Below, in pieces: positions 1 to 64,000 of a stretch of 64,000 nt of DNA. The DNA is taken from NCBI RefSeq assembly GCF_024802625.1, contig NZ_CP103371.1, forward strand, positions 1,674,001 to 1,738,000. The letters run 5' to 3'. The DNA comes from Massilia sp. H6. GTDB taxonomy: Bacteria > Pseudomonadota > Gammaproteobacteria > Burkholderiales > Burkholderiaceae_D. A program made the position numbers and the translations under genes. Within the stretch, counting starts at the first letter, position 1; each line of letters begins with the position of its first letter. The notes beneath the pieces were generated by a model that was not told the DNA's origin, did no database searches, and saw nothing but the letters and a program-made list of their open reading frames with translations.

Positions 1-3
1 CCG

Positions 4-2532
4 GTGGTCGACCTGGTCGGCTATGGCAATGCCAACGGTTTCGAAGGCAGCGCCGGCACGCCGGCCCTGAGCAATTCCACCTCGGCTTCGCGCAAGAGCA
101 ACGGCTGCCAGGATACCGATTCGAACGCGGCCGACTTCACGTCCGGCGCCGTGGCGCCACGCAAGAGCGACAGTCCGTTCAATGCCTGCGTCCCGACCGG
201 GCCTGTGGCCGAGCCGATCGTGGCCACCTGCCCGGCCTCGCTGTCACGCCCCCACGGCCAGAGCGCTTCCAGCGCCTTGAGCGCGATCGACAAGGACAGT
301 CGCGTTACCGGCGCTGCCATCAGCTCCAGCCCGGTCAGCGGTATCCGCCTCGAGAACTTCGCGCCGTCCGGGACGAACAACAGCGCCGCCTCGGTCACAC
401 TGGTGGCCGATGCCTCGGTGGCGCCGGGCAACCATCCGGTGGTCATTCTTTTCACCAACGACGCCAACCAGTCGCAGAGCTGCACCGTCACCGTGAGCAG
501 CAGCGGCAACCTGGCGATCCCGGTGATCCAGGGCGCCGGCGCGACCAGCCCCTATGCCGGCACGGTCCAGACCACCGAAGGCGTGATCACTGCCAAGGTC
601 GGCAGTGGCTATTTCATCCAGGACGCAAGCGGCGACAACGATCCAACCACCTCGGACGGCCTCTATGTATTTGGCAGCACCGACGGCCAGGTAGGCGAGC
701 TGGTGCGCGTTACCGGGCTGGTGACCGAATACCTGCCCACTGGTGCGTCCAGCACCTATACCGAGCTGACCAATACGACCTCGTCGGTGATCGGACCGGG
801 CCCGATGATTGCCGCCACCAACATCGCGTTCCCGAGCGCCAGCCTCGAGCCCTATGAAGGCATGCTGGTGCGCATCAATGGCACGCTGACGGTCAACCAG
901 AATGCCTATGTCGGCACGCGCGGCGAGCTCACCTTGTCGAGCGGCCGCCGCGAAATCCCGACCAACCGCTACCGTCCCGGCACGCCAGAAGCACTGGCGC
1001 TGGCGGCATCTAATGCCAGTAACGAGATCGTACTGGACGACGGCCTGTTCGTGACCCCGCCGACGATTCCCTATCTTGGCCAGGACAATACCGTGCGCGC
1101 CGGCGATACCGTGACCGGTCTCGAAGGCGTGCTCGATTTCGGATCGCTTGGCGGCGGCGGTGCCGGCTTCAAGCTGCAGCCGACCGTGGCGCCGGTATTT
1201 TCGCGCAGCAACCCTCGTCAGGGCGCGCCGGCACTGCCGGCCGGGGTCAAGGTGGCCAGCGCCAATGTGCTGAACTTCTTTACGACCTTCTCGGACGGCG
1301 CCAACGTCGACGGCGCGACCGGGCAGGGCTGCACCATCGGCAGCACCACCCGCGCCAGCAATTGCCGTGGCGCCAACAACATGTTGGAATTCGTGCGTCA
1401 GCGCGACAAGATCGTCAAATCGCTGGCCGCGCTCAATGCCGACGTGGTGGGCCTGATGGAAATCCAGAACAATGGCGATACCGCCGTGTCCTACCTGGTC
1501 GGCAGCCTCAACCAGGCGCTGGGCGGCACCGTGTACGCCGTAGTGCCTAAGCCTCCCGCGACCGGCACCGACGCCATCCGCGTTGCCATGATCTACAAGC
1601 CAGCCGTCCTCACCCTGGCCGGCCCGGCCCTGTCGGACGACCACGGCGTCAACAACCGTCCGCCGATGGCGCAGACCTTCAGGGCCGTCAATGGCGCCAC
1701 GTTCTCGGTCATCGTCAACCACCTGAAAGCCAAGGCGGGTTGTCCATCGGGCACGGGCCCGGATACCAACCGCGGCGACGGCCAGGGCTGCTGGAATGCC
1801 ACCCGCGTCGAGCAGGCCGAGCGCCTTGCCAACAGCTTCATTCCGCAGGTCAAGGCAAGTGCCGGCGACGAGGACGTGCTGGTTATCGGTGACATGAACG
1901 CCTACGGCTTCGAAGACCCGATCGCCACCCTGACCGGCACCGGCCTGGTCAATGAGCTCGAGCGCTTCGTACGCCCGCACGGCATGGTGTATTCGTATGT
2001 CTTCGGCGGGCAGAGCGGCTATCTCGATCATGCGCTGAGCACCCCGTCGCTGAGCGCCCAGGTCGCTGGCGCCGCCGAGTGGCACAACAACGCCGACGAA
2101 CCGGAAGCGATCGACTACAACCTGGAAAACAAGCCGCAGGACCTGTATGCCGACGACGCCTACCGCGCCTCCGACCACGATCCGGTCATCGTCAGCCTGA
2201 AACTGGCGCCGGTCGTTACCGATGTGACCGGTTCGGTGAAACTGCTGCAAAGCGGCCTGACCATGAACCGCGCCACGCTCAAGTACACCGGCAAGGTCAC
2301 GTTCACCAACACCAGCAATGCTCCATTGTCCGGGCCGCTGCATTTTGTGCTGCAGGCATTGAGCGCGGGCGTGAGCCTGGACGGGGCATCGGGCAGCCAT
2401 GAGGGCGCGCCTTACCTGACGCTGCCTTCAGGGCTCGCACCGGGCGAGAGCGTCACACTGACCACGACCTTCAGCAACCCTGACAAGCGCGCCATCGGCT
2501 ATACGCCGAAACTGCTGTCGGGCGTTCTCTGA
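4..2532 (+). CDS. ExeM/NucH-type extracellular endonuclease, 5'-truncated by window edge
   Basis: Secreted nuclease of the endonuclease/exonuclease/phosphatase superfamily, expected to degrade extracellular DNA. The frame is open at the left edge; the GTG at position 4 is only the first possible codon, so the signal peptide and probably a lamin-tail-like domain lie outside. About 842 residues are visible. Residues 165-400 resemble the OB-fold region of YhcR/NucH nucleases. The catalytic domain is at about 415-740, with the metal-binding Glu of LMEIQNNG, then NHLKAK, GDMNAYGFEDP and the C-terminal SDHDPV motif. A beta-rich C-terminal domain of about 110 residues follows. No membrane anchor or PEP-CTERM tail is visible, so release into the medium, possibly by the secretion operon at 9-18.6 kb, is inferred. 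Family assignment is firm; the true start is unknown. Confidence 0.88.
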   Translation: MVDLVGYGNANGFEGSAGTPALSNSTSASRKSNGCQDTDSNAADFTSGAVAPRKSDSPFNACVPTGPVAEPIVATCPASLSRPHGQSASSALSAIDKDSRVTGAAISSSPVSGIRLENFAPSGTNNSAASVTLVADASVAPGNHPVVILFTNDANQSQSCTVTVSSSGNLAIPVIQGAGATSPYAGTVQTTEGVITAKVGSGYFIQDASGDNDPTTSDGLYVFGSTDGQVGELVRVTGLVTEYLPTGASSTYTELTNTTSSVIGPGPMIAATNIAFPSASLEPYEGMLVRINGTLTVNQNAYVGTRGELTLSSGRREIPTNRYRPGTPEALALAASNASNEIVLDDGLFVTPPTIPYLGQDNTVRAGDTVTGLEGVLDFGSLGGGGAGFKLQPTVAPVFSRSNPRQGAPALPAGVKVASANVLNFFTTFSDGANVDGATGQGCTIGSTTRASNCRGANNMLEFVRQRDKIVKSLAALNADVVGLMEIQNNGDTAVSYLVGSLNQALGGTVYAVVPKPPATGTDAIRVAMIYKPAVLTLAGPALSDDHGVNNRPPMAQTFRAVNGATFSVIVNHLKAKAGCPSGTGPDTNRGDGQGCWNATRVEQAERLANSFIPQVKASAGDEDVLVIGDMNAYGFEDPIATLTGTGLVNELERFVRPHGMVYSYVFGGQSGYLDHALSTPSLSAQVAGAAEWHNNADEPEAIDYNLENKPQDLYADDAYRASDHDPVIVSLKLAPVVTDVTGSVKLLQSGLTMNRATLKYTGKVTFTNTSNAPLSGPLHFVLQALSAGVSLDGASGSHEGAPYLTLPSGLAPGESVTLTTTFSNPDKRAIGYTPKLLSGVL

Positions 2533-2576
2533 GCCGATATTTTTCGCCGCAACCATCAACATTCCAGGACCGAGAC

Positions 2577-3173
2577 ATGATCAAGCTGAAGAACCTGTTT
2601 ATCCGCGCGCTGCTGGCGCTGTGCATTATCTCGGCCGCGCCGGCGGCCCTGGCCGGACCGACCTATCGCGTCGCGCTCGATACCGCCAGCTGGCAGGGCG
2701 AGTCGGGCTACCTTGACCTGAGCTACGGAGGCCTGATCGGTAGCGCGTCCGGAACGGCGCTAGCGAGCAATTTCACGGGCGATTTCGACGACAGCGTCGA
2801 GGTCTATGTCGAACACCTCGCCAGCGGCACCCGCGCCAGCGGCTTCACCCTGATCTCCAGCGAAAACCTGGCCTTCATCAGCCAGGCCGTCAACTTCGGC
2901 GGTGTCTTCACGTTTGACTTGCGCTTCGATACGCTGGGCGAGGGCTTGGCCGCCGACTTCGGCGTTGCCTTGACCGACCTTGGTTTCAACCCGCTGGAAG
3001 GCTTCTCAGGCTTCACCTTTACCTTGCTCACCGGCCAGGACACGGCCTTGCCGGTCGATCCTGCGCCAGGTTTCGGTAGTGTGGTTGCAGTACCGGAGCC
3101 GGGGGAGTGGCTGTTGATGGCAACCGGCCTGTTGATGCTGGGCGCGACCCGCCGTCTCAACCCACGCCGCTGA
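2577..3173 (+). CDS. PEP-CTERM sorting-domain protein (198 aa)
   Basis: Surface or exported protein processed by an exosortase; molecular function unknown. A signal peptide spans residues 1-26 (hydrophobic core, then ALAG). The body (27-165) is beta-rich and begins YRVALDTASWQGESG, similar to small PEP-CTERM proteins often annotated as the NF038129 family. The C-terminus has the full tripartite sorting signal: VPEPGEW, a hydrophobic helix (LLMATGLLMLG) and a basic tail (RRLNPRR). AGGA about 10 nt before the ATG supports the start. It lies 44 nt after the nuclease gene on the same strand and may be co-transcribed with it. A strong hairpin terminator follows. Confidence 0.85.
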   Translation: MIKLKNLFIRALLALCIISAAPAALAGPTYRVALDTASWQGESGYLDLSYGGLIGSASGTALASNFTGDFDDSVEVYVEHLASGTRASGFTLISSENLAFISQAVNFGGVFTFDLRFDTLGEGLAADFGVALTDLGFNPLEGFSGFTFTLLTGQDTALPVDPAPGFGSVVAVPEPGEWLLMATGLLMLGATRRLNPRR

Positions 3174-3187
3174 GTCCAGCCGGTGCC

Positions 3188-3217
3188 AAAAACACCTGCC
3201 CGCGGGCAGGTGTTTTT
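3188..3217. terminator. Bidirectional intrinsic terminator
   Basis: Near-perfect palindrome: AAAAACACCTGCC, a short CGCG centre, and its complement ending in a T-run. It is placed between a plus-strand PEP-CTERM gene and a minus-strand lipoprotein gene, so it can serve both. Confidence 0.85.
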
Positions 3218-3276
3218 GTTTGGGCCCTGGATGGTGGTGGAAGGTGCGCGGCGACGCTAGCGCAGCGCCCGAAGAC

Positions 3277-3612
3277 TCAGGATTCGCCCTTGCCGTCGCC
3301 GGCCGCGGCGCGGCGCATGGCGTCGATGCGGTAGGCTTCGGCGTTGCCGTCGATAATGCGCAGGCTGGAGCAGCCGTCTGCTGCACAGTCGGGCAGAGGA
3401 GCATTCGCGCCCGCCGGCAAGGTAGCCGCGACGGCGCCGCCGTGGGCGGCTGGTGGCAGGCTGGCACGGCTGTGGACCTTGGACGCCAACTGCATCGGAA
3501 CCAGCAACTGTATGGTGCTTGTGCTTGTGCTGTCCTGGTGGCCATCGCCGCAGGCGCTCACGAGGGTCGACAGGGAAATCAGGGTAACGGTGCGGAGGCT
3601 GGAAAAGTTCAT
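3277..3612 (-). CDS. Small hypothetical lipoprotein (111 aa)
   Basis: Not recognised. The protein begins MNFSSLRTVTLISLSTLVSACG, a lipoprotein signal with lipobox LVSAC, so it is probably acylated and exported. The mature part is short and low in recognisable domains; it contains one Cys pair (DCAADGC) and an Ala/Arg/Gly-rich C-terminus. The frame stays open up to 3834, but the lipobox positions the start at 3612. No strong ribosome-binding site is visible, which lowers confidence. It is divergent from the next lipoprotein gene; the 220-nt gap presumably holds both promoters. Confidence 0.55.
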   Translation of the reverse strand: MNFSSLRTVTLISLSTLVSACGDGHQDSTSTSTIQLLVPMQLASKVHSRASLPPAAHGGAVAATLPAGANAPLPDCAADGCSSLRIIDGNAEAYRIDAMRRAAAGDGKGES

Positions 3613-3832
3613 GATCGTGTAGAGCAAGCTCGTCGGTAACAAATCTATTGTAGTTAGTAAATTTTTCCAATGCTCAACTAATTGCAGCAAGCTGGAGAAA
3701 AGTGATGCCCTATGGCAACAGTGACCCGCGATGCAGTGCCGAGGCGCCAGCTCAAATTGCTCCTTAGAAAAGAACTTTCGACAACTTCGTGATTCGCTTG
3801 ACCACGCTCGGTGAGCGGTAGAAGATGGCGTC

Positions 3833-4270
3833 ATGCCTAAATTCCTTCTACTCCTCTTGCTCGGCTGCGCCGCCTGTACTTCTCAAGCGCATGATCCGGA
3901 CCGAAAGACCGCTCCGGCGGCCCCCATCACCTCGCCCCCGCAGGCGGCGCCTCCGGCCAGCGCGCAGGACACCCTGTCGCGCATTCGCGCCCACATCGGC
4001 AAGGCAGCCTGCAGCGACAACAGTCAATGCCGCACGCTTGCGGTCGGTGCCCGCGCCTGCGGCGGCCCCGAGACTTACCTGGCCTATTCGGCTGCCGATG
4101 GCCAGGACGCCGCGCTACGGGCGCTGGCAGAGCGCTACCAAAAGGAGCGCCAGGCGCAGAATGCAGCATCCGGCATGATCTCCACCTGTGTTTTCATGCC
4201 TGATCCGGGTGCGGTCTGCACCGCTGGCACCTGCCAGACCGGCAACGCTGCTGTCAGCCAGGCGCGCTAG
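3833..4270 (+). CDS. Hypothetical lipoprotein with conserved cysteines (145 aa)
   Basis: Function unknown. An N-terminal hydrophobic stretch (MPKFLLLLLLGCAAC) with LLGC fits a lipobox. A Pro/Ala-rich linker follows (residues 25-45), then a compact domain with several Cys (AACSDNSQC, ACGG, STC, VCTAGTC) that probably form disulfides in the periplasm. The Cys pattern around CSDNSQCRTLAVGARACGG looks like a conserved family of exported betaproteobacterial proteins, but I cannot name it. A GAAG sits just upstream of the ATG. Convergent with the S8 protease gene, separated by a bidirectional terminator. Confidence 0.65.
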   Translation: MPKFLLLLLLGCAACTSQAHDPDRKTAPAAPITSPPQAAPPASAQDTLSRIRAHIGKAACSDNSQCRTLAVGARACGGPETYLAYSAADGQDAALRALAERYQKERQAQNAASGMISTCVFMPDPGAVCTAGTCQTGNAAVSQAR

Positions 4271-4345
4271 GCAGGGGAGCGACCAGGCCGCCTCGCGCGC
4301 GCCGCCGGGTCGTCGACGTCCACCCTCGCATTAATCCAAGACAAG

Positions 4346-4383
4346 AAAAAACGCTGCGTGCCCTGGGGCACGCAGCGTTTTTT
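4346..4383. terminator. Bidirectional intrinsic terminator
   Basis: A-run, stem ACGCTGCGTGCC, loop CTGG, complementary stem and T-run. It separates the plus-strand lipoprotein gene (ending 4270) from the minus-strand protease gene (ending 4431). Confidence 0.88.
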
Positions 4384-4430
4384 ATGTTGCCAGTCAACCC
4401 GGCCGGTGCGCCGGCCGGGGAGCTTGCCGC

Positions 4431-7400
4431 TTAGTCCACGCCTACTCCGACCTGGCCGTTGGCAGCGACTGCCTTGCCTTCGGTTGCCGGGACCGGGATC
4501 GGGTTGGTGGCATCCACGGTAATCAAGGTGCGGCCGACCGCCGTAGCGCCGTTCATCAGGAAGTCCACCGCGCCGAGGTAACGCTGACCCTGGGCCAGGT
4601 TGGACCAGCTGGCAGCTGCCGACGAGGTGCCGCCGGTGAACACGCTGCCTGGCACGCTGACCTTCAGGTCGCCGCCGGCTTCGCCCCTGCCCACGACCCA
4701 CGATGCCAGGGTGTAGGTAGCGCTGTCGCCGTTCGGGGCGTAGCCCGCCACGCAGACACGGTAGGTACCGGCTGCCGGGTTGGTCAGGGTCACCGTCTCG
4801 TTGGAAGTCGCGGTGCCGCTGTAGCCCACCTGAACACCGGCCGCATTCATCACGATCAGGTCGAGGTCGTCCGACTTGCCCGCCTTGAAGCCGCTGGTGT
4901 CGATGTCGCGCAGCGAGAAGCGGGCCACCATCGTGTTGGCAGGGACGGTCACATTGGTAGCCGTGACGCCAGGTGCGCCGCCGTTGCGGCACTCGATCAC
5001 GCCGCCATCGGCAGCCACGGTGCGCCCGACGCTTTGCTCGGCCAGGCTCGCCGCCTTCAGGCCGCCAGTGCTTGCGCTGAGCTTGCCAGTGAAGCCGGTA
5101 CCGACGGTGAACACGTGATTGCCGCTAACCTGCTCGCTATGCACGGTCGATGGCGACGTGAATGCCTGCGGACGCGCGGTCAGTGGGCTGCGCACGACAT
5201 ACTTGCCGTCGTCGGTGCGCCATTCCAGCGCGCCGAATGCGAACTGGTCCATCGCCGCGTTGGTGCGGGTCAGGCTGACGTTGAAGTTGGCCTTGGCGCC
5301 CGGTGCCAGGTTCAGGGTTGCCGGGTTGACGGTAACGGTAAAGCCCGGTACCGAGGCAGTGGCGCGGAAGCTTTGCGGCTGGCCGCTGACGTTGGTGACG
5401 GTGCGCATCATGGTCAGCTTGCCCAGCACGCTGCCAGCTGTGATCGACGGCAGGTTCAGGTTGTGCGCGGCGATGCTGCCCGTGCTCGAGCAGGTTGCCG
5501 CACTGAGGATGCCACCCACGCCGCACATGAAGCGCTGGTAGTCGAGCGTGCCGGCGTCGTACACCAGTCCCGGGTCGGTGGCCTTGTTCGGCACCACATG
5601 ACCGGCACCCTGGCCCCATGGCAGGCGACCGGAACGGGCGTCGGTGAGCGGATAGGCGTCGGCAAAGGTGCCGGCGGCGGTCGTCATCAGGGCCGACTTG
5701 ATGGCCGCTGGCGACCAGTCAGGGTGCTGCTGCCTGAGCACGGCGGCCAGGCCGGCCACGTGCGGGCTCGACATCGAGGTGCCCTGGATCGCTGCCCATG
5801 CGGCCTCGGGTACGGCGCTGCCGTTGGCAATCGCGTCGCGTTCGGACTGGCTCTTGGCCGGGGAATAGCCGGCGACGATGTCCACGCCCGGCGCGGTCAA
5901 GTCTGGCTTGAGGATGCTGCTGTAGCCGCGGTTCGGGCCGCGCGACGAGAAGCCCGCCACGACCGGCGCCGGGGTCTGGCCGATTTGCGCGCTCCAGGTG
6001 CCGATGGCAACGGTGGCATTCGGGGAGCCCAGCACGTAGTTGAGCAGGGCGGTGCCATCGGCCAGGTTCAGGTGCACGGTTGGTACCGAATGTTTTTCTG
6101 CTACCAGGCCGGCGCCGTTATCGACCAGTACCATGCCTACGCCGCCGGCCTGGGCCACGGCCTTGCTCTTGTCGACACGGGCGGTATTGCCGCGCTCGCA
6201 GACGACCACCTTGCCTGCGACCTTGCTGGCGTCGATCATGCCGTTGGTAGTGCCGCCAAAGGACACGCGATCGGCTTCGGTGTAGCACAGGCGGCGGACC
6301 AGCTTGTCGGTGGCGCTCAGATCGGCGTAAGGCACCACACCAGCATCGCGCGCCGAGATGGCGGCCGTGGCTGGCAAGGCGGTCGTATTGAACGACGCGC
6401 CGATGTAGTTGGTACCGGCGCCAGTCGTGGCCGTGGCGCCATTGAGGCGGTTATGAGTCGATGCGGCGACCGAGGTCAACCATGGGCTCAGGTGGGCGAC
6501 CGCATTGTTCGGGCCGGAATTGCCGGCCGAAGCGGCGACAAAGACGTTGGCGTTCGACGCACCGAAGAACGCCTGTTCGACCGCATCGTTGACAGTAACT
6601 TGCGAGCCGCTGATCGAGTAGTTGATGACGTTGACGCCGTCGGCCACGGCCTGGTCGATTGCCGCCACGCTGTCCGCAGAAAAACAGCTGCTGCGGCTGC
6701 CGGAACCGTCGGGATTGGTCGCATCCGGATAGGTCCAGCACACCTTGTATGCAGCGATGCGCGCGCGCGGGGCCATGCCGCTGGCCTTGCCCACGGCCAC
6801 GCCGTTGAGCATGACCGCGACATTGCTGTTGCCGCCAGCGGTGGAGGCAGTGTGGGTGCCGTGGCCGCCCTTGCCGGTTGCGCCGCCGACCGAGTCGCGC
6901 GGCGAGGTGAAATCGGTCCAGTGCGCAGTGCGGCCGGTGGACAGGAAGGCTTTGTTGAAGTAGCGCGCGCCGATCAGCTTGTTGTTGCAATGCGATGCGG
7001 TAAAGCCTTCGCCGGTTTCGCAGGCGCCGTTCCAGCCGGCCGGGGCCGCGCCGAAGGCCAGTTCGCCCGACGAGTCGAAGGTCGGGTCGCCATTTGCGTC
7101 CACGCGGTCAGCAAAAGACTTGTTCTCTGGCCAGATGCCGCTGTCGACGATGCCGATGACCACGCCTTCGCCAGCCTTGCCGTCTGCCGACTTGCTCCAC
7201 AGGCCAGTGCCGTCCTTCTTGTCGATGCCGAGGAAGGTCGGGGTAAAGTTGGTGTCCAGGCTGAGCTCTTCGTCGGCCGTGATGTTGGCGACGGCCGGGT
7301 TGGCCTTGAGTGCCTTGACTTCGGCGTCGGTCATCATGGCCGCGAAGCCATTGAAGACCAGCTTGTACTTGTGGGTCACCTGGGCCGCGTTCACGCTCGA

Positions 7401-7646
7401 CAAGACATTGTCTTGCTTCTGGTCGAGGTAGGCGACATAGGCCTGCACGTCGCCGGCGCTCACATTGAGCTGCTGGCCGGCGGCCGGCTTGGTTGGCTGC
7501 AGGCCGGCGACGCCGCCGGTATACGAAGCAGCCGGCTTGTCGGCTAGTTGCACGATGTAGGAGCGACGCACGTCATCGGCGGATGCGCTCATTGCCACGC
7601 TGGCGAGCAGCGTGAGTACGGCGAGAGAAACAGGACGCAGTTTCAT
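4431..7646 (-). CDS. Secreted subtilisin-like S8 serine protease with I9 propeptide and PA domain
   Basis: Large exported serine protease (1071 aa). Signal peptide 1-23 (ending SASA). An I9 inhibitor propeptide covers about 28-130 (YIVQL ... VVANI-type end). The catalytic triad is visible: Asp168 in GIVDSGIWPE, His262 in GHGTHTAS, Ser624 in GTSMSSPHVAG. A PA domain (about 430-545) is inserted between His and Ser, as in plant subtilases and bacterial cucumisin-like proteases. An Fn3-like domain (about 720-820) and a C-terminal beta domain of pre-peptidase C-terminal type (about 880-990) follow. AAGGA upstream supports the start. It sits 40 nt behind a PEP-CTERM gene on the same strand, so the two may be one transcript. 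Likely a substrate of the neighbouring secretion machine (inference). Confidence 0.92.
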   Translation of the reverse strand: MKLRPVSLAVLTLLASVAMSASADDVRRSYIVQLADKPAASYTGGVAGLQPTKPAAGQQLNVSAGDVQAYVAYLDQKQDNVLSSVNAAQVTHKYKLVFNGFAAMMTDAEVKALKANPAVANITADEELSLDTNFTPTFLGIDKKDGTGLWSKSADGKAGEGVVIGIVDSGIWPENKSFADRVDANGDPTFDSSGELAFGAAPAGWNGACETGEGFTASHCNNKLIGARYFNKAFLSTGRTAHWTDFTSPRDSVGGATGKGGHGTHTASTAGGNSNVAVMLNGVAVGKASGMAPRARIAAYKVCWTYPDATNPDGSGSRSSCFSADSVAAIDQAVADGVNVINYSISGSQVTVNDAVEQAFFGASNANVFVAASAGNSGPNNAVAHLSPWLTSVAASTHNRLNGATATTGAGTNYIGASFNTTALPATAAISARDAGVVPYADLSATDKLVRRLCYTEADRVSFGGTTNGMIDASKVAGKVVVCERGNTARVDKSKAVAQAGGVGMVLVDNGAGLVAEKHSVPTVHLNLADGTALLNYVLGSPNATVAIGTWSAQIGQTPAPVVAGFSSRGPNRGYSSILKPDLTAPGVDIVAGYSPAKSQSERDAIANGSAVPEAAWAAIQGTSMSSPHVAGLAAVLRQQHPDWSPAAIKSALMTTAAGTFADAYPLTDARSGRLPWGQGAGHVVPNKATDPGLVYDAGTLDYQRFMCGVGGILSAATCSSTGSIAAHNLNLPSITAGSVLGKLTMMRTVTNVSGQPQSFRATASVPGFTVTVNPATLNLAPGAKANFNVSLTRTNAAMDQFAFGALEWRTDDGKYVVRSPLTARPQAFTSPSTVHSEQVSGNHVFTVGTGFTGKLSASTGGLKAASLAEQSVGRTVAADGGVIECRNGGAPGVTATNVTVPANTMVARFSLRDIDTSGFKAGKSDDLDLIVMNAAGVQVGYSGTATSNETVTLTNPAAGTYRVCVAGYAPNGDSATYTLASWVVGRGEAGGDLKVSVPGSVFTGGTSSAAASWSNLAQGQRYLGAVDFLMNGATAVGRTLITVDATNPIPVPATEGKAVAANGQVGVGVD

Positions 7647-7686
7647 TGGGTGGTTTCCTTGATTTTGGAGAGTCGGCGAGACGTGC

Positions 7687-8493
7687 TTACTTGCTGCCAG
7701 CGCGGCGACGGCGGGCGGCGCTCAGGCCGACAACGCCGAGCAGCATCAGTCCGATCGAGGCGGGCTCTGGCACTTCGGCCAGGGTGATGTTGTCGACGGC
7801 GAACTGGGCCTGGTTCTGGGTGACATCGCGCGCGACCTGGCAGTCGCCGAACTCGTCGTAGAGGCAGGCGTTGATAGTCAGGCTGCGCAGCACGCTGGAG
7901 CTGAAAGCGCTGTCGACGCCGAAGCTGGCGAAGGTGAAGTTGCCGCCGGCATCCTGGCCCGGGAAGTCACGCGAGTCGATGATCGCGGCGCCGGCACTGG
8001 TGATGCCGCTCAGCAGCAGGCGGCCGAAGCTGAAGTCTGGCTGTCCTGGCGTTGGGGCGATGAAGGCGAACGACAGGCCGCGCAGCTGGAACAGGTTGTT
8101 GGCCAGCGTGCTCGTGAGCGTCAGCGCGCCGTCGTTCAGGCCGGCGTAATAGCTGCCGGTGCCGCCGCTCGGGCAGGCCGTGATGGTGCAGGCAAACGCA
8201 TTGTTCGACCGGATTTGCGCGCCGACCAGGCCATAGTCGTCCGCGTCCGCGGTCGGGCTGTTCTTCACTTGCAGCAGGAAGTGCTGGTCCATGAAGCGGT
8301 CGCCGGTATTGTAGACGGTGTCGCTGGCGCGGAGCGTGGACGACACCACGTTCTGCACGTTTTCGAAGGTCAGGACCGTTGCGTGCGCAGGAGCGAAGGC
8401 ACCCAGTGCGGCAACCGCCGATGCACACAGCAATTTTTTCAGGAAGGCAGGCATGGCAGAGGTGCTTGCAGCAGTGTGGTTTTCGCGTTTCAT
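7687..8493 (-). CDS. PEP-CTERM sorting-domain protein (268 aa)
   Basis: Exported protein with an exosortase sorting signal; function unknown. The chosen start (MKRENHTAAS...) has AAGG about 13 nt upstream; an internal start at MPAFLKKLL is possible. The signal peptide ends at AHA (about residue 36 of this model). The body is a beta-rich domain that includes the pair CTITACPSGG. The C-terminus carries VPEPASIGLMLLGVVGLSAARRRR, the classical PEP motif, helix and basic tail. The frame stays open upstream to 8592, but that extension has no signal-peptide character. It lies directly upstream of the S8 protease gene in the same direction. Confidence 0.85.
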   Translation of the reverse strand: MKRENHTAASTSAMPAFLKKLLCASAVAALGAFAPAHATVLTFENVQNVVSSTLRASDTVYNTGDRFMDQHFLLQVKNSPTADADDYGLVGAQIRSNNAFACTITACPSGGTGSYYAGLNDGALTLTSTLANNLFQLRGLSFAFIAPTPGQPDFSFGRLLLSGITSAGAAIIDSRDFPGQDAGGNFTFASFGVDSAFSSSVLRSLTINACLYDEFGDCQVARDVTQNQAQFAVDNITLAEVPEPASIGLMLLGVVGLSAARRRRAGSK

Positions 8494-9003
8494 CAGTCTG
8501 GTTACCTTATGGTTTAGTTTGTCTGGCAGTGCCGATTGCTGTGCCGGTTCCCGGCAATAGTTCCACCCCGCATTTTCCGTTACGGGTTGCAATCGAATAT
8601 AGCAAACGAAATAATGATGATGTAAAAAATTTTAACGTAGGAAATTTTGTGATGAGGCAACTGAGCCAAAGAAAATTCTGTTTCCGCTAGCAAAGAATGA
8701 TTTCAAACTAAGTTGATTTCTGTGCGAAATTTGCGACACGTTTGCCTACCCGGGTAGCGAAAAGACGACGTTTATGGCAGAGCCATCAACATCGATCGGC
8801 GAGTAATTCCTATGGGCAATTTTTGCGAAATGGGTGGTGCGAAAGAAAAGTTGTCTCAACTATTCTTGCCGTGGTAGCCTGCTCGGCGCAAAGCGTCCGC
8901 GGGGGCGTGTCCTGGCTACCCGGTAATGCCGGCGTGTCCCGGAGCCGGGCAACCGGCGCCTTGCGAAAAGTCTTATTCGTTGAGCAATCGAGGAGTCCGT
9001 CGG
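8494..9003. other. 510-nt intergenic region between divergent PEP-CTERM and gspG-like genes
   Basis: No credible gene. The left half (8580-8740) is much more AT-rich than the surroundings and probably carries promoters in both directions. The right half contains several short inverted repeats: CTACCCGGGTAG at 8746-8757, ATGGCAGAGCCAT at 8774-8786, TACCCGGTA near 8918, and CCCGGAGCCGGG near 8938-8949. This could be a structured leader of the secretion operon; see findings. Confidence 0.5.
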
Positions 9004-9441
9004 ATGTATGCAGTAATGAAACAAAATCAGATCCGGCGCGCCGGCGGTTTCACGCTACTCGAGCTGCTGGTCGTGATCGTGATCATCGGCCTGCTGGCCG
9101 CCTATGTCGGTCCTAAATATTTCTCCCAGCTGGGCAAGTCCGAAGTCACGGTGGCCAAGGCCCAGATCGAAGCCTTCGACAAGTCGCTCGACACCTACCG
9201 GCTCGACGTCGGTCGTTATCCCACTTCCGAAGAAGGCCTGGGCGCCCTGATGACCGCGCCGCCGAGTGCCGGCGCCAAATGGAACGGGCCTTACCTGAAG
9301 AAGGGCGTACCGCAGGATCCATGGGGCCGGGTCTACCAGTACCGCGCGCCGGGCAGCAAGGCCGAGTACGAGATCATCTCGCTGGGCAAGGATGGCCAGC
9401 CCGGCGGGACCGGCGACAACGCCGACATCTCGTCGCAGTAA
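9004..9441 (+). CDS. gspG: Type II secretion major pseudopilin, GspG-like
   Basis: Major pseudopilin that builds the periplasmic pseudopilus. Class III prepilin signal: a 15-residue leader ending AGG, cleaved before FTLLELLVV, with the conserved Glu5. The body has the GspG signature: DVGRYPTSEEGLGALM, WNGPYLKKGVPQDPWGRVYQYRAPG, and a Gly/Asp-rich end (GDNADISS) like the calcium-binding loop of GspG. 145 aa matches the family. GAGGAG 8 nt before the ATG fixes the start; a second ATG lies 12 nt further in. First gene of an operon that runs to 18621. Confidence 0.93.
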   Translation: MYAVMKQNQIRRAGGFTLLELLVVIVIIGLLAAYVGPKYFSQLGKSEVTVAKAQIEAFDKSLDTYRLDVGRYPTSEEGLGALMTAPPSAGAKWNGPYLKKGVPQDPWGRVYQYRAPGSKAEYEIISLGKDGQPGGTGDNADISSQ

Positions 9442-9487
9442 TTCGCTGCAGCGCCACTTCTCCCAGTTCTAAGCCGGACACGCCTCC

Positions 9488-10678
9488 ATGCAGTTTGCCG
9501 TCCGTACCCTCGCGCCTGACATGTCGATCGAGAACATCGTTGTCGACGCCAACGATGCACTCGAGGCGCGCCGCCAGGTCGAGGCGCGCGGCCTGTTCGT
9601 CAGCACGGTCGAGCCGGCGCGCGGTGGCAGGCGCCTTGCCCGCCAGCGCGCCGGCAAGCTCTCGATCGTGCTGTTCAGCCAGGAGCTGCTGGCCCTGCTC
9701 AACGCCGGCCTGGGCATCGTCGAAAGCCTCGAGGCGCTGCTGGAAAAGGAAGCCAATCCCGGCGCGCGCAGCGTGCTCGAAGGCCTGCTTGGCGGCCTGC
9801 GCGAGGGCAAGCGCTTCTCGGCGGTGCTGGCAAGCCAGGCGGATCTGTTCCCGCCTTTGTATGTCGGTATCGTGCGCGCCGCCGAAGGCACCAGCGACCT
9901 GCCGCGCGCGCTGGCGCGCTATATCGATTACCAGCAGCGCATCGACACGGTGCGCAGCAAGATCGTCAGTGCGTCGATCTATCCGGTTATTCTGCTGATG
10001 GTGGGTGGCGGCGTGAGCGGCTTTCTGGTGGGCTACGTGGTGCCGAAGTTCGCCGAGGTGTATCACGGGGCGGGGCGCTCGCTGCCATGGATGTCGCAGC
10101 TGCTGCTCGACTGGGGCAAGTTCGCTTCGAACAACGGCACGGTCATTGCGATCACGGCGCTGCTGCTGCTAACTAGCGTGATCGCCGGCGTACGCCACCT
10201 GCTGCGTACCGGCGGCGTCGCGCGCCTGCTGGCACGCCTGCCGGGCATCGGCGAGCGCGCCCGCATCTACGAACTGTCGCGCCTGTACCTGACCCTGGGC
10301 ATGCTGGCCGAAGGCGGCATCACCGTCGTCAATGCCATCGAGACCGTGCAGTCGATGGTCTCGGGCACCGTGGCCAAGGGCCTGGGCCAGGCGCGGCTGG
10401 CGATCGAATCGGGCCAGCCGCTGTCGCATGCCTTCGAAGCCAATGGCCTGACCACGCCGATCTCGCTGCGCATGCTGCGGGTAGGCGAGCGCACCGGCGA
10501 CATGGGACCGATGCTGACCCAGTCGGCCGCGTTCTACGATGGCGAGATCACGCGCTGGATCGACCGCTTCACCCGCACCTTCGAGCCGCTGCTGATGGCC
10601 GCCATTGGCTTGGTGGTCGGCGCCATCGTGGTATTGCTGTACATGCCGATCTTCGACCTTGCCGGTGACATGTCATGA
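9488..10678 (+). CDS. gspF: Type II secretion inner-membrane protein GspF
   Basis: Polytopic inner-membrane platform protein of the type II secretion/type IV pilus family (396 aa). Two GspF domains are visible (about 60-185 and 265-390), each followed by hydrophobic segments (IYPVILLMVGGGVSGFLVGYVVP; LLMAAIGLVVGAIVVLLYMPIF). The N-terminal cytoplasmic segment starts MQFAVRTLAPD and includes a short domain for contact with the ATPase. The gene lies 46 nt after gspG and ends just before the ATPase gene. Confidence 0.93.
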   Translation: MQFAVRTLAPDMSIENIVVDANDALEARRQVEARGLFVSTVEPARGGRRLARQRAGKLSIVLFSQELLALLNAGLGIVESLEALLEKEANPGARSVLEGLLGGLREGKRFSAVLASQADLFPPLYVGIVRAAEGTSDLPRALARYIDYQQRIDTVRSKIVSASIYPVILLMVGGGVSGFLVGYVVPKFAEVYHGAGRSLPWMSQLLLDWGKFASNNGTVIAITALLLLTSVIAGVRHLLRTGGVARLLARLPGIGERARIYELSRLYLTLGMLAEGGITVVNAIETVQSMVSGTVAKGLGQARLAIESGQPLSHAFEANGLTTPISLRMLRVGERTGDMGPMLTQSAAFYDGEITRWIDRFTRTFEPLLMAAIGLVVGAIVVLLYMPIFDLAGDMS

Positions 10679-10688
10679 AAGCGATGTC

Positions 10689-12363
<1,675 letters not shown>

Positions 12364-12371
<8 letters not shown>

Positions 12372-13170
12372 GACTGGACAATCGCTGCGCCTGGGCATTG
12401 CCTCGGACGGGCTGGCGCTGCTGCGCGTGGGCGGCGTGCTCGCCCCAGGCGCCGAGGTAGTGGCCGTGCAGCCAGTCGAAGCCGGCGCGCCCGATGCGCT
12501 GGCGATCGGCCTGCGCGCGCTGCTGCTCGAGGCCGCGCCGCGCGGCTGGCCGCTGACGGTGGTGCTGGCCGACGAGCTGGTGCGCCTGTGGCCGGTGACG
12601 CCGCCGCGCGGCGCTTCGCGCCTGGGCGACCTGCAGGCCGCCGCCGCCTTTCGCTTCCAGGCATTGTTCGGCGCGCCGCCGGCGCAATGGCGCATCAGCG
12701 CCGACTGGAGCGCAAGCCGGCCTTTCCTGGCCGCGGCCGTGCCCGTGGCCCTGCTGGAATTGCTGGAAGCGCTGGCGCGCGAATACCGGCTGCACCTGGT
12801 CGAGGCAGAGCCGCAGTTCGTCGCGGCGATGAACGCCTGGCGCCGCGAACGCCGGCCCGGCGCCTGGTTTGGACTGGTGCATGGTGGCGTGCTGACGCTG
12901 GCAGCCTTTGACGGTACCGCGCTGGCCGCCGTGCGCACCGCGCCGATCCCGGAAGACGCCGACCGCGACTGGCTCGAGGCCCACGTCGCGCGCGAGGCGC
13001 TGCGGGTGGGGGTAGGGCGGCCCGAGCGCCTGCAGCTGTGCGGGGCCGTGCCGGGCGGCTGGGCCAGTGCTGCAGGCCGCCTGAAATTTGCCTGCACCGT
13101 GCTCGAAGACGACAGCCTGGGCGACTGGCCACTGCATGTGCGCCTGGCGCGTACCGGAATCAAGACATGA
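12364..13170 (+). CDS. PilM/GspL-like cytoplasmic platform protein (268 aa)
   Basis: Probably the actin-fold cytoplasmic partner that ties the ATPase to the inner-membrane platform, equivalent to PilM or to the N-terminal half of GspL. Evidence is mostly position and architecture: soluble, no membrane helix, starts LGIASDGLALLRVGG, has TVVLADELVRLWPVTPP in the middle and a GlyGly-containing (FGLVHGGVLTLAAFDG) second subdomain like the ATPase fold. It is shorter than classical GspL because the periplasmic part is encoded separately by the next gene. Overlaps gspE by 8 nt and the next gene by 4 nt. Confidence 0.65.
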
Positions 13171-13715
13171 AGCGACTCCACATCGATTTCGCGCCACGCT
13201 CGCTACACCGGACCTTGTTCCGCACGCCCGGGCGCATCGCCTTCTTGGCCGTGGCGTTCGGCTGCCTGCTACTGGTCGCGGCGACGCATTGGAGCGCCTA
13301 CCGCGAGCAGCGCGAGCAGCTCGATGCGCTGCACGCCGCGTTGGCGGCGCGCAGCCTGGCCGCGCGCCCGCACCAGGTATCCGAGCGGTCGAAGCCGGCC
13401 TTGCCCGAAGCCCAGGTGCAGGCGGTGAACAACGCCATCATGCAGCTCAACCTGCCGTGGCGCGACCTGGTCGAGGCCGTGCGCGCGGCCACGCCGCCGG
13501 ATGTGGCGCTGCTGGCGCTGGAACCCGATGCCAGGCAGCGCAGCCTGCGCATCACGGCCGAGACCCGCACTAGCGACGACATGCTGGCCTATGTGGCGCG
13601 GATGCAGGAGCAGGGGTGGTTCGCGTCGGTCGTGCTGACCCGTCACGAAATCGCCGAAGAAGATCCGAACCGTCCGCTGCGTTTCCAGCTCAGCGCACAG
13701 TGGGGCGGCCAATGA
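13167..13715 (+). CDS. PilN-like inner-membrane protein (182 aa)
   Basis: Single-pass inner-membrane protein: short basic N-terminus, one transmembrane helix (about 26-45, IAFLAVAFGCLLLVAA), a coiled-coil-prone stretch (REQREQLDALHAALAARS), then a small ferredoxin-like periplasmic domain with LNLPWRDLVEAVRAATPPDVALLALEPD. That phrase is typical of PilN and the GspL C-terminal region. It starts at an ATGA overlap with the preceding stop and ends the same way on the next gene. Role inferred: pairs with the PilO-like protein to form the periplasmic part of the platform. Confidence 0.72.
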   Translation: MKRLHIDFAPRSLHRTLFRTPGRIAFLAVAFGCLLLVAATHWSAYREQREQLDALHAALAARSLAARPHQVSERSKPALPEAQVQAVNNAIMQLNLPWRDLVEAVRAATPPDVALLALEPDARQRSLRITAETRTSDDMLAYVARMQEQGWFASVVLTRHEIAEEDPNRPLRFQLSAQWGGQ

Positions 13716-14278
13716 ACACGCTTGACTTGCTGACGTGGTGGCTGCGCCTGCAATTATGGGTGCGGCGCGTGAACCCGGTCATTGCGGGGGCAGTTGGCTT
13801 GCTGGTGCTGGTCAATGGCGCCTTGATCTGGCTGGCAGTGGCGCGCGCCGAGCTGGAACAGCAATACGCGGCGGCGCGCAGCCAGGCCGCGCTGCCGGCG
13901 GCGGCGCCGCCGGTCGCGCCGCCCGACGCCAACCAGAACCTGGCGCAGTTCTATGGCGCGCTGGGCGAGCGCCGCCAGGTCGAGCGCCAGTTGAAGATGC
14001 TGTTCGCGCTGGCCGCCAAAAACGGCCTGGTGCTGCGCCAGGGCGAATACCGCAGCAACTACGACCGCGCGGCAAAGCTCTACACCTACCACATCAATTT
14101 GCCGGTAACGGGCAAGTATGCGGCCATCTGGCAGTTCGCCTTCGACGCGCTGCGCGCGCTGCCGCATGCTTCGCTCGACGACGTGAGCTTTCGCCGCGAC
14201 GCCATTGGCGTCGATGCCGTCGAGGCGCGCCTGCGCATGACGCTATACCTGTCCGCAGCGCCGGGGGAGGTGCGATGA
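13712..14278 (+). CDS. PilO/GspM-like inner-membrane protein (188 aa)
   Basis: Single-pass membrane protein: helix at about 22-43 (NPVIAGAVGLLVLVNGALIWLAV), a coiled-coil stretch (RAELEQQYAAARSQAAL), an Ala/Pro linker (58-70) and a periplasmic domain with the PilO/GspM-like pattern YGALGERRQVERQLKMLFALAAKNGLVLRQGEYR and YHINLPVTGKYAAIWQFAFDALRALPHASLDDVSF. Translationally coupled to both neighbours by ATGA overlaps. Assignment rests on topology, size and order; the sequence match to PilO is reasonable but not certain. Confidence 0.7.
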   Translation: MNTLDLLTWWLRLQLWVRRVNPVIAGAVGLLVLVNGALIWLAVARAELEQQYAAARSQAALPAAAPPVAPPDANQNLAQFYGALGERRQVERQLKMLFALAAKNGLVLRQGEYRSNYDRAAKLYTYHINLPVTGKYAAIWQFAFDALRALPHASLDDVSFRRDAIGVDAVEARLRMTLYLSAAPGEVR

Positions 14279-14844
14279 GGCCGCGCCACCTTGCCATGGG
14301 AGCCGCACTGGTGCTGGCCGCCGCCCTGGTGGTGTTTGGCGACAGCACGCCGGACGACGCCGTGGCCGAGCCGGTCGTGCGGGTTGAGCGGGTCGAGTCC
14401 ACACCGGCCGCCAGATCGCCCGCCGCCGGCGCCGCCGAAGTGGCGGTCTTGCGCCTGGTGCCGCGCGCAAGCCTGATCGGCCTTGACGACGACCGTTTCG
14501 GCGAGGGCGAGGGCGAGGGTGAGGGCAAGGGCAGGGACGAAGGCGCGCTGTTCGGGCGCCAGGACTGGACCCCGCCGCCGCCGCCGCCGCCGCCCCCGCC
14601 CGAGCCGGTTGCGCCGGCGCCGCCGCCGAGCGCGCCGCCCCTGCCATTTACCTTCATCGGAAAATCGCTCCAGGACGGCGTATGGGAGATATATCTCGCC
14701 CGCGGCGAGCGCAGTTTTTCGGTACGCGAGAACATGGTCATTGACGGCAACTATCGCGTCGACGCGATCAAGCCGCCGGTGCTGATCCTGACCTACCTGC
14801 CGCTGAACCAGGTTCAGCAGCTCAATATTGGAGTATTCGACTGA
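14275..14844 (+). CDS. GspC/PilP-like periplasmic linker protein with GE repeat and polyproline
   Basis: Probably links the inner-membrane platform to the secretin, as GspC or PilP do. An N-terminal hydrophobic anchor (about 5-22) is followed by a flexible region with a Gly-Glu repeat (GEGEGEGEGKG) and ten consecutive prolines. The C-terminal domain (about 125-189) has the HR/PilP-like pattern FTFIGKSLQDGVWEIYLARG, SVRENMVIDGNYRVDAIKPP and LILTYLPLNQVQQLNIG. The repeats are encoded by GGCGAG and CCG runs (14500-14531 and 14571-14602) and are likely length-variable. ATGA overlap with the upstream gene; its stop overlaps the secretin ATG by one base. Confidence 0.65.
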   Translation: MRPRHLAMGAALVLAAALVVFGDSTPDDAVAEPVVRVERVESTPAARSPAAGAAEVAVLRLVPRASLIGLDDDRFGEGEGEGEGKGRDEGALFGRQDWTPPPPPPPPPPEPVAPAPPPSAPPLPFTFIGKSLQDGVWEIYLARGERSFSVRENMVIDGNYRVDAIKPPVLILTYLPLNQVQQLNIGVFD

Positions 14845-16883
14845 TGGTTCGTTTCCGGAATACTGCGCTGGCAGCGTGCATGATGACCGTGCTGCTGGCC
14901 GGCTGCGCAGGACAGCGCGCCTACCAGCAGGGCACTGCCCTGGTGGCGAAAGACCAGGTCGCGGCTGGCCTGGTGAAATACCAGGAGGCAGTGGCCGCCG
15001 ACCCGAATAACGCGCAGTACAAGAGCGCCTACCTGCGCACGCGTGACAGCGCCGCCGCGCGCCTGCTGGGCCAGGCCGAGGATGCGCTGGCGGGCGGCCA
15101 GCCCGAGCTGGCGCTGCAGGACTACCGCCGCGTCCTTGGCTTCGATCCAGCCAACGAGCGCGCCCGTGCCGGCCTGCGCGCGATCGAGGCCGATCGCCGC
15201 CACGCCAGCATGATGGAAGCGGCGCGCGCCGCGCTCGAGAAAAACGAGCTCGATAGCGCGCGCCAGAAGCTTGGCGCCGTGCTGACCGAACGTCCGGGCC
15301 ACGAGCCGGCGCGCCAGCTGCTGCTCGAGATCGACCAGAAGGCCGAGGCCGTGCCCGCTGGCGAAGCCGCGCTGGCGGCGAGCTTTCGCAAGCCGATCAG
15401 TCTCGAGTTCCGCGACGCCCCGCTCAAGCAGGTGTTCGAGATCATCTCGCGCCACTCGGGCCTGAACTTCGTCTTCGACAAGGACGTCAAGGCCGATAAC
15501 CGCACCTCGATCTTCCTGAAGAACAGTACGGTGGAAGCGGCGGTGTACTACCTGTTGATGACCAACCAGCTCGAGCGCCAGGTCATGGACGGCAATACCA
15601 TCCTGATCTACCCGAACATCGCGGCCAAGCTGAAGGAATACCAGGAGATGACGGTCAAGACCTTCTTCCTGGCCAACGCCGACGCCAAGAACATCGCCAA
15701 CACCTTCAAGACCATCCTCAAGGCGCGCGACGTGGTGGTGGACGAGAAGCTCAATCTGGTGATCCTGCGCGACAGCCCGGAAGCGGTGCGCGTGGCCACC
15801 CAGCTGGTGGCCCTGCAGGACGTGCCCGAACCGGAAGTCATGCTCGACGTCGAAGTGCTCGAGATCAAGCGCAGCCGCATTACCGACCTGGGCATCTCGT
15901 GGCCAGGATCGCTGTCCTTCGCCCCCCTGGCCGGCCTCGATGGCGCCCCGCTCACCATCGACCAGTTGCGCGGCCTGAACCGCGGCAACATCGGCGTGAT
16001 CAGCGACCTGAGCGCCACCGTCAATGCCAACAAGATCGATGGCGATTCCAACACCCTGGCCAATCCGCGCATCCGCGTGCGCAACAAGGAAAAGGCCAAG
16101 GTCGTCATTGGCGACAAGATCCCGAACATCTCGACCACGATCTCGTCCGGCGTGGGCGGCTTCGCTTCCGAATCGGTCAACTATGTCGATGTCGGCCTGA
16201 CCTTGAACGTCGAGCCGACCATCTACCTGAATAACGAAGTGGCGATCCGCATCTCGCTCGAGGTCAGCACCTTGGGCGAATCGGTCACGACGCGCGCCGG
16301 CACCGTGGCCTACCGCATCGGTACCCGCTCGGCCACCACGCTGCTGCAGCTCAAGGATGGCGAGAACCAGGTGCTGGCCGGCCTGATCAGCAATGAAGAC
16401 CGCTCCAGCGGCAGCAAGGTGCCGGGCATCGGCGACCTGCCGATCATCGGCCGCCTGTTCGGCAGCACGCGCGACCAGAACGACCGCACCGAGATCGTGC
16501 TGTCGATCACGCCGCGCCTGGTGCGCACCGTGCAGCGCCCTCCGGCGTCGGCGTCCGAATTTGGCGCCGGCACCGAAGCGAGCTTCCGCCGCCGCCCCGA
16601 CACCGCGGTGCGCGCACCAGTCCAGCTGCCGGGCGCCGCTGCCGCCGCCGCCCGCGCCGCCACCGCCACCGCCGGCGCCGCCACGGTGCCTGGCGCGCCC
16701 GCCGCGCCGCTGTCGGTGCCTCCATCGCAGCTGCCGGTGACTCCGCAAACCGGTTCGCCGCAATCGGCGCCGCCGGGCGCGCTGCCGACGCCGCCAGTGG
16801 TTGCGCCGCCCGCCACGCCGGCCAACATCGAGGTGATCCCGGTTGCGCCGCCGCCAGCGGCCACGCCGCCGGCCCGCCAATGA
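14844..16883 (+). CDS. gspD: Type II secretion secretin, lipoprotein (GspD-like)
   Basis: Outer-membrane channel of the secretion system (679 aa). Lipoprotein signal with lipobox LLAGC at about 18-22, which may allow self-targeting without a pilotin. Residues 25-160 form TPR-like helical repeats, unusual for GspD. A short N0/STN domain follows (about 185-265, PISLEFRDAPLKQVFEIISR), then one N1 module (about 270-330) and the secretin core (about 335-580) with VGLTLNVEP, LLQLKDGENQVLAGLIS and VPGIGDLPIIGRLFGS. The last 95 residues are an Ala/Pro-rich tail. Fewer N-domains than classical GspD; closer to type IV pilus or MSHA secretins in layout. Confidence 0.88.
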   Translation: MVRFRNTALAACMMTVLLAGCAGQRAYQQGTALVAKDQVAAGLVKYQEAVAADPNNAQYKSAYLRTRDSAAARLLGQAEDALAGGQPELALQDYRRVLGFDPANERARAGLRAIEADRRHASMMEAARAALEKNELDSARQKLGAVLTERPGHEPARQLLLEIDQKAEAVPAGEAALAASFRKPISLEFRDAPLKQVFEIISRHSGLNFVFDKDVKADNRTSIFLKNSTVEAAVYYLLMTNQLERQVMDGNTILIYPNIAAKLKEYQEMTVKTFFLANADAKNIANTFKTILKARDVVVDEKLNLVILRDSPEAVRVATQLVALQDVPEPEVMLDVEVLEIKRSRITDLGISWPGSLSFAPLAGLDGAPLTIDQLRGLNRGNIGVISDLSATVNANKIDGDSNTLANPRIRVRNKEKAKVVIGDKIPNISTTISSGVGGFASESVNYVDVGLTLNVEPTIYLNNEVAIRISLEVSTLGESVTTRAGTVAYRIGTRSATTLLQLKDGENQVLAGLISNEDRSSGSKVPGIGDLPIIGRLFGSTRDQNDRTEIVLSITPRLVRTVQRPPASASEFGAGTEASFRRRPDTAVRAPVQLPGAAAAAARAATATAGAATVPGAPAAPLSVPPSQLPVTPQTGSPQSAPPGALPTPPVVAPPATPANIEVIPVAPPPAATPPARQ

Positions 16884-16912
16884 CGCCGCCATGAATCAGC
16901 CATGAAGCATCC

Positions 16913-17386
16913 ATGATCGCGCGACGCGGCTTTACCCTGATCGAGCTGCTGGTGACGCTGGCCATTCTGGCCCTGCTGGGCACGCTGGTGGTGCCGGTGG
17001 CCCAGGTCACGGCCCAGCGCCGCGACGAGGCCCAGCTGCGCCGCGCATTGCACGACATCCGCGGCGCCATCGACGCCTACAAGAAAGCCAGCGACGAAGG
17101 CCGGGTGGCCAAGGCCGCCGGCGCCAGCGGCTACCCGCCGCGCCTTGAGGTGCTGGTCGAGGGCGTGCGCGACCTGCGCAGTCCCCGGCAAGCACGGATA
17201 TATTTCTTGCGGCGCTTGCCGCGCGACCCGTTCAATCCCGACCCCGACCTGGCCGACGCCGCCACCTGGGGCAAGCGCAGCTATGCCAGCGAGCCAGACC
17301 AGCCGAAAGAGGGCGACGACGTCTACGATGTGGTGTCGACGTCGGACCGGATCGGGCTCAATGGCATTCCGTATGCAAGATGGTGA
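16913..17386 (+). CDS. Type II secretion pseudopilin (157 aa)
   Basis: Pseudopilin-like protein. A very short prepilin leader (MIARRG) is cleaved before FTLIELLVTLAILALLGTLVVP, with Glu5 present. The body has GspG-like features (RDEAQLRRALHDIRGAIDAYKKASDEG; DPFNPDPDLADAATWGKRSYAS; DVVSTSDRIGLNGIPYARW). It ends with the same Y-A-x-W motif as the next gene product, pointing to duplication within the operon. Probably a pseudopilus subunit; whether it corresponds to GspH or GspI, or is a second GspG-like subunit, cannot be settled from sequence alone. Confidence 0.82.
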   Translation: MIARRGFTLIELLVTLAILALLGTLVVPVAQVTAQRRDEAQLRRALHDIRGAIDAYKKASDEGRVAKAAGASGYPPRLEVLVEGVRDLRSPRQARIYFLRRLPRDPFNPDPDLADAATWGKRSYASEPDQPKEGDDVYDVVSTSDRIGLNGIPYARW

Positions 17387-17393
17387 CCAGGAC

Positions 17394-17792
17394 ATGGTAA
17401 AGACGATGCGCAGTTTCCCGCGGCGCCGGCGCGCCTTTACATTGATCGAGCTGCTGGTGGTGCTGGGTATCGTGGCGCTGCTGCTGACGCTGGCGGTGCC
17501 GCGGTTTTTTCCGAGCATCGACAGCACCCGCGAAACCATTTTGCTGGAAAACCTGCGCAATACGCGCGCGGTCATCGACCAGTTCCATGCCGATACCGGC
17601 CGTTACCCGGACTCCCTCGAGCAGCTGGTGGAAAAAAAATACCTGCGCGAACTGCCGATGGACCCGATCCTGGACAGCCGCGAGGGCTGGATCATCGAGC
17701 CGCCCCCGGAAGGCGAGCAGGGCGTGCTCGGCAACCTGCGCAGCGGCGCGCCCGGCACGGGCCGCAAGGGCGCTCCTTATGCGCAGTGGTAG
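17394..17792 (+). CDS. Type II secretion pseudopilin with Ala at -1 (132 aa)
   Basis: Second pseudopilin-like protein of the set. The leader MVKTMRSFPRRRRA precedes FTLIELLVVLGIVALLLTLAVP, with Glu5 present. The residue before the cleavage point is Ala, where prepilin peptidases normally have Gly. The body matches GspG-type proteins: ENLRNTRAVIDQFHADTGRYPDSLEQLVEKKYLRELPMDPI and a C-terminal GAPYAQW. The start at 17394 is preceded by CCAGG. The gene follows the previous one by 7 nt and overlaps the next by 14 nt. Confidence 0.8.
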   Translation: MVKTMRSFPRRRRAFTLIELLVVLGIVALLLTLAVPRFFPSIDSTRETILLENLRNTRAVIDQFHADTGRYPDSLEQLVEKKYLRELPMDPILDSREGWIIEPPPEGEQGVLGNLRSGAPGTGRKGAPYAQW

Positions 17793-18621
17793 GGTGCGTA
17801 CGACGGGCATGCTGCATCGGGCATTGCGGCGCCAGGCCGGCTTCACTTACCTTGGCCTGATCATCTTTGTTTTCATCGTCGGCATGGTCGGCGCCGCGAC
17901 ACTGAAAGTGGAGTCGCTGCTGCGGCGCGCCCAGGCCGAAACCGAGCTGCTCGAGACCGGCGCCCAATTTGCCGCCGCGCTCAAGAGTTATGCCGAGGCC
18001 ACGCCGCGTGGCCAGCCGCCGCAGCCTTTGACGCTGCAGGAACTGCTGCGCGACCCGCGCTTTCCGAACCCGCGCCGCCACCTGCGCAAGATCTTCGTCG
18101 ATCCGGTCACCGGCCAGGCCGAATGGGGCCTGGTGCGCGCCGGCGACGGCGGGCGCATCCTGGGCGTGCACAGCCTGTCGCAGGCGCAGCCGCTCAAGCT
18201 GGCGAAATTCGACGCGCGCTTTCCCAATTTCGAGAACAAGCGACACCTGGCAGACTGGAAATTCATGGCGACCGGGCAGGGCGCGCTGACGCCTGCCGCG
18301 CCGGGCACGCAGCCAGGGATGGCGCCGCCGCAACCCATCATGGCGCCGCCGCCTGAGGCGCCATCCGGCCCGGTGGCGGCCCCGGTGGCGGCGCAGGCGC
18401 CGATGCAGGAAGTCGCGCCGCCGGCGCGCGCTGAACCGGAACCCGCGTCGGAACCCGCGCCGGAACCCGAGCCGGAACCCGCGCCGCAACCCGAACCCGA
18501 ACCGGAGCCGCCAGCGCCGCCGGCGCAGGACGAGGCCAGCGACGACAGCAAAGTCGATCCCGCAGCGAACAAGGACGAGGACGATCCAAAAGAGCCGCCG
18601 GCGCGCGAATCCGGGCGCTGA
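17779..18621 (+). CDS. Pseudopilin-like protein lacking Glu5, with long acidic/proline tail
   Basis: Prepilin-type protein of about 280 aa. After QAG comes FTYLGLIIFVFIVGMVGAATL: the usual Glu5 is replaced by Gly, a feature otherwise known from the tip pseudopilin GspK. Residues 50-165 form a globular domain (RDPRFPNPRRHLRKIFVDPVTGQAEWGLV ... WKFMATGQ). From about 170 onward the protein is low complexity: Pro/Ala/Met-rich, then EPEPEP repeats and an acidic end (DEASDDSKVDPAANKDEDDPKE). The start at 17779 has AAGG 9 nt upstream; an ATG at 17809 would give a more typical leader length. Last gene of the secretion operon, convergent with murJ with only 6 nt between stops. Confidence 0.75.
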   Translation: MRSGRVRTTGMLHRALRRQAGFTYLGLIIFVFIVGMVGAATLKVESLLRRAQAETELLETGAQFAAALKSYAEATPRGQPPQPLTLQELLRDPRFPNPRRHLRKIFVDPVTGQAEWGLVRAGDGGRILGVHSLSQAQPLKLAKFDARFPNFENKRHLADWKFMATGQGALTPAAPGTQPGMAPPQPIMAPPPEAPSGPVAAPVAAQAPMQEVAPPARAEPEPASEPAPEPEPEPAPQPEPEPEPPAPPAQDEASDDSKVDPAANKDEDDPKEPPARESGR

Positions 18622-18627
18622 ACTGGC

Positions 18628-20184
18628 TTACTTGGAACGGCGCTTGAAGTCGCGCGGACGAAAGCCCAGCACCAGCAGCACGGCGAAATAGGCCAGGGCC
18701 GCGGCGCCGATGATCGCCGCCAGCGCGCCGGCACGCAGCAGCGGCGTGGCGCGCATCGCGATCCAGTCGAACTGGGTCTGGCCGAACCACGACACCGCGC
18801 CCATCACCGACACCGCGACCACCAGCTTGAACACGAACTTGCCCCAGCCGGGCTGCGGTATGTAGATCTTGCGGCGGCGCAGGCCTGCGTACAGGAAGCC
18901 GGCGTTGATGCAGGCCCCGACCCCGATCGACAGCGCCAGGCCAGCCACGCCCAGCCCCATTCCCCACACGAACACCAGGTTCATGAGCTGGGTGGCGACC
19001 AGGACGCCCAGCGCGATGATCACCGGGGTACGCACTTCCTGGCGCGCGAAGAAAGCCGGCGCCAGCGTTTTTACCAGGATAAAGCCGAGCAGGCCGGCGC
19101 TATAGGCCATCAGCGGCATGGACGAGGCGGCGACATCGCCCGCATGGAAGGCGCCGTAGTGGAACAAGGTAGCGATCATCGGCGTGGCCAGCGTGGCCAT
19201 GCCGACCGCCGACGGGATCGCCAGCAGGAAGGTCAGGCGCAGGCCCCAGTCGAGCAGGGACGAGTATTCGCCGGTGTCGCCTTCGGTATTGGCCTTCGCC
19301 AGGCCCGGCAGCAAGATGGTGCCCAGCGCTACGCCCAGCAGCGCGGTGGGCAGCTCCATCAGGCGGTCGGCATACTGCAAGGCGGTGACCGCACCGGCAG
19401 CCAGCGAGGCGGCGATAGTGGTGTTGATAAGCAGGCTGATCTGGGCCGCCGCGACGGCAAAGACGGCCGGTCCCATCTTGCCGAGCATGCGCCGCACGCC
19501 GCTGTCGCGCAGCCCGACCAGCGGATTGAGCGAAAGCCGTGGCAGCATGCCCAGCTTGACCAGCGATGGGATCTGCACCGCGACCTGCAAGACCCCGCCG
19601 ATGCATACGCCCACGGCCATCGCATAGATCGGCTGGGCGAAATAATCCGACAGCACCAGTGCTGCAAAGATGAACGACAGGTTCAGCACCACCGGCGTGA
19701 TCGCCGGTATCTTGAACTGGCGCCAGGTATTGAGGATGCCGCTGGCCAGTGCCACGAAGGCCATGCAGGTAATGTAGGGGAACATCATCCGGGTCATGAC
19801 GACGGCACTGTCGAAAGCGGCCGGCTCACGCTGCAGACCGCCGCCGATCCACAGGATCAGGAGCGGGGCCGCGACGATGCCCAGCACACTGGTGAGCAAG
19901 GTGGCCCAGATCAGTACCGTCGCCACATGGTCGACCAGGGTCTTGACCGCCTCCTGGCCGTTTCTGGTCTTGTATTCGGTCAGGATCGGGACAAAAGCCT
20001 GCGAAAATGCGCCCTCGGCGAACAGCCGCCGCAGCAAATTTGGCAGGCGGAACGCAATGTTGAATGCGTCGGTGAAATTCGAGGTGCCGAAGGTGGCCGC
20101 GAACAGGCTTTCGCGCAGCAAACCGGTGACGCGGGACACCATGGTCATGCTGGAAATAGCGGCAAGGGTACGGAGCAGGTTCAT
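18628..20184 (-). CDS. murJ: Lipid II flippase MurJ
   Basis: Integral membrane flippase that moves lipid-linked peptidoglycan precursors across the inner membrane (MOP superfamily). 518 aa with about 14 hydrophobic segments. The N-terminus has the MurJ signature SSMTMVSRVTGLLRESLFAATFG ... DAFNIAFRLPNLLRRLFAEGAFSQAFVP; the second half has LINTTIAASLAAGAVTALQYADRLMELPTALLGVALGTILLP. Essential in most bacteria. Divergent from rpsT, the usual arrangement in betaproteobacteria. Confidence 0.96.
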   Translation of the reverse strand: MNLLRTLAAISSMTMVSRVTGLLRESLFAATFGTSNFTDAFNIAFRLPNLLRRLFAEGAFSQAFVPILTEYKTRNGQEAVKTLVDHVATVLIWATLLTSVLGIVAAPLLILWIGGGLQREPAAFDSAVVMTRMMFPYITCMAFVALASGILNTWRQFKIPAITPVVLNLSFIFAALVLSDYFAQPIYAMAVGVCIGGVLQVAVQIPSLVKLGMLPRLSLNPLVGLRDSGVRRMLGKMGPAVFAVAAAQISLLINTTIAASLAAGAVTALQYADRLMELPTALLGVALGTILLPGLAKANTEGDTGEYSSLLDWGLRLTFLLAIPSAVGMATLATPMIATLFHYGAFHAGDVAASSMPLMAYSAGLLGFILVKTLAPAFFARQEVRTPVIIALGVLVATQLMNLVFVWGMGLGVAGLALSIGVGACINAGFLYAGLRRRKIYIPQPGWGKFVFKLVVAVSVMGAVSWFGQTQFDWIAMRATPLLRAGALAAIIGAAALAYFAVLLVLGFRPRDFKRRSK

Positions 20185-20294
20185 GGCGGGGAATTATACT
20201 TGGGCAACACCACGCCAGTCCCGCCGCACGGGGCTGCAAAGGAGAATTATTCGTTTTACCAAGGGCCAGGCGGCGACAATTATGCATTTATGAA

Positions 20295-20323
20295 TTGCCC
20301 AGACCCGTTTCCTTCGCTATAAT
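20295..20323 (+). promoter_or_regulatory. Sigma-70 promoter for rpsT
   Basis: TTGCCC, 17-nt spacer and perfect TATAAT, placed about 125 nt before the rpsT start. It is the best sigma-70 match I noticed in the window, fitting a highly expressed ribosomal protein gene. Confidence 0.8.
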
Positions 20324-20448
20324 CGTGGGCTGTACTGAATTCTGTTAGCAGACACGAATCGTTGGGCAGGCACCGGTGGCGACACTGAGGCGCCAGTTTC
20401 ATTCGCGAATGTTTGCAAACGCAACTTGACCCCGATTTAGGAAATTTC

Positions 20449-20715
20449 ATGGCAAATACCGCACAAGCGCGCAAGCGCGCTCGTCAAGCAGTTAAGCAAA
20501 ACGCGCACAATTCGTCGCAGCGCTCGACCCTGCGTACCGCAATCAAGGCAGCGCGCAAGGCCATCCAGGCTGGCGACAAGGAAGCAGCAACCACCATCTT
20601 CCAGCAATCGGTGTCGACCATCGACAGCATCGCTGACAAGAAGATCATCCACAAGAACAAGGCAGCGCGCCACAAGAGCCGCCTGGCTGCAGCCCTGAAA
20701 GCACTGTCGGCCTAA
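20449..20715 (+). CDS. rpsT: 30S ribosomal protein S20
   Basis: Small-subunit protein that binds 16S rRNA early in assembly. 88 aa, Ala/Lys/Arg-rich helical protein: [18 protein letters not shown], then [20 protein letters not shown] and the conserved end [25 protein letters not shown] is 5 nt upstream of the ATG. Preceded by a long (about 120 nt) leader and followed by a strong terminator; a monocistronic unit. Confidence 0.97.
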
Positions 20716-20765
20716 TAGCCACATGCGTGCGGCCCTGGCCGCGCAGGAAGTTCTGTGCAGTAGAA

Positions 20766-20802
20766 AGACCCGTCCGACCCTTTGGTCCGGCGGGTTTTTT
20801 TG
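20766..20802 (+). terminator. Intrinsic terminator of rpsT
   Basis: Hairpin with arms ACCCGTCCGACC and GGTCCGGCGGGT followed by a T-run (20796-20802). Confidence 0.82.
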
Positions 20803-20868
20803 CTTGCCGGATCGGATATTTGCCAGCCGATGGTATGCCTTCTGTCCGATGGTGGATATCCTAAAACC

Positions 20869-20899
20869 GTGGCGCCTAGTAAAATACTGGTGCATAATG
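20869..20899 (+). promoter_or_regulatory. Promoter copy 1, upstream of monomeric isocitrate dehydrogenase
   Basis: 31-nt block identical at 29 positions to 23922-23952. It contains TGGCGC (20870-20875), a 17-nt spacer and CATAAT (20893-20898), a plausible -35/-10 pair. The block lies about 100 nt before the idh start. Confidence 0.65.
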
Positions 20900-20909
20900 T
20901 GAAACGCTC

Positions 20910-20930
20910 GTCTTATGTCTTATAGAAGAC
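20910..20930 (+). promoter_or_regulatory. Operator-like palindrome GTCTT-N4-AAGAC (copy 1)
   Basis: GTCTTATAGAAGAC at 20917-20930 is preceded by an extra direct half-site GTCTTAT at 20910-20916. It lies just downstream of the shared -10 element, where a repressor would block transcription. The same palindrome occurs upstream of icd at 23970. Confidence 0.6.
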
Positions 20931-21002
20931 TTGGATTTCGAGGCCGATATTCACACCTGTTTTAGACACCGCGCCAACCCGCGCGCATCGAGGAAAAAGC
21001 GT

Positions 21003-23237
21003 ATGAGCAGTGATCAGACCATCATCTACACCCTGACCGACGAGGCACCGCTGCTGGCGACCCACGCCTTCCTGCCAGTGGTCAGCACCTTCACCAAGCC
21101 GGCCGGCATCACGGTCGAGCAAAGCGACATTTCGGTCGCGGCCCGCATCCTGGCCGCTTTCCCGGAAAACCTGACCCCGGAGCAACGCGTACCCGATTCG
21201 CTGGCGGAGCTGGGCAAGAAGACCCTGGAGGCGAGCGCGAACATCATCAAGCTGCCGAACATCAGCGCGTCGGTGGGCCAACTGGTCGCCGCGATCGAAG
21301 AACTGCAGGCCAAGGGCTACAAGCTGCCCGATTACCCGGCCAACCCGAAGACCGACGAAGAAAAAGCCATCAAGGCGCGCTACAACAAGTGCATCGGCTC
21401 CGCGGTCAACCCGGTGCTGCGCGAAGGTAACTCGGACCGCCGCGCTCCGCGCGCCGTCAAGGAATACGCCCGCAAGAACCCGCATTCGATGGCTCCCTGG
21501 TCGGCCGCTTCGCGCACCCACGTGGCGCACATGACCCACGGCGACTTCTACCATGGCGAAAAGTCGATGACGGTTGCTGGCGCGCGCGAAGTCAAGATGG
21601 AGCTGGTCACCAAGTCTGGCCAGACCATCGTGCTCAAGCCAAAAGTGGCGCTGCAGGACGGCGAGATCATCGATTCGATGTTCATGAGCCGCAAGGCCTT
21701 GCTGGACTTCTACGCCAAGCAGATCGAAGACGCGCGCGAGACCGGCGTGCTGTTCTCGCTGCACGTCAAGGCCACCATGATGAAGGTGTCGCACCCGATC
21801 GTGTTCGGTCACTGCGTGCGCATGTTCTATAAAGAAGCGTTTGAAAAGCACGGCGCCCTGTTCGACAGCCTTGGCATCAATGTCAACAACGGCATGGCCG
21901 ACCTGTACAACAAGATCGCCGACCTGCCGGCCTCGCAGCGCGAAGAAATCGAGCGCGACCTGCACGCCTGCCAGGAGCACCGTCCGGCGCTGGCCATGGT
22001 CGACTCGACCAAGGGCATCACCAACTTCCATTCGCCGAACGACGTGATCGTGGACGCGTCGATGCCGGCCATGATCCGCGCCGGCGGCAAGATGTATGAC
22101 GCCAACGGCAAGCTCAAGGAAGTCAAGGCGGTCATCCCGGAATCGACCTTCGCCCGCATCTACCAGGAGATCATCAACTTCTGCAAATGGCATGGCGCGT
22201 TCGACCCGAAGACCATGGGCACCGTCCCGAACGTGGGCCTGATGGCGCAGCAAGCCGAAGAATACGGTTCGCACGACAAGACCTTCGAGATCGCCGAAGA
22301 TGGCATGGCCAACATCACCGACCTCGCCACCGGCGAAGTGCTGCTGTCGCAGAACGTCGAGACGGGCGACATCTGGCGCATGTGCCAGGTCAAGGATGCG
22401 CCGATCCGCGACTGGGTCAAGCTGGCCGTGACGCGCGCGCGCAACTCGGGCATGCCGGCCGTGTTCTGGCTCGACCCGTACCGTCCGCATGAAAATGAAC
22501 TGATCAAGAAGGTGCGCACTTACCTGAAAGAGCACGACACGACCGGTCTGGACATCCAGATCATGTCGCAAGTGCGCGCGATGCGCTACACCCTCGAGCG
22601 CGTCAAGCGCGGCCTGGACACCATCTCGGTGACCGGCAACATCCTGCGCGACTACCTGACCGACCTGTTCCCGATCCTCGAACTGGGCACCAGTGCCAAG
22701 ATGCTGTCGATCGTCCCGCTGATGGCCGGCGGCGGCATGTACGAAACCGGCGCCGGTGGTTCGGCACCGAAGCATGTGCAGCAGCTGACCGAAGAAAACC
22801 ACCTGCGCTGGGATTCTCTGGGCGAGTTCCTGGCACTGGCAGTCTCGCTGGAAGACCTGGGCCTGAAGACCGGCAACAAGCAGGCCAGCGTGCTGGCCAA
22901 GACCCTGGACGCCGCCACCGGCAAGCTGCTGGACAACCGCAAGTCGCCATCGCCGAAGACCGGCGAGCTCGATAACCGCGGCAGCCAGTTCTACCTGGCG
23001 ATGTACTGGGCCCAGGAGCTTGGCGCGCAAACCGAAGACGCCGCACTGGCGGCCAAGTTCGCGCCGCTGGCCAAGCAACTGGCTGAGAACGAAGCGAAGA
23101 TCCTGGCCGAGCTGCTGGCGGTGCAGGGCCAGCCGGCCGATATCGGTGGCTACTACAAGGCCGACGAAGCCAAGGTGAAGGCCATCATGCGCCCGAGCGC
23201 GACCTTCAATGCGGCGCTGGATGGATTTGCTGCGTAA
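21003..23237 (+). CDS. Monomeric NADP-dependent isocitrate dehydrogenase
   Basis: TCA-cycle enzyme: isocitrate + NADP to 2-oxoglutarate + CO2 + NADPH. 744 aa, the normal length of the monomeric (type II) family, unrelated in sequence length to the dimeric enzyme encoded 0.9 kb downstream. Diagnostic stretches: [19 protein letters not shown] at the N-terminus, [37 protein letters not shown] and [30 protein letters not shown] upstream supports the ATG. Has its own promoter/operator copy and a terminator. Sometimes called icd2 or idh; no symbol is given to avoid confusion. Confidence 0.95.
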
Positions 23238-23263
23238 GCAAGGGCCTTGGCTCTTGCTGAAAT

Positions 23264-23295
23264 AAAAACGCCAGCCTTCGGGCTGGCGTTTTTCT
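23264..23295. terminator. Bidirectional intrinsic terminator
   Basis: AAAAACGCCAGCC, loop TTC, GGGCTGGCGTTTTT. It lies between convergent idh (ends 23237) and the pseudouridine synthase gene (ends 23316). Confidence 0.9.
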
Positions 23296-23315
23296 TGGGG
23301 AGGGCAGTTTGCCAG

Positions 23316-23870
23316 CTACGCCGGGGGGTAGCGCACTTCGATAAATTGCCCCGGCATCAAGGGATGCGTCGCCAGCGAAAACGGGCCGATACTGCTGCGC
23401 ACCAGCCGCAGTGTCGGTAGCCCAACCGCGGCCGTCATCCGGCGCACCTGCCGGTTCTTGCCTTCTTCGAGCGTGATGGCGATCCAGCCGGTCGGCTTGT
23501 CGGCGCGGGCGCGGATCGGCGGATTGCGCGGCCAAAGCCAGCCCGGTTCAGCGATCCGGACTGCGCGGCACGGCTTGCTGACGAAGTCGCCCAGGTCGAG
23601 CGGCGCTTGCAGGCGTGTCAGCGCGGCGGCATCGGGCACGCCATCGACCTGCACCAGATAGGTCTTGGCTTCTTTATGGTCGGGGTGTGCGATCTGGTGC
23701 TGCAGCTTGCCGTCGTCGGTGAGCAGCATCAGGCCTTCGCTGTCGGCGTCGAGCCGGCCGGCCGGGTAGATATTCGGGATATCCAGGTAATTGGCCAGCG
23801 TCTCGCGGCCATCCTGGCCGGAGAACTGGCACAGCACCTGGAACGGTTTATTGAAGAGAATCAGTGGCAT
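23316..23870 (-). CDS. rluE: 23S rRNA pseudouridine synthase, RluE-like
   Basis: RsuA-family pseudouridine synthase (184 aa), probably modifying 23S rRNA like E. coli RluE. The catalytic motif YPAGRLDADSEGLMLLTDDG contains the nucleophilic Asp; other family stretches are ILFNKPFQVLCQF, AKTYLVQVDG and EGKNRQVRRMTAAVGLPTLRLVR. There is no S4 domain, consistent with RluE. The start MPLILFNKP is chosen because the 78-nt upstream extension of the frame is non-homologous and runs towards the icd promoter repeat. Divergent from icd. Confidence 0.88.
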   Translation of the reverse strand: MPLILFNKPFQVLCQFSGQDGRETLANYLDIPNIYPAGRLDADSEGLMLLTDDGKLQHQIAHPDHKEAKTYLVQVDGVPDAAALTRLQAPLDLGDFVSKPCRAVRIAEPGWLWPRNPPIRARADKPTGWIAITLEEGKNRQVRRMTAAVGLPTLRLVRSSIGPFSLATHPLMPGQFIEVRYPPA

Positions 23871-23921
23871 GGATGACGAGCGGGCGCAATCGGCGCGAAT
23901 GAGTGAACGACGAGGCAGATC

Positions 23922-23952
23922 GTGGCGCCTCGGAAAATACTGGTGCATAATG
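23922..23952 (+). promoter_or_regulatory. Promoter copy 2, upstream of dimeric isocitrate dehydrogenase
   Basis: 29 of 31 bases match the block at 20869-20899, with TGGCGC (23923-23928), a 17-nt spacer and CATAAT (23946-23951). It is located about 145 nt before the icd start. Confidence 0.65.
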
Positions 23953-23969
23953 CAAGACGCAACAGTGAT

Positions 23970-23983
23970 GTCTTATACAAGAC
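23970..23983 (+). promoter_or_regulatory. Operator-like palindrome GTCTT-N4-AAGAC (copy 2)
   Basis: GTCTTATACAAGAC, same arms as at 20917-20930 and followed by TTG in both copies. Spacing from the -10 is 18-19 nt in both copies. Confidence 0.6.
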
Positions 23984-24097
23984 TTGCGGCCGCAATTTTG
24001 TCGGCCCGCGCATAAGAATTGTGCATTCTAGTACATGTTACAGGCCTAGCCAGCCGCTGCCTTGGCGGCCGGCCACCCGACCACTTGGGAGAAGACG

Positions 24098-25351
<1,254 letters not shown>

Positions 25352-25370
25352 CCGTGTGCCGCGCAGGGCA

Positions 25371-25400
25371 AAAAAAACCCCGCAGCTGCGGGGTTTCTTG
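25371..25400. terminator. Intrinsic terminator between icd and cspA
   Basis: A-run, AAACCCCGCAGCTGCGGGGTTT perfect palindrome with a T-rich 3' side; between convergent genes, so probably used in both directions. Confidence 0.85.
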
Positions 25401-25418
25401 CTTCCGGGAGGGGAACGA

Positions 25419-25622
25419 TCAGTTGCCCTGGATGTTGGAAGCTTGCTTGCCTTTCGGGCCTTGCGTGACTTCGAATTGAACTTTTTGACCTTCTTTGAGG
25501 GTCTTAAAACCGTTCATGTTGATTGCGGAAAAGTGTGCGAACAGATCTTCGCCGCCGTCATCAGGAGTGATGAAGCCAAAGCCTTTGGAATCATTGAACC
25601 ACTTAACAGTACCAGTTGCCAT
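25419..25622 (-). CDS. cspA: Cold-shock domain protein (CspA family)
   Basis: Single cold-shock domain, nucleic-acid chaperone (67 aa). [34 protein letters not shown] contains RNP1 (KGFGFI) and RNP2 (LFAHF, with Ala where Val is common). The end [13 protein letters not shown] is typical. GAAGG is 9 nt before the ATG. A roughly 320-nt AT-richer gap upstream leaves room for a long structured leader, as in other csp genes. Which csp paralogue this is cannot be decided here. Confidence 0.93.
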
Positions 25623-25944
25623 AAAAGAGCCTTCAAGTAAAAACAAATCACACGAGCCATAAAAGCAAGAAGCTTCTTGCCCCCTCCTCAGCCTGCTCAC
25701 TTCTTATCAACAAGGTCACAAAAACCCCCTGTTGATGACTGCATTGTTGGTTGAATAACCACGCAAGTCAAGCGCTTTTGAGCAACTGTTGGCATTTTTC
25801 CCATGGTAGCGTTAACCCAGCTCTTGATTTCGTCAATTGGATCGCCATCTGCGCATTCAAGCGAAAACAAGTAAGATGGAAAGCACATGAGAACGCGCTG
25901 ACGTTTACGCTTGGCACCGATACTGAAAGCATTAGAATACGCCC
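25623..25944. other. 322-nt divergent intergenic region (cspA / clpS)
   Basis: No gene seen. The cspA-proximal part is AT-rich and should contain the cspA promoter and leader. The right end holds the clpS promoter (25911-25938). Confidence 0.5.
25911..25938 (+). promoter_or_regulatory. Sigma-70-like promoter directly in front of clpS
   Basis: TTGGCA (25911-25916), 16-nt spacer, TAGAAT (25933-25938). The expected start point falls on or next to the clpS ATG at 25945, suggesting a leaderless message. Confidence 0.6.
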
Positions 25945-26247
25945 ATGGCTACGAAGCATGACACCGAACAGCTGCTGGAGCGGCAAACCGTAAAACCGCC
26001 ACCGTTGTATCAGGTGGCACTGCTGAACGACGACTACACGCCGATGGAATTTGTGGTGGCGGTCATCCAGGAGTATTTCAACAAGGACCGTGAAACCGCG
26101 ACCCAGATCATGCTGTCCGTGCACCGTCACGGTAAAGGTGTCTGTGGAGTGTTTTCCAAAGATATAGCGTGTACCAAAGTGGAGTTTGTCTTAACGCATG
26201 CGCGTAAGGCGGGGCATCCCCTGCAATGCGTGATGGAGGAAGTATGA
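25945..26247 (+). CDS. clpS: ATP-dependent Clp protease adaptor ClpS
   Basis: N-degron adaptor that delivers substrates with destabilising N-terminal residues to ClpAP (100 aa). Core motif [28 protein letters not shown], then [32 protein letters not shown]. The acidic pocket residues of NDDYTPMEF and the VHRHG histidine are present. No Shine-Dalgarno sequence precedes the ATG, and the predicted promoter lies 6 nt away. Overlaps clpA by ATGA. Confidence 0.96.
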
Positions 26248-28544
26248 TTGCGCAGGAACTTGAAGTATCCCTACACATGGCCTTTGTCGAAGCGCGACAG
26301 GCACGCCACGAGTTTATTACCGTGGAGCATTTGCTGCTTGCCCTGCTCGATAATCCGTCGGCTGCCGAAGTCCTGCGTGCGTGCGCGGTCAATATCGAAG
26401 ACCTGCGCAAGACCCTGACGAATTTTATCGGCGATAACACCCCGACCGTGCCCGGCACGGGCGAGGTCGATACCCAGCCGACGCTCGGTTTCCAGCGCGT
26501 GATCCAGCGCGCGATCATGCATGTGCAATCGGCCTCGAACGGCAAGAAAGAAGTCACCGGCGCTAACGTGCTGGTGGCGATCTTCGGCGAGAAGGACTCG
26601 CATGCGGTGTATTACCTGCACCAGCAGGGCGTGACCCGCCTCGACGTGGTCAACTTCATCTCGCACGGCGTGCGCAAGGACCAGCAGCTCGACACCTCCA
26701 AGGCGTCCGAGGGCGTGGAAGAAGCGCAGGTCGAAGGCCAGGCCAAGGAAAGCCCGCTCGACCAGTTCACCCAGAACCTGAACAAGGCGGCGGCCGATGG
26801 CAAGATCGATCCGCTGATCGGGCGCGAAGAAGAAGTCGACCGCGTGATCCAGATCCTGTGCCGCCGCCGCAAGAACAATCCGCTGCTGGTAGGCGAGGCC
26901 GGTGTCGGCAAGACCGCCATCGCCGAGGGCCTGGCATGGCGCATCGTCCAGGAAGACGTGCCCGAGATACTGCAGAATGCCGTCGTGTATTCGCTCGACA
27001 TGGGCGCGCTGCTGGCCGGCACCAAGTACCGCGGCGACTTCGAACAGCGCCTGAAAGCGGTTCTCAAGCAATTGAAAGACACCCCGAACGGCGTGCTGTT
27101 CATCGACGAGATCCATACGATCATCGGCGCCGGTTCCGCGTCGGGCGGTACGCTCGACGCGTCCAACCTGCTCAAGCCGGCCCTGGCCAACGGCCAGCTC
27201 AAGTGCATCGGCGCGACCACGTTCACGGAATTCCGCGGCGTGTTCGAGAAAGACCATGCACTGAGCCGTCGCTTCCAGAAGGTCGACGTCAACGAACCGT
27301 CGGTCGAGCAGACCGTGGCGATCCTACGTGGCCTCAAGTCCCGCTTCGAAGAGCACCATGGCGTCAAGTATTCGGCGTCGGCGCTCACTACCGCGGCCGA
27401 ACTGGCGGCGCGCTTCATCAATGACCGCCACCTGCCCGACAAGGCCATTGACGTGATCGACGAGGCTGGCGCTGCCCAGCGTATTTTGCCGAAGTCGAAG
27501 CAGAAAAAAACCATCGGCAAGACCGAGATCGAGGACATCATCGCCAAGATCGCCCGGATTCCGCCGCAAACGGTCAACCAGGACGACCGCAGCAAGCTGC
27601 AGACCATCGACCGCGACCTGCGCAACGTGGTGTTCGGCCAGGATCCGGCGATCGATGCGCTGGCGTCGGCCATCAAGATGGCGCGCGCTGGCCTGGGCAA
27701 GCAGGACAAGCCGATCGGTTCCTTTCTGTTCTCGGGTCCGACCGGGGTCGGCAAGACCGAGGTCGCCAAGCAGCTGGCCTTTATCCTGGGTATCGAGCTG
27801 ATCCGCTTCGACATGTCCGAGTACATGGAGCGCCACGCTGTGTCGCGCCTGATCGGTGCGCCGCCGGGTTATGTCGGTTTCGACCAGGGTGGCCTGCTGA
27901 CCGAAGCCATCACCAAGAAGCCGCACGCAGTGCTGCTGCTCGACGAGATTGAAAAAGCCCATCCGGACATTTTCAACATCCTGCTGCAGGTGATGGACCA
28001 TGGCACCCTGACCGACAACAACGGACGCAAGGCCGACTTCCGCAACGTGATCATCATCATGACCACCAATGCGGGCGCCGAAAGCCTGACCAAGCGCTCG
28101 GTGGGCTTCGTCGATTCGAAGCAGGCGGGCGACGAGCTGGCCGATATCAAGCGCATGTTCACGCCAGAGTTCCGCAACCGCCTGGACGCCACCATCAGCT
28201 TCCGTGCACTGGACGAGGACATCATCCTTCGTGTCGTGGACAAGTTCCTGATGCAGCTCGAAGAACAGCTGCACGAGAAAAAGGTGGAAGCCATCTTCAC
28301 CGAGAAGCTGCGCAAGTTCCTGTCGAAGAAGGGCTTCGATCCGCTCATGGGTGCGCGCCCGATGTCGCGCCTGATCCAGGACATGATCCGCAAGGCGCTG
28401 GCCGACGAACTGCTGTTCGGCCGCCTGGTCAACGGTGGCCGCATTACCGTCGACCTGAACGAGAAGGACGATGTCGTCCTCGAGTTCCCGGAAGGCGACG
28501 TGCTGCCGCCGCCGGCTCCGGCCGAGACAGTCGAGATCGAGTAA
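26244..28544 (+). CDS. clpA: ATP-dependent Clp protease ATP-binding subunit ClpA
   Basis: AAA+ unfoldase that pairs with ClpP (766 aa). N-terminal Clp repeat domain (1-150), D1 AAA with Walker [16 protein letters not shown] and Walker [16 protein letters not shown]2 AAA with Walker [16 protein letters not shown] and [15 protein letters not shown], then the C-terminal D2-small domain. AGGAAG precedes the ATG, which overlaps the clpS stop. Terminator immediately downstream, now interrupted by an insertion sequence. Confidence 0.97.
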
Positions 28545-28560
28545 ATCGTTCTTGTCAGAG

Positions 28561-28592
28561 AAAACCGCGCTGTGGTAGCGCGGTTTTTTTTT
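28561..28592 (+). terminator. Intrinsic terminator of clpA, abutting an IS element
   Basis: AAAACCGCGC, loop TGTGGTA, GCGCGGTTTT and a nine-T run that ends exactly where the left inverted repeat of the IS begins (28593). Confidence 0.88.
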
Positions 28593-28620
28593 AGGCGCTG
28601 TCACCGTTGGCTATGGATGA
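28593..28620 (+). repeat. IS terminal inverted repeat, left
   Basis: Starts AGGCGCTGT and ends GCTATGGATGA; complementary to 29651-29678 with 4 mismatches, all in the middle. Confidence 0.9.
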
Positions 28621-29575
28621 CTCCGAATGCGATGCGCAGCAAGTGCTCGACGGAAGTGACCCGCCCGCCATCGAGTGCCCAATGCCAGCCCAGGTAATTG
28701 GGGAGCCAACGCGAGGCAACCCCGTGGAACCGCGCCAGCCATTGGCGCAAGCGCCGGTGGTAGGCGTTGACGTTCTGGACATGGATCGCGCCCGCCTTAC
28801 TGAACCGAACCCGCTCGCCGGAGCGCAGGTTGACCGCCTGGTGGGCGATGCCCCGCTGGCGGGCGAACGCACGGTAGGCGGCATGCGAATCGGTGACCAG
28901 GAGCGCTTGCGGGGCCAGCTTCGGCAACAGGTGCCGCACCAGTTGGACTACCTTCAAGGCGCCACGGCCGGTAACGGCGTCGATGGTCTGCCCACTGCGG
29001 TCGCGCGCGACCAGGATGCAGTCGAGGTGATGCGAGATGCCAGGCAGACTGGCCCGGCCGCCTCGCTTGCGCGGCGGGCGACCGAGTGTGCGCGAGCCTT
29101 TTTGCGATTCGAGCAGAAACATTTCGTCGGCTTCGACGATGCCGCCGAGCTGCGCTGGCCGGTCATGCCTGACCCGGTCCAGGAAGCGATGGCGCCAACG
29201 AAACGCCGTGTTGCGATGGACGCCAACCCGCTTGGCGGCGTCGCGCACCGGCCTTGAATCGAGCACGGCGCCGAGGTAGTCGAGCCACTTGCCGCGCAGC
29301 CTGAGCCGTGCCAGCGGCGTGCCACTCAGGTCGTTAAATGTGCGCCGGCACTGGCAGCAGCGAAAGCGTTGCAGGTCGTTGGCCTGGCCGTGCCGGTGGT
29401 AGCGCTGGCAGCCGCATTGCGGACAGCGCCGCCCTGCCGAACGGATCTGCCCGATCAGGGCGATTACCCGGTCGAGGCCGGCTGCGGGATGCAGGGCATC
29501 GAGCATCTGCAGCCGCTGGGCCTGGTTGAGCATGGGAAGCTGGGCAAACAGCTTGGCGAACCTGGGCGTTTTCAT
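28601..29575 (-). CDS. IS1595-family transposase (ISXO2-like)
   Basis: DDE-type transposase of 324 aa, intact. The N-terminal zinc-ribbon has two Cys pairs (CPQCGCQRYHRHG and RCCQCRRTFND). A helix-turn-helix-like part follows (AAKRVGVHRNTAFRWRHRFL). The catalytic core shows the first Asp in GIVEADEMFLLES, the second in LLVTDSHAAY, and a C-terminal segment (NVNAYHRRLRQWLARFHGVASRWLPNYLGWHW) typical of ISXO2-like proteins. No frameshift or internal stop, so the element may be active. Confidence 0.92.
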   Translation of the reverse strand: MKTPRFAKLFAQLPMLNQAQRLQMLDALHPAAGLDRVIALIGQIRSAGRRCPQCGCQRYHRHGQANDLQRFRCCQCRRTFNDLSGTPLARLRLRGKWLDYLGAVLDSRPVRDAAKRVGVHRNTAFRWRHRFLDRVRHDRPAQLGGIVEADEMFLLESQKGSRTLGRPPRKRGGRASLPGISHHLDCILVARDRSGQTIDAVTGRGALKVVQLVRHLLPKLAPQALLVTDSHAAYRAFARQRGIAHQAVNLRSGERVRFSKAGAIHVQNVNAYHRRLRQWLARFHGVASRWLPNYLGWHWALDGGRVTSVEHLLRIAFGVIHSQR

Positions 29576-29619
29576 TCACCACTCCGTATCGGGATCGACC
29601 CGGGGTTGGACCGCCAAAT

Positions 29620-29645
29620 AGCTCAGCAGTTCAGCTCAGCAGTTC
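29620..29645 (+). repeat. Tandem 13-bp repeat inside the IS
   Basis: AGCTCAGCAGTTC occurs twice in direct succession (29620-29632, 29633-29645), between the transposase start and the right inverted repeat. Possibly part of transposase binding or promoter control. Confidence 0.75.
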
Positions 29646-29650
29646 AATGC

Positions 29651-29678
29651 TCATCCATAGCTAACGAACACAGCGCCT
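29651..29678 (-). repeat. IS terminal inverted repeat, right
   Basis: TCATCCATAGC ... ACAGCGCCT, complementary to the left end at 28593-28620. Confidence 0.9.
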
Positions 29679-29824
29679 TTTTTCGCCATTACCCTTCGTG
29701 AAACTGGATCGCGGCGGGGTGGAACTCCAGGCTGCCAGGCGCAATTTATTCTGTGTAGGGACGCCGTTCGCTCCGCCACCTGTGGCAAACTCTTTTTCTT
29801 CAGCAATTCGCGTCTCGATCCAAC

Positions 29825-32800
29825 ATGACCTTGTCCCGCACCATCCTGGCCGCTTCCCTGGCCGCTTCCCTTGCCCCTATCGGCGCCCAGGCCGCCGCCG
29901 CCGACCCTTATTTCCGGTTCCCGGCGGTGCGCGGCGACACCGTGGTATTCACCGCCGAGGGCGACTTGTGGCGATCCAGTACGGCGGGGGGCAAGGCGAC
30001 GCGCTTGACCACCCATTCATCGATGGAAACGCATGCCGCGATCTCGCACGATGGCAAACAGGTCGCCTTCGCCGCTTCTTACGAAGGGGCGCAGGAAGCC
30101 TATGTGATGCCGCTCGAGGGTGGGCTGCCCAAGCGCATCACCTTTGAAAATGGCGGGGTGACGGTGCTGGGCTGGACGGCGCAGGGCGAAGTTTTGGTGA
30201 ACACCGAGAATTCGGTCGGGCCGGCCAAGCACCGCGTGGTGGCCGCGCTCGACCCGGCAACGCTGGCGCGCCGGGTACTGCCGCTGGCCGACGCCAATGA
30301 CGCCCTGGTTACCGACGATGGCAAATCCGTGTTCTTCACGCGCATGGGCCTGTCGATGACCAACGATAACGTCCGCTCCTACCGTGGCGGCGCGCACGCG
30401 CAGTTGTGGCGCTTCGACCTTGGCGCCAGGGACGAAGCCGTGCCGCTGTTCCGGGGCGACAGTGCGAACAATCGCCGCGCCATGTGGTGGCAGGGCCGCA
30501 TTTATTTCATCAGCGACAGCGGCGGCAGCGACAATATCTGGTCTGCGCTCCCGGACGGGAGCGACCGCCGGGTGCACACCAGCCACCAGGAGTGGGACGT
30601 GCGCACCGCTTCGCTCGGCGATGGCCGCATCGCCTACCAGCTCGGCGCCGACCTGCGCCTGTTCGACATCGCCAGCGGGCGCGATACGCGCCTGCAAGCC
30701 AGTCTGGTGTCGGACTTCGACCAGCAGCGTACACGCCGGGTGCGCTCGCCGCTCGATGCGCTCAGCGCGATCGAGGTGGCCAGCAAGGCCGAGCGCATCG
30801 TACTCACCGCGCGCGGCCGCGTCACCATCGCCGGCACCGGCAGCCAGCGCCGCGTCGAGATCGCGGTGCCGGAAGGCGCACGTGCCCGTAGCGCCGTGTT
30901 CAGCCATGACGACAAATCGGTGTATGCCTTCGTGGACAGCACCGGCGAGAACGAGATCTGGCGCTTTGCGGCGGACGGCTCCGGCAAGGGCGAGCGCCTC
31001 ACTGTCGACGGCGCCAGCCACCGTTCGGGCCTGTATCCGTCCCCGGACGGCCGCTGGCTGGCCCACACCGACAAGAAGGGCCGCACCTGGCTGCTCGATC
31101 TGGCGGCGAAAACCAATGTCATCATCGACGACGCCAAGCAGGCCGGCGCCGACCGCCCGGACCAGGTGGTATGGTCCCCGGACAGCCGCAACCTGGCCTT
31201 TGTGCGGGTCGGTACGAACGAGCAGCGCAACCAGATCGGCATGTTCAACCTGGTGTCGAAGACGCTGGCCTTTGTCACAACCGACCGTTACACGGCCGAT
31301 TCGCCGGTGTTCTCGGCGGACGGGAAGTGGCTGTACTTCCTGTCCGCGCGCCACTTCAACGTCGGTAATGGCGGCCCCTGGGGCGACCGCAACATGGGCC
31401 CGGTGTTCGACCGGCGCGTCGGCGTGTACGCACTGGCCCTGCAGGCCGGCGTGCGCTTTCCTTTCAAGCCCGAAGACGAGCTGACCAAGCCGGAAGCGGC
31501 CTCTCCAGAAGCGGCTGCCCGCTCCGCGGTCATGAAGCCGGGCAGCGACGAGTCGGACAAGAACGCCGCCGCTGCCACGGCGACCGCCGCGGCCCTTGCC
31601 GCGGCCAGCGCCGCCGCGCCCGACAAGGCCAGGGGGCCGGTGCCCGCTGTCGACTATGCAGGACTGCGCGAACGCCTGTACGAAGTGCCGATTGCGCCGG
31701 GCAACTACCGGGCCCTCGCGAGCGACGACAAGCGCCTGTACATCCTGGAGTCGGACAATGGCCGCAGCGGCGTGCTCAAGACCCTGGAGATTGCGCGCAG
31801 TAGTGCGCAACCGGAAGTGTTCGCCGCCAATGTGCGCGAATTCGGCCTGAGCACCGATCGCAAGCACGTTTTCTTTCGCACGTTTGCCGCCAGCGGCGCT
31901 GGCGACATGCTGATCGTGGCGGCGGGCAGCAAGGCGCCGGCCGACCTGGCCAAGGCCCGGGTCAAGATCGACGACTGGGCGGTCAGCACCAATCCGCGCC
32001 TGGAATGGGCGCAGATGTTCAACGACGCCTGGCGTATGCACCGCGATTTCTTGTACGACGCCAACATGCGCGGCATCGACTGGAACGCGGCGCGCGCGCG
32101 CTATGCGCCACTGGTCGAGCGGGTGACCGACCGCGCCGAGCTCGACGACGTGCTGGGCATGATGGTGGGCGAACTCGGCGCGCTGCATTCGCAGATCCGT
32201 CCGGGCGACCAGCGCCGTGCCAGCGGCGAGGGCGTGCCATCGAGCCTGGGCGCGGTACTGGTGCGCACGCTCGAAGGCTTCCGGGTCGAGCGCATCTACC
32301 GCAGCGAGCCGGAACTGCCATCCGAGCGTGGCCCGCTGGCCGCGCCCGATGTCGGCATCAAGGAGGGCGACACCATCCTGGCGGTCAACGGCAAGTTGCT
32401 GGCCGAGAGCCGGGACATCGCCGACCTGCTGCTCGACCAGGCCGACAAGCAGGTGCTGCTGCATGTGAAGACCGAGGGCAAGCAAGCGGGCAAGCCGCGC
32501 GCCGTGATCGTCACGCCCGTGTCGATGGCGCGCCATGCCAGCCTGCGCTACGCCGACTGGGAGCAGGGCAGGGCGCAGCAGGCCGATGCGCTTTCCAGGG
32601 GCAGGATCGGCTACCTGCACCTGCGCGCCATGACCGCGCGCGACATCAATGCCTTCGCGCGCGATTTCTACGCCAACATCAACAAGGAAGGCCTGGTGAT
32701 CGACGTGCGCCGCAATAACGGCGGCAACATCGACAGCTGGATCATCGAAAAGCTGCTGCGCCGCTCGTGGGCGTTCTGGAGCGCGAACGGCAACCAGCCG

Positions 32801-33205
32801 CAGTCCAACATGCAGAACAGCTTCCGCGGCCACCTGGTGGTATTGATGGACGAACTGACCTATTCCGACGGCGAGACCTTTGCCGCCGGGGTCAAGGCCC
32901 TGAAGCTCGGACCGCTGGTGGGCAAGCGCACCGCCGGCGCCGGCGTCTGGCTCAGCGATGGCAACGGCCTGCTCGATAACGGCATGGCGCGGGTGGCCGA
33001 ATTCGGCCAGTTCGCGGCAGACGGCGAATGGCTGATCGAGGGCGTGGGCGTGAGTCCGGACGTCGAAGTGGACAACCTGCCGCACGAGACCTTCAGCGGC
33101 CGCGACCGCCAGCTCGAAGTGGCGCTGGCACTGCTGGAAAAAAAGATGGCCGAGCAGCCGCTGCAGCAGTGGAAGCCAGCGGCGATTCCGGCACTCAAGC
33201 GCTGA
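29825..33205 (+). CDS. Tricorn-like S41 family peptidase with beta-propellers and PDZ domain
   Basis: Large exported serine protease related to archaeal tricorn (1126 aa). Signal peptide 1-24 (ending AQAAA). Residues 28-330 and 340-560 look like WD40/PD40-type beta-propellers (YFRFPAVRGDTVVFTAEGDLWRSS; YPSPDGRWLAHTDKKGRTWLLDL). An Ala-rich linker lies at about 570-600. A tricorn C1-like helical part is at 720-790 (WRMHRDFLYDANMRGIDW), PDZ at about 815-885, and the S41 catalytic domain at 900-1095. Ser1014 in DELTYSDGETF is the likely nucleophile. Probably periplasmic, degrading peptides. Preceded by the IS; no operon partner is evident. Confidence 0.9.
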   Translation: MTLSRTILAASLAASLAPIGAQAAAADPYFRFPAVRGDTVVFTAEGDLWRSSTAGGKATRLTTHSSMETHAAISHDGKQVAFAASYEGAQEAYVMPLEGGLPKRITFENGGVTVLGWTAQGEVLVNTENSVGPAKHRVVAALDPATLARRVLPLADANDALVTDDGKSVFFTRMGLSMTNDNVRSYRGGAHAQLWRFDLGARDEAVPLFRGDSANNRRAMWWQGRIYFISDSGGSDNIWSALPDGSDRRVHTSHQEWDVRTASLGDGRIAYQLGADLRLFDIASGRDTRLQASLVSDFDQQRTRRVRSPLDALSAIEVASKAERIVLTARGRVTIAGTGSQRRVEIAVPEGARARSAVFSHDDKSVYAFVDSTGENEIWRFAADGSGKGERLTVDGASHRSGLYPSPDGRWLAHTDKKGRTWLLDLAAKTNVIIDDAKQAGADRPDQVVWSPDSRNLAFVRVGTNEQRNQIGMFNLVSKTLAFVTTDRYTADSPVFSADGKWLYFLSARHFNVGNGGPWGDRNMGPVFDRRVGVYALALQAGVRFPFKPEDELTKPEAASPEAAARSAVMKPGSDESDKNAAAATATAAALAAASAAAPDKARGPVPAVDYAGLRERLYEVPIAPGNYRALASDDKRLYILESDNGRSGVLKTLEIARSSAQPEVFAANVREFGLSTDRKHVFFRTFAASGAGDMLIVAAGSKAPADLAKARVKIDDWAVSTNPRLEWAQMFNDAWRMHRDFLYDANMRGIDWNAARARYAPLVERVTDRAELDDVLGMMVGELGALHSQIRPGDQRRASGEGVPSSLGAVLVRTLEGFRVERIYRSEPELPSERGPLAAPDVGIKEGDTILAVNGKLLAESRDIADLLLDQADKQVLLHVKTEGKQAGKPRAVIVTPVSMARHASLRYADWEQGRAQQADALSRGRIGYLHLRAMTARDINAFARDFYANINKEGLVIDVRRNNGGNIDSWIIEKLLRRSWAFWSANGNQPQSNMQNSFRGHLVVLMDELTYSDGETFAAGVKALKLGPLVGKRTAGAGVWLSDGNGLLDNGMARVAEFGQFAADGEWLIEGVGVSPDVEVDNLPHETFSGRDRQLEVALALLEKKMAEQPLQQWKPAAIPALKR

Positions 33206-33297
33206 TCGGCGCGCGCCAGGGGCGTCGATGGCGCGCGGGCGGGGGCGCCGGTGTATCCTGCGCAGTACCGCCGCCCGGGCGCCCAAGGAGAGCTGCC

Positions 33298-34161
33298 ATG
33301 CTGGACAGTTTGCGGAGCTTGATGCGCCCCCCGGAGGGCATGATGTTCGACTTCAGCCGGCCGGCCGGGGAGCCCGCGCTCACGCCGGCCCACGGCGTGT
33401 CCTGGCGCGTGTTCGCCAATCCGGTGACGCTGTTCGTCGGCGGCGTCGCGGCCGTGCTGCTGGAACTGGCCGAGCCGTCGGTACGCAGCGGCGTATGGAA
33501 CCACAGCAGTTTCCAGCGCGACCCGGGTCTGCGTTTGCGGCGCACCGGGGCGGCCGCCATGATGACGGTCTACGGCCCGCGTTCGGCGGCCGAAGCGATG
33601 ATTGCAAGGGTGGTGCGGATGCATGGCCAGGTAAGGGGCAGCACGCCGGGCGGCCTGGCCTACCGCGCGAACGATCCGCGCCTGCTCGACTGGGTGCATG
33701 CCAGCGCCGTCTTCGGTTTTACCGAAGCCTTCCACCGCTATGCACAGGCGCTCTGCGCCAGCGAGAAAGATGCCGCCTTCGCCGAAGGCGCGCACAGCGC
33801 ATGCCTGTACGGTGCCCGTGGCGCGCCGCAGAGCTGGCGCGCCTGGGAGGCGCTGCTCGCAGCGACTGCGCCCGGCCTCGAAGGCTCGCCGATCCTGGCC
33901 GAATTTTTGCGCATCATGGACGCGGCGCCGATCTTGCCGGCACCGCTGCGCTGGCTGCAACGCCTGCTGGTGCGCGCCGCGGTGCACATCACGCCCGAGC
34001 CGGTGCGCTCGCTGCCGCAACTGCGCGGACGCGCGCTGCGCACGGGCGAAGCCACGCTGGTGCGCACGCTGGCATGGGTCGCCACGTGGTTGCCGCTGGG
34101 CGACACGCCCCAGCTGCAGGCGGCCCGGCGGGTCGCGTCCGAGCCTGCTTCCAGGCTGTAA
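33298..34161 (+). CDS. MpaB-family (DUF2236) oxygenase-like protein
   Basis: 287 aa, similar to the DUF2236/MpaB family, some members of which are heme-dependent oxygenases such as latex-clearing and mycophenolate-pathway enzymes. Supporting stretches: ANPVTLFVGGVAAVLLELAEPSVRSGVWNHSSF (a membrane-like helix), RTGAAAMMTVYGPRSAAEAMI, and the family motif DPRLLDWVHASAVFGFTEAF, whose His is the presumed heme ligand. AAGGAG is 7 nt before the ATG. Substrate unknown. It stands alone between the tricorn-like gene and an esterase gene. Confidence 0.78.
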   Translation: MLDSLRSLMRPPEGMMFDFSRPAGEPALTPAHGVSWRVFANPVTLFVGGVAAVLLELAEPSVRSGVWNHSSFQRDPGLRLRRTGAAAMMTVYGPRSAAEAMIARVVRMHGQVRGSTPGGLAYRANDPRLLDWVHASAVFGFTEAFHRYAQALCASEKDAAFAEGAHSACLYGARGAPQSWRAWEALLAATAPGLEGSPILAEFLRIMDAAPILPAPLRWLQRLLVRAAVHITPEPVRSLPQLRGRALRTGEATLVRTLAWVATWLPLGDTPQLQAARRVASEPASRL

Positions 34162-34258
34162 TCCTACGTGCGGCCGAGCCGACGCCTGACATGCTGCAGC
34201 GCAGCATATGCGTACACTAGCAGCTTATTACCGCAGGCTTCGGGCTGGAGAGGTCAAC

Positions 34259-35230
34259 ATGACACATTTCGCATCAGATCCCTGGCAGTTTCTTGGCTGG
34301 AATCCCTGGGCCGGCTTGCAAGACTGCGCGACCGGCGCCGCCATGCCAGCGCCCGCGCCCGGCCAGGGCAGCTTCGTGGCCGGGGTATTCGAGTTTGGAG
34401 CGCACACCCTCCACTACAAACTATTTATACCGAGCAATGCTGGTGCGGCCTCGCTGCCATTGGTCGTGATGTTGCACGGCTGTGGACAGGGCGCCGACGA
34501 TTTTGCGCTCGGTACCGGCATGAACGCGCTGGCCGAACAGGCGGGCTGCATGGTCCTGTATCCGGAACAATCGCCGCAAGCGCACTGGAACCGCTGCTGG
34601 AACTGGTACGACCAGGCGCATCACGAGCGCGACGAAGGCGAGCCTGCCCTGATCGCGGGATTGGTGCAACACGTGATCGCCGAATACGGCATCGACCGCA
34701 GCCGCGTCGCGGTTGCCGGCCTGTCCTCTGGCGGCGCCATGGCAGTCATCCTGGGCCGCACCTATCCGGACGTGTTCAGCGCGGTTGGCTGCCATTCGGG
34801 CCTGGCGCATCGCAGCGCCTTTGACGGCGCAAGTGCCATGATGGCCATGCGCGAAGGGGCGGGCCCCGACCTTCTTGAGTCGGCCAGGCCGCTGGCTTCC
34901 ATTCCGACCATCGTCTTTCATGGCGATGTCGACTATACCGTGCACCAGAATAACAGCGCCGACGTCATCCGGCAGGCGCTGGCCTGCTATGCCGGGCAGG
35001 TGCCGGGCCTGGCGCGCGAAACCGCCATGTGCGAACACACCGGCGAGACCAGCGGACGCAGTTTCACCCGCCATACCCATCACGGGGAAACCGGTGACGT
35101 CGTCGCCGAACGGTGGATCGTCCACGGAACCGGGCATGCCTGGTCTGGCGGAAGCTCGCAGGGAAGCTATACCGACGCGCGTGGTCCGGATGCCAGCAAG
35201 GAGATGCTGCGCTTCTTCATGAAACAATAA
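34259..35230 (+). CDS. PHB-depolymerase-family esterase
   Basis: Alpha/beta hydrolase of the polyhydroxybutyrate depolymerase/LpqC type (323 aa). Lipase box GLSSGG (Ser156), Asp in FHGDVDYTVH and His in GTGHAWSGG give the catalytic triad; oxyanion region LPLVVMLHGCGQGADDF. No clear signal peptide (MTHFASDPWQFLGWN), so it may be cytoplasmic or use another route. GAGAGG is 7 nt upstream. The substrate could be PHB oligomers or feruloyl/acetyl esters; members of this family are often mis-assigned. Confidence 0.83.
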   Translation: MTHFASDPWQFLGWNPWAGLQDCATGAAMPAPAPGQGSFVAGVFEFGAHTLHYKLFIPSNAGAASLPLVVMLHGCGQGADDFALGTGMNALAEQAGCMVLYPEQSPQAHWNRCWNWYDQAHHERDEGEPALIAGLVQHVIAEYGIDRSRVAVAGLSSGGAMAVILGRTYPDVFSAVGCHSGLAHRSAFDGASAMMAMREGAGPDLLESARPLASIPTIVFHGDVDYTVHQNNSADVIRQALACYAGQVPGLARETAMCEHTGETSGRSFTRHTHHGETGDVVAERWIVHGTGHAWSGGSSQGSYTDARGPDASKEMLRFFMKQ

Positions 35231-35258
35231 GACCCGAACGCCGACCCTGGCGAGCGGT

Positions 35259-35582
35259 TCAGGCTTTGGCTTGCTCGATCGACTTTCCGGACGCGATCCA
35301 GGCCTTGACCCAGGCGGGTTGCCGTCCGCGCCCGCTCCACTGCTGGGCGCAATCTTCAGGGTTGCGGTATTTGACCGCGACCTTGGCGCCGCCTTGCTTT
35401 GCCGGTTTCGGGGTCTTGATGCCGTGCAAGGCGTCGACCGACATGCCGGCATTGCGGGCGATATGCAAAATTTGCTCGCGCGCCTGGCTCACGCCCAGGA
35501 AATGGCGGGTCTTGAGCTCGTCGATCAACTGGACTTCCAGCGCGCGTAGCTGGGCGATCGAATACTTGGATAAATCGTGCAT
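35259..35582 (-). CDS. H-NS histone-like family protein (107 aa)
   Basis: Nucleoid-associated protein of the betaproteobacterial H-NS/BpH3 type. The N-terminal part (1-50) is a helical oligomerisation region (YSIAQLRALEVQLIDELKTRHFLG). The C-terminal DNA-binding module has the family consensus KYRNPEDCAQQWSGRGRQPAWVKAW, with the AT-hook-like GRGRQP loop. Likely silences AT-rich or foreign DNA. AGGT lies 10 nt before the ATG. Transcribed away from the metabolism genes to its left, with a short gap to the esterase (convergent). Confidence 0.92.
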   Translation of the reverse strand: MHDLSKYSIAQLRALEVQLIDELKTRHFLGVSQAREQILHIARNAGMSVDALHGIKTPKPAKQGGAKVAVKYRNPEDCAQQWSGRGRQPAWVKAWIASGKSIEQAKA

Positions 35583-35694
35583 GTGGTGACCTGATCGAAG
35601 AAGATGTGCTCGCCAGAAGAACTGCTGGCGACGAAAACCTGCACCCTAGCATGGAAGGCAAAGGGCCACCGGTTTTTCTTGCCTGGCCCCGGGC

Positions 35695-36879
35695 TCAGAT
35701 CGCAGCCAGCGCCTGACGCAAGTCTTCGCGCTGGTCGTCCAGGTGCTCGATTCCCACCGACAAGCGGATCAGCCCGTCGCCGATACCCAGTGCAGCGCGC
35801 TGTTCGGCAGGAATGCTGGCATGGGTCATCAGGGCAGGGTGCTCGATCAGGCTTTCGACCCCGCCCAGGCTTTCGGCCAGCGTGAACACCTCGCGGTTTT
35901 CCAGGAAACGGCGCGCCCCCGCCAGGTCGGTGGCCAGGTCGATTGACACGATGCCCCCGAAACCGCTCATCTGGCGCTGCGCCAGCGCGTGCTGCGGATG
36001 CGATTGCAGGCCTGGGTAGTACACCTGGCGCACCTTTGGTTCGCGCGCGAGCCACTCGGCCAGCGCGAGCGCGTTGGCGCTGCTGCGTTCCACGCGCAGG
36101 GCCAGGGTCTTGATTCCGCGCAGCACCAGGAAGCTGTCGAACGGTCCCTGGATGGCGCCCACGGCGTTCTGGATGAAGCCCAGCTGCTCGCCCAGTTCCT
36201 GGTGGCGGGGCTCGGTCCCGACCACCGCCACGCCGCCGATCACGTCGGAGTGGCCGTTCATGTACTTGGTGGTCGAGTGCACCACGATGTCGATGCCCAG
36301 TTCCAGCGGTCGCTGATTGACCGGGCTGGCAAAGGTGTTGTCGCAGACGCTGATGATGCCGCGTGCGCGGCAAAGCGCGGCGATGCTCGCCAGGTCGGCC
36401 AGCTTGAGCATCGGATTGGTCGGCGTCTCCACCCATACCAGCCTGGTGTCGGGCGTGATGGCGCGGGCCAGCGCATCCGGGTCGGTCAGGTCGGCATAGC
36501 TGAAGCTATGGCCGGCGCTCTTGCGGCGCACGCGCTCGAACAGGCGGAAGGTGCCGCCGTACATGTCGTCGCCCGCCACGATATGCGAATTGGCCGGCAG
36601 CAGTTCCAGCACCGCCGCGATCGCGGCCAGGCCCGAGGCGAACGCGAACGCCGCGCTCCCGCTTTCGAGGTCGGCCACGCAGCGCTCCAGCGCCCAGCGG
36701 GTCGGGTTGTGCGAGCGGCCGTAGTCCAGGCCCTTGTGCACGCCCGGGCTTTCCTGGCGATAGGTCGAGGTGGCGAAGATCGGCGGCATCACCGCGCCGG
36801 TCGATGGCTCGGGCACCTGGCCGCCGTGGATCACGCGGGTGGCGAGATGTTTCTTGGCTTGGTACACGGGCGAACTCAC
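35695..36879 (-). CDS. Cystathionine gamma-lyase-type PLP enzyme
   Basis: Cys/Met-metabolism PLP enzyme (394 aa). Family stretches: THVIHGG-like start (RVIHGGQVPEPSTGAVMPPIFATSTY), DYGRSHNPTRWALERCVADLE, PLP-binding HSTTKYMNGHSDVIGG with the Lys, and SLGGVESLIEHPALMTHASIP. It follows a cystathionine beta-synthase gene with a GTGA overlap, so the pair makes cysteine from homocysteine (reverse transsulfuration). The start is a GTG at 36879 with AAGGA 7 nt upstream. Cystathionine gamma-synthase (MetB) is a close relative; the context favours the lyase. Confidence 0.88.
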   Translation of the reverse strand: MSSPVYQAKKHLATRVIHGGQVPEPSTGAVMPPIFATSTYRQESPGVHKGLDYGRSHNPTRWALERCVADLESGSAAFAFASGLAAIAAVLELLPANSHIVAGDDMYGGTFRLFERVRRKSAGHSFSYADLTDPDALARAITPDTRLVWVETPTNPMLKLADLASIAALCRARGIISVCDNTFASPVNQRPLELGIDIVVHSTTKYMNGHSDVIGGVAVVGTEPRHQELGEQLGFIQNAVGAIQGPFDSFLVLRGIKTLALRVERSSANALALAEWLAREPKVRQVYYPGLQSHPQHALAQRQMSGFGGIVSIDLATDLAGARRFLENREVFTLAESLGGVESLIEHPALMTHASIPAEQRAALGIGDGLIRLSVGIEHLDDQREDLRQALAAI

Positions 36880-38273
36880 GATAGCGTCCTTCGAAGATGG
36901 TTGAGCAGGTCGAAGCGGGTAATCAGGCCATAGAAGCGATCGCCCTCGGCGACCACGGCAGTGAGCCCGCGGCCGAGGACCGCGCGCAGCTCGGCCATGC
37001 TCGAACAGGGGTGCAGGGTCTGCAGCGTCGCGGTCATGGTCGACGAGACCGGCGCTGCGAACTGACTGGCCACCTGACCCGCGCCCTGGGGCGAGGTCAC
37101 GTGCAGCAGCAGGTCGGATTCGTCGATCAGGCCGGCCAGGCGGCCGTCGCGGTCGATCACCGGCAACTGCTGCAGGTCGCTGCTGCGCATGCGGCTGAAG
37201 GCGGTCAGCAGCGTGTCGTCCGGCGCCACGGTCACTACTTCGCCGTCGTCGTAGCGGCGCCCGATCAGGTCGCGCAGGTCGCCCAGCCTGGGGCGTGCCA
37301 GCAAGCCCTGGTCGAGCATCCAGCCGTCGCTGTAGACCTTGCTGAGATAGCGGGTGCCGGTATCGCAGACAAAGCTCACCACGCGTTTGGGGCGGGTCTG
37401 CTCGCGGCAATAGCGCAGCGCCGCCGCCAGCAGGGTGCCGGTGGACGAGCCGCCCAAAATGCCTTCTTGTTGCAGCAGCATGCGCGCCGTGGCGAAGCTT
37501 TCTTCGTCCGAGACGGTGTAGGCGTGCTTGACGCGCGACAGGTCGGCGATGCCGGGAATGAAATCCTCGCCGATACCCTCTACCGCCCACGAACCGGCAT
37601 CGGTGCGCAGCACGCCGGTGTTGATGTAGTCGGCCAGGATCGAGCCCTGGGGATCGGCCAGGACGAATTCGAGCATGGGCTGGGTCTTGCGGAAATAGCG
37701 CGACAGGCCGGTAAGGGTGCCCGAGGAGCCGACGCCCACCACGATGGTGTCGAGCCGGTGGTTGACTTGGTCCCAGATTTCCGGGCCGGTGGTGGTCTCG
37801 TGGGCGCGCGGGTTGGCCGGGTTGTTGAACTGGTCGGCGAACCAGGCACCGGGAATGTCGCGCGCCAGGCGCGCCGCGACATCCTGGTAATAGTCGGGAT
37901 GCCCCTTGCCGACGTCGGAGCGGGTCAGGTGGATTTCGGCACCGAGCGCCTTCAGGTGCAATATCTTTTCGGCGGCCATCTTGTCGGGTACCACCAGCAC
38001 CACGCGATAGCCCTTGATGCGCGCTACCAGCGCCAGCCCCAGGCCGGTATTGCCGGCGGTGGCCTCGACCACGGTGCCGCCGGGCTGCAGGTGGCCGTCA
38101 TGCTCGGCTTGCTCGATCATGGCGCGGCCGATCCGGTCCTTGATGGAGCCGCCGGGGTTTTGCGATTCGAGTTTCAGGAACAGCTGGCAGGGACCGGTGT
38201 CGATCCGGGTGACTTCGATCAGGGGGGTGTCGCCGATCAGGGAGAACAGGGCAGCTTGCGACGCATGTTGCAT
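36876..38273 (-). CDS. Cystathionine beta-synthase with C-terminal CBS pair
   Basis: PLP enzyme condensing serine and homocysteine to cystathionine (465 aa). The catalytic part (1-330) has the PLP lysine in NPGGSIKDRIGRAM, EATAGNTGLGLALVA, the GSSGT phosphate loop and GILGGSSTGT. Two CBS domains follow (about 345-460), as in eukaryotic-type CBS, where they regulate activity. GGAGG sits 4 nt before the ATG. An upstream run of open frame (to 38435) is low complexity and rejected. Coupled to the gamma-lyase gene. Confidence 0.9.
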   Translation of the reverse strand: MQHASQAALFSLIGDTPLIEVTRIDTGPCQLFLKLESQNPGGSIKDRIGRAMIEQAEHDGHLQPGGTVVEATAGNTGLGLALVARIKGYRVVLVVPDKMAAEKILHLKALGAEIHLTRSDVGKGHPDYYQDVAARLARDIPGAWFADQFNNPANPRAHETTTGPEIWDQVNHRLDTIVVGVGSSGTLTGLSRYFRKTQPMLEFVLADPQGSILADYINTGVLRTDAGSWAVEGIGEDFIPGIADLSRVKHAYTVSDEESFATARMLLQQEGILGGSSTGTLLAAALRYCREQTRPKRVVSFVCDTGTRYLSKVYSDGWMLDQGLLARPRLGDLRDLIGRRYDDGEVVTVAPDDTLLTAFSRMRSSDLQQLPVIDRDGRLAGLIDESDLLLHVTSPQGAGQVASQFAAPVSSTMTATLQTLHPCSSMAELRAVLGRGLTAVVAEGDRFYGLITRFDLLNHLRRTLS

Positions 38274-38383
38274 ATTGCCTCCGTAAGGCCGGGGCCGGGC
38301 CCGGACTGGGCGCCGCCGGGTAGGCGGCGCTGGCTGTGTGCTGGCGTGTGCTGGTCGTGCATGGGCGCCAGGCCATGTAGAGA

Positions 38384-38401
38384 AATAATGATAATGCGTT
38401 T
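38384..38401. promoter_or_regulatory. Fur-box-like sequence upstream of the CBS gene
   Basis: AATAATGATAATGCGTTT contains two perfect consecutive Fur hexamers (AATAAT, GATAAT) and a poor third one. About 110 nt before the cystathionine beta-synthase start. Weak evidence only. Confidence 0.3.
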
Positions 38402-38447
38402 GCGAGCGCAGGTGTTGATTCTGTAGGGTTGGCACTGCCTGGCTACG

Positions 38448-40055
38448 CTAGGGCTTGTCGGTCTTCAGGCGCCGCCACAAGGTGGTGCGACTAATGCCAA
38501 GATGCTTTGCGGCGGCATCGCGTTGCCCGCCGAAGCGGGCCAGTACCGCGGCGATGCTGTCGGACCCGGGGGCCACGCCGGGCGAGGCAGGCTGCGTGCC
38601 CAGTTCGGGTGCAATCGCGAGCAGGAAACCCGGGCTCAGGGCCTGCAAGGGTTCGGCCGCCAGGAACAGCGCCAGCCGCTCCATCAGGTTGCGCAATTCG
38701 CGCACATTGCCTGGCCAGTGGTAGGCATCGAGCAGCGGGGCGCAGGCGGCGAGCTCGGCATGCAAATTCGGATGCGGCCGCGCGTCGAGCGCCGCCAGCG
38801 CATGCTTGAGCGACCATTCGGCCAGCGGCGCGACGTCGCCGGGGCGCTCGCGTAGCGGCGGCAGCCGCAGGCGCAGCACGGCAAGCCGGTAGTACAGGTC
38901 GGCGCGGAAGCGTCCCTCGCGCACGCGCGCCTCCAGGTCGCAATGGGTTGCGCTCACCACCCGCACGTCGATCGGCACCGGGCGGGTGCCGCCGACCCGC
39001 ATCACCTCGCGTTCTTCCAGTACCCGCAGCAGGCGGGTCTGCAGGGCCAAGGGCATTTCGCCGATTTCGTCCAAAAACAAGGTGCCGCTGTCGGCCGCTT
39101 CGAACAGGCCGGCGTGTCCCCCGCGCCGGGCGCCGGTGAAGGCGCCTTCTTCGTGGCCGAACAATTCCGATTCGAGCAGGGATTCGGCGATCGCGCCACA
39201 ATTGACCGCCACGAACGGGCGCTGGGCGCCGCGCCGCGGGCCTTCGCGGTGGATGGCCTGTGCCACCAGCTCCTTGCCGCTGCCGGTTTCGCCCTGGATC
39301 AGCACCGTGGCGGGCGAGCGCGCATACAGCACGACCATCTGGCGCAAGCGCTCCATCGCGCTCGACTCGCCGCGCAGGTCGTGCAGCCCGCGCCGCACCC
39401 GGCGCGTGTCAGGCGCGGCCGTGCGGCGTCCGCGGTTGGCCTCGAGCCTGGTCAGGCGCGCCATTTCGAGCGCGTCGTCGAAGGCTTGCCGGATCGAGGC
39501 GGCCGAATACAGGAATACGGCCGCCAGGCCCGCTTCTTCGGCCAGGTCGGTGATCAGGCCGGCGCCGACGATGACCTCGATGCCGGCGGCCTTGAGCTGG
39601 TGGACGCCGGCGCGCGCGTCTTCTTCGGTGACATAGGTGCGCTGGGCAATGTCGATGCCGAAGGTGGTGGCGAATTCCGCCAGTTCGCGCATCGGTTCCT
39701 GGTAAGTGATCACGCCGATGCGCTCGGACATCTGGCGCGCCCGCGCGAGCGCCTGCATGACATCAAAGCCGCTGGCCTTGGCCACGACCACCGGCGCCGC
39801 GACGCGTCCCTTGAGGTAGGCGGCGTTCGAACCGGCCGCGATCACGACATCGCAACGCTCGCTGGCCATGCGCTCGCGCAGATGTCGTGCAGCTTCATCG
39901 AACCCGAGGTGCATTGGCTCGATCATAGCCAGGTGATCGTATTCCAGCGTAATGTCGCGGAACAGGTCGGACAGGCGCGATACCGACACGGTCCAGATTA
40001 CCGGCTTGTCGTTGTCGGCGCCGCCGCTGGCCGAATTGCGGTTAGAGTAGCTCAT
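38448..40055 (-). CDS. prpR: Sigma-54-dependent regulator of propionate catabolism, PrpR
   Basis: Enhancer-binding activator (535 aa). The N-terminal PrpR sensor domain (about 10-190) binds the inducer 2-methylcitrate in characterised members. The central AAA+ domain (about 235-460) has Walker A GETGSGKE, the sigma-54 contact loop [15 protein letters not shown] and Walker [12 protein letters not shown]. The Fis-type helix-turn-helix is at 490-535 ([25 protein letters not shown]). It is divergent from the DUF485-ActP pair and lies 2.4 kb from prpB. Probable targets in this window are the two sigma-54 promoters and GTTTCA repeats described below. Confidence 0.95.
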
Positions 40056-40085
40056 GGCCGGAGTGTAGTCGATTTCACCCGTGCC

Positions 40086-40100
40086 GTTTCATCCTGAAAC
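40086..40100. promoter_or_regulatory. Candidate PrpR site between prpR and the symporter genes
   Basis: Perfect inverted repeat GTTTCATCCTGAAAC. The same half-sites occur at 42255-42295 upstream of prpB. Placed about 60 nt before a sigma-54-like promoter and about 30 nt from the prpR start, so it could also mediate autoregulation. Confidence 0.6.
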
Positions 40101-40161
40101 ATCGCCCCATGGCGACTGCCAGTCCTTGCCGTAAGTGTGAGGTAAGCGCATGCCCGTACGA

Positions 40162-40177
40162 TGGGCCAGGCCTTGCA
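40162..40177 (+). promoter_or_regulatory. Candidate sigma-54 promoter for the DUF485-ActP pair
   Basis: TGGGCCAGGCCTTGCA: GG and GC are exactly 10 nt apart, with a good TTGC at -12 and an imperfect -24 (TGGGCC instead of TGGCAC). It starts about 48 nt before the DUF485 start codon. Confidence 0.5.
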
Positions 40178-40209
40178 GTAAAAAACACCAGAACAATCAG
40201 GAGACAAAA

Positions 40210-40518
40210 ATGGAACAAGACGTTGTACAGCGGGTCAAGGCCGACCCCGATTACCAGAAGCTGGTCAGGACGCGCTCGCGTTTCGGCTGGACCCTCACCT
40301 GGGCGATGATGATCGTCTACTACGGATTCACCTTGCTGGTGGCATTCAACAAGGAATTCCTGGGCTCCCGCATCGGCGAAGGCGTCATCACCTGGGGCAT
40401 TCCGCTCGGGCTGTTCGTGATCGTGTTTACCATCGTCATCACCGGTATCTACGTACGCCGCGCCAATGGCATCTACGACGAGCTGACCGCGGCCATCCGC
40501 AGCAAGGTGGGCGCATGA
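40210..40518 (+). CDS. DUF485 membrane protein, partner of ActP-type symporter
   Basis: 102 aa with two transmembrane helices (about 27-50 and 63-88) and the DUF485 consensus [43 protein letters not shown]485 proteins (YjcH in E. coli) are nearly always encoded just before an acetate-type symporter; the role is unclear but probably accessory. GGAG precedes the ATG by 7 nt; ATGA overlap with the downstream gene. Confidence 0.93.
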
Positions 40519-42191
40519 CCATGCCGACTCTCCACCGCCGCAGCGCCGCGCTGGTCCTGCCGGGCCTGCTGACCCTGCCGGGCCTGGCCATGGCCGCACC
40601 CGACCTGGGCCAGGCCACCCAGCAGGCCACCAACTGGACCGCGATCGGCATGTTCGCGGTCTTCGTGATCTTTACGCTCTTCGTCACCAAGTGGGCTGCG
40701 TCGCGCACCCGCTCGGCGTCCGATTTCTATACCGCCGGCGGCGGCATCACCGGTTTCCAGAACGGACTGGCGATTGCGGGCGACTTCATGTCGGCCGCGT
40801 CCTTCCTGGGTATTTCGGCCGCCGTCTTCCTTGACGGCTTCGACGGCCTGATCTACGCCATCGGCTTCCTGGTCGGCTGGCCGGTCATCACCTTCCTGAT
40901 GGCCGAGCGCCTGCGCAACCTGGGCCGCTACACCTTCGCCGACGTTGCCGCCTACCGCTTCGCGCAAAAACCCATTCGCGTGTTCGCCGCCTCGGGCACC
41001 CTGGTGGTGGTGCTGTTCTACCTGATCGCGCAGATGGTCGGCGCCGGCCAGCTCATCAAGCTGCTGTTCGGCCTGGAGTACTGGATCGCGGTGATGATCG
41101 TCGGCGTGCTGATGATGGTCTATGTGCTGTTCGGCGGCATGACCGCCACCACCTGGGTGCAGATCATCAAGGCCGTGATGCTGCTTTCGGGCGCCTCCTA
41201 CATGGCCTTCGCGGTGCTGGCGCAGTACGATTTCAGCCCGGCAAAACTGTTCACTACCGCCACCGAAGTCCATGCCAAGGGTTTCAGCATCATGGGGCCA
41301 GGCAATTTTGTCAAAGACCCGATCTCGGCGATTTCCTTCGGCATGGCCTTGATGTTCGGCACTGCCGGCCTGCCGCATATCCTGATGCGCTTCTTCACGG
41401 TTCCAAGCGCCAAGGAAGCGCGCAAGTCGGTGCTGTGGGCCACCACCTGGATCGGTTACTTCTACATTCTTACCTTCATCATCGGTTTCGGCGCGATCGT
41501 GCTGGTCGGTACCAATCCGGAATTCAAAGATGCTGCCGGTAAGCTGTTGGGTGGTAATAACATGGCGGCGGTGCACCTGGCCAAGGCCGTGGGCGGCGAC
41601 ATCTTCCTTGGCTTCATCTCGGCGGTGGCCTTCGCGACCATCCTGGCGGTGGTTGCTGGCCTGACCTTGTCGGGCGCCTCGGCCGTCTCGCACGACCTGT
41701 ACGCCACCGTGTTTTCCAAGGGCAAGGCCACCAGTGCCAGCGAGCTGCGGGTGTCCAAGATCACCACCATCTGCCTCGGCTTTATCGCTGTGCTGCTGGG
41801 CATCGCCTTTGAAAAGCAGAACGTGGCCTTCATGGTGTCGCTGGCCTTCGCCATCGCCGCTTCCGCCAATTTCCCGGTGCTGTTCATGTCGGTGCTCTGG
41901 AAAGACTGCACCACCCGTGGTGCGACGATCGGCGGCTTCCTTGGCCTGTCGAGTGCGGTAATCATGACAGTGGTCTCCAAGTCCGTATGGGTCGACGTGC
42001 TCGGAAATGCCGAGGCGATCTTCCCCTACACTTCGCCCGCGATCTTCTCGATGCCAATTGGCTTCATCGGTATCTGGCTGTTCTCGGTACTCGATCGCAG
42101 CCCGCGCGCTGCAATGGACAAGGCTGGCTTCGAGGCGCAGGAAGTACGCTCCGAAACCGGCATCGGCGCATCCGGCGCCAGCGGCCATTGA
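40515..42191 (+). CDS. actP: Cation:acetate/propionate symporter, ActP-like
   Basis: Sodium:solute symporter (558 aa) with an N-terminal hydrophobic segment ([15 protein letters not shown]) and about 13 membrane helices. Typical ActP stretches: [90 protein letters not shown] and [13 protein letters not shown]. Characterised relatives carry acetate, propionate and glycolate. Its position inside the prp locus with a PrpR-like site and sigma-54-like promoter suggests that propionate is a main substrate (inference). Confidence 0.9.
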
Positions 42192-42219
42192 CCTGCCAAC
42201 GAGCGTAGCGTGAGCTCAG

Positions 42220-42246
42220 AGACCCCGCTGCGGCGGGGTTTTTTTA
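42220..42246 (+). terminator. Intrinsic terminator after actP
   Basis: ACCCCGC, loop TGCG, GCGGGGT followed by seven T. It separates the symporter operon from the prpB promoter region. Confidence 0.85.
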
Positions 42247-42254
42247 TTGGTATC

Positions 42255-42295
42255 ATGTTTCATCTGGTGTTTCATGGTGAATGGGTGTGAAACAT
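42255..42295. promoter_or_regulatory. Candidate PrpR binding region upstream of prpB
   Basis: ATGTTTCA (42255-42262) and TGAAACAT (42288-42295) form a perfect inverted repeat, and a further GTTTCAT sits at 42269-42275, 12 nt from the first copy. It is located 83-123 nt before the sigma-54 promoter, the expected position for an enhancer-binding protein. Confidence 0.7.
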
Positions 42296-42377
42296 CGTGG
42301 GGTGCGAAATCGGTGTCGGGCACGCGAGATCGCTTCCAAGTGCTTGATTTGCGCGCTGTCATTGCGCCAGTGCCCGC

Positions 42378-42393
42378 TGGCACGGCCCTTGCA
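42378..42393 (+). promoter_or_regulatory. Sigma-54 promoter of prpBC-acnD-prpF
   Basis: TGGCACGGCCCTTGCA matches the -24/-12 consensus (TGGCACG-N4-TTGC) fully, with correct 10-nt spacing between GG and GC. The expected start is near 42404, giving a 35-nt leader with GAAAGG before the prpB ATG. Confidence 0.88.
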
Positions 42394-42438
42394 TAACAAA
42401 AGGGATATTCGTTCAACGACTCATTTGAAAGGTCAGGC

Positions 42439-43329
42439 ATGAGCCACTATTCCGCAGGTGCGGCGTTTCGCAAGGCAGTCCGGGAAGAATCCCCGCTGCA
42501 GGTTGTCGGCGCCATCAATGCCAACCATGCATTGCTGGCCAAGCGCGCCGGCTTCAAGGCGATCTACCTGTCGGGCGGCGGCGTAGCCGCCGGTTCGCTG
42601 GGCCTGCCGGACCTGGGTATCTCGAACCTCGACGACGTACTGGTCGACGTGCGCCGCATCACCGACGTGTGCGATCTGCCGCTGCTGGTCGACATCGATA
42701 CCGGCTTTGGCGCCTCGGCCTTCAATGTCGCGCGCACCGTGCGCTCGCTGTCCAAGGCCGGCGCGGCCGCCTGCCATATCGAAGACCAGGTCGGCGCCAA
42801 GCGCTGCGGTCACCGCCCGGGCAAGGAAATCGTCGGCCTGGGCGAAATGGTCGACCGCGTGAAAGCGGCGGCGGACGCCCGCATCGACGAGGATTTCGTC
42901 ATCATGGCGCGCACCGATGCGCTGGCCGTGGAAGGCCTGGACGCCGCGATCGAGCGCGCCGTGGCCTGCGTCGAGGCCGGCGCCGACATGATCTTTCCAG
43001 AGGCGATGACCAGCCTCGAGATGTACCGCAAGTTCGCCGATGCGGTGAAGGTGCCGGTGCTGGCCAATATCACCGAATTCGGCGCGACCCCGCTGTTCAC
43101 GGTCGACGAACTCAAGAGTGCCAATGTCGGACTGGTGCTGTATCCGCTGTCGGCCTTCCGCGCCATGAACAAGGCCGCCGAGAATGTCTACAATGCGATT
43201 CGCCGCGACGGCACCCAGCAGAACGTACTCGAGACGATGCAGACCCGCGCCGAACTGTATGATCGCATCGACTATCACAGCTACGAGCAAAAGCTCGACG
43301 CGCTGTTCGCACAGAAAAAAGCCGGGTAA
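42439..43329 (+). CDS. prpB: 2-Methylisocitrate lyase PrpB
   Basis: Last step of the methylcitrate cycle: 2-methylisocitrate to pyruvate + succinate (296 aa). PEP-mutase/isocitrate-lyase fold with the catalytic-Cys motif KRCGH, metal-binding DIDTGFG and [17 protein letters not shown], and IMARTDA. GAAAGG 6 nt before the ATG. First gene behind the sigma-54 promoter. Confidence 0.97.
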
Positions 43330-43342
43330 CCCAGGAGACCGC

Positions 43343-44503
43343 ATGAGCACCCAGAATAACGACACCCCCACTTTCAAGCCGAAGAAATCGGTCGCCCTGT
43401 CCGGCGTCGCCGCCGGCAATACCGCACTGTGCTCGGTCGGCAAGTCGGGCAACGACCTGCATTACCGCGGCTACGACATCCTGGATGTCGCCAATGCCTG
43501 CGAATTCGAGGAAATCGCCTACCTGCTGGTGCACGGCAAGCTGCCCAATAGCGGCGAGTTGAAGGGCTACAAGGCCAAACTGCGCTCGCTGCGCGGCCTG
43601 CCGCAGGCGCTCAAGAGCGCGCTCGAGGCACTGCCGGCCGGCGCCCACCCGATGGACGTGATGCGCACCGGCGTCTCGGTGCTGGGCTGCACCTTGCCGG
43701 AGAAGGATGACCACGGTATTCCGGGCGCACGCGACATCGCCGACCGCCTGATGGCCTCGTTCGGTTCGATGCTGCTGTACTGGTACCACTTCAGCCATAA
43801 CGGCAAGCGCATCGAGGTCGAGACCGACGACGACTCGATCGGTGGCCACTTCCTGCACCTGCTGCACGGCCATGCGCCGAAAGAAGAGTGGGTGCGCGCC
43901 ATGCACACCTCGCTCATCCTGTACGCCGAGCACGAATTCAACGCCTCGACCTTCACCGCCCGCGTCATCGCCGGCACCGGCTCCGACATGCATTCGGCCA
44001 TCACCGGCGCGATTGGCGCGCTGCGTGGCCCCAAGCATGGCGGTGCCAACGAAGTGGCGCTCGACATCCAGAAGCGCTACGAGAACGCCGACGAAGCCGA
44101 AGCCGATATCCGCAACCGCGTGGCCAACAAGGAAGTCGTGATCGGCTTCGGCCACCCGGTCTACACCATCAGCGACCCGCGCAACGTGGTAATCAAGGAA
44201 GTCGCGCGGTCGCTGTCGGAGCAGGGCGGCTCGATGAAGATGTTCGACATCGCCGAGCGCCTCGAGTCGGTGATGTGGGAGGTCAAGAAGATGTTCCCGA
44301 ACCTGGACTGGTTCTCGGCCGTGTCCTACCACATGATGGGCGTGCCGACCGCGATGTTCACCCCGCTGTTCGTCATCTCGCGCACCTCGGGCTGGGCCGC
44401 CCACGTGATCGAGCAGCGCATCGACAACAAGATCATCCGCCCGAGCGCGAACTATGTCGGTCCGGAAGACCTGCAGTTCGTGCCGATCGCGGATCGAAAG
44501 TAA
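43343..44503 (+). CDS. prpC: 2-Methylcitrate synthase PrpC
   Basis: Condenses propionyl-CoA with oxaloacetate (386 aa). Citrate-synthase fold: [20 protein letters not shown] at the N-terminus, [36 protein letters not shown] with the catalytic His, and [42 protein letters not shown] with the catalytic Asp-equivalent segment. AGGAG 7 nt upstream; only 13 nt after prpB. Confidence 0.97.
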
Positions 44504-44595
44504 ATCGATACCACCAGCTTCGATCCGTCATCGCGCCTTTGCCTGCATGACGGATCGATGGATTAACCGAGTATTCCTGAAGGTAGCCGCGAACC

Positions 44596-47214
44596 ATGAA
44601 CACCAACCACCGCATCCCCCTGCCGGGCACCACGCTCGACTACTTCGACACGCGCGGCGCGGTCGATGCAATCGAGCCCGGCGCCTATGACACGCTACCC
44701 TATGCTTCGCGCGTGCTGGCAGAGAACCTGGTACGGCGCTGCGACCCGGCCACCATGCACGAGTCGCTCAAGCAGCTCATCGAGCGCAAGCGCGACCTCG
44801 ATTTTCCATGGTTCCCGGCGCGCGTGGTCTGCCACGATATCCTCGGACAGACCGCGCTGGTCGACCTGGCCGGCCTGCGCGACGCCATTGCCCTGCAGGG
44901 CGGCGATCCGGCGCTGGTCAACCCGGTGGTGCCGACCCAGCTGGTGGTCGACCACTCGCTGGCAGTCGAATGTGGCGGCTTCGATCCCGACGCCTTTGCC
45001 AAGAACCGCGCCATCGAAGACCGCCGCAACGAAGACCGCTTCCACTTCATTGAGTGGACCAAGAAAGCTTTCCAGAATGTCGACGTGATCCCACCGGGCA
45101 ACGGCATCCTGCACCAGATTAACCTCGAGCGCATGTCGCCCGTGATCCAGTCCGAGCATGGCGTGGCCTACCCGGACACGCTGGTCGGCACCGATTCGCA
45201 CACCCCGATGGTGGACGCGCTGGGCGTGATCGCCATCGGCGTGGGCGGCCTCGAAGCCGAAAGCGTCATGCTCGGCCGCGCCTCCTGGATGCGCCTGCCG
45301 GATATCATCGGCGTCGAGTTGACCGGCAGGGCGCAGCCCGGCATCACCGCGACCGACATCGTGCTGGCGCTGACCGAATTCCTGCGCAGTGCGAAAGTGG
45401 TATCGAGCTGGCTCGAATTCTACGGCCCCGGCGCGGCCAGCCTGACCCTGGGCGACCGCGCGACCATTTCCAACATGGCGCCCGAATTTGGCGCCACTGC
45501 GGCGATGTTCTACATCGACGAGCAGACCATCAAATACCTGCGCCTGACCGGGCGCGAAGAAGAAACCGTGCAGCTGGTCGAGACCTACGCGAAACAAGCG
45601 GGCCTGTGGGCCGACAGCCTGGCCAGCGCGCAGTACGAACGCACGCTCAGCTTCGACTTGTCGAGCGTGGTGCGCAACATCGCCGGCCCGTCGAACCCGC
45701 ACAAGCGGGTGCCGACCTCGGAGCTGGCCGCGCGCGGCATTTCGGGCGTGGTCGAGGACCGCACCGGTAACGATCAGGGCGAAATGCCAGACGGCGCGGT
45801 GATCATCGCTGCGATTACCAGCTGCACCAATACCAGCAATCCGCGCAACATGATCGCGGCCGGCCTGATCGCGCGCAACGCCAATCGCCTCGGCCTGCGG
45901 CGCAAGCCCTGGGTGAAAAGCTCGCTGGCGCCAGGCTCGAAAGCCGTGGCGCTCTACCTGGAAGAAGCCGGGCTGATGCCCGAACTGGAGCAGCTGGGCT
46001 TTGGCGTGGTCGCCTTTGCCTGTACCACCTGCAACGGCATGAGCGGCGCACTCGAGCCCGCGATCCAGCAAGAGATCATCGAGCGCGACCTGTATGCAAC
46101 CGCGGTCCTGTCGGGCAACCGCAACTTCGATGGCCGCATCCACCCGTATGCCAAGCAAGCCTTCCTGGCGTCGCCGCCACTGGTGGTGGCCTACGCGATT
46201 GCCGGCACCATCCGCTTCGACATCGAGAAGGACGTGCTGGGCCTGGACAGCGCCGGCCGGGAAATCCGCCTGGCCGACCTGTGGCCGCTCGATGCCGAGA
46301 TCGACGCCATCGTCGACGCCAGCGTCAAGCCGGAACAGTTCCGCAAGGTGTACACGCCGATGTTCGCGCGCGTTCTTGATAACGGCAGCAAGGTCAGTGC
46401 CTTGTACGACTGGCGCCCGGCAAGCACCTATATTCGCCGTCCGCCCTATTGGGAAGGCGCCCTGGCGGGCGAGCGCAGCCTGGCCGGCATGCGTGCGCTG
46501 GCGGTCCTGGGCGACAACATCACCACCGACCACCTGTCGCCGTCGAACGCGATCATGCTCGATTCGGCCGCCGGCGAATACCTGGCAAAGATGGGCCTGC
46601 CAGAAGAAGACTTCAATTCCTATGCGACGCACCGGGGCGACCACCTGACCGCGCAGCGCGCCACCTTTGCCAATCCGACGCTCAAGAACGAGATGGTGCG
46701 CAACGAGGCTGGCGCCGTGATCGCCGGATCTCTGGCGCGCATCGAGCCGGAAGGCCAGGTAACGCGCATGTGGGAGGCCATCGAGACCTATATGCAGCGC
46801 AAGCAGCCCTTGATCGTGATCGCCGGGGCCGACTACGGCCAGGGTTCGTCGCGCGACTGGGCGGCCAAGGGCGTGCGCCTGGCGGGCGTGGAAGCGATCG
46901 CCGCCGAAGGCTTCGAGCGCATCCACCGCACCAACCTGGTGGGCATGGGCGTGCTGCCGCTCGAATTCAAGCCGGGTGTGAACCGCTTGACGCTGGGGAT
47001 CGACGGCAGCGAGACCTTCGACGTGGTGGGCGAGTGCACCCCGCGCACCGACCTGCTGCTGGTGATTCATCGCCGTAGCGGCGAGCGGCTCGAGGTGCCG
47101 GTGACCTGCCGCCTCGACACCGCCGAAGAAGTCGCGATCTACGAGGCCGGCGGCGTGCTGCAGCGCTTCGCACAGGACTTCCTGGAGTCGTCGGCGCCCG
47201 AGGCCGCCGTGTAA
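44596..47214 (+). CDS. acnD: Fe-S dependent 2-methylisocitrate dehydratase AcnD
   Basis: Aconitase-family enzyme (872 aa) that dehydrates 2-methylcitrate to trans-2-methylaconitate, replacing PrpD; it needs PrpF. Cluster cysteines lie in ITSCTNTSNPRNM and FACTTCNGMSG; other aconitase motifs are TDSHTPMVDALGVIAIGVGGLEAE and ADYGQGSSRDWAAKGVRLAGV near the C-terminus. 92 nt separate it from prpC without an obvious terminator, so it is probably co-transcribed. Confidence 0.96.
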   Translation: MNTNHRIPLPGTTLDYFDTRGAVDAIEPGAYDTLPYASRVLAENLVRRCDPATMHESLKQLIERKRDLDFPWFPARVVCHDILGQTALVDLAGLRDAIALQGGDPALVNPVVPTQLVVDHSLAVECGGFDPDAFAKNRAIEDRRNEDRFHFIEWTKKAFQNVDVIPPGNGILHQINLERMSPVIQSEHGVAYPDTLVGTDSHTPMVDALGVIAIGVGGLEAESVMLGRASWMRLPDIIGVELTGRAQPGITATDIVLALTEFLRSAKVVSSWLEFYGPGAASLTLGDRATISNMAPEFGATAAMFYIDEQTIKYLRLTGREEETVQLVETYAKQAGLWADSLASAQYERTLSFDLSSVVRNIAGPSNPHKRVPTSELAARGISGVVEDRTGNDQGEMPDGAVIIAAITSCTNTSNPRNMIAAGLIARNANRLGLRRKPWVKSSLAPGSKAVALYLEEAGLMPELEQLGFGVVAFACTTCNGMSGALEPAIQQEIIERDLYATAVLSGNRNFDGRIHPYAKQAFLASPPLVVAYAIAGTIRFDIEKDVLGLDSAGREIRLADLWPLDAEIDAIVDASVKPEQFRKVYTPMFARVLDNGSKVSALYDWRPASTYIRRPPYWEGALAGERSLAGMRALAVLGDNITTDHLSPSNAIMLDSAAGEYLAKMGLPEEDFNSYATHRGDHLTAQRATFANPTLKNEMVRNEAGAVIAGSLARIEPEGQVTRMWEAIETYMQRKQPLIVIAGADYGQGSSRDWAAKGVRLAGVEAIAAEGFERIHRTNLVGMGVLPLEFKPGVNRLTLGIDGSETFDVVGECTPRTDLLLVIHRRSGERLEVPVTCRLDTAEEVAIYEAGGVLQRFAQDFLESSAPEAAV

Positions 47215-47262
47215 ATCTTATGGCGGGCGGCAGCGCCGCCCGCCAACGCAACCGGATCATCT

Positions 47263-48471
47263 ATGCCCCACATCCCCCAAATCAAGATTGCCGCCACCTA
47301 CATGCGAGGCGGCACCAGCAAGGGCGTCTTCTTTCGCCTCGACGACCTGCCCGAAGCGGCGCGCGTACCCGGCACGGCGCGCGACGCGCTGCTGCTGCGC
47401 GTGATCGGCAGCCCCGACCCCTATGCCAAGCAGATCGACGGCATGGGCGGCGCCAGCTCGAGCACCAGCAAGGCCGTGATCGTGGCCAGGAGCACCCGCG
47501 AAGGCCACGACGTCGACTACCTGTTCGGTCAGGTCTCGATCGACAAGCCGTTTGTGGACTGGAGCGGCAATTGCGGCAACCTGTCGTCGGCGGTCGGTTC
47601 GTTTGCCATCGCCAGCGGCCTGGTGGATCCGCAGCGCATCGCGCAAGACGGCATGGCCACGGTGCGCATCTGGCAGGCCAATATCGGCAAGACCATCGTC
47701 GCCCACGTGCCGGTCAGCGGTGGCCAGGTCCAGGAAACCGGCGACTTCGAACTCGATGGCGTGACCTTTCCGGCGGCCGAAGTGCAGCTCGAATTTCTCG
47801 ATCCGGCGGCCGAGGAAGAGGGCGCCGGCGCGGGCGCGGAAAATGCCATGTTCCCGACCGGGAACCTGGTCGACGAGCTGGAAGTGCCGGGCGTGGGCAG
47901 CGTAAAGGTGACCATGATCAATGCCGGCATTCCGACCATTTTCATCGATGCGCAAGCGGTTGGCTACGACGGCACCGAACTGCAGGACGCCATCAATGGC
48001 GACCCGCGTGCGCTCGCGATGTTCGAGACCATCCGCGCCTACGGTGCGGTGCGCATGGGCCTGATCGCATCTATCGAAGACGCCGCCAAGCGCCAGCACA
48101 CGCCCAAGCTGGCGTTCGTTGCCAGGCCAGCGAGCTATGTGGCGTCCAGCGGCAGGCAGGTACTGGCCACCGACATCGACCTGCTGGTACGCGCACTGTC
48201 GATGGGCAAGCTGCATCACGCGATGATGGGTACGGCGGCGGTGGCGATAGGAACCGCCGCCGCGATTCCCGGCACCGTGGTCAATCTCGCGGCCGGCGGC
48301 GGCGCGCGCACGGCGGTGCGTTTCGGCCACCCGTCCGGCACGCTGCGCGTCGGCGCCGAAGCGGTGCAGACCAATGGCACATGGAGCGTCTCAAAGGCCA
48401 TCATGAGCCGCAGCGCGCGCGTGCTGATGGAAGGCTGGGTCTGCGTGCCAGGCGACACACTTCAAGCCTGA
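47263..48471 (+). CDS. prpF: 2-Methylaconitate cis-trans isomerase PrpF
   Basis: Partner of AcnD; isomerises the trans product so that aconitase can rehydrate it (402 aa). Family stretches: AATYMRGGTSKGVFFRLDDLPEAAR, IDGMGGASSSTSKAVIV, VDWSGNCGNLSSAVGSFAI (containing the conserved Cys) and RFGHPSGTLRVGA. Last gene of the prp operon, 48 nt after acnD. Confidence 0.96.
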   Translation: MPHIPQIKIAATYMRGGTSKGVFFRLDDLPEAARVPGTARDALLLRVIGSPDPYAKQIDGMGGASSSTSKAVIVARSTREGHDVDYLFGQVSIDKPFVDWSGNCGNLSSAVGSFAIASGLVDPQRIAQDGMATVRIWQANIGKTIVAHVPVSGGQVQETGDFELDGVTFPAAEVQLEFLDPAAEEEGAGAGAENAMFPTGNLVDELEVPGVGSVKVTMINAGIPTIFIDAQAVGYDGTELQDAINGDPRALAMFETIRAYGAVRMGLIASIEDAAKRQHTPKLAFVARPASYVASSGRQVLATDIDLLVRALSMGKLHHAMMGTAAVAIGTAAAIPGTVVNLAAGGGARTAVRFGHPSGTLRVGAEAVQTNGTWSVSKAIMSRSARVLMEGWVCVPGDTLQA

Positions 48472-48586
48472 CTGAGAGGGCACTACAACACGGGCAGGAT
48501 TTCATGCTTGTCAGTTTAGGAACATTGACCATTTGTGGTTTATGATTGCTAACCGGCAACCCAGCCGTTAGCAAACACGAATCGCC

Positions 48587-51250
48587 ATGGCCCGACTTTC
48601 CAGCAAGCGCTCGCTCACGACAGGCACCTCTACCTCCATCGACCTCGCGCGCCCGGCACAGCCCGACGCCATGGCCCTCGAGCAGGAAATGCTGCAGGTC
48701 GCGCTGCGCGAGCAGCGCGCCATCCTGGAAAACGCGCCGGTCGGCATTCTCTTTACCCTGCCGGGGCAGTTCAAGTCGTGCAATCCGCGCATTTGCGAAA
48801 TGCTCGGCCTGTCCCATACCGAGCTGTCGAGCCTGCGTCCGGTCGATGTGTTCGGGTCGCCCCAGGCCTACGAGGCGCTGACCGCGGAAGCCTATCCGGT
48901 GCTGGCGGCGGGCGGCCTGTACGAAAAGGCGGAGCACCCGTTCCGCCGCCGCGACGGCTCGCTGATCTGGGCGCGGCTGCGCGGGCGCGCGGTCGATCCG
49001 GGTGCGCACGAGGCGGGCACGATCTGGATCGTCGAAGACGTCACCGACGTGCGTCAGACCATGATCGAGGTCCAGGCCATCATGACCAATGCCTCGGTCG
49101 GCATCATGTTTGTTCGCAACCGCACGATCCAGCGCTACAACCCGGCCTTTGCACGGATGTTTGGCTACCACGACGGCGAAGCGCTCGGCCGCTCGACCCG
49201 CATCGTGCACGTGGATGACCAGGCCTACCATGATTTTGGCGCCGCCGCCTATCCGCAGCTCGAGCGCGGCATTCCCTACCGCAGCGAAACCGAACTGCTG
49301 TGCAAGGACGGCTCGCGTATCTGGGGACAGCTCAACGGCTACCTGTTCAACCCGGAAGATCCGGAGCTGGGCACGATCTGGATGTTCGAAGACCGCCGGC
49401 GCGAGCGTTACGACGAAATCCAGCTGCGCAACGCACTGCTGGAAAATCGCGCCATCCTCGACAACGCGGTACTGGGCATCGCGGTGGTGGAGCAGGGCGT
49501 GACCCTGCATTGCAACGCCAAGATGGAAGAGCTGTTCGGCAGTCTTGCGGGTGGAATGGACGGCACGCCGGTGCGGGCACTGTATCCGGACGAAGCCACC
49601 TGGCGCACGGCGAGCGCGGAGACCGCGTGCAGCTTCGCAGCAGGTGAGGTGCACACCGCCGAGTACCGCATGACGCGCCGCGACGGCAGCTGTTTCTGGG
49701 CGCGGCTCTCGGGCAGGCTGGTCGACGCCGCCGAGAGGCGCGGGCGCAGCGTATGGATGATCGACGACGTCACCGCGCGGCGCGAAGCGGCCGAAGCCAT
49801 TCGCCGCGCGCGCGACGAGCTCGAGGTGCGGGTGGCCGAACGCACCGCCGAGCTGGCCGGCGCCAACGCGCTGCTGCAAGAAGAAATCAACGAACGGCGC
49901 CAGGCCGAGGCGCGCGCCCACCATATGGCGTATCACGACAGCCTGACCGGGCTGCCGAACCGCGCCCTGCTGTCCGACCGGATCGACTGCGCATTGCGCG
50001 CTGTCTTGCGCAACCGCCAGCCCGGTGGCCGCAAGCTGGCGGTGATGTTCCTCGACCTCGACCGCTTCAAGAACATCAACGATTCGCTCGGCCATGCCAT
50101 GGGCGACCACTTGCTGCGCGAAGTCGCCAGGCGCCTGTGCGCAGCGGTACGCGACAGCGACACGGTAGCGCGCCTGGGCGGCGACGAGTTCGTGGTGCTG
50201 CTGCCGGATATCGGCAGCGCGCAGGAATGCGCGCTGGTGGGCGACAAGATCATCGAGGCGCTGTCGACGCCATTCGAATTCGACGGCCACAGCCTGCATA
50301 TATCGCCGTCGATCGGCATCTGCCTGTGCCCGGACAATGGCGACGACGTCGACACCCTGATGCGCCACGCCGACGCGGCGATGTACCACGCCAAGGCGGC
50401 CGGCCGCAACAACTACCAGTTCTTCGACCAGCGCCTGAACCAGGCAGCCGCACGCCGTTTCGAACTCGAGTCTAGCCTGCGCAGTGCGCTGGCGCGCAAG
50501 CAGTTCGAGCTGCACTACCAGCCGATCGTCGATACCTCGACCCGGCGCCTGCATGCACTCGAGGTACTGCTACGCTGGAGAAGAGGCGGCAGTGCCAGCC
50601 CGGTACTGGTCGGGCCGGACGAATTCATCCCGATCCTCGAAGAAAACGGGACGATCGTGGCGGTTGGCGAATGGGTAATCCGTACCGCCTGCGAGCAGAG
50701 CATGGCGTGGCAGGCCCAGGGCTTGGGCGCGGTGCCGCTGGCCATCAACCTGTCGGCGCGCCAGTTCATGCATGACGGCCTGGTGGACTCGATGCGCCGC
50801 ATCCTGCACGATACCGGCATCGAGCCTTCGCTGGTGGAATTCGAGATCACCGAGACGGCGCTGATGCAGCATGGCGCCCGCACGCTCGAGATCCTGCGCC
50901 AGATTAATGGCATGGGCATGCGCCTGTCGATCGACGACTTCGGTACGGGCTATTCCAGCCTGGCCTACCTGAAGCGCTTCCCGGTGCGCAAGATCAAGAT
51001 CGACCGCGCCTTCGTGCGCGAACTCGAGGCCAGCTCGGAAGACCGCGCGATCGTGGCCGCCGTCATGGCGCTGGCCAACAGCCTGCAGCTGTCGGTCGTG
51101 GCCGAAGGCGTCGAGACCGAAGGGCAGTACGCGCTACTGAAGGGTTACGGCTGCCAGTTCGCACAGGGGTATCTGTTCGCGCGCCCGCTGCCGGCCGCCG
51201 ATGCTGCCGAGCTGCTGGTCAATTCGACACTGGCTGCGATCGGGCACTAG
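48587..51250 (+). CDS. PAS-GGDEF-EAL c-di-GMP signalling protein
   Basis: Cytoplasmic c-di-GMP turnover protein (887 aa) without transmembrane helices. Three PAS-like modules (about 40-160, 165-285 and 290-410), a coiled-coil linker (RARDELEVRVAERTAELAGANALLQEEINERRQAEARAHH), GGDEF domain (about 440-600) with intact RLGGDEF, and EAL domain (about 620-880). The EAL signature is EVLLRW; other active-site segments are present (NLSARQF, EITETAL, IDDFGTGYSSL, KIDRAFV, VVAEGVET). Both activities are possible. No Shine-Dalgarno is obvious before the ATG. Its 3' end overlaps the convergent xth gene by 4 nt. Confidence 0.92.
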   Translation: MARLSSKRSLTTGTSTSIDLARPAQPDAMALEQEMLQVALREQRAILENAPVGILFTLPGQFKSCNPRICEMLGLSHTELSSLRPVDVFGSPQAYEALTAEAYPVLAAGGLYEKAEHPFRRRDGSLIWARLRGRAVDPGAHEAGTIWIVEDVTDVRQTMIEVQAIMTNASVGIMFVRNRTIQRYNPAFARMFGYHDGEALGRSTRIVHVDDQAYHDFGAAAYPQLERGIPYRSETELLCKDGSRIWGQLNGYLFNPEDPELGTIWMFEDRRRERYDEIQLRNALLENRAILDNAVLGIAVVEQGVTLHCNAKMEELFGSLAGGMDGTPVRALYPDEATWRTASAETACSFAAGEVHTAEYRMTRRDGSCFWARLSGRLVDAAERRGRSVWMIDDVTARREAAEAIRRARDELEVRVAERTAELAGANALLQEEINERRQAEARAHHMAYHDSLTGLPNRALLSDRIDCALRAVLRNRQPGGRKLAVMFLDLDRFKNINDSLGHAMGDHLLREVARRLCAAVRDSDTVARLGGDEFVVLLPDIGSAQECALVGDKIIEALSTPFEFDGHSLHISPSIGICLCPDNGDDVDTLMRHADAAMYHAKAAGRNNYQFFDQRLNQAAARRFELESSLRSALARKQFELHYQPIVDTSTRRLHALEVLLRWRRGGSASPVLVGPDEFIPILEENGTIVAVGEWVIRTACEQSMAWQAQGLGAVPLAINLSARQFMHDGLVDSMRRILHDTGIEPSLVEFEITETALMQHGARTLEILRQINGMGMRLSIDDFGTGYSSLAYLKRFPVRKIKIDRAFVRELEASSEDRAIVAAVMALANSLQLSVVAEGVETEGQYALLKGYGCQFAQGYLFARPLPAADAAELLVNSTLAAIGH

Positions 51251-52014
51251 TCCGAGAGTGTCGCGACCACGGGCGCGTGGTCGGATGGCTGCTCCCATTT
51301 GCGGGTCTCGCGGTCGATGTGGCAGGCGGTGCAGCGCTCGGCCAGCGCTCGGGAAAGCAAAATGTGGTCGATGCGCAGCCCGCGGTTGCGGCGAAAGGCC
51401 ATCTGCCGGTAGTCCCACCAGCTGTACTGCTTCTCGGGCTGTTCGAACAGCCGGAACGCATCGGCCAGTCCGAGCGCCATGAAAGCCTGTAGCGCGTCGC
51501 GCTCGGGCGGCGTGAAATGGATATGGTTTTCCCATTCTGCCGGGTCGTGCACGTCGCACGCTTGCGGTGCGATGTTGTAGTCACCCAGCACCGCCAATTG
51601 GGGGTGCATGCGCATTTCGTCGGCGACCCATTCCTGCAGCCCGGCCAGCCACGCCATCTTGTAGGCAAATTTCTCGCTGCCAATTTCCTGACCATTGACG
51701 ACGTAGGCACAGATGATGCGCATGCCTTGAATCGTGGCGGCGATCAGGCGCTGCTGCTCGTCGTCGAAGCGCGGATTATTCTTTTGTACATCTTCGATCG
51801 GGTGCCGCGACAGGATCGCCACGCCGTTATAAGTTTTCTGGCCACTGAACACCACTTCGTAGCCGGCCGCATTGATGGCGGCCAGCGGGAACTTATCGTC
51901 GGTAAGCTTGGTCTCCTGAAGGCAGAGAACGTCGACCGGATTGGCTTGCAGCCAGGTAAGCAGGTGCGGCAGGCGGACCTTGAGCGAATTGACGTTCCAG
52001 GTAGCGATCTTCAT
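51247..52014 (-). CDS. xth: Exodeoxyribonuclease III
   Basis: DNA repair AP endonuclease/3' exonuclease (255 aa). MKIATWNVNSLKVRLPHLLTWL, LQETKLTDDKFP (metal Glu), YNGVAILSRHP, VLGDYNIAPQACDVHDP and the end SDHAPVVATL are all present. 255 aa matches the ExoIII family. The start is positioned by the MKIATWNVNS signature rather than by a ribosome-binding site. Confidence 0.95.
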   Translation of the reverse strand: MKIATWNVNSLKVRLPHLLTWLQANPVDVLCLQETKLTDDKFPLAAINAAGYEVVFSGQKTYNGVAILSRHPIEDVQKNNPRFDDEQQRLIAATIQGMRIICAYVVNGQEIGSEKFAYKMAWLAGLQEWVADEMRMHPQLAVLGDYNIAPQACDVHDPAEWENHIHFTPPERDALQAFMALGLADAFRLFEQPEKQYSWWDYRQMAFRRNRGLRIDHILLSRALAERCTACHIDRETRKWEQPSDHAPVVATLSD

Positions 52015-52440
52015 GGGGAGGGCGGCGGGCCGTGGTGAGCAAGGCGGCATGATAACCGCTGCCGGCGCAGGCGGCCAGTCGGGCGGCCGCAGCGTGCGCG
52101 CGATGCGCGCTGCATACAAATTTCAAGGTGTCACAATCGTATTGACGGTATTTCGGTTTTATTGTTGCTAAGACGCATAGACAATTGCGGCCCTTGCAAT
52201 TCGCTATGCTAGAATAAATTAATAAAATTATAAATTGCATTAAAAGCTGTTTTATTCAGCATAACCGTAATTGCGTTGATGCAACTATTGTTGTATTATT
52301 TGCAGATTGAAACATGTTCGGACGTCATCATGCCTTGCGCAATCGTGCGCACCGTTGGGCACAATGCAACATGGTACTATTGGATAATATTGCTTTTCCG
52401 ATAGCAAATGAAACCGAACGACGATTTACAAAGGACTGAA
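52015..52440. other. AT-rich 426-nt intergenic region
   Basis: Unusually AT-rich for this genome, especially 52130-52400, with no convincing gene. TGCTAGAAT at 52207-52215 resembles an extended -10. A likely binding area for H-NS-type proteins and promoter region for the genes on both sides. Confidence 0.45.
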
Positions 52441-52791
52441 ATGCGCACTGCATTCGAAGCGTGGGCTCAACGCGAAGGCCATATCGTTCGCCGCCGCGAA
52501 GACAAGCCCGAGGAATACCTGGTCTATGAAACCCAGCGCCGCTGGGTGATCTGGCAGGCTGCACTGACGCATGGTGCCAAGGCTGCCGCCGAGGCGCCAT
52601 CGAAGTTCGCGAAAGAAGCCGAGGTCAAGCCTGCGCTTACCCAGGACGAAGCCGTGGTCCGCAACCGGGTACTCAACGAAGTGCTCGATGCGTTCAGCGA
52701 GCTCGACGAAGCAGCCGGCATCGAAGGCGTACTCAAGGTGATCCAGGGCCTCAAGAAGAAGCAGAAGGCCCTCGAAGAAGCCAAGGCTTGA
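52441..52791 (+). CDS. Small hypothetical protein (116 aa)
   Basis: Not recognised. Charged, mostly helical soluble protein: MRTAFEAWAQREGHIVRRREDKPEEYLVYETQRRWVIWQAAL at the N-terminus resembles short domains found in phage and plasmid proteins that end in RRWVIWQAA (often of unknown function), followed by a Lys/Glu/Ala-rich C-terminal half. AGGA 6 nt upstream fixes the ATG at 52441; an ATG at 52408 has none. Its stop overlaps the TTG of the DUF1653 gene, so the two are coupled. Confidence 0.7.
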   Translation: MRTAFEAWAQREGHIVRRREDKPEEYLVYETQRRWVIWQAALTHGAKAAAEAPSKFAKEAEVKPALTQDEAVVRNRVLNEVLDAFSELDEAAGIEGVLKVIQGLKKKQKALEEAKA

Positions 52792-52994
52792 TCCGATACC
52801 GCCATTACAAGGGCGGTGTCTACGAGCTGGTGTGCGAAGCCGTGCTGGAAGCCGATCACACGCCGGTGATGGTCTACCGCGGCGCCGATGGCGCCGTGTG
52901 GGTGCGCCCCCGCGATGATTTTTTCGACACTGTCATGGTCGACGGGGCGAGCATGCCGCGTTTTTCGTCCATGCCTAGCGCCCCCCGCGGCTAA
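52788..52994 (+). CDS. DUF1653 domain protein (68 aa, TTG start)
   Basis: Small protein with the DUF1653 pattern: YRHYKGGVYELVCEAVLEADHTPVMVYRGADGAVWVRPRDDFFDTVMVDG. Function unknown. Begins with TTG in a TTGA overlap with the preceding stop; no other start codon gives the whole domain. Confidence 0.78.
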   Translation: MIRYRHYKGGVYELVCEAVLEADHTPVMVYRGADGAVWVRPRDDFFDTVMVDGASMPRFSSMPSAPRG

Positions 52995-53061
52995 GATCAA
53001 CCCTTCAGTAATTGCATTCGGCTGCCGTTAATAGGGTATGACGCTCCCTAAGGCTGGTCCC

Positions 53062-53514
53062 ATGTCGCGCTTGTTGCGCCATCTTCTCTTGCTCGCCGCA
53101 CCGCTGTTCATCGGCGGTTGCGCGACCTTGTCCGATTCTCCCCACCAGCAACTCGAACTGCACGCCGTGCTCGACTATCAAGAAGTCGCCGGGGTAGGGT
53201 GCGTGCTGAGCAATGACAAGGGGCGCTGGTTCGTGGTCTTGCCGGGCCGGGTGACGGTAACGCGCAGTACGCAGGCACTGGTGGTCAGTTGCCAGAAAGA
53301 TGGCATGGGCAGGGCCGAGGAAAGCATCGGGGCGCGCGCCGACACGTCCAGCCTGATGGGCAATGTCGTCTTCAGCGCTGGCCTGGGTCACCTGGTGGAC
53401 CGCCATTCGGGGGCCGGATTTTCATATCCGGCGCATATGACGGTGTTGATGCAGCCAGTCAAGCCACGTCAAGACGTGGCGGCGGCGCAGCGGATTGACA
53501 GTCCGGTGTTCTAA
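53062..53514 (+). CDS. Small hypothetical lipoprotein (150 aa)
   Basis: Unknown function. MSRLLRHLLLLAAPLFIGGCATL is a lipoprotein signal with a cysteine after IGG. The mature part is beta-rich, has two further Cys (GVGCVLSNDKGRW, VVSCQKDG) and a hydrophobic stretch (NVVFSAGLGHLVDRHSGAGFSYP) that resembles the glycine-zipper region of small outer-membrane lipoproteins. AAGG lies 8 nt before the chosen ATG; an ATG at 53038 would add eight residues but has poor spacing. Confidence 0.65.
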   Translation: MSRLLRHLLLLAAPLFIGGCATLSDSPHQQLELHAVLDYQEVAGVGCVLSNDKGRWFVVLPGRVTVTRSTQALVVSCQKDGMGRAEESIGARADTSSLMGNVVFSAGLGHLVDRHSGAGFSYPAHMTVLMQPVKPRQDVAAAQRIDSPVF

Positions 53515-53531
53515 GCTGGCACAGAAACAAG

Positions 53532-53615
53532 AACAGCCCCGCAAGCGGGGCTGTTTCACGATGAAATAAAATTTCATCTTAAGTGCCGTAGTGAAATATT
53601 ATTTCAGTGCGGCAC
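53532..53615. terminator. Cluster of three hairpins between convergent genes
   Basis: AACAGCCCCGC/GCGGGGCTGTT (53532-53555), GATGAAAT-AAA-ATTTCATC (53560-53578), and GTGCCG-TAG-TGAAAT-ATT-ATTTCA-GTG-CGGCAC (53583-53615). The first is a terminator-like GC stem with only three T after it; all lie between the lipoprotein gene and pepA. Confidence 0.7.
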
Positions 53616-53624
53616 GTGTTGCAT

Positions 53625-55127
53625 TCAGACCCGGTTCATCAGGAAGGTCGTCAGCAGCGGCACCGGACGCCCGGTCGCGCCCTTGGCGGCGCCCGATTTC
53701 CAGGCCGTGCCTGCGATATCCAGGTGAGCCCAGGTGTATTTGCGGGTGAAGTTTTCCAGGAAGCAGGCGGCGGTGATCGACGCGGCTCCCGGGCTGCCAA
53801 TGTTGGCCAGGTCGGCGAAATTCGACTTGAGCTGCTCGTTGTAGATCTCGCCGAGCGGGAAGCGCCAGGCGACGTCGCCGGCCTGCTTGCCTGCGTCCAT
53901 CAGCTCTTCGGCCAGTGCGTCGCTCGCCTCGTCATGGCGGGTGAACAGGCCGCTGGTGTGGTGGCCCAGCGCGACGATGCAGGCGCCGGTCAGGGTAGCG
54001 ATGTCGACCACGACCGCCGGCTTGAAGCGCTCGGCATAGGTCAGTGCATCGCACAGGATCAGCCGGCCTTCGGCGTCGGTGTTGAGGATCTCGATGGTCA
54101 AGCCGTTCATCGACGTGACGATGTCGCCCGGCTTCGAGGCGCGGCCCGAGGGCATGTTCTCGCAGGCCGCCACGATGCCGATGACGTTGAGCTTCAGGCC
54201 CATCTCGCCGATCGCGCGGAAGGTGCCCAGCACCGAACCGGCGCCGCACATGTCGTATTTCATCTCGTCCATGCCGGGGCCAGCCTTGAGCGAAATGCCA
54301 CCGGTGTCGAAGGTGATGCCCTTGCCGACCAGGACCACCGGCGCATCTTTCTTGTTACCGCCCATGTGCTTGAGCACGATGAACTTCGGCGCTTCGTCGC
54401 TGCCCTTGGCTACCGACAGGAAGCTGCCCATCTTCAGCGCCTCGAGCTGCTTGCGCTCCAGCACTTCGATGTCGAAGCCGAATTCGTCGGCCAGGCCGCG
54501 CGCGGTCGTGGCCAGGTAGGTCGGGGTGCAGATGTTCGGCGACAGGTTGCCCAGTTCCTTGGTCAGCGCCATGCCGTTCGAGATCGCCACGGCCTGCGCC
54601 AGCGTCGACTTGAGCGCGCTCGCGGTGGTGGCGCCATCGACCGCGATGGTGATCTTGCGCACGCCGGCCACGGCAGGGTCTTTCTTGCTCTTTTGCGTAT
54701 CGGTACGGTGTTCGGTCTCGTTGGCCGCGATGACCATCGCCCGCAGTGCCCAGTTGATATCGCGGTCTTTCACATCCGTGGCCGGGAATGCGATAATGGC
54801 GTCCTGGCTGCCGAGGGTGCCGAATACTTTCAGGGCGGCGCCGACGGCGCTGCTGAAACTCTTCTCGCTCACGTTTGCATCATTGCCCATGCCGACCAGC
54901 AGTACGCGCGCAGCAGCTACGCCCGTTACGCCGCGCAGCAGCAGGGTCGAACCGGCCTTGCCGCTGATGTCGCCGGACTTGAGCGCCGCAGTGATGTCGC
55001 CGTTGGCGTCGAGCGCCTGCGCAGCTTGCGACAGCTTCTTGTTTTCGAACACAGCCACTGCCAGCACGCCGGCTTTTGCGGCGCTCAGGGTGTTCTTGGT
55101 GTCGAATGCTTTTATGCTAAAGTCCAT
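53625..55127 (-). CDS. pepA: Leucyl aminopeptidase (M17)
   Basis: Zinc/manganese aminopeptidase (500 aa). The metal-binding and catalytic segments are present: [36 protein letters not shown] and [20 protein letters not shown]. In E. coli, PepA also binds DNA; that activity cannot be judged here. Divergent from lptF, as is common in betaproteobacteria. Confidence 0.96.
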
Positions 55128-55223
55128 TTTTGGTTCTCCGTTTCGTTATTCGTTGCACCGAGCGCTGCGTGCTGCCTACCGCTGCGCCTACCGCCGTGCC
55201 TAACCTGCAATTATATCTATTGA

Positions 55224-56387
55224 ATGATCTTTCGACGCGCCCTGCAACGTGAATTACTCAGTTCGGCCGGGGCCACCTTCACGGTGCTGTTCACCGTCCT
55301 TGTTACCTGGACCCTGATTTCCGTCCTCGGCAAGGCCGCCGGCGGCAAGGTTGCATCAAGCGACGTGCTGGCCCTGATCGGTTTTGCGATCCTGAATTAT
55401 CTGCCAACCATCCTCACGCTCACCACCTTTATTTCGGTGCTGGTGGCGGTGACGCGCAGCTACCGCGATTCCGAAATGGTCGTGTGGTTCGCCTCGGGCA
55501 TGTCGCTGCGGCGCTGGATCCGTCCGGTGCTCACCTTCGGCTTGCCGGTGATGCTCGCGGTGGGCGTGCTGTCGCTGTATGTGGCGCCCTGGGCCGCGCT
55601 CAAGCGCGCCGAATTCGTCGAGCGCTTCCAGAAGCGCGAAGACCTCAAGCGCGTGGCCCCCGGCCAGTTCCGCGAATCCTCGTCTGCCGACCGCGTGTTC
55701 TTCGTCGAGCGCTCCACTGCCGGCGCCACCGTGGTGCAGAACGTGTTCGTCAATTCCAACGACGGCAAGGGCAGTTCGATCGTGGTCGCCAAGGAAGGCG
55801 TGATCGAGTCCGACGGCCAGGGTGGCCAGTACCTGGTGCTGACCAACGGCCGCCGCTACCAGGGCACGCCGGGGCAGGCCGATTTCCAGTCGATGGAATT
55901 CGAGCGCTACAAGATGCGCGTAGCCACCAGGGTGCCGGTGCTCGGCACCGAGACGCCGACCAATGCGCTGCCTACCTCGGTGCTGATCCAGCTCGACCAC
56001 CAATGGGCGCGCGCCGAACTGCTCGGGCGCATGTCGGCGCCGATCGTTTGCCTGGTACTGATGCTGCTGGCAATTCCGCTCGGCTTCGTGAACCCGCGTG
56101 CCGGCAGTTCGGCCAACATGATCTTGGCGCTGCTGATCTTTTTCACCTATAACAACCTGGCCAAGATGATGGAAAACAGCGTCAAGCGCGGCAAGCTCGA
56201 ATTCGCAGTAGCCTGGTGGCCGCTGCACCTGGCGGCCGCGCTGACGGTGCTGGCGCTGTTTGCCTGGCGCCTGAACGTCAACCATCGCTGGCATCCGCTG
56301 GTGCTGCTCAATGCCTGGAAGCGGCGCCGCCATATCAAGCCAGGATCGCCGGCTGCATCGCCGCTGGCAGGGGCGCAGTCAGAATGA
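55224..56387 (+). CDS. lptF: LPS export ABC transporter permease LptF
   Basis: Inner-membrane component of the Lpt machine that extracts LPS for transport to the outer membrane (387 aa). Begins MIFRRALQRELLSSAGATFTVLF; six membrane helices around a periplasmic beta-jellyroll domain (about 130-260); LDHQWARAELLGRMSAPIVCLVLMLLAIPLGFVNPRAG is the typical C-terminal membrane part. ATGA overlap with lptG. Confidence 0.95.
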   Translation: MIFRRALQRELLSSAGATFTVLFTVLVTWTLISVLGKAAGGKVASSDVLALIGFAILNYLPTILTLTTFISVLVAVTRSYRDSEMVVWFASGMSLRRWIRPVLTFGLPVMLAVGVLSLYVAPWAALKRAEFVERFQKREDLKRVAPGQFRESSSADRVFFVERSTAGATVVQNVFVNSNDGKGSSIVVAKEGVIESDGQGGQYLVLTNGRRYQGTPGQADFQSMEFERYKMRVATRVPVLGTETPTNALPTSVLIQLDHQWARAELLGRMSAPIVCLVLMLLAIPLGFVNPRAGSSANMILALLIFFTYNNLAKMMENSVKRGKLEFAVAWWPLHLAAALTVLALFAWRLNVNHRWHPLVLLNAWKRRRHIKPGSPAASPLAGAQSE

Positions 56388-57568
56388 AGATCTTGCAACG
56401 CTATTTCGCGGTCAGCATCTTGCAGGCCGTGGCCTTCGTGCTGGTCGCCTTCCTGGCCTTGATCTCATTCATGGACCTGACCGGCGAGCTGCCCTCGGTG
56501 GGCAAGGGCGGCTACGAGATGCAGCACGCGCTGCTGTACGTGCTGCTGCTGGTGCCGGGCAACGTCTACCAGGTGATGCCGGTGGCGGCGCTGATCGGCA
56601 CCATCTACACGATGTCGCAATTCGCATCGAGCTCCGAGTTCACCATCATGCGCGCCTCGTCGATGTCGACGCGGATGGCGGCCTGGATGCTGTTCCGGGT
56701 CGGGATCGTGCTGGTGCTGATTACCTTCGTGTTTGGCGAGCTGATCACGCCGCGCACGGCGCCGCTGGCCGAGCGGGTGCGCCTGGCGGCCAAGGGATCG
56801 ACCGTGTCGGCTGAATTTCGCTCCGGGATGTGGACCAAGGACAGCGTGCACGAGAACGGCGTCAAGGGCCCGGTGATCGGTACCCGCTTCTTCAACGTGC
56901 GCCAGATCGGTCCCGACGGCCAGCTGGTCGACGTGCGCCTGTACGAGTTCGACGCCAACATGCGCATGCGCGCCCTGATCACGGCCAAGGGCGGCACCTA
57001 CAGCGGCAACAATACCTGGCGCCTGACGCAGGTGAGCGAGACCACCTTCTCGAACAGCCGCACGCTGCCCGCGCCGGGCAGCCCGGTGCCGCAGGGGCAG
57101 AGCATCCAGGCCACCTTCGGCCAGGACACCGCCGCCGTCGCCACGCGCACCCTGGCCAGCATGGACCTGGCCTCGGAGATCACCCCCAAGATCCTGTCGG
57201 TGTCGCGCTCCGAGCCCGGGCGCATGTCGGCCAACGAGCTGGCGGTCTACACCAAGCACCTGGCCGAGAACCGCCAGGAGACCGAACGCTTCAAGACCGC
57301 GTTCTGGAAGAAGATCATCGATCCGCTGTCGATCCTGGTATTGATGGCGCTGGCGCTGCCCTTCGCCTACCTGCATACCCGCAGCGGCGGCGTCAGCCTC
57401 AAGATTTTCGTCGGCATCATGATCGGCGTGAGTTTCCTGCTGCTTAACGCGCTGTTTGCCCACCTTGGTGTGCTGACCACGCTGCCGGCTTTCTTCACGG
57501 CCGCCGCGCCGAGTACCCTGTTCCTGCTGCTGGCGCTCGGCGCCCTGTGGTGGGTGGAGCGACACTGA
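56384..57568 (+). CDS. lptG: LPS export ABC transporter permease LptG
   Basis: Partner of LptF (394 aa). MKILQRYFAVSILQAVAFVLVAFLALISFMDL, MPVAALIGTIYTMSQFASSSEFTIMRASSMS, a periplasmic domain (about 130-270) and KTAFWKKIIDPLSILVLMALALPFAYLHTRSGGVSLKIFVGIMIG. Coupled at both ends: ATGA with lptF, and its stop shares a base with the next start. Confidence 0.95.
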   Translation: MKILQRYFAVSILQAVAFVLVAFLALISFMDLTGELPSVGKGGYEMQHALLYVLLLVPGNVYQVMPVAALIGTIYTMSQFASSSEFTIMRASSMSTRMAAWMLFRVGIVLVLITFVFGELITPRTAPLAERVRLAAKGSTVSAEFRSGMWTKDSVHENGVKGPVIGTRFFNVRQIGPDGQLVDVRLYEFDANMRMRALITAKGGTYSGNNTWRLTQVSETTFSNSRTLPAPGSPVPQGQSIQATFGQDTAAVATRTLASMDLASEITPKILSVSRSEPGRMSANELAVYTKHLAENRQETERFKTAFWKKIIDPLSILVLMALALPFAYLHTRSGGVSLKIFVGIMIGVSFLLLNALFAHLGVLTTLPAFFTAAAPSTLFLLLALGALWWVERH

Positions 57569-57936
57569 TGACCCGTGCCCTTGTCCTGTTTGCCCATGGC
57601 GCCCGCGCTGCGTCCTGGGCGGCGCCGTTCGAGCGCCTGCGCGACGCCGCCCAGGCGCGCCTGCCCGATTGCCGCGTCACGCTGGCCTTCCTCGAACTGA
57701 TGGAGCCGCGCCTGCCGGCCACGGTCGATGCGCTGGTGCAGGAGGGTGTCGACGACATCAGCGTGGTGCCGGTGTTCCTGGGGCAGGGCGGGCACCTGCT
57801 GCGCGATTTGCCCGAGCTGGCCGCCGCCATCCGCGCGCAGTACCCGCACCTGCGCCTGCAGGTGGCCGGCGCGATCGGCGAAGACCCGGGCGTGCAGGCT
57901 GCGATGACGGAGTATTGCGTGCGCTCGCTGGGCTGA
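57568..57936 (+). CDS. CbiX-type sirohydrochlorin chelatase-like protein (122 aa)
   Basis: Short single-domain chelatase of the CbiX/SirB group. LFAHGARAASWAAPFERL supplies the metal-binding His, and PVFLGQGGHLLRDLPEL the second His. Members insert iron (siroheme) or cobalt (cobalamin) into sirohydrochlorin. The gene is attached to lptFG by position but ends 4 nt from the convergent cobA gene, whose product makes the chelatase substrate precursor; this favours a siroheme role. Confidence 0.85.
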   Translation: MTRALVLFAHGARAASWAAPFERLRDAAQARLPDCRVTLAFLELMEPRLPATVDALVQEGVDDISVVPVFLGQGGHLLRDLPELAAAIRAQYPHLRLQVAGAIGEDPGVQAAMTEYCVRSLG

Positions 57937-57939
57937 ACA

Positions 57940-58659
57940 CTACCGGGGCTGATGCTCGCGCAGCGCCAGCGCCTCGCCCAGCATCACGAGCACCGGACCA
58001 TGGCCCGGTTCCAGCCCGCGCGCCAGCTCTGCCAGGCTCAGGCGCAGGATGCGCTCGTCGGCGCGGCTGCAGTTCTCGACCACAACCACCGGCAAGTCCG
58101 GGCGCCGGCCGTCGGCCAGCAGGCGTTCTGCGGTGGCCGCGGCTTCGCGCCCGCCCATGTACTGCACCAGGGTGTCGGTCTCGGGAAGGGCTGGATGTTC
58201 GGGATGGTCGGGCGCGGTGCTCGACGTGAAAAAAGCGACGCTGCGGGCGATGCCGCGCTTGGTCAGGGGCTGCCTGGCCGCCGCCGCCGCGGCCACTGCC
58301 GTGGTAATGCCGGGAACAATGGCGACCTCGATACCGGCCGCCTCCAGCGCGCGCAGCTCTTCGTCGGCGCGCCCGAACAGCATCGGGTCGCCGCCTTTCA
58401 GGCGCACGATCAGCCGGTACTTGCCGGCGCACTCGACCAGCTGCTGGTTGATGATGGTTTGCGCCACCGAGCGCTGGCCCGAGCGCTTGCCGACCGGGAT
58501 CAGGTGGGCGCCGCGGCACAGCTCCAGCATCTCGGGGATCACCAGGGCGTCGTAGAGCACGACGTCGGCCTGGGCCAGCAGGCGCGCACCGCGTACCGTG
58601 ATGAGGTCTGCGGCGCCCGGACCGGCGCCAACCAGATAGACTTTTCCCAGTGCCGCCAT
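57940..58659 (-). CDS. cobA: Uroporphyrinogen-III C-methyltransferase
   Basis: SAM-dependent methylation of uroporphyrinogen III to precorrin-2, first step to siroheme (239 aa). KVYLVGAGPGAADLITVRGARLLAQADVVLYDAL, PVGKRSGQ, RLKGGDPMLFGRADEEL and PGITTAVAAAAAARQPLTKRG are diagnostic. It lacks the CysG oxidase/chelatase half. GAAGGA precedes the ATG at 58659; a TTG at 58680 overlapping the cysN stop is possible. Last gene of the sulfate-reduction operon. Confidence 0.93.
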   Translation of the reverse strand: MAALGKVYLVGAGPGAADLITVRGARLLAQADVVLYDALVIPEMLELCRGAHLIPVGKRSGQRSVAQTIINQQLVECAGKYRLIVRLKGGDPMLFGRADEELRALEAAGIEVAIVPGITTAVAAAAAARQPLTKRGIARSVAFFTSSTAPDHPEHPALPETDTLVQYMGGREAAATAERLLADGRRPDLPVVVVENCSRADERILRLSLAELARGLEPGHGPVLVMLGEALALREHQPR

Positions 58660-58676
58660 GGATTCCTTCGTGGTGA

Positions 58677-59981
58677 TCAATCCAGACGGATCATACCCGC
58701 TGCAACGGTCTGGTGCGTGACTTCGTCGATCAGGATGAACGCACCGAGGGCGCGGTTGTCGGCATAGGCGTCGGCCGCCAGCGGCTGCTGGACGTTCAGG
58801 TGCACGCGCGCGATATCGTTGAGCGTCAAGCCCTCGGCCGCATGGCGCTGCTGGGTGTTGACGTCCAGGATGCTATCGATGCGGGTGAGCTTGGCGCCGG
58901 TCTGGCGGGTGCCGTGCTTGATCCAGTACTTGCGGCGCAGGTCGAGCGGCTCGTCCGACATCCAGCACAGGTCTGCCACCACCTGCTTGAGCAGGGTAGC
59001 CGGCTGCTCGCGGCTGGCCAGCAGGTCGCCGCGCGAGATGTCGAGGTATTCGTCGAGCAGCAGCGTGACCGACTGGCCGGCCGATGCCGACAGCAGCGAG
59101 CCGTCGAAGGTCACGATGTCTTTCACGGTAGCGCTCTGGCCGGACGGCTGCACCACCAGCTTGTCGCCAACGGCTACCTGTCCCGATTCGATACGCCCCA
59201 TGTAGCCACGGAAGTCGTTCGCTTCGTGGCCATTGTGGCGTGCCACCAGCTGCACCGGAAAGCGCAAGGGCGCGGCATGCGCTTCGTCGTAGACCGACAG
59301 CGACTCGAGCAGCGCGATCAGGGTCGGGCCCTGGTACCACGGCATGTTGTCGGACAGGCTGACCACGTTGTCGCCGCCCAGCGCCGACATCGGCAAGGCG
59401 GTCACGTCTTTCAGGCCGAGCGAGGCGGCGAATGCGCCGTAGGCCGCGACGATGCGGTCGTAGATGGCCTGGTCATATCCCACCAGGTCCATCTTGTTGA
59501 CGGCCACGATCACGTGCTCGATCTGCAGCAGCTTGGCGATGGTCGAATGGCGCTTGGTCTGCACCAGCAACTCGACACTGCCATCGTCGCCCAGTTTTAC
59601 CTTCGACACGTCCACCAGGATGATCACGGCGTCGGCCGTCGAGGCGCCGGTGACCATATTGCGGGTGTACTGCTCGTGGCCCGGCGTGTCGGCAATGATG
59701 AATTTGCGCTTGGGCGTGGCGAAATAGCGGTAGGCCACGTCGATCGTGATGCCTTGCTCGCGCTCGGCCTCCAGGCCGTCGGTCAGCAGCGACAGGTCGA
59801 TGGTGTCGCCCACGGTGCGCTTGTGCTTCGAGCGCGAGACGGCCGCCAGCTGGTCGGCAAAGATGCCCTTGCTGTCGAACAGCAGGCGGCCGATCAGGGT
59901 ACTCTTGCCATCGTCGACCGAGCCGGCGGTAATGAAGCGCAGCATGCCGCTTTGATGGAGCTGTTCAGTCATGACGTTCAT
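58677..59981 (-). CDS. cysN: Sulfate adenylyltransferase subunit 1 (GTPase)
   Basis: GTPase subunit of ATP sulfurylase; makes adenylyl sulfate together with CysD (434 aa). GTP-binding motifs: GSVDDGKSTLIGRLL, DTPGHEQYTRNM and NKMDLVGYDQ. No fused CysC (APS kinase) domain, which fits a pathway that reduces APS directly. Start overlaps the cysD stop. Confidence 0.96.
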   Translation of the reverse strand: MNVMTEQLHQSGMLRFITAGSVDDGKSTLIGRLLFDSKGIFADQLAAVSRSKHKRTVGDTIDLSLLTDGLEAEREQGITIDVAYRYFATPKRKFIIADTPGHEQYTRNMVTGASTADAVIILVDVSKVKLGDDGSVELLVQTKRHSTIAKLLQIEHVIVAVNKMDLVGYDQAIYDRIVAAYGAFAASLGLKDVTALPMSALGGDNVVSLSDNMPWYQGPTLIALLESLSVYDEAHAAPLRFPVQLVARHNGHEANDFRGYMGRIESGQVAVGDKLVVQPSGQSATVKDIVTFDGSLLSASAGQSVTLLLDEYLDISRGDLLASREQPATLLKQVVADLCWMSDEPLDLRRKYWIKHGTRQTGAKLTRIDSILDVNTQQRHAAEGLTLNDIARVHLNVQQPLAADAYADNRALGAFILIDEVTHQTVAAGMIRLD

Positions 59982-60919
59982 CAGAAATATCCTTGCTTCT
60001 TGCGTTTTTCCATCGAGGCTTCGGAGGTCTGGTCGTCCATCCGGGTGGCACCGCGCTCGGTGATGTCGGTCACGGCGGTTTCGGCGATGATGTGCTCGAC
60101 CGTACTGGCGTGCGAGGCCACCGGACAGGTGCAGGAGATGTCGCCCACGGTCCGGAAACGCACGGTGCGGGTTTCCACCGTCTCGCCGTCGCGCGCCGGC
60201 GTCAGCGGCGTGAGCGGCACCAGCAGGCCGGAGCGCGGGATCACCTGGCGCTCGTGCGCAAAATAGATCGGTGGCAGCGCCAGCTGTTCACGGGCGATGT
60301 ACTGCCACACGTCCAGTTCGGTCCAATTCGAGATGGGAAACACGCGCATGTTCTCGCCCGGGTGCACGCGAGTGTTATACAGGTCCCACAGTTCCGGGCG
60401 CTGGGCTTTCGGGTCCCATTGGCCGAACTCGTCGCGGAAAGAGAAAATGCGTTCCTTGGCGCGCGCTTTTTCTTCGTCGCGCCGGGCGCCGCCGATGCAG
60501 GCGTCGAAACCGTGCGCGGCGATGGTTTCCAGCAGCGTGATGGCCTGGGCCGAGTTGCGCGAGTCGGTCGCCGGATTACGCAGGCGCACGGTGCCGCGCC
60601 CGATCGAGTCTTCGACCGAGCCGACGATCAGGCGCTCGCCCAGTTCTGCCACGCGCGCATCGCGAAAGGCGATGACTTCGTCGAAATTGTGGCCGGTGTC
60701 GATGTGGACCAGCGGGAAGGGGAATTTGCCGGGGCGAAAAGCCTTTTCAGCCAGGCGCAGCAGCACGACGGAATCCTTGCCGCCGGAGAACAGCAGCGCA
60801 GGGTTGGCGCATTCGGCGGCCACTTCGCGCAGGATGTGGATGGCTTCGGATTCCAGGGCGTCGAGGTGACGCGCGTTGACGGCGCTGAGCACGCCCGGAT
60901 TGTCGAATACTGTCGTCAT
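59981..60919 (-). CDS. cysD: Sulfate adenylyltransferase subunit 2
   Basis: Catalytic ATP sulfurylase subunit (312 aa) of the PP-loop superfamily: NPALLFSGGKDSVVLLRLA, then FPLVHIDTGHNFDEVIAFRD, GGARRDEEKARAKERIFSFRDEFGQWDPK and the C-terminal RTVGDISCTCPVAS. Lies between cysH and cysN with near-zero spacing. Confidence 0.96.
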   Translation of the reverse strand: MTTVFDNPGVLSAVNARHLDALESEAIHILREVAAECANPALLFSGGKDSVVLLRLAEKAFRPGKFPFPLVHIDTGHNFDEVIAFRDARVAELGERLIVGSVEDSIGRGTVRLRNPATDSRNSAQAITLLETIAAHGFDACIGGARRDEEKARAKERIFSFRDEFGQWDPKAQRPELWDLYNTRVHPGENMRVFPISNWTELDVWQYIAREQLALPPIYFAHERQVIPRSGLLVPLTPLTPARDGETVETRTVRFRTVGDISCTCPVASHASTVEHIIAETAVTDITERGATRMDDQTSEASMEKRKKQGYF

Positions 60920-60943
60920 GTTGTTTTGCCTTGTTGTAAATGC

Positions 60944-61660
60944 TTACCCAGCCACGGAGGTCATGCGAATAAGTTTGCCGTCGACCACGTGCAGGCCGCA
61001 TTCCTTCGATTCGGGCTGCTCCCACCACCAGCGCCCGGCGCGCAGGTCCTCGCCCGGCTGGACCGCGCGGGTGCAGGGCTCGCAGCCGATCGACGGGAAG
61101 CCGCGGTCGTGCAGGGCGTTGTACGGCACATTGTTGCTGCGCAGGTAATCCCAGACGTTATCTTCCGACCAGTCGGCCAGGGGATTGAATTTCTGGGTGT
61201 CGTGGGCGGCATCGAACTCTTGCACCGCCAGCTCTGACCGGGTGCTCGACTGGGCCCGGCGCTGGCCAGTGATCCAGGCCCGCTTGCCGGCCAGGGCGCG
61301 CCCCAGCGGCTCGACCTTGCGGATGCGACAGCATTGCTTGCGCATCTCGACGCTGTCGTAAAAGGCGTTCAGGCCGTTGTTCGCCACATAGGCGGCGACC
61401 GCTTCTGGCTGGGGGCGGAACAGGGCGATCTCGTGGCCATAGGTCGCGCGCACCTGATCCAGCATGGCAAGGGTTTCCGCGTGCAGGCGGCCGGTCTCGA
61501 GCGAGAAGATCCCGATCGGCAGCCCTGCCGTCAAGATCAGATCGGTGAGCACCATGTCTTCAGCTGCCAGGCTCGACGCGAATACGGCGGGCGAGAAATC
61601 GCGCGCGATGCGCGCCAGGATGGCCTGGGTTTCTGCGACGCGCTGGAGGAGTTCGCTCAT
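60944..61660 (-). CDS. cysH: Adenylyl-sulfate reductase (CysH family, Fe-S type)
   Basis: Thioredoxin- or glutathione-dependent reductase giving sulfite (238 aa). PP-loop-like N-terminus (SLAAEDMVLTDLIL), MRKQCCRIRKVEPL-type segment (KQCCRIRKVEPL) with the Cys pair, SIGCEPCTRAVQPGEDLRAGRWWWE with CxxC, and the catalytic ECGLH near the C-terminus. The CC plus CxxC pattern marks the [4Fe-4S] form that prefers APS over PAPS. The absence of a cysC gene or fusion here agrees. Confidence 0.92.
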   Translation of the reverse strand: MSELLQRVAETQAILARIARDFSPAVFASSLAAEDMVLTDLILTAGLPIGIFSLETGRLHAETLAMLDQVRATYGHEIALFRPQPEAVAAYVANNGLNAFYDSVEMRKQCCRIRKVEPLGRALAGKRAWITGQRRAQSSTRSELAVQEFDAAHDTQKFNPLADWSEDNVWDYLRSNNVPYNALHDRGFPSIGCEPCTRAVQPGEDLRAGRWWWEQPESKECGLHVVDGKLIRMTSVAG

Positions 61661-61666
61661 GGTGCC

Positions 61667-62239
61667 TCAGATGCCTGCACCAAGATCGGTGAGCGCCGGC
61701 GGCGTGCCACGCGGCGCGCGCCGGAACAGCGGCTCGGGCTGGTCGATTGATGCCTGGTAGGTTTCCGAGAACACGGTCAGGCCCTTGAGCGCATCATGGA
61801 TGCTGCGGTCCTGGCGGGTAGCGAAGGCGTCGAAGCCGACCCGCGACAGCGGCCACAGCTGGTCACGCAAGACGTCGCCGATGGCGCGCAGCTCGCCGGT
61901 ATAGCCAAGCCGCTTGCGCAGGTTGAAAGCGGTCGAATAGCCGCGGCCATCGGTAAACTTCGGGAAGTCCACCGCGATCACGGCAAAGCGGCCAAGATCG
62001 TCCTTGATGGCGCCAGCGGCTTCGTCGCCCGCCAGCCAGACCCCGAGCTCGGCGCGCTCGGCACGCCGGAGCAAAGACTCGCGCCGTGACAGCCAGACGG
62101 CCAGCGGCACGATCAGCTTGCCGTCCGGGAGCGCGACGGTTTCCGCCGACTCGCCCTCGGCCAGGCGCAGCACGCTCCAGTCGTCGTCGACCACGGCGCG
62201 GCCCTTGATGACCTGCGGGTGTTGGTCCAGATTAGGCAT
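61667..62239 (-). CDS. DUF934 protein of sulfite-reduction operons
   Basis: 190 aa, soluble. DUF934 signature: VIAVDFPKFTDGRGYSTAFNLRKRLGYTGELRAIGDVLRDQLWPLSRVGFDAFATR. Consistently found next to cysI in proteobacteria; probably needed for sulfite reduction, exact role unknown. Starts inside the end of the upstream cysI-like gene (8-nt overlap) and is followed 6 nt later by cysH. Confidence 0.9.
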   Translation of the reverse strand: MPNLDQHPQVIKGRAVVDDDWSVLRLAEGESAETVALPDGKLIVPLAVWLSRRESLLRRAERAELGVWLAGDEAAGAIKDDLGRFAVIAVDFPKFTDGRGYSTAFNLRKRLGYTGELRAIGDVLRDQLWPLSRVGFDAFATRQDRSIHDALKGLTVFSETYQASIDQPEPLFRRAPRGTPPALTDLGAGI

Positions 62240-63920
62240 AGTGGTCTTCTCCAGTGAGTGCACCGGCCACGATCGGCGTGGCATACACATGTTCCTTGAA
62301 CGGCCCAATGCCGAGGCGCTGCGCGGTATCGACGAAGCGTTCGCCTTCAAAGCGTTCGCGCACATAGACTTCAAGCAGGCGCCCGACCACTTCCGGCATC
62401 TGCAGGGCCGAGAACGACGGCCCGATGATCTTGCCGATCGCAGAGTGGTTGCCCTGGGCGCCGCCGATCGACACCTGGTACCACTCGCTGCCGTCCTTGT
62501 CGACGCCGAGGATGCCGATGGCACCCACGTGATGGTGGCCGCAGGCATTGATGCAGCCCGAGATGTTCAGTTCGATGTCGCCGATATCGTGCTGGAAGTC
62601 GAGGTTGTCGAAGCGCTCGGCGATGGCGGCCGCGATCGGCAGCGACTTGGCATTGGCCAGCGAGCAGAAATCGCCGCCGGGGCAGGCGATCATGTCGGTC
62701 AGCAGGCCGATGTTGGGCGTGGCCAGGCCCCTGGCCTTGACCAGCTGCCATAGCTCGAACAGCTTGCCCTGCTCGACGTCGGCCAGCACCAGGTTCTGCT
62801 CGTGCGTGACGCGCACTTCGCCATAGCTGTAGCGATCGGCCAGGTCGGCCACGAAGTCCATTTGCTCGGCGGTGGCATCGCCCGGCGGCACGCCGGTCTT
62901 TTTAAGGGACAGCACCACGGCGGCGTAGCCCGGCACCTTGTGTGGCTTGACGTTGCGGTTGAGCCAGTTGGCGAAGGCCCGGTTCTCCGGATGGGCGGCG
63001 CTCGGGTCGGTGTCGTCGCGCTGTTCGTAGCCATGCGGCTGGAACCAGGCGGCGACGCGGTCGAATTCTTCCTGGGTCAGGGTTTCCGGACCGTCTTTCA
63101 AGTCCAGCCATTCGGCTTCGACCTGGCGCGTGAATTCTTCGACGCCTATGGCTTTGAGTAAAATCTTGATGCGGGCCTTGTACTTGTTGTCGCGCCGGCC
63201 CTGCTGGTTGTAGACCCGCATCACGGCTTCGGTATAGGTCAGCAGGTGGCGCCACGGCAAGAAGTCGCGAATGACCGAGCCCAGGATGGGCGTGCGGCCC
63301 ATGCCGCCGCCAGCCATGAACTTGAAGCCGACTTCACCAGTCTCGTTGTGCACCAACGTCAGGCCGATGTCGTGGATGGCAATCGCGGCGCGGTCTTCGA
63401 CGGCGCCGTTGATCGCAACCTTGAACTTGCGGGGCAGGGCGATGAATTCCGGGTGGAAGGTGCTCCATTGGCGAAGGATTTCCGCGAACGGCCGCGGATC
63501 GATGATCTCGTCGGCGGCGACACCGGCGAATTCATCGGTCGTGATGTTGCGGATGCAATTGCCCGAAGTCTGGATCGCATGCATTTCGACCGAGGCCAGG
63601 TCTTCCAGGATGTTGGGCGTCTGTTCCAGTTCGATCCAGTTGTACTGGATGTTCTGGCGGGTGGTGAAATGGCCGTAGCCGCGGTCGTACTTGCGGGCGA
63701 TATGGGCGAACATGCGCATCTGGCTCGACGACAGCAGGCCGTAGGGAACCGCGACACGCAGCATGTAGGCATGGCGCTGCATGTACAGGCCGTTCTGCAG
63801 GCGCAGGGGCACGAATTCTTCTTCCAGCAGCTCATCGTTCAGGCGGCGCTGCACCTGGTCGCGGTATTGCGCAATGCGCTCGCGCACGATGAGATGGTCG
63901 TAATGGTCGTAGCGGTACAT
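62232..63920 (-). CDS. cysI: Siroheme [4Fe-4S] sulfite/nitrite reductase, CysI-like
   Basis: Six-electron reductase turning sulfite into sulfide (562 aa). Two ferredoxin-like half domains and the siroheme/Fe-S cysteines: CPGGDFC followed by SGCINACGHHHVG. Other conserved segments: YGHFTTRQNIQYNWI, TSGNCIRNITTDEFAGVA, KFKVAINGAVEDRAA and GFKFMAGGGMGRTP. AGGAAGAG precedes the ATG. First visible gene of the sulfur operon. Nitrite reductase is a close relative, but the operon says sulfite. No flavoprotein CysJ is seen, so another electron donor is expected. Confidence 0.92.
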   Translation of the reverse strand: MYRYDHYDHLIVRERIAQYRDQVQRRLNDELLEEEFVPLRLQNGLYMQRHAYMLRVAVPYGLLSSSQMRMFAHIARKYDRGYGHFTTRQNIQYNWIELEQTPNILEDLASVEMHAIQTSGNCIRNITTDEFAGVAADEIIDPRPFAEILRQWSTFHPEFIALPRKFKVAINGAVEDRAAIAIHDIGLTLVHNETGEVGFKFMAGGGMGRTPILGSVIRDFLPWRHLLTYTEAVMRVYNQQGRRDNKYKARIKILLKAIGVEEFTRQVEAEWLDLKDGPETLTQEEFDRVAAWFQPHGYEQRDDTDPSAAHPENRAFANWLNRNVKPHKVPGYAAVVLSLKKTGVPPGDATAEQMDFVADLADRYSYGEVRVTHEQNLVLADVEQGKLFELWQLVKARGLATPNIGLLTDMIACPGGDFCSLANAKSLPIAAAIAERFDNLDFQHDIGDIELNISGCINACGHHHVGAIGILGVDKDGSEWYQVSIGGAQGNHSAIGKIIGPSFSALQMPEVVGRLLEVYVRERFEGERFVDTAQRLGIGPFKEHVYATPIVAGALTGEDHYA

Positions 63921-64000
63921 GGTCTCTTCCTGGGGGGCGGGCCTTGTCCTGGCTCGACAAACATTGTCCACCCGTTAAATGGTTGACCCCAGTGTACGGA

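What the first reader, a model, noticed from the sequence alone, without database searches (positions are those of the whole stretch)
9004..18621. Hybrid secretion operon: GspG/F/E and secretin with a PilMNOP-like platform
Ten or more overlapping genes encode a complete-looking machine, but not in the classical gspCDEFGHIJKLM set. GspL is split into a soluble PilM-like protein and a separate membrane PilN-like protein. The secretin is a lipoprotein with N-terminal TPR-like repeats and few N-domains, and the linker protein is GspC/PilP-like. No retraction ATPase, no prepilin peptidase and no MshM/ExeA-type ATPase are in the operon. This is either a distinct lineage of type II secretion or a secretion system evolved from type IV pili.
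Basis: partly seen in the sequence, partly recalled or inferred. Interest (0 to 1): 0.75.

Follow-up and report, generated by a model that had tools for sequence, protein, structure and literature searches.

The report
Unorthodox type II secretion operon
Eleven adjacent genes encode a protein-export machine that resembles the type II secretion system but is built on a pilus-type inner-membrane platform; it forms a separate, widespread branch in Burkholderiales that genome papers have so far only listed as an "unorthodox" secretion system with unknown cargo.

Summary
Window 9004-18621 carries 11 open, tightly packed genes: GspG, GspF, GspE, PilM-, PilN-, PilO- and PilP-like proteins, a lipoprotein secretin (TPR-N0-N1-secretin) and three more pseudopilins, the last lacking Glu5. 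No PilT, prepilin peptidase or MshM/ExeA ATPase is in the operon; the genome has classical T2SS, MSHA, type IVa and Tad loci elsewhere. ATPases and secretins form clades of their own, outside classical T2SS and MSHA (support 100). The secretin occurs in 62 of 150 Burkholderiales genomes, 41 of them without a classical GspE, so the system is independent. It is not unknown: papers on Ralstonia describe "unorthodox T2SS" of seven core plus four hypothetical genes between gspE and gspD, one beside rhsB. Equivalence rests on that description, not on a sequence test. I read it as a T2SS-like secretion machine with a self-piloting secretin for large exoproteins. Cargo evidence is suggestive only: the window's S8 protease family occurs in 25 of 145 family genomes, all operon carriers, and RHS/SpvB-type proteins flank 6 of 59 loci against 0 of 60 controls. 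Whether it is closer to T2SS or MSHA is unresolved (AU p 0.098 against joining T2SS).

The parts
9004..9441 (+). GspG major pseudopilin (GFTLLE cleavage site; C-terminal loop GKDGQPGGTGDNADI resembles the GspG calcium loop, resemblance recalled)
   Evidence: PF08334 E 2.6e-41; TIGR01710 174 bits, over cut-off 88.85
9488..10678 (+). GspF-like inner-membrane platform protein
   Evidence: PF00482; TIGR02120 245 bits, under cut-off 424
10689..12371 (+). GspE-like assembly ATPase with MshEN domain and CxxC-CxxC zinc motif; start unsure (TTG 10689 or 10605; searches used 10674 onward, five residues more)
   Evidence: PF00437, PF05157; TIGR02533 492 bits, under cut-off 630; own clade in tree; start region read
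12364..13170 (+). PilM / GspL-cytoplasmic-domain-like actin-fold protein (soluble)
   Evidence: AlphaFold pLDDT 93.3; Foldseek PilM 5eox E 3.9e-12, EpsL cyto 1yf5 TM(target) 0.64; no sequence family
13167..13715 (+). PilN-like membrane protein (ATG 13167; searches used 13161 onward, two residues more)
   Evidence: PF05137 E 4.4e-6; 5 of 9 orthologues match PilN, 1 of 9 GspL_C
13712..14278 (+). PilO-like (GspMb-like) membrane protein (ATG 13712; searches used 13709 onward, one residue more)
   Evidence: orthologue profile hits PilO 3jc8 E 2.6e-10; PilO 4 of 11 and T2SSM_b 4 of 11 orthologues
14275..14844 (+). PilP/GspC-like linker with proline-rich stretch
   Evidence: orthologue profile hits PilP 4av2 E 0.0038; T2SSC in 1 of 10 orthologues, E 0.035: weak
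14844..16883 (+). secretin lipoprotein: lipobox, TPR helices (about 21-181), N0, N1, secretin domain
   Evidence: PF07660, PF03958, PF00263; N-terminal model; Foldseek PilQ; lipobox pattern in 101 of 110 relatives
16913..17386 (+). second pseudopilin (Glu5 present), weak GspG likeness
   Evidence: N_methyl, TIGR01710 41 bits; Glu5 in 76 of 78 relatives
17394..17792 (+). third pseudopilin (Glu5 present)
   Evidence: N_methyl, TIGR01710 41 bits; Glu5 in 75 of 78 relatives
17779..18621 (+). fourth pseudopilin without Glu5, candidate tip subunit; acidic proline-rich tail
   Evidence: GFTYLG motif read in the sequence; GspH at E 0.043 only; Glu5 in only 1 of 78 relatives
4431..7646 (-). S8 subtilase (I9 propeptide, PA, fn3), divergent neighbour, candidate cargo
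   Evidence: PF00082 E 2.1e-39; same family at E<=1e-60 in 25 of 145 family genomes, all 25 with the operon secretin
7687..8592 (-). ORF with PEP-CTERM motif, divergent neighbour
   Evidence: PF07589 E 1.6e-5; similar protein at 18 of 50 named loci L076-L125

Best explanation
This is an independent secretion machine of the T2SS kind, the type called 'unorthodox T2SS' in Ralstonia genomes. Shown by sequence or model: an assembly ATPase (E), platform (F), GspG major pseudopilin, three further pseudopilins of which the last lacks Glu5, a PilM/N/O/P-type inner-membrane connecting complex (P weakly), and a secretin with a lipobox and a built-in TPR domain ahead of N0-N1. Inferred: the ATPase, coupled through PilM/PilN, drives growth of a short GspG fibre with the Glu5-less subunit at its tip; the PilP-like linker joins the platform to the secretin; lipid and TPR domain replace a separate pilotin (TPR pilotins such as PilF/PilW and the lipidated secretin HxcQ are recalled precedents); processing is by the genome's prepilin peptidase encoded elsewhere; the fibre pushes large folded Sec-exported proteins through the secretin. 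Likely cargo here: the adjacent S8 protease and perhaps the PEP-CTERM protein.
For: GspG over the curated GspG cut-off. Separate ATPase and secretin clades. Conserved 11-gene cluster. Distribution independent of classical GspE: 21 both, 41 operon only, 31 GspE only, 57 neither of 150 genomes, odds ratio 0.94, so it is not an accessory of the classical system. PilM-type fold, PilN, PilO. Tip-like pseudopilin without Glu5. Lipobox in 101 of 110, none with Asp at +2. Large exported proteins beside many copies: S8, GH64, GH2, nuclease, RHS, M4 peptidase. S8 family at E<=1e-60: 25 of 25 carrier genomes have the operon, 0 of 87 operon-negative genomes have it. RHS/SpvB/YD proteins at 6 of 59 loci against 0 of 40 T2SS and 0 of 20 random loci. 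In Janthinobacterium agaricidamnosum the classical gspE mutant keeps its protease halo on milk agar (PMC10470514 passages), though no copy of the operon was sought in that strain.
Against: No experiment on this operon was found in the searches listed. S8 is not enriched beside the operon in the Burkholderiales sample (4 of 59 loci against 2 of 40 T2SS and 0 of 20 random), and GH64 was at 0 of those 59. The S8 carriers fall in 6 genera; apart from G551, no operon-negative genome of those genera is among the negatives listed, but 67 negatives were not listed, so shared descent may explain the co-occurrence. Only 15 of 34 S8 copies lie within 20 kb of an operon secretin. murJ on the other side of the Massilia loci is conserved too, so synteny alone can keep neighbours together. 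The RHS count was made after seeing RHS neighbours, and two of the six loci (L062, L193) come from one genome; RHS was at 0 of 50 of the named loci L076-L125. Two relatives have a PilT-family ATPase in the cluster, which fits a retractable pilus.
Confidence: 0.72

Rival explanations
1. A type IV pilus (adhesion or DNA uptake) of a new subtype that uses GspG-like pilins, rather than a secretion system.
For: PilM/N/O/P-type platform; ATPase tree joins it to MSHA pili (98/87); PilT-family ATPase in two relatives' clusters.
Against: Major subunit is over the GspG equivalog cut-off; no PilT and no PilY1-like adhesin among the 11 genes; exoenzymes beside many copies; genome already has type IVa, MSHA and Tad loci.
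Confidence: 0.13
2. Secretion system that arose from an MSHA-type pilus independently of classical T2SS (convergent secretion machine), rather than a derived T2SS.
For: ATPase sister to MSHA with 98/87 support; platform genes of the pilus type; the genome's MSHA locus also has a separate PilM-like protein (L017:10222-11157, TIGR01175 34 bits, under cut-off 133).
Against: Joining with T2SS is not rejected (p-AU 0.098); in the F tree MSHA splits off before op, T2SS and L15 (SH-aLRT 89); GspG is T2SS-like; long stem branches; no other phyla in the trees.
Confidence: 0.35
3. A partial or accessory T2SS cluster that shares parts with the classical T2SS of the same genome.
For: Classical T2SS is present in this genome.
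Against: 41 of 62 operon-bearing genomes have no classical GspE over cut-off; the cluster has its own ATPase, platform, secretin and pseudopilins; plasmid-borne clusters.
Confidence: 0.03

Closest known systems
'Unorthodox T2SS' clusters of Ralstonia (passages of PMC5080846, PMC6428702, PMC10875864)
   Same: About 10 kb; seven core gsp genes plus four hypothetical genes between gspE and gspD (another cluster: eight plus three), 11 genes; chromosomal and megaplasmid copies; one copy beside rhsB.
   Different: The passages seen leave the extra genes hypothetical and the function unknown. Sequence orthology with this operon was not tested here.
Geobacter/Pelobacter Pul-OxpG 'atypical' T2SS (passages of PMC3543383; Mehta 2006 seen only as a cited title)
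   Same: T2SS-like system with pseudopilins PulG, OxpG and TklG beside a classical Gsp system; [quoted passage not shown]
   Different: Gene names PulM-PulQ and a secretin lipoprotein there are recalled, not checked; no Desulfobacterota sequence was available for comparison.
Classical T2SS (gspCDEFGHIJKLM), in this genome at C1:470-490 kb (L016)
   Same: E, F, G and secretin homologous; GspG 50% identical to the genome's own.
   Different: GspL split, no GspC/GspM by profile in the window's own proteins, secretin TPR-N0-N1 where GspD has N0-N1-N2-N3 (latter recalled), different clades.
MSHA pilus (L017)
   Same: Nearest ATPase clade in the best tree; a separate PilM-like protein is present there too.
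   Different: No MshM-type ATPase; GspG instead of an MSHA pilin; secretin clade separate.
Type IVa pilus PilMNOPQ (L018, L020)
   Same: PilM/N/O/P-type connecting complex; N0-N1 fold nearest to PilQ.
   Different: No AMIN domain matched in the secretin, no PilT in this operon, GspG pseudopilin; ATPase outside the PilB clade.

Membership tests
Classical T2SS | GspE at or over curated cut-off and inside the GspE clade | tested here: not met
   492 bits against 630.25; own clade, T2SS 10 rows separate at 100/100
Classical T2SS | GspG major pseudopilin | tested here: met
   174 bits against 88.85
Classical T2SS | GspD secretin with N0-N1-N2-N3 | tested here: not met
   One Secretin_N domain, TPR-N0-N1 model; 152 bits against 351
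Classical T2SS | One-piece GspL, GspM and GspC | tested here: not met
   fold of M fits both PilM and GspL cytoplasmic domain; T2SSM_b and PilO match equally often (4 of 11 each)
Classical T2SS | Minor pseudopilins H, I, J, K | tested here: inconclusive
   Three further pseudopilins, none over H/I/J cut-offs; the last lacks Glu5 as GspK does (GspK trait recalled)
Classical T2SS | Secretes folded exoproteins | not testable with these tools
   Neighbour and co-occurrence evidence only
MSHA pilus | ATPase and secretin inside the MSHA clade; MshM and MshN genes | tested here: not met
   Separate clades (only 2 MSHA secretins in the tree); MshL 95 bits against 250; no such genes among the 11
Type IVa pilus | PilB clade ATPase, PilQ over cut-off, PilT in system | tested here: not met
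   PilT family only in relatives L069 and L070
Type IVa pilus | PilMNOP-type connecting complex | tested here: met
   PilN, PilO, PilM-type fold; PilP weak
Unorthodox T2SS of Ralstonia | Seven core gsp genes plus four genes between gspE and gspD | tested here: met
   Gene layout against text seen
Unorthodox T2SS of Ralstonia | Sequence orthology to the Ralstonia clusters | not tested
   No Ralstonia record appeared among the 25 plasmid hits or the best 80 of 454 named matches kept

The most novel reading that the evidence does not exclude
The clade is a third kind of secretin-dependent pseudopilus exporter, beside classical T2SS and pili, with a self-piloting TPR secretin and a dedicated large cargo encoded next to many copies (S8 protease, GH64, GH2, nuclease, M4 protease, or RHS/SpvB-type proteins); it would be the missing outer-membrane exporter for Sec-type RHS/YD-repeat proteins in Burkholderiales.
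Probability: 0.25. Interest if true: 0.8.

Novelty: new variant of a known kind. Interest (0 to 1): 0.5.

Why it matters
A secretion system in about two fifths of sampled Burkholderiales genomes (62 of 150), often in several copies and also on plasmids, is annotated piecemeal: public records mostly call its platform genes hypothetical and its secretin a 'cohesin domain', 'TPR', 'secretin N-terminal' or hypothetical protein. Secretome studies that delete only the classical gsp genes would miss it. It also joins a GspG fibre to a PilMNOP-type platform, which makes the question whether T2SS and pili exchanged platforms directly testable.

Tried and rejected
Tried and rejected: (1) the operon as a broken or accessory T2SS: independent distribution. 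(2) S8 protease as a general neighbour of the system: not enriched in the Burkholderiales sample. (3) Firm MSHA origin: AU test does not reject the T2SS grouping; the F tree does not hold all op rows together well (SH-aLRT 46). (4) Geobacter comparison by sequence: no Desulfobacterota genome was reachable with the searches left. (5) PMC13101487 looked promising by its terms, but its T2SS is the classical one (passages). (6) PMC3482391 passages use 'T2SS' in tables of export routes and did not bear on this cluster. (7) PMC5585712, PMC7894505, PMC6013743 and PMC9765573 passages added nothing on the cluster. (8) A plasmid search with the ATPase (620 records) was dominated by classical E. coli GspE and not used. 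(9) Alignments A3 and A4 each held one mis-assigned row from L158; they were rebuilt as A6 and A7 and not used further. (10) L064 was dropped from the neighbour count because L267 is the same locus. (11) Phage records: 3 weak partial hits, no copy of the operon.

Limits: ORFs in scripts are mechanical; gene labels are by BLAST, so fast-evolving M/N/O genes were missed in some loci; the lipobox and pilin patterns are simple regular expressions; some genomes give two or more loci to the 59; Pfam tables for flanks list only the 25 most-matched families. Searches and trees used E from 10674, N from 13161 and O from 13709, that is five, two and one residues before the likely starts.


Full report
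What is there. Window 9004-18621 (+) holds 11 open genes in one run: GspG, GspF, GspE, four middle genes, a secretin, and three more pseudopilins. Starts of N (13167), O (13712) and P (14275) overlap the stop before them by ATGA; the start of E is unsure. The window lies at C1:1674001-1738000 of a 4.53 Mb genome; the nearest named relative by the secretin segment is Telluria aromaticivorans, 97%, so the host is an Oxalobacteraceae close to Massilia/Telluria (inference).

Component identity. GspG passes the NCBIfam GspG cut-off; GspF, GspE and the secretin are clear homologues under all equivalog cut-offs. The PilN-like gene matches PF05137, as do 5 of 9 orthologues. Orthologue profiles hit Myxococcus PilO at 2.6e-10 and, weakly, Neisseria PilP at 0.0038. 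Four of 11 O orthologues match PilO and four of 11 match T2SSM_b, so O is not purely PilO-like. The first middle gene has no sequence family; its AlphaFold model (43 sequences, pLDDT 93.3) matches PilM best by E-value (5eox, 3.9e-12) and the GspL cytoplasmic domain best by TM-score on the target (0.64), so it is an actin-fold protein of the PilM/GspL kind. The review passages in PMC4471445 call PilMN an orthologue of GspL and PilP a structural homologue of the GspC HR domain, so the 'hybrid' is one known variant of a common platform.

Secretin. The N-terminal model shows TPR helices to about residue 181, then N0 and N1 (pLDDT 84.4, pTM 0.45); Foldseek finds PilQ first, then other N0-N1 domains and TPR proteins. 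A lipobox pattern was found in 101 of 110 related secretins, with Ala (93), Thr (3), Ser (3) or Gly (2) after the cysteine and never Asp. These 110 are dominated by Oxalobacteraceae. I infer outer-membrane sorting and a built-in pilotin; this is not shown.

Pseudopilins. Glu5 is kept in 66 of 66 GspG, 76 of 78 and 75 of 78 of the next two, but in 1 of 78 of the last (5 of those 78 gave no motif). From recalled T2SS biology, lack of Glu5 marks GspK, the tip subunit; I infer a tip role.

Other systems in the genome. PF00437 gives 14 places and PF00263 six. They include a classical T2SS (L016), MSHA (L017), type IVa (L018, L020), and another GspE/F/pilin/secretin locus (L015); a secretin and ATPase at C1:424-427 kb are taken as Tad from their pairing, not tested further. 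A24 peptidases are at two places outside the window.

Phylogeny. ATPase tree, 51 rows: op 28, T2SS 10, T4aP 6 and MSH 4 rows, each one side of a branch at 100/100; op has a stem of 0.77 and is sister to MSH (98/87). Forcing op with T2SS costs 8.5 log units, p-AU 0.098, not rejected. Secretin tree, 41 rows: op 27 rows together at SH-aLRT 100, but long branches meet elsewhere and only 2 MSHA and 1 PilQ rows were in it. Platform tree, 47 rows: op together only at 46, MSH outside op+T2SS+L15 at 89. All rows are Pseudomonadota; the trees lack other phyla.

Distribution. Secretin at E<=1e-30 in 62 of 150 genomes of the order, at 1e-60 in 58 of 145 of the family, at 1e-40 in 5 of 143 of the class draw, 2 of them in the order, and in 3 of 200 of the phylum draw, all in the order; each count includes the window's own genome. 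Several genomes hold two or more copies. Classical GspE over cut-off in 52 of 150; joint table 21/41/31/57, odds ratio 0.94. Plasmid collection: 25 records, including Burkholderia ambifaria, Janthinobacterium, Eleftheria, Cupriavidus metallidurans and Aliiroseovarius. In the seven annotated regions read, the middle genes are mostly 'hypothetical'; one is called PilO and one GspMb/PilO; L157 had no annotation.

Candidate cargo. The window's divergent neighbours are an S8 subtilase and a PEP-CTERM protein. Elsewhere the neighbours include GH64 glucanases with F5/8C domains, GH2, a nuclease, RHS-repeat proteins, S8 and an M4 peptidase; the neighbours shown were picked by size. Counts: S8 at 4 of 59 Burkholderiales operon loci, 2 of 40 classical T2SS loci, 0 of 20 random loci, 20 of 50 of the named loci L076-L125 and 2 of 30 of L126-L155; GH64 at 0 of 59 and 5 of 30; RHS/SpvB/YD at 6 of 59, 0 of 40 and 0 of 20 (one-sided Fisher 0.013 against the 60 pooled, 0.040 against T2SS alone, 0.16 against random alone), 6 of 30 of L126-L155, 0 of 50 of L076-L125 and 2 of 8 plasmid loci. 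A further plasmid locus, L158, has an annotated RHS gene cut by the edge of the stretch. The RHS test was chosen after seeing such neighbours, and two of the six share a genome. In a first subset the operon loci had less flank per locus than the controls (311,953 bases for 40 against 205,877 for 20), which works against a false excess. Across the family, the S8 protein at E<=1e-60 is in 25 of 145 genomes and all 25 are operon carriers; 15 of 34 copies, in 14 genomes, lie within 20 kb of an operon secretin on the same contig. The 25 fall in 6 genera, so descent is not excluded.

What is in print. Passages of PMC5080846, PMC6428702 and PMC10875864 describe Ralstonia 'unorthodox T2SS': seven core genes, one cluster with four hypothetical genes between gspE and gspD, one set with an adjacent rhsB missing from some strains. 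This matches the layout here. PMC3543383 passages describe the Geobacteraceae Pul system with PulG, OxpG and TklG, needed for OmpB secretion. PMC6668835 passages describe a 'generic' class for systems that fit no specific model, chimeric ones included, and the later reassignment of some generic systems to T2SS; I saw this cluster named nowhere there. PMC10470514 passages report one T2SS cluster (GspC-N) in J. agaricidamnosum and protease activity that does not need its gspE. In the search listings, and the passages read, I saw no text that identifies the middle genes of the unorthodox clusters as PilMNOP-like; the library lacks most subscription papers.

Verdict. Real, well conserved, and a distinct lineage; the type is already listed as 'unorthodox T2SS', so the surprise is in its anatomy, its breadth and its untested cargo.

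Noticed in passing
L015 (G000:C1:184000-203500): Another GspE/GspF/pilin/secretin locus in the same genome with a short secretin (439 aa); its ATPase groups with T2SS at 96/83.
   Followed up: partly
L069:433-1449 and L070:756-1772 (- strand): A PilT-family ATPase (467 and 473 bits, cut-off 319) directly after the cluster's last pseudopilin in two genomes of one family; the PilM/PilN position holds a single ORF of about 392 aa without a family match.
   Followed up: partly
L159 (Aliiroseovarius crassostreae plasmid) 6317-6769: Operon copy on alphaproteobacterial plasmids with a gene annotated as A24 (prepilin) peptidase at its head; NCBIfam gave no match to it at 1e-5.
   Followed up: partly
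L135, L136, L139 (Nitrospirillum): Alphaproteobacterial operon copies; L135 groups with a Paraburkholderia copy in the trees, and L133 and L135 both have a GH64 neighbour (Pfam): likely transfer, perhaps with the cargo gene.
   Followed up: partly
L161 (Eleftheria terrae plasmid) 9201-10661: PilM- and PilN-like parts are one 486-aa ORF, a GspL-like fusion inside this clade.
   Followed up: partly
G000:C1:3515603-3517066 (L019): Lone, long-branch GspE-like ATPase (end branch 1.76) without an evident pilus cluster in the 19 kb read.
   Followed up: no
L164 (Janthinobacterium lividum plasmid): Operon copy with rearranged gene order, flanked on both sides by FG-GAP and RHS-repeat proteins.
   Followed up: no
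window 10660-10719: The GspE frame has no in-frame ATG at the junction with gspF, where relative L051 has a 4-base overlap of the two ORFs; the start codon is probably TTG.
   Followed up: partly
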